NCBI RefSeq assembly: GCF_004153685.1
Contig: NZ_SDQD01000001.1
Coordinates: 744,001-808,000, forward strand
Source of the DNA: Pollutimonas harenae
GTDB taxonomy: Bacteria > Pseudomonadota > Gammaproteobacteria > Burkholderiales > Burkholderiaceae_B
Length of the DNA: 64,000 nucleotides
Direction: 5' to 3'
The notes beneath the pieces were generated by a model. The model had not been told where the DNA came from. It searched no databases and saw only the letters and a list, made by a program, of their open reading frames with translations. The stretch's first letter is position 1. Each line of letters opens with the position of its first letter. Both the position numbers and the translations under genes were made by a program. This document shows, piece by piece, positions 1-64,000 of the stretch.

Positions 1-190
1 CAGGCTCACTGAACCAGGCGATAACAGCGGCAATAACCAGACTGCCTACAAACACGCCCGCGCGCAAGAGGGTCGGCTGACCTTCAAGCATGGAGTAAGC
101 GACAATGCCTGCCACGATAACAAGCACCGCCAGACCCATCTTGACTCGATCTACGGTACTGCTAACGGTTTCTACGTTGCTATTCGACAT
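1..190 (-). CDS. secE: Preprotein translocase subunit SecE (3' end outside window)
   Basis: SecE is a small membrane subunit of the SecYEG protein-conducting channel. The visible part begins MSNSNVETVSSTVDRVK and continues with two hydrophobic segments at about residues 18-35 and 44-61, matching the three-helix form of proteobacterial SecE. The C-terminal conserved helix lies beyond base 1. Position also fits: secE follows tuf and tRNA-Trp in the conserved tufB-secE-nusG gene string, and nusG is expected next outside the window. Identification rests on the short hydrophobic sequence plus synteny. Confidence 0.85.
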   Translation of the reverse strand, partial: MSNSNVETVSSTVDRVKMGLAVLVIVAGIVAYSMLEGQPTLLRAGVFVGSLVIAAVIAWFSEP

Positions 191-235
191 ATTCCGGCAT
201 GTGACGCCACGCGTGCGCACTGTATGACTGATGTG

Positions 236-311
236 TGGCAGGGGCAGTAGGAATCGAACCTACAACCTTCGGTTTTGGAGACCGACGCTCTGCCAATTGA
301 GCTATACCCCT
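236..311 (-). tRNA. trpT: tRNA-Trp (anticodon CCA)
   Basis: On the minus strand the sequence folds as a 76-nt cloverleaf. The acceptor stem AGGGGTA pairs with TGCCCCT, followed by G and an encoded CCA. The anticodon arm has loop sequence around CCA, and the T arm contains GGTTCGATTCC. It lies between tuf and secE, the usual place of trpT, and is probably cotranscribed with them. Confidence 0.97.
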
Positions 312-363
312 AGACCCTGAAAGCGATGACACCATTTGGAGCCATCGCCCTTTACAACTTCTT

Positions 364-394
364 ATGTGAAAGAGCGTCTGACGCTCCTTCACAT
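364..394 (-). terminator. Hairpin immediately after tuf
   Basis: A 14-bp inverted repeat with one mismatch and a 3-nt loop starts 5 bases beyond the tuf stop codon. No U-tract follows, so it looks more like an mRNA 3'-end stabiliser, processing signal or leaky terminator between tuf and tRNA-Trp than a strong intrinsic terminator. Confidence 0.45.
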
Positions 395-398
395 GGAA

Positions 399-1592
399 TT
401 ACTTGGTGATGCTGGCGACGACACCGGCGCCGACGGTACGGCCACCTTCGCGGATAGCGAAGCGCAGACCTTCTTCCATGGCGATCGGGGCGATCAGGCT
501 GACCTTCATCGACACGTTATCACCTGGCAGAACCATTTCCTTGTCGGCCGGCAGCTCGATCGTACCGGTTACGTCGGTGGTACGGAAGTAGAACTGAGGA
601 CGATAGCCCTGGAAGAACGGCGTGTGACGGCCACCTTCGTCTTTGGACAGAATGTACACCTCGGCCGAGAAGTCCGTGTGCGGCTTGATCGAACCGGGCT
701 TGGCCAACACCTGACCACGCTCGACGTCTTCACGCTTGGTGCCGCGCAACAAAATACCCACGTTATCGCCTGCCTGACCTTGGTCCAGCAGCTTGCGGAA
801 CATTTCAACGCCCGTGCACGTAGTCTTGACCGTGTCCTTGATGCCCACGATTTCGATTTCTTCGCCAACCTTGACGATACCGCGCTCGATACGACCCGTC
901 ACCACCGTGCCGCGACCCGAGATCGAGAACACGTCTTCAACAGGCATAAGGAACGTGCCGTCAACGGCGCGCTCTGGCGTAGGAATGTAGCTATCGAGGG
1001 CCGCTGCCAATTGCATGATGGCTTCTTTGCCCAGAGGACCTTCGTCGCCTTCCAGAGCCAGCTTGGCCGAACCCTTGACGATCGGTGTGTCGTCGCCAGG
1101 AAAGTCGTACTTGGACAGCAGCTCGCGCACTTCCATTTCGACCAGCTCGAGCAACTCTTCGTCGTCGACCATATCGGCCTTGTTCAGGAACACGATGATG
1201 TAAGGCACGCCCACCTGGCGCGACAGCAGAATGTGCTCACGCGTTTGCGGCATGGGGCCGTCAGCGGCCGACACCACCAGGATCGCGCCGTCCATCTGCG
1301 CAGCACCGGTAATCATGTTCTTGACATAGTCAGCGTGCCCCGGGCAGTCAACGTGCGCATAGTGACGCGCTTCCGTTTCGTACTCGACGTGCGAGGTGTT
1401 GATCGTGATGCCGCGTGCCTTTTCTTCGGGCGCTGCGTCGATCTGGTCGTAGCCCTTGGCATCGCCCGAGCCAAACACCTTGGCCAACACTGTTGTAATT
1501 GCCGCTGTAAGCGTCGTCTTGCCGTGGTCAACGTGCCCGATCGTACCTACGTTTACGTGCGGTTTGGTCCGTTCAAACTTACCTTTTGCCAT
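399..1592 (-). CDS. tuf: Translation elongation factor Tu
   Basis: EF-Tu delivers aminoacyl-tRNA to the ribosome as a GTP complex. The 397-aa protein starts [20 protein letters not shown] and has the GTPase P-loop GHVDHGKT (residues 19-26), the switch motif DCPGHADY and NKADMVD for guanine recognition. Domains 2 and 3 end [10 protein letters not shown]. An in-frame ATG three codons upstream exists, but every family member begins MAKxKF, so 1592 is the start. It is embedded in a tRNA operon (Tyr, Gly, Thr upstream; Trp downstream), the hallmark of the tufB copy. A second tuf near the ribosomal protein operon is expected elsewhere. Confidence 0.99.
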
Positions 1593-1642
1593 GGCTGACA
1601 CTCCTGACTATGGAATTGAGCTGTAAATAAAAATAAAGTTTT

Positions 1643-1717
<75 letters not shown>

Positions 1718-1768
1718 AACTGCTTTGTTGCTTTTCGCCTGTTAGAGCGAAATTCGATAAATCGTAAC

Positions 1769-1842
1769 TGGAGCGGGTGAAGGGAATCGAACCCTCATCA
1801 TCAGCTTGGAAGGCTGTTGCTCTACCATTGAGCTACACCCGC
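1769..1842 (-). tRNA. glyT: tRNA-Gly (anticodon TCC)
   Basis: A 74-nt cloverleaf on the minus strand. The acceptor stem GCGGGTG pairs with CACCCGC followed by T and encoded CCA. The anticodon loop contains TCC (Gly, GGA). It sits between tRNA-Tyr and tRNA-Thr in the tufB operon. Confidence 0.97.
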
Positions 1843-1958
1843 GAAGATTCGTTTCACCAACGATGCTGCCCTGCTGTTTACGCCGGACTGCATGCGCATA
1901 CCGCAAAAGCGCGCTGCCTGACTACATATGTGGCGGGCAACGCGCACGATAATCTTAC

Positions 1959-2045
1959 TGGTGGTGGGAGTTGGATTCGAACCAACGTAGACGCAAGGTC
2001 AACAGATTTACAGTCTGCCCCCTTTAACCACTCGGGCATCCCACC
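1959..2045 (-). tRNA. tyrU: tRNA-Tyr (anticodon GTA)
   Basis: An 87-nt class II tRNA with a long variable arm on the minus strand. The acceptor stem GGTGGGA pairs with TCCCACC, then A and encoded CCA, and the anticodon is GTA. It is the first gene of the tRNA-tuf transcript, with a strong promoter just upstream. Confidence 0.97.
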
Positions 2046-2060
2046 AAAAGCGAACTCCGA

Positions 2061-2089
2061 ATTATGCAGGGTTTTTTATTCCCTGTCAA
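2061..2089 (-). promoter_or_regulatory. Sigma-70 promoter of the tRNA-Tyr/Gly/Thr-tuf operon
   Basis: Read on the minus strand there is a perfect -35 TTGACA (2084-2089), a 17-base spacer and a -10 CATAAT (2061-2066), 15 bases before tRNA-Tyr begins. Hexamers and spacing are close to ideal, as expected for a strongly expressed stable-RNA and EF-Tu operon. Confidence 0.85.
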
Positions 2090-2163
2090 ATACCTATTGA
2101 CGCCAGCAGCTAATGTGTAACTCGTAAGCCTCATTGGCTATCAAGAACGGCCTGCTGACGTAC

Positions 2164-3474
2164 TTAGAACCAGGTCAGACCAATCGAAACAATAATACCG
2201 GTGACAAACAACTGGATCAGGCAGTAGCCCATGATGTCCTTGGCCTTGAGTCCGGCGATGGCCAGAACGGGCAAGGCCCAGAAAGGCTGCAACAGGTTGG
2301 TCCAGGAATCACCCCAAGCCACTGCCATGGCTACGCGCGGCATATCGGCGCCCAGCGCCTGAGCCGTGGCAATGACCACCGGGCTTTGCACCGCCCACTG
2401 ACCACCCCCAGAAGGAATGAATATGTTGACGATACCCGCGCTCATGAAGGCCCAGAATGGCAGGCTTTCAGCGGTGGCAAATGAAGTCATCCAATCGGAC
2501 AGGCTGCTTGCCAGGCCAGAGTGCATGATGATAGCCATGATGCCCGCGTAAAAGGGAAACTGTATGACTATGCCTGCGGCACCCTTGATAGCCTCATCCA
2601 GACTATTGAGCAGATTGCGTGCGTTGCCATGCAACACAATCGCAAGGAACAGAAAGGTGAAGTTGATGATATTCAGATTCAGTCCGCCGCCACGTACTAT
2701 GTAGTAGTCGAACATATAGGCCAATCCGGCCACACCTATAAGCAGGGCAAGAATTTTGCTGTTTTCCAGGCGAGCGGCGGGGCGATTGTCATTTTCGACG
2801 GCTGCAGCCGCTTCATTCAACTTGCTTTCTTCGACAAACACGCTGTCTTTTTCATCGGGCAGCATCAGACGATTGACCAGAGGCACGATCACCAGCATGG
2901 CCAGCACGATCGCCAGATTATAGAAAGAGAAAATGGTGTCGCCGGTAGAGATCAAGCCTATCTTATCGGCTTGAAAATGACCTTCGGTCGCGATGGTAAG
3001 CGGTATGGACCCGGCCAGACCTCCGTGCCACACAATAAAGCCCGAGTATGCGCTGGCTACCAGCAGACGGTAATCTACCCTGACCGTACGTGCCAACTGC
3101 TTGGCAAAAAGAGCACTGACCACCAGGCCAAATCCCCAATTGATCCAGTTTGCTATCAAGGCAATGACCGTGACAAGAATAATTGCCGAACCCGGCGTTT
3201 TGGCCAATGTTGCCAATTTCGCCAAAATGCTCTTGACCAGGGGGGTACTAGCCATCATATAGCCAGCTATCAGCACCAACACCATCTGCATGGTGAAACT
3301 GAGCAATCCCCAGAAACCATCACCCCACATGGTTACGACTTCCATGGGAGTCTTGCTTTCGACCAGGACAGCCGCGACACCGGCCAATAACGTTAGCAAG
3401 ACAACAAATATATAGGGGTCTGGCAGATAACGTTCTACCAACTTCACAGAGGAGCGACTTAGTGCTTTAAACAT
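2164..3474 (-). CDS. atoE: Short-chain fatty acid transporter, AtoE family
   Basis: A 436-aa very hydrophobic protein with about 10-12 predicted membrane helices. The N-terminus (MFKALSRSSVKLVERYLPDP) and the motifs SAYSGFIVWHGGLAGSIPL and FIPSGGGQWAVQSP are those of the AtoE/TIGR00366 short-chain fatty acid permeases. Members are thought to import acetoacetate, butyrate and similar acids at the inner membrane. It stands alone, with no ato catabolic genes beside it, between the tRNA-tuf operon and the par operon, from which it is separated by a terminator. The family call is secure; the substrate is inferred. Confidence 0.85.
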   Translation of the reverse strand: MFKALSRSSVKLVERYLPDPYIFVVLLTLLAGVAAVLVESKTPMEVVTMWGDGFWGLLSFTMQMVLVLIAGYMMASTPLVKSILAKLATLAKTPGSAIILVTVIALIANWINWGFGLVVSALFAKQLARTVRVDYRLLVASAYSGFIVWHGGLAGSIPLTIATEGHFQADKIGLISTGDTIFSFYNLAIVLAMLVIVPLVNRLMLPDEKDSVFVEESKLNEAAAAVENDNRPAARLENSKILALLIGVAGLAYMFDYYIVRGGGLNLNIINFTFLFLAIVLHGNARNLLNSLDEAIKGAAGIVIQFPFYAGIMAIIMHSGLASSLSDWMTSFATAESLPFWAFMSAGIVNIFIPSGGGQWAVQSPVVIATAQALGADMPRVAMAVAWGDSWTNLLQPFWALPVLAIAGLKAKDIMGYCLIQLFVTGIIVSIGLTWF

Positions 3475-3540
3475 TTTTATTTCTTGATTCGAGTGACTGA
3501 CATGAACTGTTGAGACCGAGCGATCCTAACATGTTGAATC

Positions 3541-3580
3541 AAAAAATAAGGGTAAGCCCCATAAGGGTTTACCCTTTATT
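3541..3580 (-). terminator. Intrinsic terminator of the mnmG-rsmG-parA-parB transcript
   Basis: Downstream of parB on the minus strand, an 8-bp stem (AAGGGTAA with TTACCCTT) is followed directly by a run of six T. This is a standard rho-independent terminator that separates the par operon from the fatty acid transporter gene. Confidence 0.75.
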
Positions 3581-3650
3581 CATCTATTATTCAGCGCCCG
3601 GCTAGACTTAAATCAGTTCGGTTCAGCCCAACGCCTGTTTTGCCGCCGTT

Positions 3651-4571
3651 TCAGGCATCAATGAGGCCGGACAAACCCTGGCGTTCGAGCAAGGCATTCA
3701 GATGGTCCCAACCGTGAAAGTCAATTTGCAACTGACCCTTGTTTTTTGCACCGATTTTCAGGCTGACCCGGGTACCCAGATGATCAGACAGTGCCTCTTC
3801 CAATCTTTTGGCATCACCGTTCTGCGCACTGCCGTTACGCCTGGGCATTACGGCCTTATCCTCTATGGCTTGAATTGAACGGCTCACCAGCTTTTCTGTT
3901 TCACGAACTGACAGACGCCGGGCGATGACTTCGTTGGCAAGCAGAATTTGACTTGCTGCGTCAGTAGCCAGCAAGGCCCGTGCATGGCCCATATCGATAT
4001 CGCCTGCAAGCAGCATGGTTTGTACCGGCCCGGCCAGATTCAATAAACGCAGAAGATTGCTGGTAGCGGGACGGGAACGACCTATGGCTTGTGCGGCCTG
4101 ATCGTGTGTCAGGCCAAACTCGTCAAGCAAGCGGCGGACTCCGTGGGCCTCTTCCAGGGGATTCAGATCTTCGCGCTGTATGTTTTCGATAAGGGCCATG
4201 ACAGCCGCATTTTCGTCGGCCACCTCACGCACCAGCACAGGCACTTCTGCCAGGCCAGCAAGCTTGGCCGCACGAAACCGCCGCTCGCCTGCAATGATCT
4301 CGTATTTGCCCTTGTCTTTTCCATCGAGGGGACGTACCAATATGGGCTGCATGATGCCCTGGCTACGGATGGAGTCAGCCAGCTCATTCAAGGCACCTTC
4401 ATCCATTCTGGTGCGTGGCTGGTACTTGCCGGCACGCAAAAGACTGATCTTGAGGGCAGACGGCAATTTGGCCTGGGGTTCGGATTGGCCCAGGTTGTCA
4501 ATGGCGCTGGCATCTTCGCCCAGCAGTGCATCAAGACCTCGTCCCAAACCTTTTGGTTTTCGAGTTGCCAT
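3651..4571 (-). CDS. parB: Chromosome partitioning protein ParB
   Basis: ParB binds parS sites near the origin, spreads on DNA as a CTP-dependent clamp and works with ParA to segregate replicated origins. The 306-aa protein begins MATRKPKGLGRGLDALLGED. It contains the ParB/Sulfiredoxin-type N-terminal domain with the CTP-binding motif GERRFRAAKLAG, the HTH domain (GLTHDQAAQAIGRSRPATSN) and a C-terminal dimerisation region. Length and order are normal for chromosomal ParB. parA lies 23 bases upstream in the same operon, and three parS sites are found 2-3.5 kb away. Confidence 0.98.
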   Translation of the reverse strand: MATRKPKGLGRGLDALLGEDASAIDNLGQSEPQAKLPSALKISLLRAGKYQPRTRMDEGALNELADSIRSQGIMQPILVRPLDGKDKGKYEIIAGERRFRAAKLAGLAEVPVLVREVADENAAVMALIENIQREDLNPLEEAHGVRRLLDEFGLTHDQAAQAIGRSRPATSNLLRLLNLAGPVQTMLLAGDIDMGHARALLATDAASQILLANEVIARRLSVRETEKLVSRSIQAIEDKAVMPRRNGSAQNGDAKRLEEALSDHLGTRVSLKIGAKNKGQLQIDFHGWDHLNALLERQGLSGLIDA

Positions 4572-4594
4572 AATAATTATCCTTTCCTGGTCCG

Positions 4595-5413
4595 TTAAAC
4601 GGGAGGACGCGCCTGCTGACGCAGTGCTTCCCTTTTTACGCGTTTGATGAGCTCCTCACCAAACTCAATATACGCTTTTGCGCCTCGCGAGTTTTTATCG
4701 TAGATGATGCCAGGCATTCCATGGCTGGGGGCCTCGGCCAGACGCACATTGCGTGGAACGATTGTTTTGAACACTCTATCGCCAAAGTGTGTTTCGATCT
4801 GTGCAGAAACTTGTTGCTGCAGGGTGACACGTGTATCGAACATTACCCTTAGTAGCCCTATAAGCTGCAAGTCGGGGTTGATATTGCGATGCACCCGCTT
4901 AATGGTATTGACCAAGTCGGACAGGCCTTCGAGTGCAAAATATTCGCATTGCATGGGAATGATCACGCCATGTGCCGACGCCAGGCCATTAAGCGTAAGC
5001 AAAGACAAAGTAGGAGGGCAATCAATCAGTATGAAGTCATAATCGTCGGCAACCTGACTGATGGCCTGTTTAAGCTGCTGCTCACGATCATCCATTTGAA
5101 TCAAATCGATTTCAGCACCCGACAGCTCGCGATTTGCAGGCAATACATCGTAGCCCCCGGATTCGGATCGTACTTTGGCATCTGTAATGGCAGTATCGCC
5201 AATAAGCACTTGGTAGAGATTTTGCTCTGCCTTGTTTTTATCGACCCCACTGCCCATGGTGGCATTGCCCTGCGGATCAAGATCTATAAGCAGCACCTGC
5301 TTGCGCATTGCCGCCAAGGCGGCCGCCAGGTTGATGGCTGTTGTGGTTTTACCTACACCACCTTTTTGGTTAGCAATGCAGAATATGCTGGCGGTGGACA
5401 TACTGTGGCTCAT
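4595..5413 (-). CDS. parA: Chromosome partitioning ATPase ParA (Soj)
   Basis: ParA is a deviant Walker ATPase that binds DNA non-specifically when ATP-bound and moves ParB-parS complexes. The protein has the deviant Walker A KGGVGKTT near residues 17-24, the Walker A' motif LIDLDPQGNA, and the Walker B segment FILIDCPPTLS. The start at 5413 is preferred because its ATG overlaps the rsmG stop codon (ATGA) and AAGGAAG lies just upstream. The alternative at 5401 gives the more family-like MSTASIF start but has no ribosome binding site. Predicted length is 272 aa. Confidence 0.97.
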   Translation of the reverse strand: MSHSMSTASIFCIANQKGGVGKTTTAINLAAALAAMRKQVLLIDLDPQGNATMGSGVDKNKAEQNLYQVLIGDTAITDAKVRSESGGYDVLPANRELSGAEIDLIQMDDREQQLKQAISQVADDYDFILIDCPPTLSLLTLNGLASAHGVIIPMQCEYFALEGLSDLVNTIKRVHRNINPDLQLIGLLRVMFDTRVTLQQQVSAQIETHFGDRVFKTIVPRNVRLAEAPSHGMPGIIYDKNSRGAKAYIEFGEELIKRVKREALRQQARPPV

Positions 5414-6081
5414 AGACTTCCTTGACGACTCATCCAGACCAGACAACGCTGGGCATTCAATTCAGGTACGGGCAGCGTTTCTATATGAGTGATACGCCAC
5501 GATGTATTCTGCCGCAAAAGCTCGGCTTCTTCTTCTGGCTCACGCCCCTTCATTGCCACCAGATGACCATCAGTGGCAACATGGCGCCCTGCCAAGGTGG
5601 CGAAATCAGCCAGAGAAGCAAAAGCTCGTGAAACCACGATATCGGCCTCTAGAGGCTGCATGCTTTCTACACGCTGATGATGAGCATGTAGATTGCGAAG
5701 ACGCAGCACGCTAGACACTTGACGCACAAAAGCCATTTTCTTTTCTACAGCATCAATGCAATGTACTTCCCAGTTAGGATGCATGATTGCCAGCACCACA
5801 CCAGGCAAGCCCGCACCAGATCCGACATCTGCAATTGTGCTTTCTAATACTGTATTTTTATACAGTATATTAGCTATGGGTTTTACTACCGACAAACTAT
5901 CGATAAGGTGTTGCACAAGCATTTGCTCAGGATCGCGCAGTGCAGTGAGATTATACGTTTTGTTCCAGCGTTGTAGCTGATCCAAATAGGCTAAAAGTGC
6001 GTCGATCTTCGGCGGATCAATTTCCACACCAAGAACTTGTCCCGCTTGCTGCAAACGCAGTCCAAATTGCTCCCTGCCCAT
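5410..6081 (-). CDS. rsmG: 16S rRNA (guanine527-N7)-methyltransferase RsmG
   Basis: RsmG (GidB) methylates N7 of G527 in the 530 loop of 16S rRNA using S-adenosylmethionine. The 223-aa protein has the family N-terminal helical part (LDQLQRWNKTYNLTALRDPE), the SAM-binding motif DVGSGAGLPGVVLA and the downstream segment DIVVSRAFASLADF. It overlaps mnmG by one base (TAATG) and parA by the ATGA tetranucleotide, so the four genes are translationally coupled. Confidence 0.97.
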   Translation of the reverse strand: MGREQFGLRLQQAGQVLGVEIDPPKIDALLAYLDQLQRWNKTYNLTALRDPEQMLVQHLIDSLSVVKPIANILYKNTVLESTIADVGSGAGLPGVVLAIMHPNWEVHCIDAVEKKMAFVRQVSSVLRLRNLHAHHQRVESMQPLEADIVVSRAFASLADFATLAGRHVATDGHLVAMKGREPEEEAELLRQNTSWRITHIETLPVPELNAQRCLVWMSRQGSL

Positions 6082-7997
6082 TACGCCGCTTTTTTCCTGT
6101 ACTGTAATCGCTTAAGGTGAATAAGCAGTAAAGAGATTGCAGCGGGAGTAACACCTGAAACCCGACTCGCCTGACCTACTGTTTCTGGCCTGCTTGCTTT
6201 CAGACGATGCCTGACCTCAATTGAAAGACTGCTTATGGCATCGTAGTCCAGATCCGCTGGTATGGCTTGTGACTCCTGCTCCCGTTGCCGTTCAATATCT
6301 TCCTGCTGCTTGGCAACGTAGCCTGCATATTTAATCTGAATTTCTACTTGTTCTGCAGCTGCAGAATCTTCTAAGCCAGGTCCTGCTACAAGCGTATCGT
6401 CTACCTTATGCAAATCCATCAGTGCTTTATAGGTCACCTGTGGTCGTTTCAACAAATCATGCAGGGAATGTTCTTTCTCTAATTGCTTACCTAACAACGC
6501 TTCCGCAGTATGGTGGGCAAGTGTTTTAGGATTTATCCAGATAGATTTCAAGCGTTCTGTTTCACGTGAAACATCATCTCGCTTTTTACTGAAAGCATCC
6601 CACCGCTTATCATCGACCAAGCCGAGCTTTCTTCCCATTTCGGTAAGACGCATATCTGCATTATCTTCTCGCAGACTAAGACGATATTCTGCACGTGAAG
6701 TAAACATACGATAGGGTTCAGTAACGCCACGTGTAATCAAATCATCAACCAGCACGCCCAGGTAAGCTTCATTACGTTTGGGAAACCAGCCATCCAGGCC
6801 TTTCGCTTGCCGCGCTGCATTCAATCCAGCCAGCAGGCCTTGAGCCGCAGCTTCTTCGTAGCCCGTGGTTCCATTGATTTGCCCAGCAAAAAATAAACCC
6901 TTGATTGCCCTGGTTTCTAATGTTGAAGAAAGTTCACGTGGATCAAAGTAGTCATACTCGATCGCATAACCAGGGCGCATAATGACTGCATTTTCCAAGC
7001 CTGGTAATGTCCTTACCAGAGCAAGCTGAATATCGAAGGGCAGGCTGGTTGATACGCCGTTTGGATAAATTTCTTGCGTTGTTAATCCTTCTGGCTCGAG
7101 AAAGATCTGATGGCTCGACTTGTCGGCAAATCGATGGATCTTGTCCTCGATGGAAGGGCAGTACCGGGGACCTATACCTTCTATGGTGCCGCTATCGCTA
7201 TACATTGGCGATCGATCTAATCCAGACCTGATGATATCGTGCGTTCTTTCGTTGGTATGGGTAATCCAGCAAGGCAATTGCTCTGGATGCATGGACGCTG
7301 AGCCCATATACGAAAAAACAGGAATAGGGTCGTGATCGCCCGCCTGCACCTCTGTCTTACTGAAATCAATGCTACGTGCGTCTATTCTGGGTGGTGTCCC
7401 CGTTTTCAGACGACCTTGCGGTAGCTTCAGTTCTTTTAAACGCTGGCCAAGCGTAATGGCGGGAGGATCACCCGCACGTCCTGCGGAATAATGATCGAGT
7501 CCCACGTGAATCAGGCCATTCAAAAATGTCCCTGCTGTCAGCACGACTGTACGGCCCCTGAACTTCAAGCCTATCTGAGTGACCGCACCGACGACTCTAT
7601 CACCCTCGAGCATTAGATCATCTACTGATTGCTGAAATATCGTCAGATTAGGCTGGTTCTGGAGCGCAGTCCTGATTGCCATTCTATAGAGCGAACGATC
7701 TGCTTGTGCACGGGTGGCGCGTACAGCCGGCCCCTTGGAACTATTCAGTATCCGGAATTGAATCCCAGCTTTATCGGTAGCGTACGCCATTGCGCCGCCC
7801 AGAGCATCAACCTCTTTAACCAGGTGCCCTTTTCCGATACCGCCTATGGAGGGATTACAAGACATCTGCCCCAAGGTCTCCATATTATGGGTTAGCAGAA
7901 GGGTGGACGCACCGGTTCGCGCCGATGCCAATGCAGCTTCGGTCCCTGCGTGACCACCGCCCACAACAATTACATCGTATTCATCTGGATAGAACAT
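6081..7997 (-). CDS. mnmG: tRNA uridine 5-carboxymethylaminomethyl modification enzyme MnmG
   Basis: MnmG (GidA) is the FAD-binding partner of MnmE; together they install the cmnm5 group on wobble U34 of several tRNAs. The 638-aa protein opens with the dinucleotide fold [11 protein letters not shown] and has the GidA signatures [17 protein letters not shown] and [17 protein letters not shown], with the C-terminal helical MnmE-binding domain ending YRKKAA. Its coding sequence contains a perfect parS site (6560-6575), read through in frame. It is the first gene of the mnmG-rsmG-parA-parB operon. Confidence 0.98.
6560..6575. promoter_or_regulatory. parS site inside mnmG
   Basis: The 16-bp palindrome TGTTTCACGTGAAACA is the exact parS consensus bound by chromosomal ParB proteins. 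It lies within the mnmG reading frame, about 1.5 kb from two further sites upstream of mnmG and 2 kb from parB. Confidence 0.92.
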
Positions 7998-8050
7998 TTT
8001 TAGCTCAAGCTTAGGCTCAATGTCTTATTATACTTCTCCAAACTTGGCAT

Positions 8051-8066
8051 TGTTCCACGTGAAACA
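8051..8066. promoter_or_regulatory. parS site upstream of mnmG (copy 1)
   Basis: TGTTCCACGTGAAACA differs from the parS consensus TGTTTCACGTGAAACA at one base. It is 54 bases upstream of the mnmG start and 28 bases from a second site. Confidence 0.88.
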
Positions 8067-8094
8067 CTCTTTCTTGGTTTCACTCCTAGAGTAA

Positions 8095-8110
8095 TGTTTC
8101 ACGTGGAACA
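8095..8110. promoter_or_regulatory. parS site upstream of mnmG (copy 2)
   Basis: TGTTTCACGTGGAACA differs from the consensus at one base. Together with copy 1 and the site inside mnmG it forms a ParB loading centre beside the parAB operon. Confidence 0.88.
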
Positions 8111-8372
8111 TTACGATAATAGAAAGGTCAGACACAAACAGCCGACTGAGTTGAGTCAACAAGCATTGGGGACAAATCTGTGGATAAAGGCTTGATAAGC
8201 TGTGTACAGTTGATCAAGACAAGTTGTTGTGAATAAACTTGTGGATAAGCGCTAGAATAAGTGCTTAATAACTTTGACGCTTACTACTCCAGGCAGAACT
8301 CGTTGTACTCATTCATTGCACTGCAGGCAACACAATTCTCTGACGCGGTCACGCATATAGTCCGCCCCAATG

Positions 8373-8403
8373 AAAAACGCCCAAGCTTTTGGCGAGGGCG
8401 TTT
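8373..8403 (-). terminator. Intrinsic terminator of cspA
   Basis: On the minus strand, about 40 bases after the cspA stop, AACGCCC pairs with GGGCGTT and is followed by a run of T. Form and location indicate rho-independent termination of the cold-shock gene before the oriC-candidate region. Confidence 0.75.
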
Positions 8404-8443
8404 GCTACTGTGCGCGCCAGGCGCTACACAAATTATGCAGCCA

Positions 8444-8650
8444 TTACAGAGGGCGTATCTCTGCTGCCTGAGGACCCTTAGGGCCATCTTTGACTTCAAA
8501 CTCAACTTCCTGACCTTCATTCAGGCTGCGGTAGCCGCGACCTTCGATTGCCGAGAAATGTGCGAACACGTCGGTGCCGCCTGCGTCAGGAGTAATGAAA
8601 CCGAAACCTTTATCGGCATTAAACCATTTAACTTTGCCCTTCTGAGCCAT
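8444..8650 (-). CDS. cspA: Cold-shock domain protein (CspA family)
   Basis: A 68-aa single cold-shock domain, an RNA/ssDNA chaperone. Both RNP motifs are present: KGFGFITP (RNP1, about residues 14-21) and VFAHFSAI (RNP2, about 28-35). The end [13 protein letters not shown] is typical. The start at 8650 gives the canonical [11 protein letters not shown]; upstream codons in this frame do not belong to the family. The leader before the gene is AT-rich and at least 100 bases are gene-free, consistent with the long structured 5'UTR usual for csp genes. Which csp paralogue it is cannot be told. Confidence 0.95.
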
Positions 8651-8959
8651 GTGTAGCGTCCTAAAAATAAACAAAAATGCAATTAACCAAGGGCGCCAAC
8701 ACGAACCTAGACCATCACGCAACAATAGGCACTTAATTTAAACCTAAAGTTGTACTGACTACTAACCACGAAAAAGCGAAGCTTGATTTGACTGCAAGTG
8801 TGAGCATAACCATGCAATGTTGCTTTATCAAATGATAGTTAACCCCAGTGTGGTTTTTTGCCGTCAGGCCGCACCATTATCACAATAAGTGGCTATAGAA
8901 ACTTGGAACTGAGTACATATTCCCTATAAAGACATCACCTCAATAAAGAATAAAAGACC
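8651..8959. other. Divergent intergenic region between cspA and the aminotransferase gene
   Basis: About 310 AT-rich bases with no convincing gene. It must hold the cspA promoter and 5' leader on the minus strand and the aminotransferase promoter on the plus strand. No promoter close enough to consensus to place confidently was seen. Confidence 0.4.
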
Positions 8960-10129
8960 ATGAATTTCGAATCCAAACTGCCTAATGTAGGAACAACTAT
9001 TTTCACCATCATGAGCCAACTGGCAGTTGACCATAAGGCCATCAATCTCGGACAAGGTTTCCCTGACTTTTCACCCGATGAAACTCTGCTCGACCTGGTT
9101 ACACAGGCAATGAAAGAAGGCCATAATCAGTATCCACCTATGGCAGGTGTAGTAGCACTGCGCCAACAGATCGCCCTTAAGGTACAGGCTTTATACGGGC
9201 ATCAGTACGACCCCGAGACAGAAATTACCGTAACCAGCGGTGCCAGCGAGGCCTTGATGGCAAGTATCCTGGCATTTGTACGCGCCGGCGATGAAGTCAT
9301 TGTGATAGAGCCATTTTACGATCTGTACATACCCGTCATTGAGCTGGCAGGCGGCAAACCAGTGATTGTTCCTATGACGGCGCCAACGCCGCAAGCTCCA
9401 GCCTATCGAGTCGATTGGCAAAGGGTACGTGATGCCATCACATCGAAAACCCGCATGTTGATTTTGAATTTTCCACATAATCCTACATGCATCAACCTCA
9501 CTCCTGCTGACCTTGATAGTCTTGAAAGCATCGTGCAGGAAACTGGCATTTTGTTGCTATCAGACGAAGTCTATGAGCACCTTGTGTATGACGACCAGCC
9601 TCATCAAAGTGTTGCCAGGCGTCCTCTGCTTGCTGCGCATTCCATTGTGGTTTCCTCTTTCGGTAAAACGTATAGCGCAACTGGCTGGAAAATCGGTTAC
9701 TGCTGTGCCCCCAAAGTAATATCGGCAGAAATTCGTAAAGTTCACCAATTCAATGTGTTTACAGTGACTTCGCCCATGCAAGTAGCCCTGGCCCACTACA
9801 TGAAGAACGAAGACGCTTACCTAAGCTTGCCAGCCTTCTATCAGCAAAAGCGCGATAGGCTGCTCAAGGGTCTGGCCAATACTCGCTTTGTTCCTATGCA
9901 TAGCGAAGGGACCTTCTTCCTGATGGCGGACTACAGCAATATCTCGGACTTGCCCGAAGCCGAATTTGCACGATGGATCACTGTTGAACATGGTGTAGGC
10001 GTTATTCCTGTTTCGGCCTTTTATCGTCAACCCGATGCACCAGAATCAAACCATGGCTTGATTCGATTTTGCTTTGCCAAGCGCGACGAAACGCTAGACA
10101 CGGCGATTGAAAAACTTGCTGGCATTTGA
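8960..10129 (+). CDS. PLP-dependent aminotransferase, YbdL (methionine aminotransferase)-like
   Basis: A 389-aa fold-type I aminotransferase, class I/II. Visible features are the N-terminal GQGFPDFSPDE, the NFPHNPTC substrate/PLP region, LLSDEVYEHLVYDD with the PLP aspartate and tyrosine, and the Schiff-base lysine in SSFGKTYSATGWKIGYC. The last motif and overall length fit the YbdL/methionine aminotransferase and kynurenine aminotransferase-like group, which transaminates methionine and aromatic amino acids with 2-oxo acids. It is monocistronic, with gene-free sequence on both sides. Family is secure; substrate is inferred. Confidence 0.88.
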   Translation: MNFESKLPNVGTTIFTIMSQLAVDHKAINLGQGFPDFSPDETLLDLVTQAMKEGHNQYPPMAGVVALRQQIALKVQALYGHQYDPETEITVTSGASEALMASILAFVRAGDEVIVIEPFYDLYIPVIELAGGKPVIVPMTAPTPQAPAYRVDWQRVRDAITSKTRMLILNFPHNPTCINLTPADLDSLESIVQETGILLLSDEVYEHLVYDDQPHQSVARRPLLAAHSIVVSSFGKTYSATGWKIGYCCAPKVISAEIRKVHQFNVFTVTSPMQVALAHYMKNEDAYLSLPAFYQQKRDRLLKGLANTRFVPMHSEGTFFLMADYSNISDLPEAEFARWITVEHGVGVIPVSAFYRQPDAPESNHGLIRFCFAKRDETLDTAIEKLAGI

Positions 10130-10632
10130 ACCTGGCTTCTCCAGAGAAACTACCAAAGTCATACCGGACAAAAGTTTTGGCCAGTAATTTTTGTTCTGCT
10201 CGCTTAGACGCTTTTACGACAGAACGAAGTATACATGTCCAGAAAAATGGTTTTCTGCTTGTCGCTGAGATGAGAATGTTTGGTTGTTTATTATCTTTTT
10301 TATATATAAAGACTAATGATAATGGGTGTCTGTGGATAACTCGCATAAGTAGTAAAGTTTCATTGTTTTCATGGGATTACTGAATTTTTTCAGCGTGCGT
10401 AAGTTCTGTTTTGATCGAGGATGGAATCCGGATAACTTTTTTGATTGCTTAAAAGAGCTGAGTTATCCCTTCGTGATCCACAGGCTGTGCACAATTCATC
10501 ACCCTAGTAGTTATCCACAGGCATAAGATTCATTTTGCCTCCAAAACTAAATTGTAATAAAGTGTAAATAGAAGGGATAGTGGTACGGAGCCAGCGCTCT
10601 ACAATGGCCCGAATAGCACGTATAGGTGGCTT
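10130..10632. other. Non-coding region with AT-rich tract and DnaA boxes (oriC candidate 2)
   Basis: These 503 bases have no credible gene. A strongly AT-rich stretch (about 10288-10312) resembles a DNA-unwinding element. It is followed by DnaA boxes TGTGGATAA (10331-10339) and TTATCCACA (10511-10519), and by a one-mismatch box TGATCCACA (10474-10482). The sequence around 10486-10494 is a weaker match. An unwinding tract next to dispersed DnaA boxes is the organisation of a bacterial oriC, so this is the second origin candidate, 2 kb from the first. Confidence 0.55.
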
Positions 10633-11259
10633 ATGACGACCCGATACGATGTAAATGGCATGCAAGGCAGGTTTGAACCGCAATCCAACAACTTGGTGCT
10701 GGCCAATAAGTTGGGCATCACGGTTCCCGCCGATATTGACGAGGCTGAACTTGTGCTGCTGCAAAAGCTGTACGAATCAGTACTGCAGGATCATCTTCCA
10801 GCTGGACGCATTCGCAGTGCTCACCTGAAGAACTGGCATAAGCGCTGGCTAGGCAATATTTACGCATGGGCAGGCCACGTGCGTACGGTAAACATGAGCA
10901 AAGGAGGCTTTCCGTTTGCACCAGCTGCTCAAGTACCCAGGTTATTTGCAGAGTTCGATCGAGACTGCCTGGCCGCTTATACGCCCTGCATGGGCTTTGA
11001 TCAGGGTCAACTGACAAATGCTATAGCGGTAACTCATGTCGAGTTTATTTTGATGCATCCCTTCCGTGAAGGGAATGGACGAATTTCCCGCTTATTGGCA
11101 GATGTGATGGCCGTACAGGCAGGCCATGGTCCGCTGGATTACAGTTGTTGGGAACAGAACAAGCCAGACTATATTCTGGCTATACAGCAGGGGTTGGAGC
11201 GTAATTACGAACCCATGAAGTATTGGGTGAGGCAGGTACTGGAGTCTGTTTGCAACTAG
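10633..11259 (+). CDS. Fic/DOC family protein (putative AMP transferase)
   Basis: Fic proteins transfer AMP or other nucleotide-derived groups to target proteins. This 208-aa protein has an intact active-site motif HPFREGNGRISR (residues 142-153), including the catalytic His142 and the anion-binding Asn/Gly residues, and the upstream flap region around KGGFPFAPA. The N-terminus (EPQSNNLVLANKLGIT) resembles class I stand-alone Fic toxins, whose inhibitory helix sits on a separate small antitoxin. No SxxxE(G/N) inhibitory helix is seen within the protein itself. AGGTGG stands before the ATG. No antitoxin gene precedes it. A small ORF with a partial inhibitory motif lies downstream on the other strand. 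Confidence 0.85.
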   Translation: MTTRYDVNGMQGRFEPQSNNLVLANKLGITVPADIDEAELVLLQKLYESVLQDHLPAGRIRSAHLKNWHKRWLGNIYAWAGHVRTVNMSKGGFPFAPAAQVPRLFAEFDRDCLAAYTPCMGFDQGQLTNAIAVTHVEFILMHPFREGNGRISRLLADVMAVQAGHGPLDYSCWEQNKPDYILAIQQGLERNYEPMKYWVRQVLESVCN

Positions 11260-11307
11260 CAGGCATCAGGAAAAATGACGCTATGAAACGAATAGGGTGC
11301 GGCTGGC

Positions 11308-11496
11308 TTAGTTGACTACTGCCAGGCTGAGCTGCTGGTACTTGCTGGCTTGGGACTTGAGCAGGGCTTCGAGTTCTTTGATGGACTGGCCTGTTTCGAT
11401 GGCTGTCGAGCTTGCCACAGCACGAATAATGCGTGTTTGTGCGGGTTTGACAATGACTGCAGGCTTGGATTTCATTGAATGATTAGTATCCGACAT
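11308..11496 (-). CDS. Small hypothetical protein, convergent with fic
   Basis: A 62-aa ORF starting MSDTNHSMKSKPAVIV; an in-frame ATG ten codons further upstream (11526) is an alternative start. A TATAAT-like hexamer lies directly before 11496, which favours the shorter form. Its second half is amphipathic helix (SIKELEALLKSQASKYQQ). It contains SSTAIETG, which has the spacing of the Fic-inhibitory motif SxxxE but Thr where Gly or Asn is expected. No family is recognised. It could be an unlinked small protein, a diverged Fic antitoxin, or spurious. Confidence 0.45.
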   Translation of the reverse strand: MSDTNHSMKSKPAVIVKPAQTRIIRAVASSTAIETGQSIKELEALLKSQASKYQQLSLAVVN

Positions 11497-11585
11497 TGCA
11501 TTGATTATAGCGATTCCCTCTGGCAATAAGAAGAAACGAGAGGCTTATTCCGGCTATCTGTGCGCTAATAGCCACAGAGGCAACA

Positions 11586-12956
11586 TCATTTCCCGATGCA
11601 AAAACTGGAAAAAATCTCGCCCAATAAGTCATCGCTGGTGAACTGGCCGGTAATCAGGCACAGCTCTTCATGTGCAAGGCGTAGTTCTTCTGCAAACAGA
11701 TCCAGAACGCGGTCGTTCTGGCTGGCGTGCTCGTCGGCCAATGCCAGGTGCTCGCTGGCGTGCTGTAGCGCCGTCAGGTGCCGTTCCCGGGCGAGCCAGG
11801 GGGATTCGGTGCCAGGGTTCCAGCCTGCAATGTCCAGGAGCTTCTGGCGCAGCGTATCGAGCCCCATGCCGGTTTTTGCCGAGATGCCCAGGGCAAGGTC
11901 CTGATCAACGCCAATAACGCGCTGATTGTCAGGCAAAAGATCGATCTTGTTGTATACCTTAAGTACAGGTGTACGAGCGGGCAGTCGCTGGGTAATCGCC
12001 GTATCTAGCTGGTCTTGATGGGATCTGGCGTCTTGCAGATGGATGATGACATTGGCCTTTTCGATTTCGGCCCAGGTTCGGGCAATGCCTATGCTCTCGA
12101 CGGTGTCGTCGGTTTCGCGCAGGCCGGCCGTATCCACGATGTGCAAAGGTACGCCTTGTATGTGGATTTGCTGTATGACTTTATCGCGAGTGGTGCCAGC
12201 TATGGGAGTGACGATGGCAACGTCGTCACCGGCCAGGGCGTTGAGCAGGCTGGATTTACCTACATTGGGTTGGCCGGCCAGCACCACATGCAGGCCCTCC
12301 CGCAGGATCATGCCTTGCCTGGCCTGTTTTGTAAGGCTCTGCAGATCTTGGCGTATGGCCTCCAGGGCATCACGGGCCTGGTATTTTTCCAGGAAATCTA
12401 TTTCTTCTTCGGGAAAGTCCAGGGTGGCTTCGACCAGCATGCGCAGATGCACGATGCGGTCACCCAAGGTATTGACCTGATCAGAGAAGGCGCCGCTTAG
12501 CGATGCCATGGCGCTGCGTGCGGCTGTTTCGGACGATGCATCGATCAGGTCGGCAACCGCTTCTGCCTGTGCCAGGTCGAGGCGTTCGTTCAGGAAGGCT
12601 CTATGCGTGAATTCTCCTGGTTCGGCATGGCGTATGCCTAGATCTTTGCCGGCCTCAAGACAGCGAGCCAGCAAACGGCGCAGGACAGCGGGGCCGCCGT
12701 GTCCTTGCAGCTCCAGGACGTCTTCGCCAGTATATGAATTGGGCCCCTTGAAGTACAGCACGATACCAGCATCGATAGCCTTGCCATGTGCGTCATTAAA
12801 CGGCAAGTAATGGGCATGTCGAGGTTTGATTGGCGTAGTGAACAAGCGGTTTACGAGGGACTCGAGACTGTTTCCCGAAACGCGCACGACACCTATGCCG
12901 CCGCGGCCAGGAGCGGTGGCTATGGCAATAATGAGGTCCTGGGAATACGTAGTCAT
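11586..12956 (-). CDS. mnmE: tRNA modification GTPase MnmE
   Basis: MnmE (TrmE) pairs with MnmG to modify wobble uridines and binds a formyl-tetrahydrofolate. The 456-aa protein has the N-terminal folate-binding domain ([20 protein letters not shown]), a central helical domain and an inserted G domain with [20 protein letters not shown] and NKIDL. It ends in the invariant FCIGK, whose cysteine is essential. It is normally next to yidC; here about 13 kb of other genes intervene. Confidence 0.98.
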
Positions 12957-13031
12957 AATTTGCGGGTATGAAAGGAAAGAAAGCGTACTAATATGGCGGC
13001 ATGAACAGTTTATCGTGAACCAGGAGACATC

Positions 13032-13328
13032 ATGCCTTTTCTAATAGAAACCTTCGACAAACCCCACACGCAGGCACTGCGCCAGGCTTTGCGCGACAAG
13101 CATCTGGATTTTCTCGAGGAAAACAAATCACTTTTGCTGGCTTGCGGTGCCAAGCTCGAGGATGACGGAACGGGCGGCACCGGCAGTGTTTATATTGTCG
13201 ATCTCGAAACCCGTGCTGAGGCCGAAGATTTCGTCAATGCCGATCCTTTTGCCGAGGGCGGCTTGTTCGAGCGCACGGTGATTACGCGCTGGCGCAAAGC
13301 GTATCTGGGCGGCGAGTGTTATTTATAA
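13032..13328 (+). CDS. YciI family protein
   Basis: A 98-aa single-domain protein of the YciI superfamily, a dimeric alpha/beta barrel fold related to muconolactone isomerases. Visible are the His/Asp region [11 protein letters not shown] and the Gly-rich strand [23 protein letters not shown], whose DPF motif marks the family. CAGGAGACATC precedes the ATG. Its biochemical role is not established; some relatives act in chlorinated aromatic breakdown. It converges on the catalase gene, with a long hairpin between them. Confidence 0.85.
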
Positions 13329-13329
13329 A

Positions 13330-13373
13330 GGCGATGTAATCGGCTGGGCCGATGGCCAGCCGATTACATCGCC
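13330..13373. terminator. Long perfect hairpin between yciI-like gene and catalase gene
   Basis: An 18-bp perfectly complementary stem (13330-13347 with 13356-13373) closes an 8-base loop between two convergent genes. There is no T-run on either strand, so it is not a textbook intrinsic terminator. It may still block transcription from both sides or protect mRNA 3' ends. Confidence 0.6.
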
Positions 13374-13394
13374 TTATGGCAACTACACTTTGAG

Positions 13395-14828
13395 TTAGCC
13401 CAGCGCCTTGATGGCGGCCGCTACGCCGGCGCCATAGGCCGGATCGGCTTGTGTACAGTGATCGATGTGGCGGTCTTGTACGTCCTTCGACACGCCGGCA
13501 ATAGCACGTGCGGTATTGTCGAATAGCGCTTGCTTTTGCGCGTCGTTCATCAGACGGAACAGATTCCCCGGTTGCGAGAAGTAGTCGGTGTCTTCCCGGT
13601 GGTTCCAGTGATCGGCCGCCCCTTCTATGGACAGGGGTGGTTCACGGTAGTCGGGTTGTTCTTGCCATTCGCCCTGGGTGTTGGGCTCATTGCCGGTGAT
13701 GCCTCCGTAGTTGCCGTCGACACGCATGGCGCCGTCGCGGTGGTAGCTGTGGAACGGACACTTTGGTGCATTGACCGGAATCTGGTGGTGATTGACCCCC
13801 AAGCGATAACGCTGAGCGTCGCCATAGGAAAACAGACGGGCCTGCAACATTTTGTCGGGCGAGAAGCTGATGCCTGGCACCACATTGGCGGGTGTAAAGG
13901 CGGCCTGTTCGACTTCAGCAAAGAAGTTTTCAGGGTTGCGGTTCAATTCCAGTACGCCAACTTCGATGAGCGGATAATCGCCATGCGGCCAAACCTTGGT
14001 CAGATCGAAGGGATTCAAGTGATACGAACCAGCTTCTTTTTCGGGCATGATCTGCACATAGACAGTCCAGCGAGGGAAGTCTTTGTTTTCGATGGCTTCG
14101 AACAGATCGCGTTGCGAACTTTCGCGGTCTTGGCCGACTAGTTCACAAGCCTCGGCGTCGGTCAGATTCTTGATGCCTTGTTGGGTCTTGAAGGTGAACT
14201 TGACCCAAAAACGTTCGTTGTTGGCATTGATGAAGCTGAATGTATGGCTGCCAAACAGGTGCATATTGCGGAAGCCCGTAGGGATACCGCGGTCGCTCAT
14301 GACGATGGTGATCTGGTGCAGTGCTTCGGGCAAGCCGGTCCAGAATTCCCAATTGTTCTGCGCGCTGCGCATGCCGGTACGAGGGTCGCGCTTGACGGCA
14401 TGATTGAGATCGGGGAACTTGAGAGGGTCGCGAAAGAAGAAGACAGGGGTATTGTTACCCACCAGGTCCCAGTTGCCTTCTTCGGTATAGAACTTCATGG
14501 CAATGCCACGGATGTCGCGTTCTGCATCAGCAGCGCCGCGTTCGCCCGCCACAGTGGAAAACCGGGCAAACATGGGGGTTTGCTTGCCGACTTCGGAAAA
14601 GATCTTGGCGCGAGTGTATTGGCTGATATCGTGCGTAACGGTAAAGGTGCCATAAGCGCCAGCACCCTTGGCGTGCATGCGACGCTCGGGGATGACTTCG
14701 CGATCAAAATGCGCCAGCTTTTCGATTAACCATACGTCTTGCAGAAGTGCCGGACCACGTGGGCCAGCGGTTTGAATATTCTGATTATCAGCAACGGGGG
14801 CACCCGCAGCGGTAGTAAGTTTCTTCAT
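13395..14828 (-). CDS. katA: Catalase (small-subunit, clade 3)
   Basis: Haem catalase that converts hydrogen peroxide to water and oxygen in the cytoplasm. The 477-aa protein has the catalytic His52 in [12 protein letters not shown], the distal [10 protein letters not shown] region and the proximal haem-tyrosine motif [14 protein letters not shown]. Length matches small-subunit clade 3 enzymes. The start at 14828 has AGGAGG eight bases upstream; an in-frame upstream ATG would add 28 non-catalase residues. An AT-rich upstream segment contains a partial OxyR-like palindrome (14930-14944). The symbol katA is by family convention. Confidence 0.96.
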
Positions 14829-14929
14829 AGAGCCTCCTGAGTGTGATGTACGATAAAAGCACTTCAAGGTACTTAAAGAGTCTAACTTCCCTAACTGAAA
14901 TAGTAAAATCAATTAATTAACTTAAATCA

Positions 14930-14944
14930 ATAGAAAATAACTAT
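14930..14944. promoter_or_regulatory. Possible OxyR half-site upstream of catalase
   Basis: ATAGAAAATAACTAT matches the ATAG-N7-CTAT framework of OxyR half-sites. The expected partner 22 bases away is only half conserved (ATCA...AACT). It lies about 100 bases upstream of the catalase start. This is suggestive only. Confidence 0.3.
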
Positions 14945-15061
14945 TTCAAACGTGCGTGTGCCTTACCAGAGGTGATAGCCCTGGCTATTGCGAGGATGTG
15001 CAATGCCGTATGGTGAGCCTAGGCGCTGAAATTGACTATTCGAAATTAACCAAACAGTACA

Positions 15062-15775
15062 CTAGACGCCCAGATAAGTTTGCAGCTGGGTGCGTTGTGC
15101 GTCCAGTTCGGTGGAATTGCCGGACCATACAACCTGGCCTTTCTCGACAATGTAATGCTGGTCGGCCAATGGAAGCAATGAACTCAGGTTTTTGTCGATG
15201 CAGATGATGGTGAGCCCAAGTGCCTTGAGTCCGGCCAGACATTGCCAGATCTCAGTCCGGATGAGCGGTGCCAGTCCCTCGGTCGCTTCATCAAGAATCA
15301 GCAGGCGCGGGTTGGTCATGAGAGCACGGCCTATCGCCAGCATTTGTTGTTCGCCGCCTGACAAGTTTGAACCGAGGTTGCCGGCCCGTTCCGACAGGCG
15401 AGGGAACAGTTCGTAGATCCGTTCAAGCGTCCAGGGCGAAGCCGCGGATTGGCGGTTATGGGCTGTGGCAACCAGATTTTCGCGCACACTCAGGTTTGGA
15501 AATATCTGGCGCCCCTCGGGCACAAGTCCCAGCCCCGAGCGGGCGACTTTGTATGAGGGCTGGCCGACGATCTCGTTGCCGTCGAAATGAATCGAACCCC
15601 TGGATGGCTGGATCAGACCCATGAGTGCTTTGACCGTAGTGGACTTACCCATGCCATTGCGGCCCAGGAGGGTAACGAACTGACCCGCCTGCACGGTAAA
15701 GTTCATACCGAACAGGGCTTGGCTAGGGCCATAGAAAGCATGGATATCGCGGACGTTGAGCAGGGCGGTAGTCAT
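15062..15775 (-). CDS. livF: Branched-chain amino acid ABC transporter ATP-binding protein LivF
   Basis: One of the two ATPases of a HAAT-family importer. The 237-aa protein has Walker A GRNGMGKST, signature NLSGGEQQ and Walker B LLILDEATEGLAP, the last being characteristic of LivF rather than LivG. It overlaps livG by the ATGA tetranucleotide and is the last gene of livKHMGF. LivF-type importers take up branched-chain amino acids, but in Alcaligenaceae many transport aromatic or other carboxylates, so the substrate is open. Confidence 0.93.
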   Translation of the reverse strand: MTTALLNVRDIHAFYGPSQALFGMNFTVQAGQFVTLLGRNGMGKSTTVKALMGLIQPSRGSIHFDGNEIVGQPSYKVARSGLGLVPEGRQIFPNLSVRENLVATAHNRQSAASPWTLERIYELFPRLSERAGNLGSNLSGGEQQMLAIGRALMTNPRLLILDEATEGLAPLIRTEIWQCLAGLKALGLTIICIDKNLSSLLPLADQHYIVEKGQVVWSGNSTELDAQRTQLQTYLGV

Positions 15776-16515
15776 TCGTCGCCTCCCAGGTAAGCGGCCT
15801 TGACGTCGGGGTTTGCGCGTATCTGTTCGGGTGTGCCGCAGGCGATGCTGCGGCCATAGACGAGAACTGTAATTCGGTCGGCCAATTTGAAAACGGCATC
15901 CATATCGTGTTCTACCAGGACAATGCCGTATTGGCCTTTGAGGCTGTGCAGCAGGGTGGTCATTTGTATTGATTCTGCCTGGCTCATACCTGCCATGGGC
16001 TCATCGAGCAAAAGCAACCGGGGTTGTCCTGCCAGCACCATGGCCAATTCAAGCTGACGTTGTTCTCCGTGTGCCATATCGGCAACCGGTACGTGCATGC
16101 GGTCTTTGAGGCCGACACGTTCGAGTGCGTGTTCAGCAGGCTCGATCAGAGTGGGCTGGCGTGATGTTGGCGTCCAGAAACAGAAGCTGTGTCCTTGGTG
16201 AGCCTGGACAGTAAGCATGACGTTCTGCAGAGCCGAGAACTCGGGAAAGACGGAGGTGATCTGGTAGGAGCGCGCGATGCCGCGCAAGGCTCGCTGTTCT
16301 ACCCGTTCGCCGGTGATGTCCTGGTTATTGAACAGGATCTGACCGGCATCGGGCCGGATTTCGCCCGCCAACTGAGTGATCAGGGTGCTTTTGCCCGCGC
16401 CGTTGGGACCGATGATGGCGTGGATTTCACCTGCCTGCACGTCGAAATCGAAATGGTCGGTGGCGGTCAAGCCGCCATAGCGCTTGACCAATTGTCGTAC
16501 CGTAAGCAAGCTCAT
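15772..16515 (-). CDS. livG: Branched-chain amino acid ABC transporter ATP-binding protein LivG
   Basis: The second ATPase of the HAAT importer, 247 aa from the MSLLTVRQLVKRYGG start. Walker A is GPNGAGKST, the signature region reads ADMAHGEQRQLELA (normal for LivG) and Walker B is LLLLDEPMAGMSQAE. The frame is open far upstream of 16515, but those codons overlap livM and do not resemble an ABC ATPase. The ATG at 16515 overlaps the livM stop, showing translational coupling. Confidence 0.93.
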   Translation of the reverse strand: MSLLTVRQLVKRYGGLTATDHFDFDVQAGEIHAIIGPNGAGKSTLITQLAGEIRPDAGQILFNNQDITGERVEQRALRGIARSYQITSVFPEFSALQNVMLTVQAHQGHSFCFWTPTSRQPTLIEPAEHALERVGLKDRMHVPVADMAHGEQRQLELAMVLAGQPRLLLLDEPMAGMSQAESIQMTTLLHSLKGQYGIVLVEHDMDAVFKLADRITVLVYGRSIACGTPEQIRANPDVKAAYLGGDE

Positions 16516-17522
16516 GTCGACTCCCGCTTGCGTTGAGTGACCAGCCGGCTGCGGCTCGTACGGCGTCGGTCTATGGTTTGCAATATGCCCGCAATACCCA
16601 GTCGGCTGACGATAATGAGCAGGACGATGAGCGGTCCGAATATGGCCATCCAGTGCTCTGTCAGAGCCTTGAGTCCCTCTTCGGTGAGTATCATGGCCAG
16701 TGCGCCGAGCAGTGGTCCAAACAGTGTTCCGATCCCTCCCAGCATGACCATGACGATAAGTTCGCCAGAGGTGGTCCAGGACATGTACGAGGGTGAGCCG
16801 AATTGCGTCAGGTTGCCGTACAGCAGACCGGCGATGCCGCAAAGGATGGCCGAGATGACATAGATCGCGAGACGGTAGCGGTACGTTGGATAACCCAGAG
16901 CCTTCATGCGTTGCTCATTGCTTTTGCTGGCGCGAATCACGATGCCGAACCGCGAATGTACCAGCTTGTGGCAAGCATACAGGCCCAGGCAAAGGACAAG
17001 AAAGGAAGAAAAATAAAGCGTGCGCGGGTCGGTCAGAATAATGCCGCTGAAATCGCTGCCACTGGCCAGCCGCAGGCCGTCGTCCCCGCCATATTGGCTC
17101 AGACTGACGAACAGAAAATAGAACATCTGGGCAAAGGCCAGAGTAATCATGATGAACGAAATGCCACTGGTTCGCAGTGCAATACTGCCGGTCAGCAAGC
17201 CGACCACGCTGCATACGACCAGCGTCGCCAACAGTTGCAGCCAACCATTGTCGATGCCATGGAAGCTGAGTATGGCGACGCAATACACCCCCAGGCCCAG
17301 ATAGAGGGCGTGTCCGAAGCTCACTAGGCCGCCATAGCCAAGGATCAGATTCAGCGACAGGGCCGCAATGGCAAATATCAATATGCGCGTGATCAGCGTG
17401 ACGACAAAAGGATCGGCCATGCTGCGCGCATACAGGGGTACCAGCGCGAGAGCGATGAGCAGCACGGCATTGACCACAAAGCTGGCGGACCATTTGTGCG
17501 GAAGAACGGAGGACTGTTGCAT
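16512..17522 (-). CDS. livM: Branched-chain amino acid ABC transporter permease LivM
   Basis: A 336-aa inner-membrane permease with about 9-10 hydrophobic segments. The family region LSLNLILGYGGLVSFGHALYLGLG near residues 58-80 and the EAA-like loop with GGIGTLFGPLLGA identify LivM. It forms the channel with LivH and sits between livH and livG on one transcript. Confidence 0.93.
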   Translation of the reverse strand: MQQSSVLPHKWSASFVVNAVLLIALALVPLYARSMADPFVVTLITRILIFAIAALSLNLILGYGGLVSFGHALYLGLGVYCVAILSFHGIDNGWLQLLATLVVCSVVGLLTGSIALRTSGISFIMITLAFAQMFYFLFVSLSQYGGDDGLRLASGSDFSGIILTDPRTLYFSSFLVLCLGLYACHKLVHSRFGIVIRASKSNEQRMKALGYPTYRYRLAIYVISAILCGIAGLLYGNLTQFGSPSYMSWTTSGELIVMVMLGGIGTLFGPLLGALAMILTEEGLKALTEHWMAIFGPLIVLLIIVSRLGIAGILQTIDRRRTSRSRLVTQRKREST

Positions 17523-17536
17523 GGTGTGTATGGGAC

Positions 17537-18457
17537 TCAGGAGTTGTGCACGGGAAACAGTCCCTTGGGCTTGATAGCCAGTACGACCGCCATGAGCAGG
17601 TAAATCATCATGGAGGCCAGGGCGGGTCCGGCAATGTCGGCACTGCTACGCTCAAGAAAACTGCGCAACAGCGAGGGCAGCAGCGTGCGTCCCAGCGTGT
17701 CGACAACTCCTACGATCAGGGCGGCATAGAAGGCGCCACGTATGGAACCTATGCCACCGATGACGATAACCACCATGGTCAGGATGAGAATGGGTTCGCC
17801 CATGCCTGCCTGCACCGACATAATGGGGCCCGCCAGCAGGCCGGCAAACCCGGCCAGGACCGCCCCAAGAGCAAACAGCAGGGAGTTGAGCATCACGATA
17901 TTGACGCCCAGTGCACCGACCATGGTCCGGTTGGTGGCTCCGGCACGTATCAGCATGCCGATGCGGGTACGATGTATGAGCAGGTAGCAGCCCAGTGCAA
18001 TCAGCAAGCCCGAGGCAATGATGACGAAACGGTAGGCGGGATAGCGGACGCCAAACAGATTGATGGCGCCCAGCAGGAACTCGGGGACGTCCATGTAGTA
18101 GGGCGAGGGTCCCCAGATGATGCGCGCGATTTCATTAAAGAACAGAATGAGGCCGAAGGTAGCCAGCACCTGATCGAGGTGATCGCGTTGGTAAAGCTTG
18201 CGTAGGGCTACCCACTCAACGGCCAGGCCCAGCGCCATCATGGCGGGAATCAGCAAAAGCGCGGCAAGTACAAAAGAGCCGGTGTAGCTGTACAGTGATG
18301 CAGCAAAGAATGCCCCCATCATGTACATGGAGCCGTGCGCCAGATTGACAAAGCTCATGATGCCGAAGACCAGGGTCAGGCCGGCCGCCATCAGGAACAA
18401 CAGAACACCCAGCTGCAGGCCGTTCAGCGATTGAATTACAAATAGAGTCAGGCTCAA
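17537..18457 (-). CDS. livH: Branched-chain amino acid ABC transporter permease LivH
   Basis: A 306-aa inner-membrane permease. The N-terminal signature GLTLVFGIMSFVNLAHGSMYM and the cytoplasmic loop GGIGSIRGAFYAALIVG define the LivH family. The gene follows livK after a 52-base gap containing a strong GC hairpin, the usual way of making more binding protein than permease. Confidence 0.93.
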   Translation of the reverse strand: MSLTLFVIQSLNGLQLGVLLFLMAAGLTLVFGIMSFVNLAHGSMYMMGAFFAASLYSYTGSFVLAALLLIPAMMALGLAVEWVALRKLYQRDHLDQVLATFGLILFFNEIARIIWGPSPYYMDVPEFLLGAINLFGVRYPAYRFVIIASGLLIALGCYLLIHRTRIGMLIRAGATNRTMVGALGVNIVMLNSLLFALGAVLAGFAGLLAGPIMSVQAGMGEPILILTMVVIVIGGIGSIRGAFYAALIVGVVDTLGRTLLPSLLRSFLERSSADIAGPALASMMIYLLMAVVLAIKPKGLFPVHNS

Positions 18458-18481
18458 AATGCCCTCCGGAACACTCTGTTT

Positions 18482-18501
18482 GGCCGGCCTTGCGGCCGGC
18501 C
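18482..18501 (-). terminator. GC-rich hairpin between livK and livH
   Basis: GGCCGGCC, four-base loop, GGCCGGCC: a perfect 8-bp all-GC stem directly after the livK stop and with no T-tract. Such hairpins after binding-protein genes partly stop transcription or stabilise the livK mRNA. Confidence 0.6.
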
Positions 18502-18509
18502 GCCAGAAA

Positions 18510-19706
18510 TTACTTCATGGGGCACTGTTGCGCGAAGTTGGCGCGAGTCTTGATGACGATGGGGTTTTTGGCCTGGAGCTCTGCACCATTGGCGCCCTCA
18601 ACGACATCGACGCGATAGAAGGGGGCGTCGGGGAACTGATTGGAATCGAATTTGAACGCACCGCGCACGGAATCAAAGTCGGCTGCTTTCAGTGCGGCCA
18701 GAACGGCTTCTTTGTCGTCGAGCTTGCCGTCGACCTTCTTAAGGGCTGAGGCAATCAGGTTGGCTGCATCGTAGGACTGAGCAGCATACATGGAAGGCTG
18801 TCGGTCATACGCTTTGACGAAGGCTTCGACAAATTGCTTGTTCTGGGCATTGTCGAGATTTGGCGCATAAGGGGCGCTGGTAATGGCACCCACGGCGAGC
18901 GATTTGAGTGCAGGCAACGTAGAGCCGTCGATGGTCGAAACCGAAATCAGCGGCAACTTGCCCAGCAAGCCGGCCTGGCGGTATTGTTTGACAAAGTTGA
19001 CCCCCATGCCGCCGGGATAGAAAACATAGACCGCGTCGGGTTCGGCAGCCTGCAATTGGGCTATTTCAGCGGAATAATCAGGCTGATTGACTTGGGTATA
19101 GACCTCGTCGATGACCTTGCCTGTGTAGTCGCGCTTGAAGCCTGAGACGGCGTCGCGGCCGGCCTGGTAATTGGCAGCCATGACATACATGTTTTTATAG
19201 CCCAGATCGCTGGCCAGTTGGCCGCCGGCCTCGTGCAGCATGTCGTTGTCCCAGGAGGTCGAGAAGAAGTAGGGTGAGCACTCCTTGCCTGCAATGGGGG
19301 CTGGTCCGGCGTTCGAGCCGATGAAGAATACTTTGGCGTCGGTGATGGGCTTGTGTATGGCCATCATGACATTCGAGAATGTCACACCGGTGATGATGTC
19401 GACTTTTTCGCTTTTGAGCAGCTTGGTGGCCGCTTGCACGCCGATGTCAGGTTTGAGCTGGTCATCTTCGCGGACGACTTCGACGGGTACTCCGCCAAGC
19501 TTGCCGTCTTTGATGGCCAGCATGAAGGCGTCGTATTGGTCCTGACCCAGGGCTCCGCCTGGTCCGGATAAGGTGCCGATAAAGCCAATTTTGACAGGCT
19601 CTTGAGCAAAGCTGGCTGTGGCACCCAGGATGCCGCATAGGGCGACAGCGGCCAGGCTGGGGCGCAGAAAGCGGCGGCGCCTTGCGGATGGGTTGGCAAG
19701 ATTCAT
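18510..19706 (-). CDS. livK: ABC transporter substrate-binding protein (LivK/HAAT family)
   Basis: A periplasmic binding protein of type I fold (Peripla_BP_6), 398 aa. The N-terminus has an arginine-rich segment ARRRRFLRPS followed by a hydrophobic stretch ending ASFA/QEP, consistent with a signal peptide. The mature part begins VKIGFIGTLSGPGGALGQDQ, typical for LivK-type proteins. The start 19706 has AGGAGA upstream. The ligand cannot be read from sequence. Because the CoA-dependent catabolic operon lies directly upstream on the same strand, an organic acid is a reasonable alternative to branched-chain amino acids. Confidence 0.92.
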   Translation of the reverse strand: MNLANPSARRRRFLRPSLAAVALCGILGATASFAQEPVKIGFIGTLSGPGGALGQDQYDAFMLAIKDGKLGGVPVEVVREDDQLKPDIGVQAATKLLKSEKVDIITGVTFSNVMMAIHKPITDAKVFFIGSNAGPAPIAGKECSPYFFSTSWDNDMLHEAGGQLASDLGYKNMYVMAANYQAGRDAVSGFKRDYTGKVIDEVYTQVNQPDYSAEIAQLQAAEPDAVYVFYPGGMGVNFVKQYRQAGLLGKLPLISVSTIDGSTLPALKSLAVGAITSAPYAPNLDNAQNKQFVEAFVKAYDRQPSMYAAQSYDAANLIASALKKVDGKLDDKEAVLAALKAADFDSVRGAFKFDSNQFPDAPFYRVDVVEGANGAELQAKNPIVIKTRANFAQQCPMK

Positions 19707-19886
19707 GGTGTCTCCTGATCGCATAGCTTTAGCGAAGATGTTGTTTTAGGTAGGCGTTGTAAAGTGGTGCTGCCATTGCCGCGCAGTTTAGTGCAGCAAT
19801 GGCGACAGCGTACCGTAAAAATACATTAGGCTTAAAGCTTTTTCTATCGGGAAATACCCAAGTAGCTCGAAAACAGCCCTTTTTTG

Positions 19887-20681
19887 CTAGAACTTGCCGG
19901 TCAGTCCGCCGTCGACGATAAGCTCGGTGCCGGTAATATACGATGCCTCGTCAGACGCCAGAAAGGCGATGGCGTTGGCAACTTCCCAGGGCGTCCCCAT
20001 GCGTTGCATGGGAACTTGCTGGTTGCGCTTATTGCGCACTTCGTCGGCATTGTTGTCTTTGGAAAAAGCCGAAGATACATTCTTCTGTATACGTGGCGTG
20101 TCGATCAGGCCCGGCACTACCGTGTTGGCGCGTATGCCGTCAGCGGCGTATTCATGCGCAATCATACGGGTAAATTGAATCAATGCGGCTTTGGTAACGC
20201 CATAGGCAAGATGCGGGTAGCCCAGGTAGCGTATGCCGGCAACCGATGAAATGGTGACGATGCTTCCGCCGCCGCGCTGCACCATGCCAGGAATAACCAG
20301 TTTGGCCGCCGTCAGCAGGCTTTGCACATTGACCTGGTAGATGCGATCGAGATCGGAGGTCTGCGTTTCGGTAACGCCTCCTATCTTGCCGATACCGGCA
20401 TTGGCAACGTAGACGTCTATACCACCGAACTCATGGTTGGCCAGCGCAATCGCCTGTTCCACCGCCGTCGGGTCGGTCACGTCGGCCTGCACCGCCAGCG
20501 CCTTGCCGCCCAATTTGAGTACCTCTTGGGCCGCGTCTTGCGCAGCATCGAGGCTGGCGTCGAGCGCAACGATAATGGCGCCGTGCCGGGCCAGCGTGAC
20601 ACAACTGGCCTTTCCTATGCTCCAGCCCGGTGCGCTGCTGCCAGCGCCTGCCATGAGCACTACTTTATTCTCAAGTTTCAT
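19887..20681 (-). CDS. Short-chain dehydrogenase/reductase (SDR), first
   Basis: A 264-aa NAD(P)-dependent classical SDR. The cofactor loop is the extended form GAGSSAPGWSIGKA, the structural motif is NAG (VANAGIGK), the catalytic Ser is in VTISSVAG and the active-site Tyr/Lys are in YGVTK. The start at 20681 gives MKLENKVVLMAGAG, right for the Rossmann fold; the further upstream open frame overlaps the neighbouring SDR. It is the last gene of the Bug-ligase-lyase-SDR-SDR operon, so probably oxidises a hydroxyacyl intermediate. The substrate is unknown. Confidence 0.88.
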   Translation of the reverse strand: MKLENKVVLMAGAGSSAPGWSIGKASCVTLARHGAIIVALDASLDAAQDAAQEVLKLGGKALAVQADVTDPTAVEQAIALANHEFGGIDVYVANAGIGKIGGVTETQTSDLDRIYQVNVQSLLTAAKLVIPGMVQRGGGSIVTISSVAGIRYLGYPHLAYGVTKAALIQFTRMIAHEYAADGIRANTVVPGLIDTPRIQKNVSSAFSKDNNADEVRNKRNQQVPMQRMGTPWEVANAIAFLASDEASYITGTELIVDGGLTGKF

Positions 20682-20704
20682 GGATGGTTTGATTAGAGAA
20701 GGGG

Positions 20705-21430
20705 TTAGGCCGCCGTGCCCAGGCCCACAGTCATGCCGCCGCACACATACAGTACCTGGCCTGTGATGAAGCCGGCCCGGTTATCCAGGAAGAACTGCAC
20801 GGCGTGAGCCACTTCCGACGGTTCACCCAGGCGCTGCACGGGAATAGTCTTCAGAATGCGTTCTGTCTGGGGCGAGCCGGCCGGATTGACCGATGTGAAC
20901 AACTCGGTGGCGATTGGGCCGGGGCCTATGGCATTGACGGTAATGCCGCTGTGGGCCAGCTCGAGTGCCCAGGTCCGGGTCATGCCCAGTAGTCCGGCCT
21001 TGGAGGCCGCATAGGCGGTGCGCCTCTCCTTGCCCAAGGCGGCCCGGCTGCTGATGTTGACGATACGGCCGAATTTTTTGGCGCGCATGGCTGGCAGAAA
21101 TTGCTGGGTGATCAGGATGGGTGCTTCGATATTGAGCTTTGCCACCGTCCGAACATCGTCGATGGTGGTGCTTTCCAGTAAGTCCGGCTTGACCATGCCG
21201 GCGTTATTGACGACGCGCAGGATCTCGTACTCCTGGGCCAACTGGGCCAAGAGTTGTTTCAGGGCATCAGTATCGAGCAAATCGACAGGAATGTGGTGCT
21301 CATTGGCCGACGGTGCGGCGGGCGCTTGCCGGTCGAGGTTGAGGGTGTGAAAACCCTCTGCCGACAGCCGCTCGATAATGGCTTTGCCAATGCCGCTGGA
21401 GCCGCCAGTAACCAGAATATGTTGCTTCAT
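20705..21430 (-). CDS. Short-chain dehydrogenase/reductase (SDR), second
   Basis: A 241-aa classical SDR with the cofactor motif TGGSSGIGKA, NNAG, catalytic Ser in VNISSRAA and YAASK. It resembles FabG-type 3-oxoacyl reductases and related dehydrogenases. Its stop is 23 bases from the next SDR gene. Two different SDRs in one operon suggest two successive redox steps or two stereoisomers. Confidence 0.9.
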   Translation of the reverse strand: MKQHILVTGGSSGIGKAIIERLSAEGFHTLNLDRQAPAAPSANEHHIPVDLLDTDALKQLLAQLAQEYEILRVVNNAGMVKPDLLESTTIDDVRTVAKLNIEAPILITQQFLPAMRAKKFGRIVNISSRAALGKERRTAYAASKAGLLGMTRTWALELAHSGITVNAIGPGPIATELFTSVNPAGSPQTERILKTIPVQRLGEPSEVAHAVQFFLDNRAGFITGQVLYVCGGMTVGLGTAA

Positions 21431-21460
21431 AGCCTTTCCGTTTGTAGATGGAAATATAGT

Positions 21461-22231
21461 TTAGTCGGTACTTTTCTTGACGTACGGTACGGCGTGATCA
21501 ATGGTTTCCCAGATGAAACGGCCGGTGGGTACCCGCTGTTCTTCTGCGATATGCGACACCAGTCCCGCCGCACGTGAAATCACGGCAAACCCGCGCATCA
21601 GCTGTGTGGGAATACCGATTTCGCCGAGCAATGCGGCCACTGCGCCCGTGGCATTGATCGTAATATGCTTGCCATAGACCGAGTCAACAGCCTTGCTGAG
21701 TGCCAGCAAAGCGTTAACGTGGTCTTGTGCCAGCTCAGTTTCTTTCTGTGCCAGTTCGATCAGCTTGATGGAGCGCGGATCGTCGGGCTTGTGCAGGTGG
21801 TGCCCAAAGCCGGGCAGGTGCTGTCTGGAGGACTTGTATTGCTGGGCCAGTTCAAGCGCGGCCTGTTCCAGGTTGTCTGACTTCAGCAATTGGGCCAGTA
21901 GCCCGGAGCAGTTTTCCATGGTGCCTACAAACTGGCTGCCAACAGCCAATATGCCGGCCGATACCGCACCCTGCAGGTTTTCGGGTGCACTCATGTAGAT
22001 CAATCGGGTAGCAATCGCGCTGGGGGTCAGGCCATGCTCCATAAGGGTAATCAGGACAGCATCGATGATGCGCAGATCGACCGGACGTGGACGACGGCCC
22101 ATGATCTGGGTAAACATGACGTCGGTGAAAGTGCGCTCTCCGATGAGCTCATTGACAAGATCCTTGTCGCGATAGCTCATGCCGGTCAGGCTGTGTGTGC
22201 AGAGTTCGGTCGTGGGTGTGTTGTTGGCCAT
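21461..22231 (-). CDS. Citryl-CoA lyase/citrate synthase-like protein
   Basis: A 256-aa protein of the citrate synthase superfamily, much shorter than citrate synthase (about 430 aa) and matching the stand-alone citryl-CoA lyase group. The histidine-rich motif LPGFGHHLHKPDDPR corresponds to the second catalytic histidine region. The segment HITINATGAVAALLGEIGIP aligns with the place where many relatives have N-x-D, but here reads NAT, so the usual catalytic Asp seems absent. Operon context with an acyl-CoA synthetase and two SDRs suggests cleavage or condensation of an acyl-CoA derived from an imported acid. The precise reaction is not determined. Confidence 0.75.
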   Translation of the reverse strand: MANNTPTTELCTHSLTGMSYRDKDLVNELIGERTFTDVMFTQIMGRRPRPVDLRIIDAVLITLMEHGLTPSAIATRLIYMSAPENLQGAVSAGILAVGSQFVGTMENCSGLLAQLLKSDNLEQAALELAQQYKSSRQHLPGFGHHLHKPDDPRSIKLIELAQKETELAQDHVNALLALSKAVDSVYGKHITINATGAVAALLGEIGIPTQLMRGFAVISRAAGLVSHIAEEQRVPTGRFIWETIDHAVPYVKKSTD

Positions 22232-22252
22232 GGTAGCTTCGTTCGTATGGGT

Positions 22253-23776
22253 TTAATTTGTGGCGCCGGCAGGGGCTGTGACGGACTGTGCGCTCTGTGT
22301 CTTGCCGACCTGGTCCTTGATGGCGGTTTTCAGGACCTTACCCACGGATGAGCGTGGCAGGCTGTCATAAAAATGAATATGCTTGGGCGTGAGGACGGGC
22401 CCAAGTTTTTCCCGAACGAAGGATTTGAGTTCGTCTTCGCTCACTGACCGTGAAGCCTTCAGCTCAATGGCGGCATTGACGGTTTCGCCCCACTTTTCAT
22501 CAGTAACGCCGAATACGGCAGCTTCATGCACTGCCGGGTGTAGCGATAGGGTGTTTTCGACATCAATGGGGTAAACATTGAAGCCTCCGGTAATAATCAC
22601 TTCACGCAGCCGATCCTTGATATACAAAAAGCCTTGTTCGTCCAGGTAGCCCACATCACCGGTGTGCAGCCAGCCATTCTTGACGGTTTCCTGGGTTTTT
22701 TCGGGAAGCTGCCAGTAACCCGCCATGACCAGGTCACCCTTGATGACGATTTCGCCTTTTTCGCCAGGAGGTAATAACTGGCCGTCGGGCGACATGACGC
22801 CTACCTCGGAAAGCCAGGTTGCCCTGCCGACTGATGAGCGGTAGTTGGGGTCGATCAGGTTTTCAGGCGTCAGCAGCGTGGCGATTTGCGGTGCTTCCGT
22901 CTGGCCATAGGTGGTTGCTACGACCGGCCCGAAGAAAGCCTGTGTATGTATGACTTTTTCTACTGGCATGGGCGCCCCGCCATAGATCAGTAGACGCAGG
23001 TCGGGGAAACTTGATGCGTCGAGGTCGTTGGCGGCCATGAGCTTGTAGATGAGCGTCGGCGGCATGAAGGTCATCGTGCCGCCTTGCTGTTTGAACGCAT
23101 GGGCAATGTCTTGTGCCGAGTTGGAGGCGCAGAGCAACAGGGTGCCGCCTTGTGCCAGCAAAGGCACAACATACGTGCCGGTGCCGTGACTGATGGGGGC
23201 GCAAATGACGAACTTGTCCTGATGCGTGATTTGCCAGCCGTGTATTTGATTGATAATGCCTGCCACCCAGGCACGATATGGCTGCATGACGCCTTTGGGG
23301 ATACCGGTCGTACCACCCGTGAACTTGATGGCCTGGGTGTCGTCCCGCGATAGTGCGTGGCGTACGGGCTGTTTGCCCTGGTGGGTGTTGATCAGTGCGG
23401 GAAACTGCTCGAACGGGATCTTCAGGCTTTGCTCGCCCTGAATCAGTGCATCGCCCGTCTCGTCCACCAGCAGCGCGGTGGGGGTGGTGGTGTCGAGAAT
23501 GCGGCGGATCTCGGACGAGGTGCTGCGATAGTTCAGGGGCACCCAGATTTTTCCTGCTGCAAGAATCGCCAGCATGCCAATGATGTAATTGGGCGAGTTG
23601 GCGGCGCATAATCCTACGCGCGACCCTGGTTCGGGGTCTTTTTCTTGCAAGGCAACCGCCAGTGCATTCACCGCTTTGAGCAGCTCGGCATAGCTGATGC
23701 GCTCTGTTGGGCTTTCTATGGCGCTACGGTCGGCGTGCAGTTGTGCTGCACGATAAAAAAAATCGATGGGGAACAT
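22253..23776 (-). CDS. Acyl-CoA synthetase (AMP-forming)
   Basis: A 507-aa ANL-superfamily ligase that activates a carboxylic acid to its CoA thioester via an acyl-adenylate. The AMP-binding motif is FTGGTTGIPKGVM, followed by TYGQTEAPQ, the GWLHTGDVGYLDEQGFLYIKDR region (split here by hinge residues) and the catalytic lysine in RSSVGKVLK. The substrate is not readable from sequence. Position between the Bug protein and the lyase suggests that the ligand of the Bug protein is its substrate. Confidence 0.9.
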   Translation of the reverse strand: MFPIDFFYRAAQLHADRSAIESPTERISYAELLKAVNALAVALQEKDPEPGSRVGLCAANSPNYIIGMLAILAAGKIWVPLNYRSTSSEIRRILDTTTPTALLVDETGDALIQGEQSLKIPFEQFPALINTHQGKQPVRHALSRDDTQAIKFTGGTTGIPKGVMQPYRAWVAGIINQIHGWQITHQDKFVICAPISHGTGTYVVPLLAQGGTLLLCASNSAQDIAHAFKQQGGTMTFMPPTLIYKLMAANDLDASSFPDLRLLIYGGAPMPVEKVIHTQAFFGPVVATTYGQTEAPQIATLLTPENLIDPNYRSSVGRATWLSEVGVMSPDGQLLPPGEKGEIVIKGDLVMAGYWQLPEKTQETVKNGWLHTGDVGYLDEQGFLYIKDRLREVIITGGFNVYPIDVENTLSLHPAVHEAAVFGVTDEKWGETVNAAIELKASRSVSEDELKSFVREKLGPVLTPKHIHFYDSLPRSSVGKVLKTAIKDQVGKTQSAQSVTAPAGATN

Positions 23777-23824
23777 GAAACTGGGTGCCCTTCTATTGTT
23801 GTTGATGTGTAATGAACCGTTGAT

Positions 23825-24817
23825 TTAGTTGGCCGAGAGATTGGCTTTTTCGACAACCAGTTTCCATTTATCAATTTCGGCTTGTGTGTATTGCTTGAGG
23901 CTGTCGGGCGAGTTGGGCTGCTCGGGGGCCGTGAAACCATTCTTGTCGTAGGCGGCCACGACTTCAGGTTTGGCCAGTGCTTTGTTCAAGGCTTCGTTCA
24001 GCCGCTTGATGACGGGCTCGGGCGTACCGGCCGGGGCATTCAGGCCGAACCATGATTGCACCACGAAGTCTTTTACCCCTTCCTCGGCGAAGGTAGGTGT
24101 ATCGGGCAGGGCCTTGACACGCTTGCTGGTGGTGGTGGCAATGGGTCGCAAGGTGCCGGCCTGGATATGCGGCAACGATGAAGGCAAGTTATCGAACATG
24201 GAATCAACCTGGCCGCCCAGCAGGTCGGTGACCGCAGGGCCGCTACCGCGATAAGGCACATGCAGAATATCGGTGCCGGTTTGAATCTTGAACAGCTCGC
24301 ACGACATATTGATGGACGAACCGATACCCGATGAGGCGCAGGTCAGCTTGCCGGGATTTTCCTTGGCATACTGAATGTAGTCTTGCACGGTTTTGAATGG
24401 CAGTTTGGGATTCACTACCAGCACATTGGGAATGGTGGCCATCAGGCCTATAGGCTCGAAATCTTTCACGAAATCGTAGCGCAGATCTTTATACAAGGAT
24501 CGGTTGATCGTGTTGGCGATGGTGCCTACATAAATGGTGTAGCCGTCATTCTTGGCTCGCGCCACATATTCGGCCCCGATATTGCTGTTTGCGCCTGCCT
24601 TGTTTTCGACGATGACTGTTTGCTTGAGTTCTTCTGTGAGTGACTTGGCGATAAGCCGGGCCAGGATATCGGTTGCGCCGCCGGCTGAGTAACCCACCAC
24701 CATGGTAATGGGCCGTGATGGGTAGTCGTCCTGGGCTGTTGCCAGCGTGCTGTTCAGCATCAGGGCGGGCAAAGTTGCCGCAAGCAGTGCGGCCTTGAAA
24801 AAACGTTTGGATTTCAT
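23825..24817 (-). CDS. Bug-family (TctC) solute-binding protein, catabolic operon
   Basis: A 330-aa periplasmic binding protein of the tripartite tricarboxylate transporter type. A signal peptide (MKSKRFFKAALLAATLPALM... ending ATAQ) precedes the mature start DDYPSRPITMVVGYSAGG, where PxGG-like loops bind the carboxylate. ENKAGANSNIGAEYVA and the central HVPYRGSGPAV are family motifs. No TctA/TctB genes accompany it, so it is an orphan binding protein that must share membrane subunits or act as a sensor. It is the first gene of the operon and diverges from the IclR gene. Confidence 0.92.
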   Translation of the reverse strand: MKSKRFFKAALLAATLPALMLNSTLATAQDDYPSRPITMVVGYSAGGATDILARLIAKSLTEELKQTVIVENKAGANSNIGAEYVARAKNDGYTIYVGTIANTINRSLYKDLRYDFVKDFEPIGLMATIPNVLVVNPKLPFKTVQDYIQYAKENPGKLTCASSGIGSSINMSCELFKIQTGTDILHVPYRGSGPAVTDLLGGQVDSMFDNLPSSLPHIQAGTLRPIATTTSKRVKALPDTPTFAEEGVKDFVVQSWFGLNAPAGTPEPVIKRLNEALNKALAKPEVVAAYDKNGFTAPEQPNSPDSLKQYTQAEIDKWKLVVEKANLSAN

Positions 24818-24877
24818 AAAGTCTCCGTTTGTCTATAATTTGAACGAAATGTGCATTACATTGGCAAAATATAGACA

Positions 24878-24889
24878 ATTTCATGAAAT
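24878..24889. promoter_or_regulatory. Palindrome in the bug/iclR divergent promoter region
   Basis: ATTTCATGAAAT is a perfect 12-bp palindrome centred 42 bases from the IclR start, in an AT-rich divergent promoter. IclR proteins bind short palindromes of this size, so it is a plausible operator. Binding itself is inference. Confidence 0.4.
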
Positions 24890-24933
24890 ATACAATTCAT
24901 GTTGTTCAAAATATGGACAAATAGGTGGCAATG

Positions 24934-25677
24934 ATGGCAACTGGCGACTCAGGACCAAAAACATTCCGGCGAGGGCTACAGATCCTGGAAGCGCTATGGG
25001 CTGCGGGTGATGAAGGCCTTAGAATTACCGATATTGCCGCGCTGACGGGAATACAGCGCACAACGGTTTATCGTTTCCTGAGTGTGCTGGTCGAGCAGGG
25101 CTATGCGCTGCCTGCAGCCGATGATCGAGTATTTGTTTTTAATTATGCACACTTCGTTGGCAACCCCAACACGGCCTACAGTGTCGATCGCCTCAAGCCG
25201 GTAGTGGCGCGCATCAGTGCACAAACAGGAGATTCCTGCTTTCTGGTGCGGCGCGAAGGCGCGGATTCCTTGTGTGTACACCGTGAAGTGGGTTCTTACC
25301 CATTGCAGGTGCTGGCAGTCACCATAGGGCATACGCAGCCGCTGGGGGTGGGTGCTGCGGGGCTCGCCTTATTGGCCAATTTGCCTGGGGACGACATCCG
25401 CCAGATACTGGTTGCCAATAAGAACATACTGCCCAAGTTCGGAGGCATGACGTGTCAGCAAATGGAGAAACTGATCGAATCTACCCTGGAGCGTGGTTGG
25501 TCGGCGGTAGGCAATGCCGCAGTACCCGGTGTGCTGGGGGTAGGCGTTCCCATATTGCACCGGTCCGGCCATGCGATATTTGCCATCAGTGTCTCGAGTG
25601 TCATGGACAGAATGCCCCTGAAGCGGCAAAGATCAATTGTTGAGCTGATAAAAAAAGAGTTGGCGTCGGTGGTGTAA
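24934..25677 (+). CDS. IclR family transcriptional regulator
   Basis: A 247-aa regulator with the N-terminal winged helix (FRRGLQILEALW ... ITDIAALTGIQRTTVYRFLSVL, about residues 9-50) and the C-terminal IclR effector domain (VARISAQTGDSCFLVRREG and GVLGVGVPILHRSG). The ATG at 24934 is chosen because AGGTGG ends five bases before it; ATG at 24931 and GTG at 24925 are in frame too. It is transcribed divergently from the Bug-ligase-lyase-SDR operon, so it most likely controls that operon in response to an acid or CoA intermediate. Confidence 0.92.
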   Translation: MATGDSGPKTFRRGLQILEALWAAGDEGLRITDIAALTGIQRTTVYRFLSVLVEQGYALPAADDRVFVFNYAHFVGNPNTAYSVDRLKPVVARISAQTGDSCFLVRREGADSLCVHREVGSYPLQVLAVTIGHTQPLGVGAAGLALLANLPGDDIRQILVANKNILPKFGGMTCQQMEKLIESTLERGWSAVGNAAVPGVLGVGVPILHRSGHAIFAISVSSVMDRMPLKRQRSIVELIKKELASVV

Positions 25678-25727
25678 GCCAGCGAGCATTATTTAGTCTT
25701 CTGATGGTCCGGAACCTCGTGGCTTCA

Positions 25728-25772
25728 TAAAAAACACCCCAAAGGTTGGATTGGTGTCCAATTTTTGGGGTG
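25728..25772 (-). terminator. Intrinsic terminator of the rpmH-rnpA-yidD-yidC transcript
   Basis: On the minus strand downstream of yidC, a stem CACCCCAAA/TTTGGGGTG (25735-25743 with 25764-25772) is followed by a run of six T. It is a clear rho-independent terminator and separates yidC from the convergent IclR gene. Confidence 0.8.
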
Positions 25773-25821
25773 CAGTTCAAAGACGGAAGCCTTGCGGGGT
25801 GTCTTTAGTATGTAAGCGTCA

Positions 25822-27522
25822 TCAGCGTTTGGCTGCGGCGGTTTCCTTGTCGAGCCTATGCATGATGTAGCGCTGCTGGGCAATAGACACGGCGTTGTTG
25901 ACGCACCAGTAAAGCACCAGGCCGGCAGGGAAGAAGAACATCATGCCGCCAAATACCAGGGGCATGATCATCATGATCTTGGCCTGGGTAGGATCGGGTG
26001 GCGTGGGATTCAGTTTGATCTGCAGGAACATGGTGGCCATCATGAAGGCCGGCAAAATAAACCACGGATCACGTACCGAGAGATCCTGAATCCAGAGTAT
26101 CCAGGGGGCGCCGCGCATTTCCACGCTACCCAACAACACCCAGTACAGTGAAATGAAGACCGGAATTTGAACCACCATGGGCAGGCAGCCACCCAAGGGA
26201 TTGATTTTCTCGGTGCGATACATTTCCATCATTGCCGAGTTTAGTTTGGCCTTGTCATCGCCAAACTTTTCACGCAGGGCTTGCAGCCGTGGCGTGACCT
26301 GTTTCATTTTGGCCATCGAGCGATAGCTGGCCGCCGACAGCGGGTAGAACACCAGCTTGATCAGCAGCGTCAGTGCGACGATGGTCCAGCCCCAGTTGCC
26401 CAGCAGAGCGTGCAACCAGGTCATGATCTTGAACAGTGGCTTGGCAATAATGGTGAGCCAGCCGTAATCAACGACGAGCTCAAGCCCGGGAGCCAGTTCG
26501 CCCATGGCCTTCTGGTCTTGCGGGCCTACCCATAGGTGCGCGGGTACGCTGACATGTTCGCCCGCCTGTATGGTGCCGGCGCTTTCAATACTGCGTATGG
26601 CATAGAGATTGTTGGACAGGCTCAAGGCTTCGTTATGGCGTACTGTGCCCTGGGCAGGCACCCAGGCCGATGCAAAATAGTGCTGCACCATACCTATCCA
26701 GCCATTATCAGCTTGCTGGGTGTAGCTGGCCTTACCCTTGTCAATATCCGAGAAGGTGATCTTCTGGAATTTGTCGTCGGTCGAGTACAAGGCGGGGCCG
26801 GTAAAGGTGCTGTAGAACGAAGACGTATCGGATGGGTCATTGCCATCACGTACCAACTGCAAATACAGCGAGGGTGTAATGGGCTCTGTACCCAGGTTGT
26901 AGATATCGTGCTTGACGTCAATGTCGTAGCGGCTCTTGTGCAGGGTGTAGGTCTTGACTACCTTGACGCTATCGGCCTGAGCTTCGAAGACGACGTCCAG
27001 CGTATCGCCAGTGAGATTGGTTTCTGACGAAACCAGCTTGAAAGGCGTCAAGTGGGTGGGGTAGCTCTGCCCGCTGGGTGCACCGATGACGCCGGTTTGT
27101 GCCAGATAGGTAGACGTGCTGGAGTTATCGAGCAGGATCATGGGTTGATCCTTGCTGCCCGGTGCAGTGTACTTGACCAGTTCGGCCTTGACCAACTGGG
27201 CACCCATCGTGTCGAAAGTCAGGTCGTAGACATCGGTGGTCACGTTGACCTTCTGTGATGTCGCAAGCTGCTCGGGTGTGCTGTCGGACGGTACGGTTTC
27301 GTTGCCGGATGGTGCTGCGGCCGCTGTGCTGGGAGCGGCGTTGGGAACGCTGGCGTCGGCAGCGGGGGCGGGCGCCGGTGTTGGCGCCTCGGCTGTTTGC
27401 GTGGCGGTTGAGCCAGAGCCTCCAAACAAGGACGGCTTGCCGTTATGCACTTGCCAGTTATTCCATAGCAGCAAGAGCGAAAGAGAGAAAATCATCCAGA
27501 GGACGGTGCGTCGGATATCCAT
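25822..27522 (-). CDS. yidC: Membrane protein insertase YidC
   Basis: YidC inserts and folds inner-membrane proteins, alone or with SecYEG. The 566-aa protein begins MDIRRTVLWMIFSLSLLLLW (first membrane segment), has a low-complexity Ala/Pro/Thr linker (about residues 30-80), the periplasmic beta-sandwich P1 domain, and the conserved five-helix core with NPLGGCLPMVVQIPVFISLY and FPAGLVLYWCVNN. The start at 27522 matches the family; upstream in-frame codons are non-conserved. The gene lies downstream of rnpA-yidD as usual. Confidence 0.98.
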   Translation of the reverse strand: MDIRRTVLWMIFSLSLLLLWNNWQVHNGKPSLFGGSGSTATQTAEAPTPAPAPAADASVPNAAPSTAAAAPSGNETVPSDSTPEQLATSQKVNVTTDVYDLTFDTMGAQLVKAELVKYTAPGSKDQPMILLDNSSTSTYLAQTGVIGAPSGQSYPTHLTPFKLVSSETNLTGDTLDVVFEAQADSVKVVKTYTLHKSRYDIDVKHDIYNLGTEPITPSLYLQLVRDGNDPSDTSSFYSTFTGPALYSTDDKFQKITFSDIDKGKASYTQQADNGWIGMVQHYFASAWVPAQGTVRHNEALSLSNNLYAIRSIESAGTIQAGEHVSVPAHLWVGPQDQKAMGELAPGLELVVDYGWLTIIAKPLFKIMTWLHALLGNWGWTIVALTLLIKLVFYPLSAASYRSMAKMKQVTPRLQALREKFGDDKAKLNSAMMEMYRTEKINPLGGCLPMVVQIPVFISLYWVLLGSVEMRGAPWILWIQDLSVRDPWFILPAFMMATMFLQIKLNPTPPDPTQAKIMMIMPLVFGGMMFFFPAGLVLYWCVNNAVSIAQQRYIMHRLDKETAAAKR

Positions 27523-27645
27523 AGCGCCTGTTTTTGAGTTAAAGCGGAGCAAAAGCCCAACAGTTTAACGTAGCCCAGCTGAACGTCAGATGAGCGTGAA
27601 TGGGTACAAAAGAGCAACCCCGAACTTGTACACGCTTTCGGCAAT

Positions 27646-27885
27646 TCATGGGTGCCGATGCGGGTGTCGAGGTTCGGGCACGGGGTCGTATCCACCCGCG
27701 CACCACGGTTGGCAGCGTGCGATACGGCGGGTTGCCAGCCATAGGCCTTTCAGGGCCCCGTGTATTTCTATCGCTTCAATAGCGTACTGCGAACACGTGG
27801 GCGTAAAGCGACAGCTCCTGCCCACCCACGGGCTTAAAACATACTGGTAGAACCGGATAGGCGCGATGAGCAGGGTTTTGATCAT
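27646..27885 (-). CDS. yidD: Membrane protein insertion efficiency factor YidD
   Basis: A 79-aa protein with the whole YidD signature: [19 protein letters not shown], then [19 protein letters not shown] with two of the conserved cysteines, [24 protein letters not shown] at the end. The ATG shares a base with the rnpA stop (TGATG), as in most proteobacteria. It assists YidC/Sec-dependent membrane insertion. Confidence 0.95.
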
Positions 27886-28271
27886 CACAGTGCCCGGGCT
27901 AGCAGTTGGTCGACTTCGTCGCGCACCTGCTTCTTGAGCAAGGACAGGCTGACGGGAGCAACCCTGGAATGTAACCTGAACACCAGATCGCGAGGAGGCA
28001 ATGCATGCCGCTTGTTGCGAAAGGCCTCGCGTATGACGCGCTTGATGGCATTGCGGGTGACGGACTGCGGCGCAAACCGCTTGGCGATGATCAAACCCAG
28101 CCTTGCATCGGGTGCCACTGAACCGGCCGCAACGTCGCGAGGCGTGGTTACAACAAACAACGCCCCTCTGGCAAGGCGCCGGCCTTTCAGGGCTAGCGCA
28201 TATTCCGAGGGGCGGTGCAAGCGGGCCGCGGCAGGAAACGTGGCTCGCGTCGAGGCTGTTTCACCCACCAT
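27885..28271 (-). CDS. rnpA: Ribonuclease P protein component RnpA
   Basis: The protein cofactor of RNase P, which trims tRNA 5' leaders. The RNR signature appears as [29 protein letters not shown], a conserved basic helix that binds the RNA. The start is uncertain: ATG 28271 gives 128 aa and avoids overlap with rpmH, but there is no good ribosome binding site, and the open frame continues into rpmH. Gene order rpmH-rnpA-yidD-yidC supports the call. Confidence 0.93.
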
Positions 28272-28299
28272 GGGGCCAGCCAGGCTTTCAGCGGCGGGC

Positions 28300-28434
28300 T
28301 TAAACAGCCAGCTGCTTACGGCCTTTTGCGCGGCGCGCATTGATGACGGCACGGCCGCCGCGGGTTTTCATGCGGATGCGAAAACCGTGGGTGCGCTTGC
28401 GGCGGGTAACTGAAGGCTGAAAAGTGCGTTTCAT
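28300..28434 (-). CDS. rpmH: 50S ribosomal protein L34
   Basis: Complete 44-aa L34: begins [20 protein letters not shown] and ends GRKQLAV, all invariant for the family. It is the first gene of the rpmH-rnpA-yidD-yidC operon and diverges from dnaA. Confidence 0.99.
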
Positions 28435-28602
28435 GGATAATCCAAATAAAAGAGCTGCCAAAACCGGCGGCCAGCACCATGGGTGGGCCAACGACTGCAG
28501 GTTTTGGTGTTGAAAATTCGGTGTACAGCCCGCCATTTCATCAAATTTTTGGTGTTTAGTCAAATGCTTAGCATAAATACGGGGTGGCCCACCTGTCCTG
28601 CC

Positions 28603-28611
28603 TGTGGATAA
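28603..28611. promoter_or_regulatory. Single DnaA box in the rpmH-dnaA intergenic region
   Basis: TGTGGATAA, a perfect DnaA box, lies 46 bases upstream of the dnaA start. Only one box is seen in this 220-base interval, which suits dnaA autoregulation better than an origin of replication. Confidence 0.65.
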
Positions 28612-28657
28612 CTAGGGCACCATCAGGGTAGAATCGAGGTTTACAGAAGTGGTGGAC

Positions 28658-30043
28658 ATGAAAGATTTTTGGCAGACTTGCGTCCAGCGACTGGAGCAGG
28701 ACCTACCTCCGCAGCAAATAAGTGCCTGGATACGCCCCTTGGTTCCCCTTGCGTTCGACGAAACGCAGGCGGTGCTACGTGTTTCTGCGCCTAATCGTTT
28801 CAAGCTCGACTGGGTGCGCAAAAACTTTTCCCACAAAATAGAAACATTGGCCACCGAGTGGTACGAACGGCCTGTGCAGGTATCGTTCGAGCTGGCTGGC
28901 GCTGGTGCACGCGCTGTTCCTGTTCGGACAGCCACGCCCAATGCTGCCCCGGCACCCACCGGGCCCGCTGTTACCGGAGCTCCCGCCGCACCTGCCGCCG
29001 TCGAGCAAGTGATGCACGACCGGTCACGCCTGAATACCGACCTGACTTTCGATAACTTCGTAACGGGTAAGGCCAATCAACTGGCGCGCGCTGCCGCCTT
29101 GCAGGTCGCTGAAAACCCAGGTGTTTCCTACAACCCATTGTTTCTATACGGCGGGGTGGGCCTGGGTAAAACGCACCTTATCCATGCCATTGGCAATACA
29201 TTGCTGGCCAATGGCACCGGAACACGGGTTCGTTACGTGCATGCCGACCAGTACGTGTCCGATGTGGTCAAGGCATACCAGCGCAAGGCATTCGACGAAT
29301 TCAAGCGTTATTACCATTCGCTCGATTTGTTGCTGATTGACGACATTCAGTTTTTTGCCGGCAAGAATCGCACCCAGGAAGAGTTCTTCTATGCGTTCGA
29401 GGCCATGGTGGCGCAGCGCAAGCAAATCATCATCACCTCCGATACCTATCCCAAAGAACTGGCCAACATCGACAGCCGCCTGATCTCCCGCTTTGATTCC
29501 GGTCTGACCGTCGCCATCGAACCGCCCGAACTCGAAATGCGGGTAGCCATTTTGCTGCACAAGGCCCATACCGAAGGGGTGACCATGCCCGAAGAGGTCG
29601 CCTTCTTTATTGCCAAGCATCTGCGCAGCAATGTGCGCGAACTGGAAGGCGCGCTGCGCAAAGTGTCTGCCTACGCTCGCTTCCACGGGCGCGAAGTATT
29701 GACGGTTGATGTCTGTAAAGATGCCCTGAAGGATTTGTTGTCGGTCTCCAACGGACAAATCACGGTTGAAAACATACAAAAAACCGTTGCCGACTTCTAC
29801 AAAATCAAGGTGGCCGACATGTATTCCAAACGACGGCCCGCCAACATTGCCATGCCGCGTCAGGTGGCCATGTACCTGGCCAAAGAACTGACGCAAAAAA
29901 GCCTGCCCGAGATCGGCGATTTGTTCGGCGGCCGGGATCACACCACAGTGCTGCATGCCGTGCGTAAAATCTCTGACGCCCGATCCAAGCAGACTGAGCT
30001 CAACCACGCACTACACGTACTAGAACAAACCTTAAAAGGATAA
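28658..30043 (+). CDS. dnaA: Chromosomal replication initiator DnaA
   Basis: DnaA binds DnaA boxes and opens oriC. The 461-aa protein has domain I ([20 protein letters not shown]), an Ala/Pro-rich linker (about 85-125), the AAA+ domain with Walker [10 protein letters not shown] and Walker [11 protein letters not shown], and the C-terminal HTH with the DnaA signature [15 protein letters not shown]. The frame is open upstream through GTG codons, but MKDFWQ is the form found in Bordetella-type DnaA, so 28658 is preferred. dnaN follows after two bases. Confidence 0.98.
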
Positions 30044-30045
30044 CC

Positions 30046-31155
30046 ATGCAACTCGTACAAGCGACTCGTGATGCATTGCTCAAGCCGTTATCGACCGTAG
30101 CGGGCATCGTTGAACGAAGAAACACGCTGCCTATACTGGCCAATATTCTGCTGCGCAAAGAAGGCAATAGCGTGGCATTCATTGCGACCGATCTCGAGGT
30201 ACAAATTACGACGCATGCCGAGTTTGGGGTGGGCAACGACAACGAGTCGACCACCGTTGCCGCACGCAAGTTGCTGGATATTCTGCGCGCCTTGCCTGAT
30301 TCAGGCGACATCAAGCTGGGGCTGGCCAGCTCCAAATTGTCGGTACAGTCGGGCAAAAGTCGTTTTGCGCTACAGACGCTGGGTGCTGCCGAGTTCCCTA
30401 CCCTGGCCCAGCCCGAGAAATGGGATGTCTCGTTTTCATTGCCGCAAAAAACACTGAAGCATTTGTTCAACATGGTGCACTTTGCCATGGCTCAGCAAGA
30501 CATACGTTATTACCTGAACGGCCTGCTGTTTGTCTTCGAACCGGGGTTTGTGCGTGCCGTGGCCACTGATGGCCACCGGTTGGCCCACAGCGGCACCGTA
30601 GTCGAAGGTATAGAAAGCAAGCACGATGTCATTGTGCCGCGCAAGACCGTCCTTGAAATGCAGCGCTTGCTTGGCGATACCGACGAGCCTGTATCCATCG
30701 ATGTGGCCACCGGCCAGATTCGTTTCCGTTTTGGTGACGTCGAGCTGGTATCCAAGCTGGTCGAAGGCAAGTTCCCCGACTTTACGCGTGTCATTCCCAG
30801 CAATTACACCCGGCACTTCACCGTCAATCGTGAAATCCTGCAAGGCAGCTTGCAGCGTGCCGCCATTCTTACCACCGACAAGCTCAAGGGCGTGCGTGTG
30901 CAGCTGTCCGACAACCAGCTGAAGATATCGTCCTCTAATGCCGAGCAGGAAGAGGCTCAGGAAGAAATCGATATCGACTATGCCCACGAGCCGCTTGATG
31001 TAGGCTTTAACGTCAGCTATTTGCTCGATGTCCTGGCCAACGTCAAGACCGAAACCATACAGTGGTCGGTGCAGCCCGATGTCAATGCATCGGCGCTGAT
31101 CACGTCGCCAGAAGACGACCAATTCAAATATGTCGTCATGCCGATGCGCATCTGA
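30046..31155 (+). CDS. dnaN: DNA polymerase III beta subunit (sliding clamp)
   Basis: The 369-aa ring-forming clamp protein with three repeated domains. Recognisable are MQLVQATRDALLKPLSTVAG, RRNTLPILANILLR, ATDGHRLA and the C-terminal YVVMPMRI, the last four residues forming part of the partner-binding pocket. It is two bases from dnaA and so translationally coupled. No recF lies between dnaN and gyrB, a normal loss in this group. Confidence 0.98.
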   Translation: MQLVQATRDALLKPLSTVAGIVERRNTLPILANILLRKEGNSVAFIATDLEVQITTHAEFGVGNDNESTTVAARKLLDILRALPDSGDIKLGLASSKLSVQSGKSRFALQTLGAAEFPTLAQPEKWDVSFSLPQKTLKHLFNMVHFAMAQQDIRYYLNGLLFVFEPGFVRAVATDGHRLAHSGTVVEGIESKHDVIVPRKTVLEMQRLLGDTDEPVSIDVATGQIRFRFGDVELVSKLVEGKFPDFTRVIPSNYTRHFTVNREILQGSLQRAAILTTDKLKGVRVQLSDNQLKISSSNAEQEEAQEEIDIDYAHEPLDVGFNVSYLLDVLANVKTETIQWSVQPDVNASALITSPEDDQFKYVVMPMRI

Positions 31156-31244
31156 GCTTCTGTAATGTCGCGTTGAACGAAGTGTGCCTGGGCCACCCGC
31201 CTGGGGCACCTCATAGCCGCAAGGCGTATATAAGGTTTTCATAA

Positions 31245-33698
<2,454 letters not shown>

Positions 33699-33705
33699 TT
33701 TTGTT

Positions 33706-33722
33706 TGTAGGTGAACCCATAA
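33706..33722 (+). repeat. Left terminal inverted repeat
   Basis: TGTAGGTGAACCCATAA, starting seven bases after the gyrB stop codon. With the inner inverted copy at 33732-33743 it forms a hairpin (ACCCATAAG with CTTATGGGT) that may also serve as the gyrB transcription end. Confidence 0.75.
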
Positions 33723-33734
33723 GTTGAGAAGCTT

Positions 33735-34016
33735 ATGGGTCACTTGCTTTTTATTGATATTCTCTATGCGGGACTGCCAGGCCAGCAAGGTAGAGTGGTG
33801 CTTCCACAGCATTTGCTCGAGTTTGGACAAACGTACATTCCCTTGGCTAGTCTTGCGAAAACCATGAACCCCAAGGCATCCGCATTAGCTCGTAACATGC
33901 AAGGCGAGGTGGAGCTTGTTGGTGCTTTGTCTCTTCCAAACGGGCTACGGCGAGGCGGCTTGATTCGAGTTGCGGATTTGGGACGTATGGCAGTAGCCCA
34001 GGCTGCTAAGGGATAA
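33735..34016 (+). CDS. Hypothetical protein at left end of the element
   Basis: A 93-aa ORF whose ATG lies within the inner end repeat. The second half has the look of a DNA-binding or coding remnant: HLLEFGQTYIPLASLAKT, then GALSLPNGLRRGGLIRVADL. I do not recognise the family. It may be the tail of a mobile-element protein cut by insertion, or non-coding. No ribosome binding site is evident, and the reverse strand is also open here. Confidence 0.3.
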   Translation: MGHLLFIDILYAGLPGQQGRVVLPQHLLEFGQTYIPLASLAKTMNPKASALARNMQGEVELVGALSLPNGLRRGGLIRVADLGRMAVAQAAKG

Positions 34017-34032
34017 CCCAAGCCCGAGCGCC

Positions 34033-34203
34033 ATGGCCAATGCGGACGTGGAGGTCTTTAAAGTCTGGCCGACGTTCTCAGACCAGAAGCCGTTTATCGA
34101 GGTTATGACCGCCGACAAGTTGATCACACTGCAAACGCGGGATCCGGCGCACTTTAAAGTACACCGCTTGAAACTATTTGAAGGCCGGATCAACAGTAGC
34201 TGA
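34033..34203 (+). CDS. Short hypothetical ORF in element
   Basis: A 56-aa ORF starting MANADVEVFKVWPTFSDQKP and ending with a TGA at 34201. It is in a different frame from the ORF before it; the two could be pieces of one frameshifted gene. No known domain was seen and no clear ribosome binding site precedes it. Confidence 0.2.
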   Translation: MANADVEVFKVWPTFSDQKPFIEVMTADKLITLQTRDPAHFKVHRLKLFEGRINSS

Positions 34204-34303
34204 CCCTGTAAGCCACGGCTCTATTGTTTCAATCCAGGCTTATCAAGACGACGATATCGCACGCTTCAAAAAGACCCTGTAACGAATAGCGACTTTCCCG
34301 AAG

Positions 34304-34333
34304 TTGACAATACACATTTGAAAGAACTAAATT
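34304..34333 (+). promoter_or_regulatory. Candidate promoter of the GntR gene
   Basis: A perfect -35 TTGACA (34304-34309) is followed after about 18 bases by TAAATT (34328-34333), a weak -10. The -10 lies inside the left arm of the large palindrome, so a protein bound there would block this promoter. Confidence 0.45.
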
Positions 34334-34374
34334 GAATTCAAATCGAATTCAAATCGAATTCAATTTAGTTCTTT
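34321..34374. promoter_or_regulatory. Large palindromic operator upstream of GntR gene
   Basis: Two perfectly complementary 19-base arms (34321-34339, 34356-34374) flank a centre in which an 11-base unit GAATTCAAATC is repeated directly (34334-34344, 34345-34355) and a third GAATTC follows. The array lies 48 bases before the GntR start and overlaps its candidate promoter. It most likely is the autoregulatory operator of the GntR protein, holding two or three binding sites. Confidence 0.7.
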
Positions 34375-34422
34375 TAGTCCTGAAATGCGTATAGGCCAGC
34401 CTATGGCCCTAAAAATCAGCAC

Positions 34423-35082
34423 ATGAAAACCAATCCGAACGACAACGTTAGCAGGGCCTACAACTATATCCGTGAAAAGATTCTGGATAGGGTTTACCTA
34501 CCTGGTGAGCGCCTAATCGGCAGCGAGATCGCCGAAGCGCTTGGTTCCAGCCGCACTCCCGTGCGCGAAGCTTTTGCACAGCTTGAGCAGAACGGACTGG
34601 TGGAAAAAACCGGTTGGGGCTTTACGGTACGAAGCATGACGCTAAAGGACATCGAAGACCTTTTTGATGTTCGTGAAATCCTGGAGCTTAAAGCGGCCCG
34701 CAAGGCTCTGGCTTATGCGGATGATGCATGGGTCGCCTCGCTGCAAACGATAGTCGCCAAGTCAGGAAAACTGGTCCGGGATGGTCGGCCGGTGGAATCC
34801 ATACGTATGGCACGCAGTGTGTACACATCAATTGCCGAACGCGCCAACAATCGCGTGCTCAGCACAATGTTGGCGGGTATTAGCGACCAGATTCAACTTG
34901 TAGGAGGCATACTGGTATGGCGCTTGCCTTGGCGTGCCGAAGAAGTATTTCAAGAGAATCAGGACATAGTCAGTGCATTTGCCCAACGTGATGCAGATCG
35001 CGTGGTGACCGCAGTACGCCGCCATATTCTACGCAGCCGTGTGCTGCACCTTTCGAATAAGGAAGGAATACGCGCCACCTAA
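34423..35082 (+). CDS. GntR family transcriptional regulator (FadR/FCD subfamily)
   Basis: A 219-aa regulator with an N-terminal winged helix (VSRAYNYIREKILDRVYLPG ... ALGSSRTPVREAFAQLEQNG, about residues 9-65) and an all-helical FCD-type effector domain starting LFDVREILELKAARKAL. FCD regulators usually bind small carboxylates with a metal. The Bug, dioxygenase and hydrolase genes follow on the same strand, so it most likely senses the imported compound or a product. A very large palindromic operator lies upstream. Confidence 0.9.
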   Translation: MKTNPNDNVSRAYNYIREKILDRVYLPGERLIGSEIAEALGSSRTPVREAFAQLEQNGLVEKTGWGFTVRSMTLKDIEDLFDVREILELKAARKALAYADDAWVASLQTIVAKSGKLVRDGRPVESIRMARSVYTSIAERANNRVLSTMLAGISDQIQLVGGILVWRLPWRAEEVFQENQDIVSAFAQRDADRVVTAVRRHILRSRVLHLSNKEGIRAT

Positions 35083-35152
35083 GCGCCAAGTCAGCTCACA
35101 AACAGAACAAGAACATCTAACAATTCTTTCCAGCAACCAAAGGAGAAACCAA

Positions 35153-36112
35153 ATGAAGTTACTACATGTAGCCACGCTCGCAGCGGCTATTGCTGCAGGT
35201 CCAGCATACGCCGCCTTTCCTGAAAAGCCGGTGCATTTGGTCGTGCCTCTGGCCCCAGGCGGCACTACAGACATCGTTTCACGGTTACTGGCCGAGAAAA
35301 TGCAGCAGGCATTAGGCCAGCCAATCGTGATCGAAAACAGGGCGGGCGCCGGAGGCACCATCGCGTCCAATTATGTCGCCAACGCAACACCAGATGGCTA
35401 CACCATTCTAATGGGCACCGTAGGAACGATGGCGGTAGCTCCCGCCATGTATGGTTCCTTGCCCTATGATCCGGCTACCGCCTTCGAGTCAATATCGATG
35501 GTCAACACCGGGCAATTTGTTCTAGTGGTGAATCCGGAAGTCAAGGCGAAGACATTGCCAGAACTGATCGCGCTAGCGCGTGAAAACCCAGGCAAAATCA
35601 ACTACGGCTCTGCCGGCAATGGCAGCACGCTGCATCTTGGCATGGAAATGCTCAAACAGCGTGCTGATATAGACATGGTGCATGTACCGTATAAGGGTAG
35701 CGGCCCCCTGGTGAGCGCACTGGTGGGCGGCGAAGTACAGGTGGGTATACCCGATATTCCTTCGGCTCTGTCCTTTATCGAGGCCGGCCGACTACGACCC
35801 CTGGCCGTCACGGGTGCAGAGCGCGCAAGCTTTGCACCAAACATACCCACAATAGCTGAAGAGGGCTTTAAGGACTTCAACGTGTCAGTATGGCTAGGGC
35901 TGCTGGCTCCCAAGGGTACGCCTCAGGCAGTCATAGACAAATTGAACGCCGCCGTCCATACCGCATTGTCAGATGAAGCCTTGCGTCAGAAATTGTCTGA
36001 GCTTGATTCTCAACCCAAGCCAAGCAGCCCCGACGAATTCACCGCCTTTGCTAAGAGTGAACGTGAAAAATGGAAGCAAATCGTCGACACCGCTGGCGCT
36101 CGTATTCAATAA
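35153..36112 (+). CDS. Bug-family (TctC) solute-binding protein, in the element
   Basis: A 319-aa periplasmic binding protein. A signal peptide (MKLLHVATLAAAIAAGPAYA) precedes AFPEKPVHLVVPLAPGGTTD. ENRAGAGGTIASNYVA and MVHVPYKGSGPLVSALVGGE are the family carboxylate-binding motifs. AGGAGA lies seven bases before the ATG at 35153; longer in-frame starts overlap the GntR gene. There are no TctAB partners in the segment. Being next to a dioxygenase and an FAH hydrolase, it probably brings in their substrate. Confidence 0.92.
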   Translation: MKLLHVATLAAAIAAGPAYAAFPEKPVHLVVPLAPGGTTDIVSRLLAEKMQQALGQPIVIENRAGAGGTIASNYVANATPDGYTILMGTVGTMAVAPAMYGSLPYDPATAFESISMVNTGQFVLVVNPEVKAKTLPELIALARENPGKINYGSAGNGSTLHLGMEMLKQRADIDMVHVPYKGSGPLVSALVGGEVQVGIPDIPSALSFIEAGRLRPLAVTGAERASFAPNIPTIAEEGFKDFNVSVWLGLLAPKGTPQAVIDKLNAAVHTALSDEALRQKLSELDSQPKPSSPDEFTAFAKSEREKWKQIVDTAGARIQ

Positions 36113-36122
36113 GGAGCAATAC

Positions 36123-37238
36123 ATGAGCACTCAAACGTTGAACAAACGACCACCTTTTCAGTCATCCAGCTATCAAGCCAGCTCCTTACGGCCCAGACGC
36201 CTGGAATTGATACACGATGAGAGCGCTTGGAATGCCAGCACTTACCAAGGCAGCGATGCCTGGATCCGTCACCTGACTGCTGAGCACTTAGGTGAAATCG
36301 ATAGCGCTATCAACAAACTGGTAAACCAAGGCCGCACGCTAGATACCGTAACGCAAAAAGACTTCAAAGCAGACTCGTTTGCAGCCTTCCTAAAAGACTT
36401 TAGCGATAACGACGTTGGCAAGCGTGGCTTTGGCATGATTCGGGGTTTTCCGGCTGCCGACTACAGTACAGAACAAGTAGAAATGTTCTTTTGGGGTCTG
36501 GGTACTCTTATGGGGAAATGCGTGTCGCAGAACGCGGCAGGGCATCGCCTTGGCCATGTACGTGACCAAGGCCTGAACTACGACGCGCTAAATGTACGTG
36601 GCTATCAGACGCGTGCCCATCTGCCCTTTCATTGCGATCCATCTGATGTCGTCGGATTGCTCTGCTTTAACAAGGCAGTGGAAGGTGGGCTCAGCTCCGT
36701 TGTTAGCGGCATTACCATGTATAACGAGATACTGCGCGAGCGTCCACAATACCTGGACCTGTTGCATAGGGGCTTTGTTTACGACCGGCGCGGAGAAGAG
36801 ACCGAGTATCAGGGCGCCCTGAGCGATTACGTACCGGTTTTCGGCTATTTTGGTGGTGATTTAAGCATACGCTATGTACGCAAGTCCATGGAAACTGCTC
36901 AAGAGAAACTCGGTATAGATTTCACGGATGAAGAGTACGAGGTACTTGACTACATGGAGCAATTATCCAAACGGGAAGACCTGGTGTATTCCATGATGAT
37001 GGAACCCGGAGACATGCAGTTCTGCAACAACTATCTGGTATTGCATTCCAGGACAGACTACCAAGATCACGAAGAGCTCGAGAAAAAACGGCATATGCTA
37101 CGGCTATGGGTGCAAATCCCAGGCATACGCCAGCTGGCGCCAGAATTCATTGAACTGGATGAGCGATCGGGCTGGAGTCGGCGCGAAGGTATCCCCGCCA
37201 AAGGTGCGCCCGCTCCCAAAGACCTGGAAACCGCATGA
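36123..37238 (+). CDS. TauD/TfdA-family Fe(II)/2-oxoglutarate dioxygenase-like protein
   Basis: A 371-aa protein with the iron-binding pattern of the TauD fold: the HxD pair in RAHLPFHCDPSDVVGLL and a distal histidine in NNYLVLHSRTDYQD, followed by the arginine-bearing segment RLWVQIPG. Such enzymes hydroxylate or cleave small acids with Fe(II), O2 and usually 2-oxoglutarate. AAGGAGC precedes the ATG, 10 bases after the Bug stop, so the genes are cotranscribed. The natural substrate is unknown. Confidence 0.82.
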   Translation: MSTQTLNKRPPFQSSSYQASSLRPRRLELIHDESAWNASTYQGSDAWIRHLTAEHLGEIDSAINKLVNQGRTLDTVTQKDFKADSFAAFLKDFSDNDVGKRGFGMIRGFPAADYSTEQVEMFFWGLGTLMGKCVSQNAAGHRLGHVRDQGLNYDALNVRGYQTRAHLPFHCDPSDVVGLLCFNKAVEGGLSSVVSGITMYNEILRERPQYLDLLHRGFVYDRRGEETEYQGALSDYVPVFGYFGGDLSIRYVRKSMETAQEKLGIDFTDEEYEVLDYMEQLSKREDLVYSMMMEPGDMQFCNNYLVLHSRTDYQDHEELEKKRHMLRLWVQIPGIRQLAPEFIELDERSGWSRREGIPAKGAPAPKDLETA

Positions 37239-37272
37239 CACACCCTCTTATCATCAACTACAAGGCAAACAC

Positions 37273-38118
37273 ATGAAGTTAGTTCGTTTTGGCGCGTCCG
37301 GCGCCGAGAAACCCGGCTTGTTCGATGCACAAGGTGTATTGCGCGACCTCTCAGGGGCTGTACCCGACATCGACAGCGCTCTGCTTGCACAAGACGGGCT
37401 TAAGAAGCTCACCTCCCTTAAGCCTGAAGATCTACCTGTGGTAGAAGGCGAACCACGCATCGGGCCCTGCGTGGGCAAGATCGGCAAGATAGTATGCGTG
37501 GGGCTGAACTATTCAGACCATGCCAAGGAATCCGGCGCCGCAACCCCAACGGAACCCATACTGTTTCTTAAGCCGTCCTCTTCCATCTGCGGCCCTTATG
37601 ATGGTGTGGAGATCCCACGAGGCAGCGAAAAAACAGACTGGGAAGTGGAACTCGGTGTGGTTATTGGCCGGCGCGCCAAGTATGTAGATGAAGCCAAGGC
37701 ACTGGATTATGTAGCCGGTTATTGCCTGGTCAACGATGTATCGGAGCGGGCCTATCAGCTTGAACGCCTCGGCCAGTGGGACAAGGGCAAGGGCCACGAC
37801 ACATTTGCACCCATCGGTCCCTGGCTGGTCACCCGCGACGAAGTGCCAAACCCTCAAGCCTTGCGGCTTTGGACTGAAGTGAATGGCAAACGTTACCAGG
37901 ATGGCTCCACGGCAAATATGATCTTCGACGTTAAAACCTTGATCTGCTATATTTCAAAGTTCATGACACTTGAGCCCGGTGACATCATCTCGACGGGCAC
38001 GCCTGCGGGAGTCGGCATGGGACAATCGCCTGTGCTTTACCTGCGCGAGGGGGATGTTATGAAGTTGGGTATACAAGGTCTTGGTGAACAGCAGCAACGC
38101 TGTATCGCGCCCACCTGA
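37273..38118 (+). CDS. Fumarylacetoacetate hydrolase (FAH) family protein
   Basis: A 281-aa member of the FAH superfamily, Mg2+-dependent C-C hydrolases/decarboxylases of acylpyruvates and related oxo acids. The core begins VGLNYSDHAKESG, with acidic metal ligands in EVELGVVIG and the lower motif LCSF-like region replaced by VNDVSERAYQLER; the end has STGTPAGVGMGQSP. Similar proteins include acylpyruvases and 2,4-diketo-3-deoxy-L-fuconate hydrolase. As last gene of the element operon it may hydrolyse the product of the dioxygenase. The substrate is inferred only. Confidence 0.88.
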   Translation: MKLVRFGASGAEKPGLFDAQGVLRDLSGAVPDIDSALLAQDGLKKLTSLKPEDLPVVEGEPRIGPCVGKIGKIVCVGLNYSDHAKESGAATPTEPILFLKPSSSICGPYDGVEIPRGSEKTDWEVELGVVIGRRAKYVDEAKALDYVAGYCLVNDVSERAYQLERLGQWDKGKGHDTFAPIGPWLVTRDEVPNPQALRLWTEVNGKRYQDGSTANMIFDVKTLICYISKFMTLEPGDIISTGTPAGVGMGQSPVLYLREGDVMKLGIQGLGEQQQRCIAPT

Positions 38119-38633
38119 CCTGCTCGGATGATGGTTTATCCGGCGCGCGCACAAATCCGCCAGTAATGGATGCATTGCTTTCTAAGCAATAAAGTGTTGT
38201 GTATTGTCTTACTGTTTCCGGGTACGAGGAAGTTGGAGTTCAACGGGAGCCTGAACGAGAGGGTGGAAAGCGACCACGGCATGAATATGGCTCCTATTTA
38301 ACTTCTTAAGTCATACTGCAGATTCTAAGATGCGGGCCTGAGACGCATGTGATGGATACACCCAGAGAGGGCGTTTTCTAATGACTTGAGAGGCCACCGA
38401 TTTTGGAAGAGATCCGCAACTTATGGGTCCACTTATCGTGTAAACCATTGATATGTATAGGGGTGGTTTCTCACATTATGGGTTCACCTACATGTTTGAT
38501 GCCTTTCGGATGTAGAAAAATATTTCTTTAAAGGCTGGAATAGTCTGACTTCTCTATTGTTTGCTTAGCGACTGATTTGGGTTGGAGGCTCAGCCTTCTT
38601 TAGAGGGTTCTTTTGTGAATCAGTGCGAGCGTG
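38119..38633. other. Gene-free stretch spanning the right end of the element
   Basis: No intact gene in these 515 bases. A small hairpin (ATTGCTT/AAGCAAT near 38173-38190) follows the FAH gene. A 35-codon open stretch ending at 38309 (...KRPRHEYGSYLTS) could be the tail of a lost gene but is not identifiable. The inner repeat (38420-38432) and the terminal repeat (38476-38492) follow. From 38493 to 38633 nothing is seen. Confidence 0.4.
38476..38492 (-). repeat. Right terminal inverted repeat
   Basis: The complement reads TGTAGGTGAACCCATAA, identical in all 17 bases to the left end at 33706-33722. A second related copy, GTGGACCCATAAG on the minus strand, lies 44 bases further inside. Confidence 0.75.
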
Positions 38634-39959
38634 TCAGCGCATCTGGAACAGCTCGCGATGGAAGGCGTCAGGGGCCAGGCCCCAGCGCTGCATATTAGCC
38701 TGTATGGTATCGCCCATGCCCAGTGGGCCACAGAACCAGATGCTGGCGGACTTCCAGTCGGGTAACAGGTCCCGGACCACTTCGCCCGTCAGGCGTGGAT
38801 CCCGGCCATTGATGTGGATGTGCAGCGTGACCCCGGCCGCCTGCGCAAACCCCTCGACCTGCTGTACAAAGACAGGATCCGGCAACTGTGTGACGTAGAA
38901 CAGGTCGATTTTTCGGTTGTCGGGCGTGATGGCCAGCGCCTGCATGCGCGCAATGAAGGGGGTGATGCCGATGCCAGCTCCGATCCAGATCTGCCGCTGT
39001 TGAGGCCCATCGAACTGGAAGGTGCCATAAGGGCCTTCCACCGTTGCTTTCCCGCCCTCGAGCAGAAGATCCGGCAGACGTTTCGTGTAGTCGCCTACCC
39101 CCTTAATGAGAAAATACAGGCTGTCGTCGCCTGACCAGGCGGATGAGATCGTGAAGGGATGTGCGCCTTCGCGCGGATCGAAGGTGACAAATGCGAACTG
39201 TCCCGACTTGTGGCCGGGCCAGGGTTGCTCCAGGTGTAGCACCACCTTCAGCACGTGATTCTCGCGAAAACGCGTCAACTGGATGATGCGCGCCATCACG
39301 CGGTGCTTGCGCCCGATATGACCAAACAGGCCAATCATTGCACCCGCCGCACAGCCGGCAACCAACACCAGCGTCAGCCACCCAACGGGCCGGGCCCAGT
39401 CAGCGTACTCGGTGAGTATTAATGCATGCCAGCAGAACACCAGTGCTACCACGGCCATCAAGCGATGCGTGTTGCGGAAATACCGATAGGGAATTCTGTG
39501 AATCAAGGCGATGGCCACCAGGATCAGCAGCGCATAGAAAGCCCATTCGCCCATGGTTTCCGCCAGGCCGCGCTGCTGGCGTATGGTCGCTTCAAGACCG
39601 AAAAGTTCGGCACGCGGCCCCTTTGGCGGGCGCACCACCCACCCCCAATCCACGGCCCACTTGGGCGCTTTGATCCATAACCAATGCGCCACCCCCATCA
39701 GCAGAACGGTGACCCCCAGCCATTTGTGTAGACGGTACATTTTGTCTAGTCCGCCCAGTGGAGGCTCCACCGTCACCGGGCGTAGCGACAAGATGACCGC
39801 AACCGCCATGGCCACAAACGCCAACAAACCCGTGAGAAGTACCCATTCGTGGCGCATGGCGAAGAGTTCACGCAACCCTAGGATTTGTGGATGCGCGGAC
39901 AGCCACAGCGCGGTCACCAGCATCAGGCCAAAGCCGCAAACCCACCGTATTCTTGTCAT
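38634..39959 (-). CDS. Ferric reductase-like transmembrane flavocytochrome
   Basis: A 441-aa protein with an N-terminal membrane part of about six helices with candidate haem histidines (RLHKWLGV, GVAHWLWI, RNTHRLMAV, FCWHALIL). The cytoplasmic ferredoxin-NADP reductase-like module follows: FAD site HPFTISSAW, Gly-rich YGTFQFDG and NAD(P) site IWIGAGIGITPFIARM, ending CGPLGMGDTI. This is the FRE/NOX-like architecture moving electrons from NAD(P)H across the membrane to ferric iron or other acceptors. The gene is single; no iron-uptake genes adjoin. Confidence 0.82.
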   Translation of the reverse strand: MTRIRWVCGFGLMLVTALWLSAHPQILGLRELFAMRHEWVLLTGLLAFVAMAVAVILSLRPVTVEPPLGGLDKMYRLHKWLGVTVLLMGVAHWLWIKAPKWAVDWGWVVRPPKGPRAELFGLEATIRQQRGLAETMGEWAFYALLILVAIALIHRIPYRYFRNTHRLMAVVALVFCWHALILTEYADWARPVGWLTLVLVAGCAAGAMIGLFGHIGRKHRVMARIIQLTRFRENHVLKVVLHLEQPWPGHKSGQFAFVTFDPREGAHPFTISSAWSGDDSLYFLIKGVGDYTKRLPDLLLEGGKATVEGPYGTFQFDGPQQRQIWIGAGIGITPFIARMQALAITPDNRKIDLFYVTQLPDPVFVQQVEGFAQAAGVTLHIHINGRDPRLTGEVVRDLLPDWKSASIWFCGPLGMGDTIQANMQRWGLAPDAFHRELFQMR

Positions 39960-40376
39960 GGAAACACCTTTGAAAATAGCCTGTAATCAACGATCCGCTG
40001 AGTGTGCGTGTTCGGATAATCGTGAACATCCATCCCGGCATCGCGACCGGCTCATCCCCATGGTGCACGGCCCTTTAAATAATCATAACCAACGATGTGT
40101 CGCAGGACATTGCGCAAGATCATATTACCGGCCGATCCGTCTATGAGACGACGGACGGCTTTCCTATTCTGTTTAAAAGAGTGTAAGCACCAGCACTGTC
40201 CGATTCCCTATGCGTTCGCAATATGTCCAGCTTGTGAACAAAGCGGCTTGCCAATATAAGTGCCTGCCTTGAATATGTTGCGAACTGATGGATATGGTTG
40301 TTCAAGAGATAAGAAAAACACAATAGATACTTGCTTCCATCGTCATAGATATAGCAGCTACTTAGGAGAGTTTGAT
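39960..40376. other. Intergenic region between divergent flavocytochrome and Bug-amidase operon
   Basis: 417 bases without a gene. It must hold both divergent promoters. I see no clear operator, riboswitch or terminator. The right half is AT-rich. Confidence 0.35.
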
Positions 40377-41372
40377 ATGTGGAGTTACAGCAGAATTACG
40401 TCGATGGTTGGCACAATGGCCATGACGGTTGGTCTGACATGCGCTATGCCTGCTCATGCAGAAGAAAAATGGCCGGAACGTCCTGTCAATATCATTGTGG
40501 CATTTGCGCCTGGTGGCTCAACTGATACTTTGGCAAGAAAACTCGCGCAAGAATTGTCCGAGAAATATGGGGAGACATTTTTAGTAGAGAACAAGCCAGG
40601 GGCCGGCGGAAATATTGGTACGGCTTACGTTGCCCGAGCAAAAGCCGATGGATATACCTTATATCTGGGAACGGTAGCATCACACGGGGTTGCGCCAAAT
40701 TTGTATAAAGACCCGGGTTATGACCCCATCAAAGATTTCACACTTATTGGAACGATTTCAGCTAGTCCACAAATTGTCGTTGTGAATAAGGACTCTCCCA
40801 TTAAGACCATTGAGGACTTGGTCCGTCATGGCAAGACAGACAATGCTAATTTTGCTTCTTCGGGAAGTGGTACGACCATTCATTTGGCTGGCGAGTTGTT
40901 CAACATAAAGGCAGGGACGAAGATGGAACATGTTCCCTTCTCGGGAAGTGGGCCTGCAGTAAATGCCTTATTGGGTGGTCATGTGGATGTTTTGTTTGAC
41001 GATATGCCGTCGTCCACTCCTCATGTAAAAGCGGGGAACTTACGTGCACTGGCTGTAACAGGCACTGAGCGGCTCGCTCTATTCCCTGACTTGCCAACAC
41101 TTTCCGAGGCTGGTGAACCATATGGCCTGAAAGGCTTTGATGTTTCGGCTTGGTTCTTTCTTGGTGCACCGAAAGGCATACCGGAGGAAATTGCAAACTC
41201 TCTGAACAAGACACTGAATGAAATTCTGGCCGAAGACACTATGAAGAAATTTGTTGGAGACCTAGGAGCGAAACCATTGCCCAAGACCCGGCAACAAACC
41301 GAGGAGTTCATTACCGGTGAATTGAAAAAATGGGATGAAGTGATTACGGCAGGCAATATACAAAAGTTATAA
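40377..41372 (+). CDS. Bug-family (TctC) solute-binding protein, paired with amidase
   Basis: A 331-aa periplasmic binding protein. A signal peptide (hydrophobic core MVGTMAMTVGLTCAMPAHA) precedes EEKWPERPVNIIVAFAPGGS. ENKPGAGGNIGTAYVARAKA and MEHVPFSGSGPAVNALLGG are the ligand motifs. AGGAGAG stands before ATG 40377. An amidase gene follows after 28 bases, so an amide or its acid is a likely ligand. Codon use is noticeably more A/T-rich than the neighbouring core genes, hinting at recent acquisition. Confidence 0.92.
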   Translation: MWSYSRITSMVGTMAMTVGLTCAMPAHAEEKWPERPVNIIVAFAPGGSTDTLARKLAQELSEKYGETFLVENKPGAGGNIGTAYVARAKADGYTLYLGTVASHGVAPNLYKDPGYDPIKDFTLIGTISASPQIVVVNKDSPIKTIEDLVRHGKTDNANFASSGSGTTIHLAGELFNIKAGTKMEHVPFSGSGPAVNALLGGHVDVLFDDMPSSTPHVKAGNLRALAVTGTERLALFPDLPTLSEAGEPYGLKGFDVSAWFFLGAPKGIPEEIANSLNKTLNEILAEDTMKKFVGDLGAKPLPKTRQQTEEFITGELKKWDEVITAGNIQKL

Positions 41373-41400
41373 GTTTCAACTACCACTGTTAATCAATTCA

Positions 41401-43023
41401 ATGCGCATCGAGGAAAGCCAAGTGGGTGCTTCAGCAAATGAAGGCGATAGTTCCATCATGAAATGGCAGGGTATCGTCAAAAGCCTAGCATCAGAGACCA
41501 ATACTCATTTTGGTTTGGTACCTGTTTCTATGGCTCAGGCGCTACATGCGACGGCCCAGCCTGAGTCCGGCAAGGCCTTGGCAGAAGGGCAACCCGCGCA
41601 TGCGGCTGAGTTCGAGTGGGATGACTGGTGGGCAAAACGAGAGCGGCTGGCTGATCAGTCAATCACTGTGCAGGAGTTGGCGCAGGCTTCGCTGGATCGC
41701 CTGGAGCAAGTACACGCAGCCACCAATGCGTGCATTGAGGTGCTGCATGATTCGGCCATGCAGCAAGCTCGCCGGCTCGATGCGCGGCTGGCTTCCGGGG
41801 AAACCTTGGGCTTGCTTGGTGGCATGCCGCTCGCGCATAAAGACCTATTGCATTGGCCGCAGCGGGAGGTAGGCTGTGGCATGGCTGGCCCACTTGGTTT
41901 GGCATCGGCAGGCGCAAAGGTTCTTCAACTTTTCCAGGATGAGGATGCATTGAATCTGGCTCGGCTCCAGATGACTGAGTTGGCGTTCGACCCATCAGGG
42001 GCCAATGAAATGGCTGGTCATTGTCGTAACCCTTGGTCCACCGAATACATTCCCGGAGGTTCATCAAGTGGATCGGCTGCGGTGGTCGCTGCTGGTGCCG
42101 TTGATGGTGCAATTGGCAGTGATACCGGTGGCTCCATTCGTATCCCTTCGGTCTTGTGTGGTGTTACAGGCCTGAAGCCTACATTTGGATTAGTTAGCCG
42201 TACGGGTGCAATGAGCTTAAGTTTTAGCAATGATCACCTTGGCCCGATCGCTCGTAGCGCACGTGATTGCGCTCTGATGCTGCAGGCAATTGCGGTGCAT
42301 GATATGGCTGATGCCGGCAGTGTCCCAGCGCCCTATAGAGGGCGCTATACCAGCAGCCTGGAGGCTTCGGTTCGCGGACTGCGTATTGGAATTCCAGGTT
42401 CCTATTTTTCATCCGGACTGCATCCTGATGTGCAAGCCATGGTACAGAGAAATCTTGAATTGTTCCGTCAGCTTGGTGCGGAGATTCATGAAGTACCGGA
42501 TTTCCCATACGATGATGTGAATGCCCTGGCCATCCTGGTGATTCGTGCTGAGGCGGCGGCTATGTTTCACAATCTATTTCAGCCGAACGCGTCCAAGGTC
42601 GGGGAGTTTACATATTCGCGTTTGAAAGAAGGGGTGCCCATTCCTGCTGAGTTGTATTTACGGGCACTGGCGCTACGAGGGCCTCTACTGATGCGTTTTT
42701 CGCAGACAGTCATGGCTAATGTTGATGTTCTCCTGGCACCAGTATTTCCTCTTGCTACGCCTCGCATTGCCGATTTTGATGAAATCCATGATCAGTCTCA
42801 GTTTTTACGTGGCGAACTGACACGTTTGACGAGGCCGTTGAATTTCTTGGGCTTACCAACTTTGGCGTTACCTGGAGGCGTATGCGAAACGGCGGATGCT
42901 CGGGAACATTTACCGACAGGTTTTCAGCTTATTGGCCGTCCATATAGCGAGTCGTTGCTGTTACGGATGGGACATGCATTCCAAAAGGCCACAGACTGGC
43001 ACTTAAGAAGGCCATCTTTATAG
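41401..43023 (+). CDS. Amidase (amidase signature family)
   Basis: A 540-aa amidase-signature serine hydrolase. The Ser-cisSer-Lys triad is visible: Lys in PLAHKDLLHW, cis-Ser in PGGSSSGSAAVVAAG and nucleophile Ser in GSDTGGSIRIPS. The family covers aliphatic and aryl amidases and GatA-like enzymes; absence of GatB/GatC nearby argues against tRNA amidotransferase. The start is uncertain: ATG 41401 lacks a clear ribosome binding site, and the first 60 residues are unlike the family, so ATG 41458 or 41530 could be used. Cotranscribed with the preceding Bug gene. Confidence 0.88.
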   Translation: MRIEESQVGASANEGDSSIMKWQGIVKSLASETNTHFGLVPVSMAQALHATAQPESGKALAEGQPAHAAEFEWDDWWAKRERLADQSITVQELAQASLDRLEQVHAATNACIEVLHDSAMQQARRLDARLASGETLGLLGGMPLAHKDLLHWPQREVGCGMAGPLGLASAGAKVLQLFQDEDALNLARLQMTELAFDPSGANEMAGHCRNPWSTEYIPGGSSSGSAAVVAAGAVDGAIGSDTGGSIRIPSVLCGVTGLKPTFGLVSRTGAMSLSFSNDHLGPIARSARDCALMLQAIAVHDMADAGSVPAPYRGRYTSSLEASVRGLRIGIPGSYFSSGLHPDVQAMVQRNLELFRQLGAEIHEVPDFPYDDVNALAILVIRAEAAAMFHNLFQPNASKVGEFTYSRLKEGVPIPAELYLRALALRGPLLMRFSQTVMANVDVLLAPVFPLATPRIADFDEIHDQSQFLRGELTRLTRPLNFLGLPTLALPGGVCETADAREHLPTGFQLIGRPYSESLLLRMGHAFQKATDWHLRRPSL

Positions 43024-43083
43024 CCGTACGATCCCAGCCGCTCTTTAGGTATGATGGCGCAAACCGTGCTCATGGGAGTTTCA

Positions 43084-44241
43084 ATGAACAGCTTGCGTGC
43101 CTTTTTGATCTGCCCTGGTAAATCCATTGTTGCGCTTGATACCTTGCCTGCAGAAATACCCGAAAGCGGCTTCGTGTGGCTGGCTATAGCGCGCAGCGGC
43201 TTTGCCCAGGACGTTGGTCATGTGCAGAACTGGCTTATCCAGCAAACAGGTATGCCGCTGCTGGATCTCCATGTATCTGATTTGCTTAATGCACAGCTAC
43301 GCTCGCATTTCGACTACACCTCGGTTTACGACATGCTGGTCATACGTCGTCTGACGGATGGCGATGCGCGGTCATCATCGCCTGAAGCGACTGCGCCAAC
43401 TCATGGAAAAGAGGACAGCAAGAACGTCGTGCCTGCAGCGCGTAAAGCGCAGACGGTTCCTGTAGGCTTCGTGGTGTTCGACAAAGTACTGCTTAGTGTG
43501 CATCCCGATAACTGCAGCATACAGGCGGCCTATGTGCAGCGGCTAAAGCAGCTTGCCGGTGCGATGTCCGACCGGGCGATGACGGCCAATACTGGCGGAG
43601 CGGTAGGAGGGGCACGGCTGCCGGATACGCCGGCCGAACTGATGCTGCGTGTGGTCAGCCTGATGATTGATGGTTATCTTGATCTGCGCAAGGTGATGAC
43701 GCGTCAGCTGGATCATTGGCAGCAGCGGCTGCTGCGTCCCAATGTCCGGTTCGACAACTGGGAGGCCTTGCTGGCGGCCCGACAGGCGCTTCATCATATT
43801 TACGATATTTGCGACGACCAGCGCAATGCGCTCGATCGATGGATGGATGTGCTGGAAGATCAGCCAGCGCCGCAAAGCCCTGCGGAGCAGCACGAGCGCG
43901 ATCAACTGCTGGTGCGCAGTCGCGATGTACTTGAGCATATCGAACGGGTATCACAGCATGTGCATCAGTTAGAGCGCAGTGCCGAAACAGCGGTGCAGAT
44001 TCATTTCAATATTCAAAGCAACCGCACCAACGACGTGATGCGTACGCTGACCGCGGTGACAGCGGTGTTTTTACCGCTTAATCTCATAGCCGGTATTTTC
44101 GGCATGAATTTTGAATACATCCCATGGCTGCACGCCGCCGGTGGCTTCTGGTGGGCGTTGTCGTCCATGGTGTTCATTGCCGCTGTGCTGTTTGTTTATC
44201 TGGCGCGCAAACGGTATTTGTCGTCCAGAGAGCTGGACTGA
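43084..44241 (+). CDS. CorA-family divalent cation transporter
   Basis: A 385-aa CorA-like protein: large N-terminal cytoplasmic domain with a long helical stalk, then two membrane helices at the C-terminus (LTAVTAVFLPLNLIAGIFGMN and a second near residues 355-375). The pore signature GMN occurs in GIFGMNFEYIPWL. The family transports Mg2+, Co2+, Ni2+ or Zn2+. The start MNSLRAFLICPG at 43084 is preferred; the frame extends 11 codons further upstream. Confidence 0.9.
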   Translation: MNSLRAFLICPGKSIVALDTLPAEIPESGFVWLAIARSGFAQDVGHVQNWLIQQTGMPLLDLHVSDLLNAQLRSHFDYTSVYDMLVIRRLTDGDARSSSPEATAPTHGKEDSKNVVPAARKAQTVPVGFVVFDKVLLSVHPDNCSIQAAYVQRLKQLAGAMSDRAMTANTGGAVGGARLPDTPAELMLRVVSLMIDGYLDLRKVMTRQLDHWQQRLLRPNVRFDNWEALLAARQALHHIYDICDDQRNALDRWMDVLEDQPAPQSPAEQHERDQLLVRSRDVLEHIERVSQHVHQLERSAETAVQIHFNIQSNRTNDVMRTLTAVTAVFLPLNLIAGIFGMNFEYIPWLHAAGGFWWALSSMVFIAAVLFVYLARKRYLSSRELD

Positions 44242-44307
44242 AAGCCAAATAAACAATAACAAGCCTGCTATAGTGGCAGGCCACCTTACACACCTCAAGG
44301 GACGTTT

Positions 44308-44817
44308 ATGACCAGCCCGATGTATACCCACTCCGTTCCTGTTTTCACGCAGATGCTGACCGCCCTGAAGACCATACTGGCTCAGGCTGATGTCCAGGTT
44401 GAAACCAAGTCGCTGGAGCCCGATGCATTGTTGCAGGCACGGCTGTATCCGGACATGTTTCCATTGATCAAGCAGGTGCAGGTAGCGGCTGATTTTGCGC
44501 GTGGCATTTCGGCGCGTTTGGCTGGTATTGAAGTACCCAAGTACGAAGCCACTCAGAAAAGCTTTGCCGATCTCGATGCGCTGTTGACGGAGACATTGAC
44601 ATTCATCGGCGGTGTGGACGCTGCCCAGTTTGACGGCAGCGAATCGCGCGAAATCATATTGCGTCCCGGAACACCCAAGGAAAAAAAATTAACCGGCCAA
44701 ACCTATCTGGCCAATTATGGTTTGCCGCAGTTTTTCTTTCATGTAACGACAGCTTACGCGCTATTGCGCCATAACGGCCTTGCCATAGGCAAGCGTGACT
44801 ACATGGGAGCCTACTAA
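44308..44817 (+). CDS. DUF1993 family protein
   Basis: A 169-aa protein of the DUF1993 family, four-helix DinB-like fold. Diagnostic parts are SVPVFTQMLTALKTIL, LYPDMFPLIKQVQVAADFARG and NYGLPQFFFHVTTAYALLRHNG. No function is established; the conserved His/Tyr near the end are compatible with metal binding. It follows corA in the same direction with a 66-base gap. Confidence 0.85.
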   Translation: MTSPMYTHSVPVFTQMLTALKTILAQADVQVETKSLEPDALLQARLYPDMFPLIKQVQVAADFARGISARLAGIEVPKYEATQKSFADLDALLTETLTFIGGVDAAQFDGSESREIILRPGTPKEKKLTGQTYLANYGLPQFFFHVTTAYALLRHNGLAIGKRDYMGAY

Positions 44818-44908
44818 CTTGCTGCCTTGACAGCTAATTATCACGGGCTTACTCTGCCCGCAAGTGTGTCGCACGACGCATAGTAAGAATGAATCCCAGG
44901 AGACAACA

Positions 44909-45865
44909 ATGAGAGTGACCCGTTTATTGAAATCGTTGGCCATAGCCACCGCGCTGTGCGCAGGTGCTGCCCAAGCGCAAGTCAGCGTGATGCTGCCTGC
45001 CAACCCCGGCGGAGGCTGGGACTCCACCGGACGCCAGGCGTTTCAGGCCATGAACGATGCGGGAATTTATACGGGTACTGTCAACTTCACCAATAAGGGC
45101 GGAGCGGGCGGCACGATTGGTTTGGCCGAGTTCCAGCGGGCAGAAAAGGGCAAGGCCGACGCCCTGGCGGTATTCGGTGCCATTACCGTGGGCTCGATTA
45201 CGTTAAATAAATCGCCGGTTGATCTCAGCAAGTTCAAGCCAGTGGCACGCCTCACGGCAGAGCATCTGGTGCTGGCGGTCAAGGCCGACTCTCCTTACAA
45301 GACGCTGGATGATTTTGTTGCCGCGCTCAAGAGCGACCCTGGCGCCACAGCCGTTGGTGGCGGATCGGCGGGTGGTGTTGACCATATTGCCTTGGCGTTA
45401 CTGGCGCAAAGCGCAGGCGTGGCCGTACCGAAGCTGAACTATATTCCTCAGGCAGGTGGTGCAGACACTGTTATTGGTATTGTCAACGGAACGCTGAAGG
45501 CGGGTATTTCGGGCATTTCCGAGTTCCAGCAGTTTGCCAAAGAAGGTCGTATCCGCATTCTGGGTATTACCACTGCCGAACGCATGAAGGGTCTGGAAGA
45601 CGTGCCAACGTTCAAGGAATCGGGCTATGACGTTGAGGTCGCCAACTGGCGTGGCATTTTGGGTTCGGTCGATATGCCCGAGGCCAACTATAAAGAATGG
45701 GTCGAGCGCTTCAGCAAACTGAGCGAAAGCAAAGAGTGGCAAGCGGTGCTCGACAGGCAAGGCTGGGATGGCTATTTCCTGCCGGGCGACGCCTTCGGTC
45801 AGTTCATTCAGTCCGAAAGCACGCGCATCAATCAGATCCTCAAGGATGCGGGGCTGAGCAAGTAG
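44909..45865 (+). CDS. tctC: Tripartite tricarboxylate transporter substrate-binding protein TctC
   Basis: The 318-aa periplasmic component of a complete TTT system. A signal peptide (MRVTRLLKSLAIATALCAGAA...QAQ) precedes VSVMLPANPGGGWDSTGRQAF, the carboxylate-binding loop of true TctC proteins. NFTNKGGAGGTIGLAEF follows. CAGGAGACA precedes the ATG. tctB and tctA follow directly, so citrate or a related tricarboxylate is the likely ligand. Confidence 0.95.
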   Translation: MRVTRLLKSLAIATALCAGAAQAQVSVMLPANPGGGWDSTGRQAFQAMNDAGIYTGTVNFTNKGGAGGTIGLAEFQRAEKGKADALAVFGAITVGSITLNKSPVDLSKFKPVARLTAEHLVLAVKADSPYKTLDDFVAALKSDPGATAVGGGSAGGVDHIALALLAQSAGVAVPKLNYIPQAGGADTVIGIVNGTLKAGISGISEFQQFAKEGRIRILGITTAERMKGLEDVPTFKESGYDVEVANWRGILGSVDMPEANYKEWVERFSKLSESKEWQAVLDRQGWDGYFLPGDAFGQFIQSESTRINQILKDAGLSK

Positions 45866-45927
45866 CGCAGCTTTCTCAGGGCTTGCTTGCGAGCAGGCTC
45901 TGAGTGTGTTGAACAGAAGGAATATTG

Positions 45928-46410
45928 ATGACGCTGCTGCGTGAACGCCCCTGGTGGTTGGGGCTGGCTGTGATCCTCATGGGGTCAGTCTGTATTTATG
46001 CCTCGACCGAGTTGGCTGCAACGGCGCAGTATGCGGCTATTGGCCCGGGCATGTTTGTCATCGGTGTGGGCGTGGGCCTGATAGGTCTGGGTGTGTTGCT
46101 CCTGATCCAGATTGCTCAAGGCGAAGTGTTCGAGCCAGAAGATACCGAAAATGCGGCCGCTGGCCAACCCATGGATAAGCGGGCTTTCTTCACCGCCCTG
46201 GTGGCAGCCATATTGCCGGCGCTGGTCATCGATATGCTGGGTTTGCCCCTGACCGGCATGCTGTCGTTCATGCTGGTGGCGCGTGCATTTGGATCGCCGC
46301 GCTTGGTGTCCGACCTGATAATCGGCCTGGTGCTGGCGGGCTTGGGCTGGCTTTTGTTCGGCTGGCTGGGCCTTGATCTGGGCGGCTTTCTTCCTTTGGC
46401 GGGCTGGTAA
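45928..46410 (+). CDS. tctB: Tripartite tricarboxylate transporter small membrane subunit TctB
   Basis: A 160-aa membrane protein with four hydrophobic segments, typical of TctB. It is low in conserved motifs; the assignment rests on size, topology and position between tctC and tctA. The stop overlaps the tctA start (TAATG). ATG 45928 is taken over the TTG one codon upstream. Confidence 0.92.
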
Positions 46411-47897
46411 TGGATACCCTGGGACTACTGCTGCACGGCTTTGAGGTCGCTCTCACACCCATCAACCTCTTGTGGGCCTTGATCGGGTCGATACTGGGTA
46501 CGGCCATAGGCATTCTGCCGGGTATTGGTCCGGCATTGACCATAGCCTTGTTGTTGCCTGTCACGATATCAGTAGGTCCGGTATCGGCTTTCATCATGTT
46601 TGCCGGCGTGCTCTATGGCGCGATGTACGGCGGGTCTACCACCTCGATTCTTATCAACACGCCCGGCGAAGCCGGTTCCATGATGACTGCGCTCGAAGGC
46701 AACAAGATGGCGCGGTCAGGGCGTGGTGCTGCGGCACTGGCCACGGCGGCCATAGGCTCTTTCGTTGCCGGCACCATTGCAACCCTGGCCCTGACATTTG
46801 CCGCACCGGTTGTGGCGGAGCTGGCCTTTTTGCTTAAGCCGGCCGACTTCTTTGCACTGACTATTCTGGCGTTCACTTCGGTGGCGGTGGTGATGGGGGC
46901 CTCGCGGGTGCGCGGGTTTGTGTCACTGTTCATGGGCCTGGCGCTGGGTGTAATTGGCATTGATGCCATGACGGGCCAGCCACGCATGACCTTTGGCATG
47001 CCTGACCTGCTCGATGGTGTAGAGCTGACCGTGGTGCTGGTGTCGGTATTTGCCATTGGCGAAATACTGTACGTGGCCAGCCGCTATGCGCATGCTCCGG
47101 ACGATATCGTTGCAATCAAGGGCAGGGCCTTCATGACACGTGAAGACTGGCGCCGTTCCTGGAAGCCTTGGCTGCGTGGCACCGCCATAGGCTTTCCTAT
47201 TGGCACCATCCCTGGGGGCGGGTCCGAAATACCCACCATGCTGTCTTACACGCTCGAAAAAAAGCTGTCACGGCATCAGGATGAGTTTGGCAAAGGGGCT
47301 ATCGAAGGGGTCGCTGGCCCTGAAGCCGCCAATAATGCGTCGGCGGCCGGGGTGCTGGTGCCGCTTTTGACACTGGGCTTGCCAACGTCGGCCACGGCGG
47401 CCATTTTACTGGCGGCTTTTCAGAATTACGGCCTGCAGCCGGGGCCTTTTCTGTTCAGTAGCAATCCTGAGCTGATCTGGGGGCTGATTGCCTCCTTGTA
47501 CATCGGCAACGTCATGCTCTTGATCCTTAACCTGCCGTTGGTGGGTATATGGGTCAAGCTGCTGAAAATTCCCCAGCCACAGTTGTATGCAGGCATTTTG
47601 GTGTTTGCCATGATGGGGATCTGGGGCGTATCAGGCTCGGTATTTGATCTGGCCATGATGGCGGGACTGGGCGTAGTCAGCTACGCCATGCGGGTTTATG
47701 GTTTTCCCATACCGCCATTGCTGATCGGTCTGATCCTGGTGCCCTTGGCCGAGACGCAACTTCGTACCGCCCTGGCGGCCGGGCAGGGCAAGCTGTCGGT
47801 CCTGGTTGAAACGCCTATCTCGATTACTTTCCTGTCCCTGTCCTTCCTGTTTCTGTTCTTACCCGTGTTGTTGAAGCGTTTAAGGAGCTCGTCGTAA
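46410..47897 (+). CDS. tctA: Tripartite tricarboxylate transporter large membrane subunit TctA
   Basis: A 495-aa permease with about 12 membrane helices. Family signatures: [55 protein letters not shown] and [16 protein letters not shown]. It uses the ion gradient to move the substrate delivered by TctC. Last gene of tctCBA. Confidence 0.97.
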
Positions 47898-47945
47898 CAG
47901 TTTGGTGCTTGACTTTGCACCATATGCCATTACACTTACGCCTAT

Positions 47946-48078
47946 CAAGGGGAGTAGCTTTCTTTCCGCAGCATCGTCATTACGGCAGTTTTGCAGGTTT
48001 TTGCAAACTCCCGGTGCTCGGGCAACACACCATGTTGCAAGCAAGACCTTGCCGTTAAGGGCAAGGTCTATACTCCAG
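47946..48078 (+). ncRNA. yybP-ykoY (Mn2+) riboswitch upstream of the TerC gene
   Basis: The sequence begins AAGGGGAGTAGCTTT, has GCATCGTCATTACGG and GCAAGCAAGACCTTGCCG internally and ends TACTCC. GGAGTA (47951-47956) pairs with TACTCC (48071-48076) as P1. These blocks are the conserved core of yybP-ykoY elements, which bind Mn2+ and control Mn exporters such as MntP and the TerC-type Alx/YkoY. It precedes a TerC-family gene and is followed by an intrinsic terminator, pointing to transcriptional control. Confidence 0.88.
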
Positions 48079-48087
48079 CGATAGCTG

Positions 48088-48126
48088 TGGCCTGAGTCCT
48101 GACGGATCAGGCCATTTTTGTTTTTA
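48088..48126 (+). terminator. Intrinsic terminator of the riboswitch expression platform
   Basis: TGGCCTGA pairs with TCAGGCCA (48088-48095 with 48107-48114) followed by TTTTTGTTTTT. It stands 9 bases after the riboswitch P1 stem and 110 bases before the TerC gene, so reading through it would be the regulated step. It would also stop transcripts from tctA. Confidence 0.85.
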
Positions 48127-48234
48127 TTCGCTGCTTCCCTTGTCTGCATCTTATGCAATTCAAGCAGGCGGGTCGAAGCAGCCAGTCCGATCCGTTTCTC
48201 TACTAAATTATTACATTCACTTAAAGGGTGATTG

Positions 48235-48942
48235 ATGCTTGAATTTTTACAAACCCTGAGTTGGGCAGCCGTTTTTCAGATTGTTCTGATCGATATTCTG
48301 CTTGGAGGCGATAACGCCGTGGTTATTGCACTGGCTTGCCGGAACTTGCCACGCAAACAGCGGATGCAAGGCATTTTGTGGGGTACGGCAGGCGCCATCA
48401 TCTTGCGCGTTGCCTTGATTGCCTTTGCCCTGACGCTGCTGAGCGTACCCTTCCTGAAAATAGTCGGGTCTGTACTGCTGATTTGGGTCGGTATCAAGCT
48501 GCTGATTCCTGACGAAGACGCCCATGGCAATGTCAAGGGTGGCACATCCATTGCCTCTGCAGTCAAAACCATTATTGTGGCCGACTTCGTGATGAGCCTG
48601 GATAACGTGATTGCCATTGCGGGTGCTGCACAAGGTGCCCACCCTGATCATCAGATCGGCCTGGTCGCATTCGGCCTGATCATCAGCATACCCATCATTA
48701 TCTGGGGCAGTACTTTGGTATTGAAGCTTATCGACCGCTACCCGAGTGTTGTAACCTTTGGTGCCGCCTTGCTGGGCTGGATCGCCGGTGGCATGCTGAT
48801 CACGGACATCGTCATCGTCGAGCAGTTTGGCGAACCTTCGGGCGCCGTGAAGCTGGCCGCTGAGGTGGCCGGTGCCGTGTTGATTGTGGTGGTCGGACGT
48901 TGGTTCGCAAAACGTAAGCGTGCCGCTACGGCTAGCGCATAA
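48235..48942 (+). CDS. TerC family integral membrane protein (probable Mn2+ exporter)
   Basis: A 235-aa TerC-fold membrane protein with about seven helices. The metal-site motifs are LIDILLGGDNAVVIALACRN near the N-terminus and VADFVMSLDNVIAIAGAA in the middle, with two conserved Asp-Asn/Asp pairs in membrane segments. The YjbE/Alx/YkoY members export manganese. The yybP-ykoY riboswitch in front makes Mn2+ homeostasis the likely role. GGGTGATTG lies before the ATG. Confidence 0.9.
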   Translation: MLEFLQTLSWAAVFQIVLIDILLGGDNAVVIALACRNLPRKQRMQGILWGTAGAIILRVALIAFALTLLSVPFLKIVGSVLLIWVGIKLLIPDEDAHGNVKGGTSIASAVKTIIVADFVMSLDNVIAIAGAAQGAHPDHQIGLVAFGLIISIPIIIWGSTLVLKLIDRYPSVVTFGAALLGWIAGGMLITDIVIVEQFGEPSGAVKLAAEVAGAVLIVVVGRWFAKRKRAATASA

Positions 48943-48957
48943 GCGAAAGCCGTAGCG
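48924..48957 (+). terminator. Hairpin at the end of the TerC gene
   Basis: CGCTACGGCT pairs with AGCCGTAGCG over a 14-base loop that includes the stop codon. There is no T-tract. Possible transcription end or mRNA stabiliser. Confidence 0.4.
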
Positions 48958-48989
48958 TGGGCAACTGAATCAGTTTGCTTGCCTCGCTT

Positions 48990-49622
48990 TTAACCCTTGG
49001 CAGGGGCAGCCAGCATGGCATCGCCAAGCACGGTATGCCCCTGCTCTTTCAGGGCAATACCGGCGCCGTGTATATCTTGTGGCGCTTTGTTCTGGCTTAG
49101 CTTGAACTTGCCGACCAGGCTGGTGATTTCTATTTCTATACCAACAATGGCCTTGAGCATGGAGTCGATATACTCCTTGGGGCCATCTGTCATTTTCCAG
49201 GGCTGTGGCAAGTTGGCTTCGTGCCTGCGGGTCAGCCGGGCGACCACCCCTCGTACATAGCGTTCATCGTCCCGGATTGTGATGCGCCCATGGGCATGGG
49301 CCACCATGTAGTTCCAGGTTGGCACCTGCTTGTGGTGTTCCTGCTTGCTTGGATACCAGGTGGGCGACACATAGGCGTGCGCGCCTTGAAAAACGACCAG
49401 CACCTTGTCTCCAGTTTGCACGTCCTGCCACACGGGATTGTTGCGCGCTACGTGTGCGAGCAGCGTGCCCTGCGGCCCTTGCTCGGGCTGGAGCTCGAAA
49501 GGCAGGTGATTGGCGTCGTAGCCGCCAGCGCCATTGGTGAACAGGATGCCGAACGGATTTTGATCGATGAAGCCGTGCAGCACCTGGGTGGACGGTTCCT
49601 TGAAGTGATCGGGTATGTACAT
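48990..49622 (-). CDS. FMN-binding negative regulator, PaiB family
   Basis: A 210-aa PaiB-type protein (FMN-binding split-barrel fold). Starts MYIPDHFKEPSTQVLHGFID; core motifs LPFELQPEQGPQGTLLAHVARNNP, VVFQGAHAYVSPTWY and VPTWNYMVAHAHG identify the family. In Bacillus PaiB is a transcriptional repressor; in proteobacteria members are flavin- or haem-binding proteins of unclear role. The longer open frame upstream is the reverse reading of the neighbouring oxidoreductase. One base separates it from that gene's stop, so the two form an operon. Confidence 0.88.
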   Translation of the reverse strand: MYIPDHFKEPSTQVLHGFIDQNPFGILFTNGAGGYDANHLPFELQPEQGPQGTLLAHVARNNPVWQDVQTGDKVLVVFQGAHAYVSPTWYPSKQEHHKQVPTWNYMVAHAHGRITIRDDERYVRGVVARLTRRHEANLPQPWKMTDGPKEYIDSMLKAIVGIEIEITSLVGKFKLSQNKAPQDIHGAGIALKEQGHTVLGDAMLAAPAKG

Positions 49623-49623
49623 G

Positions 49624-50634
49624 TTAGAGTCGCACCAGTCGTTTGCCCAGGTTCTGGCCCTGGTACAGTTCTTGTATTGCTCCCATGGCGGTGTCGAGCC
49701 CGTCGGTGATGTGCTCGCGGTGATGCAGCTTGCCCGTCCTGACCATGTCTTCGAGCTGACGCACATATGAAGGATAAGTATCCATGTGGTCGAATTGAAT
49801 GAAGCCTTGCATGCGGGCGCGCCGGGTAAGCAGGATGCGTTCGATGCGGGGGCCCATGGGGGCAGGATCCCAGCTGCTGATCGAGGCGGTGCCGCATATG
49901 ACAACACGTGCACCGATGGCCAGTTGTGGCATGACTGCATCGGAGATCCGGCCGGAGGTATTGTCGAAGTACACATGGACGCCATCGGGACAGGCATCTT
50001 TCAGCGCTGCGGCGATATCGTCGGTTTTGTAATTGATGACGTGGTCATAGCCGAACTGTGTCTTGCAGGCTTCGGCTTTTTCGGGCGTGCTGGTCAGCCC
50101 CACTGTGCGGCAGCCCAGCGCTTTGGCGAGTTGGCCCACGCATGATCCCACACCGCCTGCTGCCGTGGATACCACTACGGTCTCGCCGGCTTGCGGCTGG
50201 CCCAGCTTGTCGAGCGCGGTGGCGGCCGTGACACCATTCAACCCCAATACGCCCAGGTACAAGGAGGGTTCAAGGTCGGTGGTGCTGATGTTTTGTACGA
50301 TCGCGTCAGGCGTTATGACCGCATAATGTTGCCAGCCGAACCAGCCCATCAGACGGTCACCCTTGTTGTAGCCGTCTGCGGCTGAGTCCACGACGGTGCC
50401 GACACACAATGAGCGCATGACGTCACCAACCGGCACACTGGCGTAGTTGTTGGCATCGGCCAGCCAGCCTCGCATGGCCGGCTCGATGGATAGCCACTGG
50501 TTTTGTACAAGAATCTTTCCTGGCCCGAGCTCAGGTACAGCTTCGCTTGTCCGGCGAAAATGTTCTGCTGCGGGAATACCGCTGGGCCGTGACGCCACAC
50601 GTATGCATTCGTTGGTAAGCTTGCTCATATCCAT
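49624..50634 (-). CDS. NADP-dependent oxidoreductase, MDR superfamily (CurA/LTB4DH-like)
   Basis: A 336-aa zinc-independent medium-chain dehydrogenase/reductase. The N-terminal part has LSIEPAMRGWL, typical of the leukotriene B4 dehydrogenase/CurA group; the cofactor site is VSTAAGGVGSCVGQLAKALG; FDNTSG and ICGTASISSWD follow. Members reduce the C=C bond of alpha,beta-unsaturated carbonyls with NADPH. Substrate undefined. First gene of the pair with the PaiB-like gene. Confidence 0.9.
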   Translation of the reverse strand: MDMSKLTNECIRVASRPSGIPAAEHFRRTSEAVPELGPGKILVQNQWLSIEPAMRGWLADANNYASVPVGDVMRSLCVGTVVDSAADGYNKGDRLMGWFGWQHYAVITPDAIVQNISTTDLEPSLYLGVLGLNGVTAATALDKLGQPQAGETVVVSTAAGGVGSCVGQLAKALGCRTVGLTSTPEKAEACKTQFGYDHVINYKTDDIAAALKDACPDGVHVYFDNTSGRISDAVMPQLAIGARVVICGTASISSWDPAPMGPRIERILLTRRARMQGFIQFDHMDTYPSYVRQLEDMVRTGKLHHREHITDGLDTAMGAIQELYQGQNLGKRLVRL

Positions 50635-50658
50635 CTATAACCCTTTGCTTGGTTGGCC

Positions 50659-50883
50659 GTGTATCCAGAAGATCTAGAATTGCTTGTATCGCGTACGATG
50701 CCTTTTGGCAAATACAAAGGGCGGTTGCTGGCCGACTTGCCGGGTCACTATTTGAACTGGTTTGCGCGCAATGGCTTTCCGAAAGGCGAGCTGGGTCGGC
50801 TTTTGGCCTTGATGCACGAGCTTGATCACAATGGTTTGTCTGCTTTATTGGCCCCTCTGCGCAAGACGGCGACGCCGTCCTAG
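50659..50883 (+). CDS. DUF3820 family protein
   Basis: A 74-aa protein with the DUF3820 hallmark TMPFGKYKGRLLADLPGHYLNWF and a helical tail. Related proteins occur as stand-alone small proteins or as a putative quorum-sensing-regulated factor; the function is not known. The start is GTG 50659 (a TTG two codons earlier is possible). Convergent with alkA. Confidence 0.85.
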   Translation: MYPEDLELLVSRTMPFGKYKGRLLADLPGHYLNWFARNGFPKGELGRLLALMHELDHNGLSALLAPLRKTATPS

Positions 50884-50934
50884 CTGGCGGGCAGAAAGGA
50901 TTTTGGTGTTGCGTGCCGTGCCCAATGGCACCCA

Positions 50935-51837
50935 TCAATATGCGGTATTCGAGCGCGATGCCCAGAGATGTGCGGCCAGCAGGGCGCGCCAGGGCGAAAA
51001 TGCTTGCAGCCAGGCCTGAGCCTGTTTTTCAGTCAATTTTTCGGGCGTCCCGAGCAGTGTTTCGATGCCATGGCGCACGGCTACGTCGCCATGCAAGGAC
51101 CCGTCCAGCCAGCCGAAGCCGCGCAACAAGGTGTAGTTGACCGTCCAGGGGCCTATACCGCGCACAGCCAGCAGGCGTTCACGCAGCTCTTCGATGGAGT
51201 CGGCCTGTAAGTCCTCAACCAGCACGAGCTGTTTGCTGATCAGGAGGGAGGAGATCTCTTGCAGCGAGCGGGTCTTGCTGGCTGAAAACCCCGCCTGGCG
51301 CAGGGTGTCGGGGGCTAGCCCCGCGATCTCCTCGGGGCCAGGGTGGCACAGCAGGCCGCTTGAGTGCCGCAACTGAGTGGCCTGTATCAAGCGCCGGCGT
51401 ATGGATACGGCGGCGCCTACACTGATTTGCTGCCCGGTAATGGCCCAGGACAAGGCTTCGAAGGGTGTAACGGCAACAGGCACCCGTAAGCCGGCCTGCT
51501 TGCTGATAAGCTGGCCCAGCAACGGGTGATTGGAGTATCGTTGCTCGAAGGCGTCCACATCCTGAGCCAAGCCGAGCATACGGTTAACCGTTGCTTTCAG
51601 CAGGGCTTTGCTGCCGGTGGGGGCCATGCCATCAAGCGCCAGGTCGGCCACTGCCTGCCCGGGTTCGAAGCGTAGGCTCAGGCAGGCCGGTACGCCCTGC
51701 CATAGCAGGCCTTTGTGTAAAGACGAGTCGTCGACGCGCTCGGAGACTTCCTGGGTATCGCGCCGGTGAAAGGCCAGTATGTCCTGGGGGCGATATGAGC
51801 GCGGCAACGAGATGCGGCAGCGTAAGTGGGTAGCCAT
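50935..51837 (-). CDS. alkA: DNA-3-methyladenine glycosylase II (AlkA-like)
   Basis: A 300-aa HhH-GPD DNA glycosylase that removes alkylated purines. The AlkA N-terminal domain is present; the core has EALSWAITGQQISVGAAVSIR, the hairpin LLAVRGIGPWTVNYTLLRGF and the catalytic aspartate in SLHGDVAVRHG. It lacks the Ada regulatory domain. ohr and tag follow within 1.2 kb, forming a small alkylation/oxidation repair neighbourhood, though on alternating strands. Confidence 0.9.
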   Translation of the reverse strand: MATHLRCRISLPRSYRPQDILAFHRRDTQEVSERVDDSSLHKGLLWQGVPACLSLRFEPGQAVADLALDGMAPTGSKALLKATVNRMLGLAQDVDAFEQRYSNHPLLGQLISKQAGLRVPVAVTPFEALSWAITGQQISVGAAVSIRRRLIQATQLRHSSGLLCHPGPEEIAGLAPDTLRQAGFSASKTRSLQEISSLLISKQLVLVEDLQADSIEELRERLLAVRGIGPWTVNYTLLRGFGWLDGSLHGDVAVRHGIETLLGTPEKLTEKQAQAWLQAFSPWRALLAAHLWASRSNTAY

Positions 51838-51986
51838 GCAGCGATGTTAGCGCAAGAGAAACCGCTTGCATGTAAAGGTTGTACTTAAATTGTGCACAGT
51901 TTGATCGTATGCTTGTAGTTCCAGTACCAGCGGGCTGGTATGAAACTTGCCGCTGGTTTGTTGCTCACCTTTAACAGGAGATTCAC

Positions 51987-52412
51987 ATGTCTTTAGAGAA
52001 AGTGGTTTACCGTGCTCAGGCAACGGCAACCGGTGGTCGTGATGGCCGGGCGGTGTCATCGGACGGTGCTCTGGATGTCAAACTGACGACCCCAAAAGAT
52101 ATGGGTGGCGCCGGTGGCGAGGGGACCAATCCTGAGCAATTGTTTGCCGCCGGCTATTCGGCTTGCTTTCTGGGTGCCCTGAGGCTGGTCGCGAGCCGCG
52201 AAAAGGTGTCCTTGCCGGACGCAACCAATATTCAGGGCTCTGTTGGCATAGGCCCTATTCCTAATGGCTTTGGTATTGAAGTCGAGCTAAAAATTGCGGT
52301 ACCTGGCCTGCCGCGCGAGCAGGTACAGGCGCTGGTCGATAAGGCGCACATTGTATGCCCTTATTCGAATGCTACGCGCGGCAATGTGGATGTTACGCTG
52401 ACGCTGATTTAG
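51987..52412 (+). CDS. ohr: Organic hydroperoxide resistance protein Ohr
   Basis: A 141-aa thiol peroxidase of the OsmC/Ohr family. Active-site cysteines appear in [13 protein letters not shown] and [14 protein letters not shown], matching Ohr rather than OsmC. It reduces organic and fatty-acid hydroperoxides with lipoylated partners. AACAGGAGATTC precedes the ATG. No ohrR is next to it. Confidence 0.95.
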
Positions 52413-52416
52413 GGCG

Positions 52417-53010
52417 TCAGGTAGCGGCTAATACCGGGTGGCGATGGCAGTCTGTGGTGTGATCCATCAGGCAGCCTATGGCCTGCATATACGACTGGCA
52501 TATGGTTGGGCCCACAAAGTTGAAGCCGGCTTTTTTTAAGGTACGGCTCATTTGCTGTGCTTCGGGCGTGATGACCGGAACATCGTGCATGGACGGATAT
52601 TGATGGATCTTGGGTTGGCCACCCACAAAAGACCAGATCAGCGCCACCGGGTCGGGCTGAGCCAGCCAGGCCCGGGCGTTTTGCCTTGCTGCGTTCAGCT
52701 TGAGGCGATTCCGTATGATGCCGGGGTCTTGCATCAGGGTTTCGATATAGTCGTCGCTGATACTGGCCAGTTTTTCGGGATCGAAATTGAACAATACCTC
52801 GCGATAGCGCGGGCGTTTCTTGAGCACGGTAATCCACGATAGCCCTGCCTGGAAGCCTTCCAGCAACAGCATTTCAAATAAGTGGTGAGGGTCGCGTGAC
52901 GGCACGCCCCATTCTGTGTCGTGATAATCGATATAGATGGGGTCGCTGGAGCACCAGGCACAGCGCACCAGGCTGGTGTCCCGATCGCTGCTGGGTGGAG
53001 TGTTGGCCAT
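52417..53010 (-). CDS. tag: DNA-3-methyladenine glycosylase I
   Basis: A 197-aa Tag protein, specific for 3-methyladenine. Key pieces: RCAWCSSDPIYIDYHDTEWGVP with the N-terminal zinc ligands, EGFQAGLSWITVLKKR, and the C-terminal MDHTTDCHRH giving the other His/Cys zinc ligands. ATG 53010 is chosen; 20 upstream codons are not conserved. Convergent with ohr, four bases apart. Confidence 0.94.
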   Translation of the reverse strand: MANTPPSSDRDTSLVRCAWCSSDPIYIDYHDTEWGVPSRDPHHLFEMLLLEGFQAGLSWITVLKKRPRYREVLFNFDPEKLASISDDYIETLMQDPGIIRNRLKLNAARQNARAWLAQPDPVALIWSFVGGQPKIHQYPSMHDVPVITPEAQQMSRTLKKAGFNFVGPTICQSYMQAIGCLMDHTTDCHRHPVLAAT

Positions 53011-53091
53011 GGGCTGTTTCCGAATAAGTGGGCAAAAGTATTGCACGACGGTAAGATTACCTTCAATCAACCCGGAAGAGAATGGCAGCTC

Positions 53092-54837
53092 ATGAACAAG
53101 AAAAATCCCCAGGTCCCCGACGAGAACGCCACAGGCTTGCGCAAAGGCCTCACCAGTTACGGTGACAATGGCTTTTCGCTATTCCTGCGCAAGGCCTTTA
53201 TCAAGGGCGCTGGCTATACCGATACGGCGCTTGATCGGCCGGTCATCGGCATTGCCAATACCGGTAGCGCGTATAACCCTTGTCATGGCAATGCAGAGCA
53301 ACTGATTGAGGCGGTCAAGCGCGGGATCATGCTGGCGGGCGGATTGCCCATGGACTTTCCCACAATCTCCATCCACGAAAGTTTTTCGTTTCCGACCAGC
53401 ATGTATTTGCGCAACCTCATGTCCATGGATACCGAGGAAATGATCCGGGCGGCTCCTATGGACGCAGTGGTGCTGATAGGTGGTTGCGATAAAACCGTAC
53501 CGGCACAGCTGATGGGGGCAGCCTCGGCCGGTATTCCGGCGATTCAGCTGATCACGGGCTCCATGCTGACCGGCTCGCACCGCTCAGTGCGGGTAGGTGC
53601 GTGCACCGATTGTCGCCGCTACTGGGGCAAGTATCGGGCTGAAGAAATCGACGATGAAGAAATTGCCGACGTCAACAATCAGCTGGTTGCCAGCGTGGGG
53701 ACTTGTTCGGTCATGGGTACAGCCAGCACGATGGCGTGTATTGCCGAAGCCCTGGGCATGACGATACCCGGCGGTGCGACACCACCGGCGGTTACTGCAG
53801 ACCGCATGCGTATCGCTGAATTGACGGGTGCCCAGGCTGTGAAGATGGCACAGACTGGCCTGACCATAGACAAGGTTTTGACGGCCGAGGCCATTGAAAA
53901 TGCCCTGAGGGTGCTGCTGGCCATCGGTGGCTCAACCAATGGCATCGTGCACCTGACGGCCATTGCGGGGCGCATGGGCATCAATATTGATCTGAAGGCG
54001 CTCGATCGCATGGGCAAGGAAACGCCTGTATTGCTCGATCTGAAACCTTCCGGCCAGCACTATATGGAAGACTTCCACAAAGCGGGCGGCATGGCTACTT
54101 TGCTGCGTGAGCTCAAGCCCTTGCTCCATCTGCATGCCATGACAGTCACCGGTCGGACATTGGGTGAAGAAATTGAAGCGGCAGGGCCTGGCTTTGCTCA
54201 GGACGTGGTCAGGACGGCGGCCCATCCCATTTATCCGCAAGGCGGTATTGCCGTGCTCGAAGGCAATCTGGCACCGGGTGGCGCGGTCATCAAGCAGTCG
54301 TCGGCCGATGCCGGCCTCATGGAGCACGAGGGCCAGGCCGTGGTGTTCGAGAACGCGGCTGATATGGCTGACCGTATCGATCGCGATGATCTCGACGTCA
54401 ATGCCGACGATATTCTGGTGCTGAAGAATATCGGTCCCAAAGGCGCCCCCGGCATGCCCGAGGCTGGCTATATTCCCATTCCCCGGAAGCTGGCGGTACA
54501 GGGGGTCAAGGATATTGTCCGGATTTCGGATGGGCGCATGAGCGGTACGGCCTTCGGTACGATCGTGCTGCATGTGACGCCAGAATCCGCCATAGGCGGA
54601 CCGTTGGCCTATGTGCAGAACGGTGACCGCATACGCCTGAGCGTCAGGCAGCGCGAGATTGCCTTATTGGTGTCTGACGAGGAAATGGCGCGGCGCCGGC
54701 AAGCGGCGCCTGTGGTGCCGCCGGTTGCCGAGCGCGGCTATAAAAAACTATTTCTTGATACGGTCACGCAGGCCGACCAGGGAGTGGATTTTGACTTCCT
54801 GCGTGCACCCTCAATGAAGCAGTCGGTGCCTAAGTAA
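53092..54837 (+). CDS. IlvD/Edd family dehydratase (sugar-acid or dihydroxy-acid)
   Basis: A 581-aa Fe-S dehydratase of the IlvD/Edd family. The cluster-binding cysteines occur in NTGSAYNPCHGN, IGGCDKTVPAQLMG and GACTDCRRYWGKYRAEEI; the C-terminal ISDGRMSGTAFGTIVLH holds the catalytic serine. The RYWGKYR variant and the length are nearer to the sugar-acid dehydratases (L-arabonate, D-xylonate type) than to biosynthetic IlvD, but I cannot name the substrate. ATG 53092 gives MNKKNPQVPDENA. No sugar genes adjoin. Confidence 0.88.
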   Translation: MNKKNPQVPDENATGLRKGLTSYGDNGFSLFLRKAFIKGAGYTDTALDRPVIGIANTGSAYNPCHGNAEQLIEAVKRGIMLAGGLPMDFPTISIHESFSFPTSMYLRNLMSMDTEEMIRAAPMDAVVLIGGCDKTVPAQLMGAASAGIPAIQLITGSMLTGSHRSVRVGACTDCRRYWGKYRAEEIDDEEIADVNNQLVASVGTCSVMGTASTMACIAEALGMTIPGGATPPAVTADRMRIAELTGAQAVKMAQTGLTIDKVLTAEAIENALRVLLAIGGSTNGIVHLTAIAGRMGINIDLKALDRMGKETPVLLDLKPSGQHYMEDFHKAGGMATLLRELKPLLHLHAMTVTGRTLGEEIEAAGPGFAQDVVRTAAHPIYPQGGIAVLEGNLAPGGAVIKQSSADAGLMEHEGQAVVFENAADMADRIDRDDLDVNADDILVLKNIGPKGAPGMPEAGYIPIPRKLAVQGVKDIVRISDGRMSGTAFGTIVLHVTPESAIGGPLAYVQNGDRIRLSVRQREIALLVSDEEMARRRQAAPVVPPVAERGYKKLFLDTVTQADQGVDFDFLRAPSMKQSVPK

Positions 54838-54840
54838 TAA

Positions 54841-55095
54841 TCAGCCGCCACATCCGCCGCAGCAAGCACCGTCTTCCCCGTGCACGGGCTTGGCAATCTG
54901 ATACCCCGCGTCCTCGACGGCAACTTGCAGGCGCTGTGTGGACACCTGTTCTTCGTTGAACGAGACCGTAGCCTTGCTGTTCTTGAACGATACTTCAACA
55001 GAGCTCACGCCGTTGATGGCTTTGAGCGCGCCAGCCAGGGTGGCGGCACATTGTTCGGTTTGCAGGCCGGCCAGTTTGAGTACTCCGATTTGCAT
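54841..55095 (-). CDS. HMA-like domain protein with C-terminal Cys-rich tail
   Basis: An 84-aa protein with the beta-alpha-beta-beta-alpha-beta HMA fold: IGVLKLAGLQTEQCAATLAG, INGVSSVEVSFKNSKATVSF and LQVAVEDAGYQIAKP. The usual metal-binding MxCxxC is degenerate (only one Cys, TEQCAA), but the tail reads CCGGCGG, which could hold metal instead. It ends four bases from the convergent dehydratase gene. Role in copper or other soft metal handling is inferred from the fold only. Confidence 0.7.
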   Translation of the reverse strand: MQIGVLKLAGLQTEQCAATLAGALKAINGVSSVEVSFKNSKATVSFNEEQVSTQRLQVAVEDAGYQIAKPVHGEDGACCGGCGG

Positions 55096-55234
55096 GTCAT
55101 TCCTTCTGTATGGGGTGATACGTGGTTTGTTGATCGCTGGATAGCTTGCCGTGATGGGCATCAAAAGATTCATATTGTATGTACCTTTTTGACTGTGCTG
55201 CGGCTTATCCCTGTTGTGCTTGAGGTCAATGCAG

Positions 55235-55255
55235 GTGTGGCGTTTCAGGCCACAC
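55235..55255 (-). terminator. Hairpin after the nitrate assimilation operon
   Basis: GTGTGGC and GCCACAC form a 7-bp stem with a 7-base loop, six bases after the methyltransferase stop codon. No T-run; probable transcript end at low certainty. Confidence 0.4.
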
Positions 55256-55260
55256 TTGAT

Positions 55261-56076
55261 TTATACCGCGAGGGCCAGCGCAGAGACTTGATCAAGGTCA
55301 AGGCTGGCGTGCTGGGCCAGGCCCACCACCCGACCCAGCACGATGACCGATGGGCTGCCCAGGTCGTGGGCTTTTACTTTTTGAGCCAGCTCGGAAAGTG
55401 TCGTGGTCAGTTGTCTTTGTGCGGCGCTGCTCACGTTTTGTACGACGGCAACAGGCAGGTCGGCGGTAAAGCCGGCAGCCAGCAGCGTGTGAGTCAATTC
55501 GTCGATATTGCTCATCCCCATGTAGCACACCACACTCAGGCCGCTGGCGGCCAGCGCTTCCCAGCAGGGCTGGCTACCGTCTGCGGTATGAGCGGTCACC
55601 AGCACGACGCCGCGCGAGCAGCCTCTATGGGTCAGGGGCAGCCCCAGGGCGCTGCCTACGGCCAGTCCGGCCGTGATGCCGCTAATGGCCTCGACCAAAA
55701 TTCCGCGTTGGGTCAGCCAGATCATTTCTTCGCCGCCGCGTCCAAATATAAAAGGATCCCCGCCTTTGAGCCGTGCCACCGCATGCCCCTGGCGGGCGTA
55801 GCGTGCCATCAGACGCAAAATAAACTGTTGGGAAGTTGATACACAGCCGCCCCGCTTGCCGACATGGATGATGCGGGTTTGCGGGCTGGCGAGTTCCAGT
55901 ATGGCTTGGCCGGCCAGGTCGTCCACCAGCCAGATGGTGCAGCGCTGCAACTGTCTTGCTGCCTTTACCGTGAGCAGATCGGGATCGCCGGGGCCAGCGC
56001 CGATCAACCAGACTTTGCCTTGACGATTCTTGGTGAGCTCAGTCGTGGGACTTGCGGTCAAAGTGGGTGTGCTCAT
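55261..56076 (-). CDS. cobA: Uroporphyrinogen-III C-methyltransferase (SUMT)
   Basis: A 271-aa SUMT that makes precorrin-2 from uroporphyrinogen III, the first step to siroheme. Motifs: VWLIGAGPGDPDLLTVKAAR, VARLKGGDPFIFGRGGEE, and GITAGLAVGSALGLPLTHRG. It lacks the CysG dehydrogenase/ferrochelatase half. Last gene of the nitrate operon, one base after the nitrate reductase stop, so it supplies the siroheme of NirB (and sulfite reductase). Confidence 0.95.
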   Translation of the reverse strand: MSTPTLTASPTTELTKNRQGKVWLIGAGPGDPDLLTVKAARQLQRCTIWLVDDLAGQAILELASPQTRIIHVGKRGGCVSTSQQFILRLMARYARQGHAVARLKGGDPFIFGRGGEEMIWLTQRGILVEAISGITAGLAVGSALGLPLTHRGCSRGVVLVTAHTADGSQPCWEALAASGLSVVCYMGMSNIDELTHTLLAAGFTADLPVAVVQNVSSAAQRQLTTTLSELAQKVKAHDLGSPSVIVLGRVVGLAQHASLDLDQVSALALAV

Positions 56077-56077
56077 G

Positions 56078-58780
56078 TCATTGACTCCTAGTGTGGACTC
56101 GTTCCAGCATGCGTTTGATCTGCGGCAGGCAGGAGCCGCAAGTTACGCCGCATTTGAGCGATGTTTTAAGCGCTTCCAGGTCTTGCCCGGAACTAATGGC
56201 GGTATTCAATTGGGCGTCGCTGACACCGGCGCACGTGCAGATAATGTGGTTGCGGCTTACAGCAACATTGCGGCCCATGAGCAGCTGACTGACATGCTTG
56301 GGCGCCTCGCCCGTATCAGCCCATTGCAGCAGTGCATTCGCTGCACGTGTGTCTCCGGCCAGCAGCCAGGCGTCAAGCTGTCCTGCGTGGCGGCGAATAC
56401 GTCGCATGACACCACGAGCCGGGTCATCGAAACTGAGTTCAGCTTCAGCCAGCCCCAAGTCGGCGGCCAAGCGCTCCAGTTGCGTCGCCGAGATAGCGTC
56501 TGCCCCTGCCAGGCGCAGGCGTACGCTGTGTCCGCCCAAGGCGGAGGACACCAGTACGGCATAAGGAAAGTGCTTGAGCCAGTGGGTCAGCCTGGGCCTC
56601 AAGTCGGCGGGATCGCCCCGCACCCATGCACAGGCAGACCATCTGTACTTGAATGTTTCCAGGCCGGCGGCACTGTGCTTGAGTTCGGGCTGGTGAGAAA
56701 CAGGGTCGCGCGCGGAATTGGCCAGTACATTGATGCCGTCACCCGCCACATAGGCGCTGCCCCAGTGCATGTGCAGGAAGGCGTGGCCGGGTTTGAGGCC
56801 GTCGTCGCCCATGGCGGGAAGGATGAGTGCACCGCGTTTGGTTTTAATTCTGACCAGGGTATCGTCGACTATGTTCTGGCGTCGCATGTCGCCTGGGTGC
56901 AGATAGACGAAGGGTTCTTCCACGTGGCGATTCAGTGCCGGCACCAGGCCGCTGCGACTCATGGTGTGCCACTGATCGCGCATGCGTCCTGTAGTCAGAC
57001 GCAAGGGGTAAGCAGCAGAGTTTTTTTCAGCCACTGGTACATAGCCCACATCCATGAAGCGGGCCCGACCGCTATCGGTGGGAAACATGGCGTTGACGTA
57101 TAAGCGCTGCGGCGATTGCGTGGCCGCGTTATAAGGCCATTGCTGCGGTCCGTAGGCCTGCAGCGCAGCATAGTCCAGCGCGCTGTAGTCCAGATCTCGG
57201 CCAGCGGTGCTGCGTGCATGTTCCGCAAAAATGTCGGCTTCGTCACCATAGTTGAACAGGCGGACTTTCTCCGGTGCGATGCGGGCAGCCAATTTGCGGG
57301 CAATCGTGCAGACGAGTCGCCAGTCGGCTTGCGCATCTCCGGGGGGCGCGATGGCTGCGCGTACACGGCTGATGCGCCGTTCCGAGTTAGTCACCGTCCC
57401 CTCTTTTTCAGGCCAGGTTGCAGCTGGCAGAACCAGGTCGGCAAAGGCCAGGGTTTCGGTGTTGGCAAACGCTTCCTGGACGATGACCAGTTCAGCCTTT
57501 TGCAAGGCTGCGCGTACCCTGGACTGGTCGGGCAAGGATTGAGCCGGATTGGTGGCGGCTATCCATAAGACCTTGATCTCACCCCTTAACACGGCATCAA
57601 ACATGTCCAGGGCGGTGTGGCCGGGCGTAGCCGGCAGCGCGTCCACTTGCCATAGCTTTGCCACTTCGGCACGATGGGCTGCGTTGTCTGGGCTGCGATG
57701 CCCGGGAAGCAAGGTAGCCATGCCGCCCGCTTCGCGGCCGCCCATGGCATTGGGTTGTCCGGTCAGGGAAAAAGGCCCGGCTCCCGGCTTGCCGATCTGA
57801 CCGGTGGCAAGGTGCAGGTGGATGAGGGCGGCATTCTTGGCGGTGCCGCTGCTGGACTGGTTGAGCCCCATGGTATAGAGCGACAGGGCGGCACCGGCCT
57901 GGCCAAACCAGCGTGCGCACTGAATGATGTCGGCAGCAGGTACGCCACAGACTTCTTGCGCTGCTTGTGGCGTGAATTCATGTATGCGTTGCTTGAGTCT
58001 GGCAAAGCCTTCCGTATGGTGGGCAATGTAATCGCGGTCTATCAGGTCTTCCCAGACCATGACATTGAGCATGGCGTGAAACAGGGCCACGTCGCTGCCC
58101 GGTGTGATGGCCAGATGCAGATCGGCGATATCGCAGGTGTCGGTACGGCGCGGGTCGATGACGATGACTTTCATTGCTGGCCGTTGTTCCTTGGCACGGG
58201 CCAGGCGCTGGAACAGGACGGGATGGGCATAAGCCAGATTGGAGCCCGCAATCATTACTGTATTGGCCAGCTCCAGATCGTCATAACAGGCTGGTGGCGC
58301 ATCGGCACCCAATGTCTTGATGTAGCCGGACACGGCGCTGGACATGCACAGCCGGGAGTTGGTGTCGATATTGTTGGTGCCCACCAGCGCGCGTGCCAGC
58401 TTGTTGAATACGGCGTAGTCTTCGGTCAGCAGTTGTCCGGAAAGATAAAAGCCGATGGCGTCGGGGCCATGCATGACCATGGTTTCGGCCAGCTTGCTGG
58501 CTGCGATGTCGCAGGCATCTTCCAGGGGGATGTTGTGGCGCGGTATGTTTTTTTCCCGACGCCATTGGGCCTGCAATATACGGCTGTGATCGTGCCTGAC
58601 GGTGGCAGCCAGCTGGTGGCCTTTGCTGCACAATGCGCCGCGATTGGAAGGGTGTTCGGTATCGCCTATGACTTCGAGTACCTGCTGCCCCTGGCTGCGT
58701 ATGCGCAGGCCGCAGCCAGTACCGCAATAGCAGCAGATCGAGGCGGTCTCGCGAATGGGCTGGGCGGCCGGTGTGTTCAT
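56078..58780 (-). CDS. nasA: Assimilatory nitrate reductase catalytic subunit with C-terminal BFD-like domain
   Basis: A 900-aa cytoplasmic molybdoenzyme that reduces nitrate to nitrite. The N-terminal [4Fe-4S] ligands are C16, C19, C23 and C51 (CCYCGTGCG ... CSKG). The Mo-ligand cysteine lies in NSRLCMSSAVSGY; molybdopterin-binding parts include NPAQSLPDQSRV and PATWPEKEGTVTNSERR. The C-terminus has a BFD-like [2Fe-2S] domain (ICTCAGVSDAQL ... CGVTCGSCLP), characteristic of the NAD(P)H- or ferredoxin-linked NasA group. The ATG 58780 starts just after nirD; upstream open sequence overlaps nirD in another frame. Confidence 0.96.
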   Translation of the reverse strand: MNTPAAQPIRETASICCYCGTGCGLRIRSQGQQVLEVIGDTEHPSNRGALCSKGHQLAATVRHDHSRILQAQWRREKNIPRHNIPLEDACDIAASKLAETMVMHGPDAIGFYLSGQLLTEDYAVFNKLARALVGTNNIDTNSRLCMSSAVSGYIKTLGADAPPACYDDLELANTVMIAGSNLAYAHPVLFQRLARAKEQRPAMKVIVIDPRRTDTCDIADLHLAITPGSDVALFHAMLNVMVWEDLIDRDYIAHHTEGFARLKQRIHEFTPQAAQEVCGVPAADIIQCARWFGQAGAALSLYTMGLNQSSSGTAKNAALIHLHLATGQIGKPGAGPFSLTGQPNAMGGREAGGMATLLPGHRSPDNAAHRAEVAKLWQVDALPATPGHTALDMFDAVLRGEIKVLWIAATNPAQSLPDQSRVRAALQKAELVIVQEAFANTETLAFADLVLPAATWPEKEGTVTNSERRISRVRAAIAPPGDAQADWRLVCTIARKLAARIAPEKVRLFNYGDEADIFAEHARSTAGRDLDYSALDYAALQAYGPQQWPYNAATQSPQRLYVNAMFPTDSGRARFMDVGYVPVAEKNSAAYPLRLTTGRMRDQWHTMSRSGLVPALNRHVEEPFVYLHPGDMRRQNIVDDTLVRIKTKRGALILPAMGDDGLKPGHAFLHMHWGSAYVAGDGINVLANSARDPVSHQPELKHSAAGLETFKYRWSACAWVRGDPADLRPRLTHWLKHFPYAVLVSSALGGHSVRLRLAGADAISATQLERLAADLGLAEAELSFDDPARGVMRRIRRHAGQLDAWLLAGDTRAANALLQWADTGEAPKHVSQLLMGRNVAVSRNHIICTCAGVSDAQLNTAISSGQDLEALKTSLKCGVTCGSCLPQIKRMLERVHTRSQ

Positions 58781-58784
58781 GACC

Positions 58785-59144
58785 CTATCCTTGCCGCGTT
58801 GGGGACGCTGATTCCGGCAGGGCCAGCAGCACCTGTCCTGCATGGATTCTGACTTCCAGCTTGTGTGCGCAGCCTTGATCCGGCGCCAGTGCCTGGCCAT
58901 CTTCAAGATTGATGTTCCAGCCATGCAGCGGGCAAGTGACGTTGTGGCCATGCACCAGGCCGGCGGACAAAGGCCCGCCTTTGTGCGGGCAACGGTCGAT
59001 CACGGCAAACACGTGATCATCTGATGCACGAAATACCGCGATAGGCTCGCAGCCGCTGTGATGCACAACGCGCGACCCCAGCTTGGGAATGTCTTCGATA
59101 TGGCAGACTGCCGTCCAGGATGAGGTAGGAGCGAGAGCGTTCAT
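58785..59144 (-). CDS. nirD: Nitrite reductase (NADH) small subunit NirD
   Basis: A 119-aa Rieske-fold protein. Here both Rieske pairs are conserved (CPHKGGPLS and CPLHGWNI), so a [2Fe-2S] cluster is likely bound, unlike NirD of E. coli. It partners NirB. Eight bases after nirB and four before nasA. Confidence 0.95.
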   Translation of the reverse strand: MNALAPTSSWTAVCHIEDIPKLGSRVVHHSGCEPIAVFRASDDHVFAVIDRCPHKGGPLSAGLVHGHNVTCPLHGWNINLEDGQALAPDQGCAHKLEVRIHAGQVLLALPESASPTRQG

Positions 59145-59152
59145 GATGATTT

Positions 59153-61585
59153 TCAGGCTGTAAGGGTTTCGAATTCGCGGCGCGCGGGGGTTGCCTCCAG
59201 GCGCTCGGCCCAGGGGTCTTGCTCGAATGAGATGGCGAACTTGAGACGCGCATAGAGTTCCGCCCGGTTGGCTGCGTCGTCCACGACACGGGCCTTGGCA
59301 TGTTCCAGCCCTACTCGCGCCAAATAGTGGCAGGTGCGCTCCAGATAAAACGCTTCTTCACGATAGAGCTGCAGGAATGCGCCGGTATATTCCAGGACCT
59401 CGTCATGGGTCTGGAGCTTGACGAAGAATTGCGCGACCTCAGTCTTGATGCCGCCATTGCCGCCTACATACAGCTCCCAGCCCGAGTCCACGGCTATGAT
59501 GCCTATGTCCTTGATGCCCGACTCGGCGCAGTTGCGCGGACAACCCGAGACAGCCAGCTTGACCTTGTGTGGGCTCCACATGCCCACCAGGTCTTTCTCC
59601 AGGGCAATGCCCATGCCGGTGGAATCCTGAGTGCCAAAACGGCAGAATTCCTTGCCCACGCAGGTCTTGACCGTGCGCAGACTCTTGCCGTAAGCGTGAC
59701 CAGACGGCATGTCCAGCTCCTTCCAGACTGCTGGCAAGTCTTCTTTCTTGATACCCAGCAGGTCTATGCGCTGTCCGCCGGTCACCTTGACCATCGGCAC
59801 CTTGTACTTGTCGGCTACGTCGGCAATACGACGCAACTCGGACGGATTGGTCACGCCGCCCCACATGCGCGGCACAACAGAATAAGTGCCGTCTTTTTGT
59901 ATGTTGGCGTGTGCACGCTCGTTGATCAGGCGTGATTGGCTGTCGTCCTTGGCTTCGCCGGGCCAGGTGGACATCAGGTAGTAGTTCAGGGCGGGTCGGC
60001 AGGTCGCGCAGCCATCGCTGGTGCGCCACTCCAGAAAGCGCAGCGTCTGCGAAATGCTGGTCAGGTGTTGTTCGCGTATGGCCTTGCGTATTTCGCCGTG
60101 GGTGTAATCGACGCAGGCGCAGATGGCTTTTTCCGATTTGGGTTTGATGTCGGCGGCACCGCCGACACAGCTGATCAGTATCTGCTCCACCAGGCCGGCG
60201 CAAGAGCCGCAGGAGCTGGCGGCCTTCGTATGTTTCTTGATTTCGTCAACGGTAAACAGGCCCTGTTCGCGTATGGCCTTGACGATGGTGCCTTTGCACA
60301 CGCCATTGCAGCCGCAAATTTCGGTCGTGTCGGGCATGCCTGCAACACTGTTTTCGCCCGCATGGCCGGTATCGCCGATGGCGCCCTCGCCAAACATCAG
60401 ATGCTCGCGCAGCTCGGCTATCGACTTGCCTTCCCGTATCAGGCGGAAGTACCAGGCACCGTCTACCGTGTCGCCATACAGGCAGGCGCCGATCAGCTTG
60501 TCACCCTGTATGACCAGTTTCTTGTAGACGCCCCCCACCGGGTCCGCCAGGGTGATGGCTTCCGTGTTTGACCCTCCCACGAAATCGCCGGCGGAAAAAA
60601 CGTCTATGCCCGTGACTTTCAGTTTGGTGGATGTTGTACTGCCGGCGTAGCGGCCTATGCCATGCAAAGCCAGGTGGTTGGCGGCAACCTTGGCCTGTTC
60701 AAACAAGGGGGCGACCAGGCCATAGGCCATGCCCCGATGGCTGACGCATTCGCCCACTGCATAAATGCTGGGGTCGTAGCTTTGTAATGTGTCGTTCACC
60801 ACAACGCCGCGATGTGTGTAGATGCCGGATGCTTCGGCCAGGTCCGTGTGGGGCCGTATGCCCACTGCCATGACGACCAGGTCGGTGGCCAGTTCGCTGC
60901 CGTCCTTGAACCGTATACCGCATACGGCGCCCTGCTCGTCACCCAGAATCGCTTCGGTCTGGTGTTCCATCAGAAAGCTCAGGCCGCGTTCGCGCAGGCT
61001 GGTTTGCAGCAGCGCGGCCGCCGCGGAGTCCAGCTGCCGGTCCAACAATGTTGCGCCCAGATGCACCACCGAAACCTGCATGCCGCGTGCCGCCAGGCCA
61101 TTGGCGGCTTCCAGCCCCAGCAGGCCTCCACCTATCACCACCGCATGCTGAAGCCGTGAGGCTGCGTCTATCATCAGCTCGACATCGCGGATGTCGCGGA
61201 AGCTGATGACGCCCTTCAGTTCATTGCCCGGTACCGGCAGAATAAAAGGCTTGGAACCGGTGGCCAGCAACAGACGATCGTAGGAAGCGGTCTTGCCGTC
61301 GTCGGTCAGTACCTGCTTGCGGGCACGGTTTATTTGCGTGACGGTACTGTTCAGATGCAAGGTGATGCCATTGGCTTCATACCAGCTTGTATCGTTCAGG
61401 ATGATGTCCTGTATGGTTTGTTCACCGGTCAGAACGGGTGACAGCAGAATGCGGTTGTAGTTGGGATAAGGCTCGGAGCCAAACACCGTGATGTCATATA
61501 GATCGCGGTCCAGCTTGAGCAGTTCTTCTATGGTGCGGATGCCGGCCATACCGTTGCCGACGACGACGAGTTTCATTTTCTTCAT
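59153..61585 (-). CDS. nirB: Nitrite reductase (NADH) large subunit NirB
   Basis: An 810-aa siroheme enzyme that reduces nitrite to ammonium with NADH. The FAD/NAD module begins LVVVGNGMAGIRTIEELL; BFD-like Fe-S regions follow (CGCNGVCKGTIV, SSCGSCAGLVEQ), then the sulfite/nitrite reductase repeats with siroheme-[4Fe-4S] ligands in TCVGKEFCRFGTQD and SGCPRNCAESG. Start MKKMKLVVVG overlaps the stop of the ATP-binding gene (ATGA). Confidence 0.97.
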   Translation of the reverse strand: MKKMKLVVVGNGMAGIRTIEELLKLDRDLYDITVFGSEPYPNYNRILLSPVLTGEQTIQDIILNDTSWYEANGITLHLNSTVTQINRARKQVLTDDGKTASYDRLLLATGSKPFILPVPGNELKGVISFRDIRDVELMIDAASRLQHAVVIGGGLLGLEAANGLAARGMQVSVVHLGATLLDRQLDSAAAALLQTSLRERGLSFLMEHQTEAILGDEQGAVCGIRFKDGSELATDLVVMAVGIRPHTDLAEASGIYTHRGVVVNDTLQSYDPSIYAVGECVSHRGMAYGLVAPLFEQAKVAANHLALHGIGRYAGSTTSTKLKVTGIDVFSAGDFVGGSNTEAITLADPVGGVYKKLVIQGDKLIGACLYGDTVDGAWYFRLIREGKSIAELREHLMFGEGAIGDTGHAGENSVAGMPDTTEICGCNGVCKGTIVKAIREQGLFTVDEIKKHTKAASSCGSCAGLVEQILISCVGGAADIKPKSEKAICACVDYTHGEIRKAIREQHLTSISQTLRFLEWRTSDGCATCRPALNYYLMSTWPGEAKDDSQSRLINERAHANIQKDGTYSVVPRMWGGVTNPSELRRIADVADKYKVPMVKVTGGQRIDLLGIKKEDLPAVWKELDMPSGHAYGKSLRTVKTCVGKEFCRFGTQDSTGMGIALEKDLVGMWSPHKVKLAVSGCPRNCAESGIKDIGIIAVDSGWELYVGGNGGIKTEVAQFFVKLQTHDEVLEYTGAFLQLYREEAFYLERTCHYLARVGLEHAKARVVDDAANRAELYARLKFAISFEQDPWAERLEATPARREFETLTA

Positions 61586-62436
61586 GATGCATTCACAAGT
61601 TTGAGTGGCGACTGTTCAGTGTTGGCACCGGTGTCATGGTTGCTGAGGTCAGCCGGGTGCCCGTGACGGTGGTGCAGAAAGCTCAGCACAGCGCTGCGAT
61701 AGGCAGCGTATTCAGGGTTGTTCAGCAAGGCCATGCGATCACGTGGGCGAGGCAGGTTGATGTGCAGGATTTCGCCTATGGTCGCAGCAGGGCCATTGGT
61801 CAGCATGACGATGCGATCAGACAGCAGGACGGCTTCGTCCACATCGTGCGTCACCATGATGGTCGTGGTGGAGGTCGCGGCCACGATGCGCAGCAGCTCG
61901 TCCTGCAGGTGGACACGGGTGAGTGAGTCCAGTGCCCCGAAGGGCTCATCCAGCAAAAGTACTTTGGGCTTGATCGCCAAAGCCCGTGCAATGCCAACGC
62001 GCTGCTTCATACCGCCCGAGATTTCTTTGGGCAGCTTGTGCATGGCATGGCTCAGGCCCACCATATGCAAGGCCATGGTCGTCCGCAGGCTCAGCGCATC
62101 TCTGGTTTCGCGGTTGCCGAATACGCGCTCGACCGCCAGATGAACATTCTGAAAACAGGTGAGCCAGGGCAATAGGCTGTGATTCTGGAAGACCATCGCT
62201 CGGTCGGGGCCTGGCCCGGTGATTTCCTTTTCGGCGCACAGCAGCACGCCTTCGGTGGGGCGGGTCAATCCTGCGATCAGATTCAGCAAGGTCGATTTGC
62301 CGCAGCCGGAGTGCCCGATCAGCGAGACGAACTCTCCCTCTCGAATCGCCAGGTTGATGTCGCGCAGCGCAACAAAATGGCCGTTGCGGGTGTCGAAGCT
62401 TTGCCCGACATCTTCGATGCGTACGAACTTTTTCAT
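61582..62436 (-). CDS. nrtD: Nitrate ABC transporter ATP-binding protein
   Basis: A 284-aa ATPase of the nitrate/sulfonate/taurine type. Walker A GHSGCGKST, signature ISGGMKQRVGIARAL, Walker B VLLLDEPFGALD. The NrtD-type length and the nitrate operon context specify nitrate (nitrite) as cargo; the family also carries taurine and aliphatic sulfonates. The symbol follows cyanobacterial usage (nasD/ntrD in others). Confidence 0.93.
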   Translation of the reverse strand: MKKFVRIEDVGQSFDTRNGHFVALRDINLAIREGEFVSLIGHSGCGKSTLLNLIAGLTRPTEGVLLCAEKEITGPGPDRAMVFQNHSLLPWLTCFQNVHLAVERVFGNRETRDALSLRTTMALHMVGLSHAMHKLPKEISGGMKQRVGIARALAIKPKVLLLDEPFGALDSLTRVHLQDELLRIVAATSTTTIMVTHDVDEAVLLSDRIVMLTNGPAATIGEILHINLPRPRDRMALLNNPEYAAYRSAVLSFLHHRHGHPADLSNHDTGANTEQSPLKLVNAS

Positions 62437-62440
62437 GCTC

Positions 62441-63268
62441 TCAAGCCTCGCTGTAGTTCATGCGGCGGGCCAATGCCAGCAGGCCCAGGTCCAGTATCAG
62501 TCCGATCATGCCGATGACCAGCACGGCGATCAAAATGTTCTGTACATTCAGGTTGTTCCATTCGTCCCATAGCCAGAACCCCAGGCCGGTGCCGCCAGTC
62601 AGCATTTCGGCTGCCACGATGACCAGCCACGCAGTGCCTATGGACAGGCGTACGCCTGTCATGATGTAGGGCAGTGCCGATGGCAACAGAATGCGGGTGA
62701 AGACTTTCCATTCAGACAGGTTCAATACACGCGCGATATTCAAATAGTCTTCCGGCACACGCCTTACACCGTCAGCCGTGTTGATGATCATGGGCCAGAT
62801 CGAACAGATGAAAATCGCCCAGATTGCCGCAGGGCCGGCAGCCTTGAACAGCAATAGTCCCAGCGGCAGCCATGCCAGAGGCGAGATCGGACGCAACAGG
62901 TTGATGACGGGTGTGCAGATGGCGTTGATGACCGGGACACGTCCGATCAGGAAGCCTATGGGTATGCCTACCAGTGCAGCCAGCATGAAGCCGATGGCCA
63001 CGCGGCTGAGCGAGGCCAGGATATTCCAGCCTATGCCTACGTCGTTGGGGCCGTTGTCGTAGAACGGATCTTTGAACAGATTAAAAGCTGCCAGCAATGT
63101 GGATTCGGGCGGAGGGATGTCGCCTATCCGCATTGAGATTATTTTCCAGATGAAGAGCAACAGCGCAAAGCCAAGCAGTGGTCCGGCGCTGGCGCCGGTA
63201 AACTGCCCGATCAGAGTGCGCCAGCTTTTTCTGTTCGACGGCTTGATGACAGAGCTGGTTGTGTTCAT
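62441..63268 (-). CDS. nrtB: Nitrate ABC transporter permease
   Basis: A 275-aa inner-membrane permease with about six helices, and the EAA loop in RVLNLSEWKVFTRILLPSALPYI. The start MNTTSSVIKPSNRKSW at 63268 is 11 bases from the binding-protein stop; the frame extends 22 unconserved codons upstream. Family NrtB/SsuC; specificity from the operon. Confidence 0.93.
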   Translation of the reverse strand: MNTTSSVIKPSNRKSWRTLIGQFTGASAGPLLGFALLLFIWKIISMRIGDIPPPESTLLAAFNLFKDPFYDNGPNDVGIGWNILASLSRVAIGFMLAALVGIPIGFLIGRVPVINAICTPVINLLRPISPLAWLPLGLLLFKAAGPAAIWAIFICSIWPMIINTADGVRRVPEDYLNIARVLNLSEWKVFTRILLPSALPYIMTGVRLSIGTAWLVIVAAEMLTGGTGLGFWLWDEWNNLNVQNILIAVLVIGMIGLILDLGLLALARRMNYSEA

Positions 63269-63279
63269 ATGTTTACCCT

Positions 63280-64000
63280 TTATGCCTTGATGACGAAGCC
63301 GTCGGCATAGCCGGCCGGATCGCTGCCGTCCCACACCACGCCGTCCAGCAACTTACTGCTGCGCGACTCGCTGGCGGGCAATGCTATGTTGGCCGCCGCG
63401 GCGGCTTCTTTGTAGGTGTCGATGCGATTGACTTGTTGTGCAACGGTCCGGTAGTTGGGGTGTTCCTTCAGGATGCCCCAGCGCTTGTGCTGGGTCAGGA
63501 ACCACATGCCATCACTCAGGTAGGGAAAGTTGACCGCACCTTCCCCATGAAAGCGCATGGCGTGTGCGTCTGACCAGGACTTGCCCAGACCGTTTTCATA
63601 TTGGCCCAGCATGCGGCCCATGATGACGCCGACGTTGGCGTTCACATATGATTTGGCGGCTATTGTTTCAGCCGTCTTGCGCAGATTGTCGGGCGAGCTG
63701 TCTATCCAGCGGCTGGCTTCAAGAATCGCGGCGGTAACTGCGCGCACGGTATGGGGGTGGCTTGCGACGAAGTTCGCACGCGTACCCAGGACTTTCTCGG
63801 GATGGTCCACCCAGATGTCTTGTGAGGTGGCTGCGCTGAAACCCACTTTGTCGATGATGGCCCGGGCATTCCATGGTTCTCCCACACAATAGCCGTCAAC
63901 ATTACCTATGCGCATATTGGCCACCATCTGCGGTGGCGGGACGGTCACATTGCGTGTCTTGCCCGGATCTATGCCATGGCTGGCCAGCCAGTAATAAAGC
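63280..64000 (-). CDS. nrtA: Nitrate ABC transporter substrate-binding protein (5' end outside window)
   Basis: The C-terminal about 240 residues of a NrtA/NasF-type nitrate-binding protein. Characteristic stretches are NMRIGNVDGYCVGEPWNARA, KVLGTRANFVASHPHTVRAV and HGEGAVNFPYLSDGMWFLTQ. The N-terminus, including any Tat or Sec signal, is cut by the window edge. It is the first visible gene of the nitrate importer-nirBD-nasA-cobA operon. Confidence 0.93.
   Translation of the reverse strand, partial: LYYWLASHGIDPGKTRNVTVPPPQMVANMRIGNVDGYCVGEPWNARAIIDKVGFSAATSQDIWVDHPEKVLGTRANFVASHPHTVRAVTAAILEASRWIDSSPDNLRKTAETIAAKSYVNANVGVIMGRMLGQYENGLGKSWSDAHAMRFHGEGAVNFPYLSDGMWFLTQHKRWGILKEHPNYRTVAQQVNRIDTYKEAAAAANIALPASESRSSKLLDGVVWDGSDPAGYADGFVIKA

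Follow-up and report, generated by a model that had tools for sequence, protein, structure and literature searches.

A 54-bp element at positions 34321–34374 of the 64-kb window (the whole stretch of DNA analysed here) is probably the autoregulatory operator of the adjacent gene for a GntR regulator of the FCD type, with two or three repressor dimers expected to block the -10 region and the transcription start; we put the probability of this reading at about 0.8. The feature conserved among relatives is a tandem of dimer-sized sites, with its phase and, for the most part, its position relative to the -10 hexamer. The initial annotation had proposed an operator for several dimers of the adjacent GntR/FCD protein, or else formation of a cruciform. 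Phased units lie upstream of all seven near homologues of the regulator and the multi-site operator very probably stands; the cruciform is not supported.

Direct reading of the sequence confirmed the annotated 54-bp element with its 19-bp perfect arms, and in an inverted-repeat scan the arms 34321–34339 and 34356–34374 are perfectly complementary over 19 nt; 48 of the 54 array positions are self-complementary. The annotated direct repeats are likewise present: GAATTCAAATC starts at 34334 and again at 34345, and the third GAATTC follows at 34356, each 11 bp from the one before. The first and third GAATTC cores fall within the arms of the array, so that "arms around direct repeats" and "three tandem palindromes" are two names for one set of bases. 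We prefer the second description, a tandem of three 10-bp palindromes with the consensus TTGNATNCAA and a period of 11 bp, and its units are contiguous near-palindromic 10-mers (Table 1). The window's motif pair at 11 bp scores 15/16, and shuffling the window's upstream region 2000 times gave a pair of at least 14/16 once. Searches of the genome found a single occurrence of the array and no second copy. Perfect inverted repeats (arm at least 12, loop at most 20) occur at two places in the window, the array and 13328–13375, the latter being the strongest inverted repeat of the same scan (20-bp perfect arms, 8-nt loop, G+C-rich).

Table 1. Coordinates of the promoter, the putative operator array and the genes downstream in the window.
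Feature	Position	Strand	Remark
-35 hexamer TTGACA	34304–34309	+	consensus scan and layout in relatives
-10 hexamer TAAATT	34328–34333	+	overlaps left arm and unit 1
Left outer arm AAAGAACTAAA	34321–34331	.	complementary to 34364–34374; window only
Operator unit 1 (putative) TTGAATTCAA	34332–34341	.	8/8 consensus positions
Operator unit 2 (putative) TCGAATTCAA	34343–34352	.	11 bp on from unit 1; 7/8
Operator unit 3 (putative) TCGAATTCAA	34354–34363	.	11 bp on from unit 2; 7/8
Right outer arm TTTAGTTCTTT	34364–34374	.	completes long palindrome with 34321–34331
GntR/FCD repressor gene, 219 aa, proposed array binder	34423–35082	+	PF00392 3.6e-13, PF07729 5.6e-22
TctC (tripartite tricarboxylate transporter receptor) gene, first structural gene of presumed operon	35153–36112	+	PF03401 8.5e-84
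TauD/TfdA-type dioxygenase gene	36117–37238	+	PF02668 2.8e-31
Fumarylacetoacetate-hydrolase-family (FAH) gene	37267–38118	+	PF01557 1.8e-74

The initial annotation had the array overlap a TTGACA promoter. The TTGACA hexamer itself lies outside the array, whose overlap is with the -10 hexamer TAAATT; the array covers both this -10 hexamer and the presumed start. With an 18-bp spacer, the two hexamers form the sole match of our scan for sigma-70-like promoters between 33650 and 34430 (TTGACA-18-TAAATT). As one site found compares with an average of 0.6–0.9 in shuffles, the promoter call rests on the conserved layout. A TTGAC -35 with a 16–18-bp spacer also stands ahead of the array in six of the near homologues (L043, L044, L045, L064, L096 and L097), and the array starts between -2 and +5 bp from the end of the -10 hexamer in the window, L043, L044 and L045. 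In L096 and L097, two units at 11 bp overlap the end of a TTGACA-17-TAAATT promoter; in L046, whose array sits in a divergent intergenic region, no promoter was found by the rule used. The window thus has palindromes of about 10 bp over the promoter of the regulator's own gene, a promoter called by consensus only. Unit 2 of L096 and L097 overlaps the regulator ATG, and the just 9 bases between the -10 hexamer and that ATG suggest that the regulator transcript is leaderless in these two relatives.

As annotated, the array precedes a GntR/FCD gene, which begins about 60 bp past the last unit. Its product falls within the FCD (FadR/VanR) subfamily of GntR regulators, with PF00392 at 49.4 bits (cut-off 27) and PF07729 at 78.9 bits (cut-off 24.3). 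A single-sequence structure prediction reached a mean pLDDT of 59.9 and TM-scores of 0.27–0.46 among the matches listed, too poor for a helix count. When the FCD part of the 34423–35082 product was aligned to 7xp0, Y and N stood opposite two H positions. Because two of the three positions that we take to be the metal-binding histidines of FCD domains appear replaced, the effector domain of the regulator may be without metal. For the FAH gene, the last of the presumed operon, the nearest NCBIfam model is 2,4-didehydro-3-deoxy-L-rhamnonate hydrolase (414.7 bits, below the cut-off of 500). Between gyrB and the GntR gene, a terminator-like hairpin lies directly after gyrB at 33715–33740, shuffles averaging 1.1 such sites, and an open reading frame at 33735–34016, between gyrB and the array, matches no Pfam or NCBIfam model. 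In comparison with three congeners, DNA similarity ends with the end of gyrB (about 33694–33696), and none of the three congeners searched has a GntR orthologue (best identity 27–35%); because of these two observations, the GntR-TctC-TauD-FAH genes (33695–38118) may be an insertion.

The regulator is rare: at 1e-30 it was found in 3 of 268 family genomes and 3 of 399 order genomes, and at 1e-40 in an alignment search in 2 of 369 class genomes, its own genome being included each time; no copy was found in plasmids. All five homologues from these searches carry tandem units upstream, namely three in L043, two each in L044, L045 and L046, and four in L064 with spacings of 11, 11 and 10; the L043 array is a perfect 34-bp palindrome. 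A later alignment search of 399 order genomes added two further close homologues, L096 and L097, which were examined after the motif had been fixed, the other five having been seen before. Searching 4 genomes from the family of G403 and 5 from that of G269 yielded no new near homologue.

Conservation upstream of orthologues, on which the initial annotation had staked its operator proposal, is present. Two units 11 bp apart with a score of at least 13/16 occur in the 260 bp upstream of the match in 7/7 near homologues (L043, L044, L045, L046, L064, L096 and L097), as against 2/56 remoter FCD genes; the Fisher p of 6.5e-8 is optimistic because five of the seven loci counted had themselves contributed to the consensus. 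The cleaner tests of conservation are the two unseen loci, L096 and L097, and the genome-wide result given below. The far set combines 29 genes from 54 listed matches (30 with usable loci, one being the window's own gene), six distant relatives from a contig search, all counted as far, and 21 of 26 further matches, of which three repeat L044, L045 and L046 and two are near. The same count yielded 1/7 near and 6/56 far genes at a spacing of 10 bp, and 0/7 and 2/56 at 12 bp. Among 2000 shuffles each of L043, L044, L045, L046 and L064, none reached a score of 14 at 11 bp, and 2 of 838 background pieces did. These two pieces are L012 and L013, both upstream of FCD genes, mutually similar and from two congeners; they are also the two far genes that pass at 11 bp. 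Single units scoring at least 7/8 are found in 7/7 near but also 17/56 far upstreams, which makes a lone unit weak evidence. Spacing is not uniform: in L064 the 11-bp pair (13) scores lower than the 10-bp pair (15), and an unbiased palindrome test favoured a spacing of 10 in L064 and of 12 in L046. We rejected the array as a general feature of FCD genes, as the fixed motif matches just 2/56 far genes; when the upstreams of 35 remoter FCD genes were searched without bias for pairs of 10-bp palindromes at 11 bp, three weak matches emerged (L013, L032 and L036; shuffle p 0.01–0.02).

Genome-wide placement was assessed by scanning 10 genomes for the two-unit pattern with up to 2 mismatches; a reversed control pattern gave 0 matches across all of them. 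The pattern occurs at a single place in each of G105 and G269, at the regulator, and in G000 at the array only. In G403 it occurs at three places, each of them on the regulator's 5,630-base contig: the first lies between the regulator and a TctC gene that is divergent and truncated at its N-terminus (Pfam positions 131–273), another in the start region of a further TctC gene, and the remaining one near the contig start beside a gene without a Pfam match. Further occurrences comprise the array and one more place in G114, two places each in G267 and G003, and one in G002; G001 and G708 have none, and the array of G708 itself (L064) fails the pattern. This placement links the motif with the regulator and partly also with its transporter genes. 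By Pfam, TauD neighbours were identified in G114, G105, G403 and G269, and TctC neighbours by Pfam in G114, G403 and G269 and by eye in G105, while in G708 ABC-transporter and Rieske-oxygenase genes, not TctC/TauD, lie behind the regulator.

Similar architectures were also seen away from the near homologues. In L051, TTGAATACAAATCGAATACAA directly follows TATAAT at positions 1502–1522 ahead of another GntR/FCD gene (Pfam), and L052 has the same arrangement at 1502–1522 with a gene that is near-identical by eye; both represent the array-type architecture outside the near clade. At L057 (L070, 5381–5412), three tandem units at 11 bp lie between a CoA-transferase gene and an HMGL-like gene, and no GntR gene was recognised by eye in the 12-kb stretch L070 around them. 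In L053 and L056, at about 1500–1522, TCGGATTCAATTCGGATTCAA-type tandem repeats in 11-bp phase stand beside a short-chain-dehydrogenase-like gene (by eye), with a TetR gene (Pfam) on the other side of the repeats in L056; these repeats are an 11-bp-phased site of another regulator type.

What sets the window apart is its outer 11-bp arms, found in the window only among the arrays compared. Flank complementarity amounts to 12/14 pairs here and to 0–6/14 in eight other arrays, and, by composition, 11 complementary flank pairs in a row would arise by chance with a probability of ~2e-7. The outer arms were rejected as degenerate further units, each matching just 3/8 consensus positions in phase; our guess is that they arose by snap-back copying across the existing palindrome. 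Together with the 19-bp arms, a predicted RNA hairpin (the folding energy of 34300–34430 lies 8.1 sd below shuffles) and the perfect 34-bp palindrome of L043 could suggest that the array acts as a DNA or RNA secondary structure, be it the annotated cruciform or, in read-through transcripts, a terminator or attenuator hairpin. We consider this very unlikely: the low flank complementarity elsewhere argues against a shared long palindrome, our scan found no terminator-like site at the array, and no Rfam match was found in 33650–34450, so that a cruciform or RNA hairpin was rejected as the conserved feature. Moreover, the left arm lies almost wholly upstream of the inferred start, and RNA from this promoter would be without it; a separate terminator-like hairpin stands after gyrB at 33715; and the two-unit arrays of relatives, which form no long palindrome, presumably serve the same function.

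According to the operator model, three contiguous 10-bp dimer sites (TTGNATNCAA, with G3 and C8) would have their centres 11 bp apart, which would place neighbouring dimers on nearly one face of the DNA, spanning the -10 hexamer to about +25. As long as effector is absent, the array would be filled by two or three dimers that block RNA polymerase, and the filled array would silence gntR and the downstream tctC-tauD-FAH genes, until binding of an effector to the FCD domain released the dimers. The regulator's SRTP stretch, which holds the arginine matching Arg45 of Atu1419, is kept in the window and in all seven near homologues; past it, L044 has I for V, and the residue after SRTPV is R in the window and K in L096 and L097. 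Given the G3/C8 geometry and this kept arginine, each unit is plausibly a complete dimer site. The likeliest occupancy, judged from sequence, is two or three dimers with some cooperativity. Counted against the model are the variation in unit number from 2 to 4 among relatives, the spacings favoured in L064 and L046, the missing promoter call in L046, the K after SRTPV in L096 and L097, the different genes behind the regulator in G708, and the missing N-terminal extension of the NanR type.

A simpler occupancy would have one dimer, or one tetramer, bound at a time, with the extra units acting non-cooperatively, as alternative registers or weak accessory half-sites that raise the effective affinity. 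Weaker half-sites 7–12 nt from the site centre are described for many GntR groups (Suvorova 2015, PMC4494728), and the tetramer of Atu1419, a VanR-group regulator, is reported to be able to bind a single palindrome (PMC7797058). We regard this occupancy as rather improbable, for neighbouring units in the window and L043 are near full strength (7–8 of 8) and not weak boxes, and the 11-bp pair is kept in 7/7 near homologues. That the array instead serves a different transcription factor which happens to control the operon could be argued from the similar units before the HMGL-like gene of L057, where no GntR gene was recognised by eye nearby, and from the tandem units of different sequence at L053 and L056, the latter with its TetR gene. 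The genome-wide link to the GntR gene in G105, G269, G403 and G000, and the similar array ahead of another GntR/FCD gene in L051, speak against it, and we give it little credence.

Multiple adjacent sites are already known for GntR-family regulators (Suvorova 2015, PMC4494728), and the operator model shares elements with several described systems. NanR of E. coli, also of the GntR/FCD type, binds a (GGTATA)3 operator as three cooperating dimers, a cooperativity that is reported to need a 32-residue N-terminal extension (PMC8012715). The proposed system is alike in pairing an FCD-type repressor with a three-repeat operator, here three units equally phased at 11 bp. The NanR repeats are direct 6-mers, in contrast to the 10-bp palindromes with an 11-bp period in the window. 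The window regulator also differs in having no NanR-type N-terminal extension of ~32 residues, as the GntR domain match in the 219-aa protein starts at residue 10, and no in-frame ATG, GTG or TTG was found upstream of the gene's start codon. AphS/BphS, GntR-family regulators of Betaproteobacteria, resemble it in having several palindromic sites ahead of regulated genes, which were read as cooperative; their consensus differs (AAATmTCGAkATTT), and the portion of that source consulted describes no contiguous 11-bp phasing (PMC6449761). The portion consulted of PMC10282184 does not give the BphS operator sequence. By analogy with NanR and AphS/BphS, cooperative binding of several dimers at the array is plausible.

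Closer in the geometry of single sites is Atu1419 of Agrobacterium fabrum (VanR group of FCD), whose structure 6z74 is the second-best solved relative of the regulator by sequence. Crystallised on DNA, each of its subunits reads a half-site, Arg45 contacting G3 of the 10-bp palindrome ATGTATACAT, and this palindrome lies over the -10 of two target promoters, with autorepression (PMC7797058). The window units share the 10-bp palindrome with G3 and C8 but are contiguous, unlike the Atu1419 palindromes, which are described as lying 109 or 190 bp from each other, a distance that a tetramer can bridge with a loop. AlkR of Pseudomonas aeruginosa, an FCD repressor of the VanR group, likewise has a palindromic site covering -10 regions (PMC12042122), in its case one 13-bp palindrome and two weak extra sites, with no phased array described in the portion consulted. 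PMC5377504, which contains TTGAATTCAA and "GntR", was rejected as an operator precedent, the two being a PCR primer and a reference title in the text consulted. Contiguous palindromes at 11 bp over a -10 hexamer and tied to this clade were not found in open-licence literature. Multi-site operators of GntR regulators are thus known from NanR and AphS/BphS, while the contiguous 11-bp-phased palindromes of this clade appear to be a new form of them.

More tentatively, the arrays may represent a clade-specific operator code, in which contiguous 10-bp palindromes one helical turn apart would seat FCD dimers side by side without an N-terminal extension, forming a short repressor filament over the -10 and start whose length (2, 3 or 4 units) would tune the switch; the outer arms in this genome would then be a functional extension. 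The array illustrates that a striking long palindrome can consist largely of short palindromic sites in tandem. For this clade of FCD repressors, several members of which stand ahead of TctC/TauD genes, it provides a predicted operator code, and the natural arrays of two, three and four units make the packing and cooperativity of FCD dimers on DNA directly testable.
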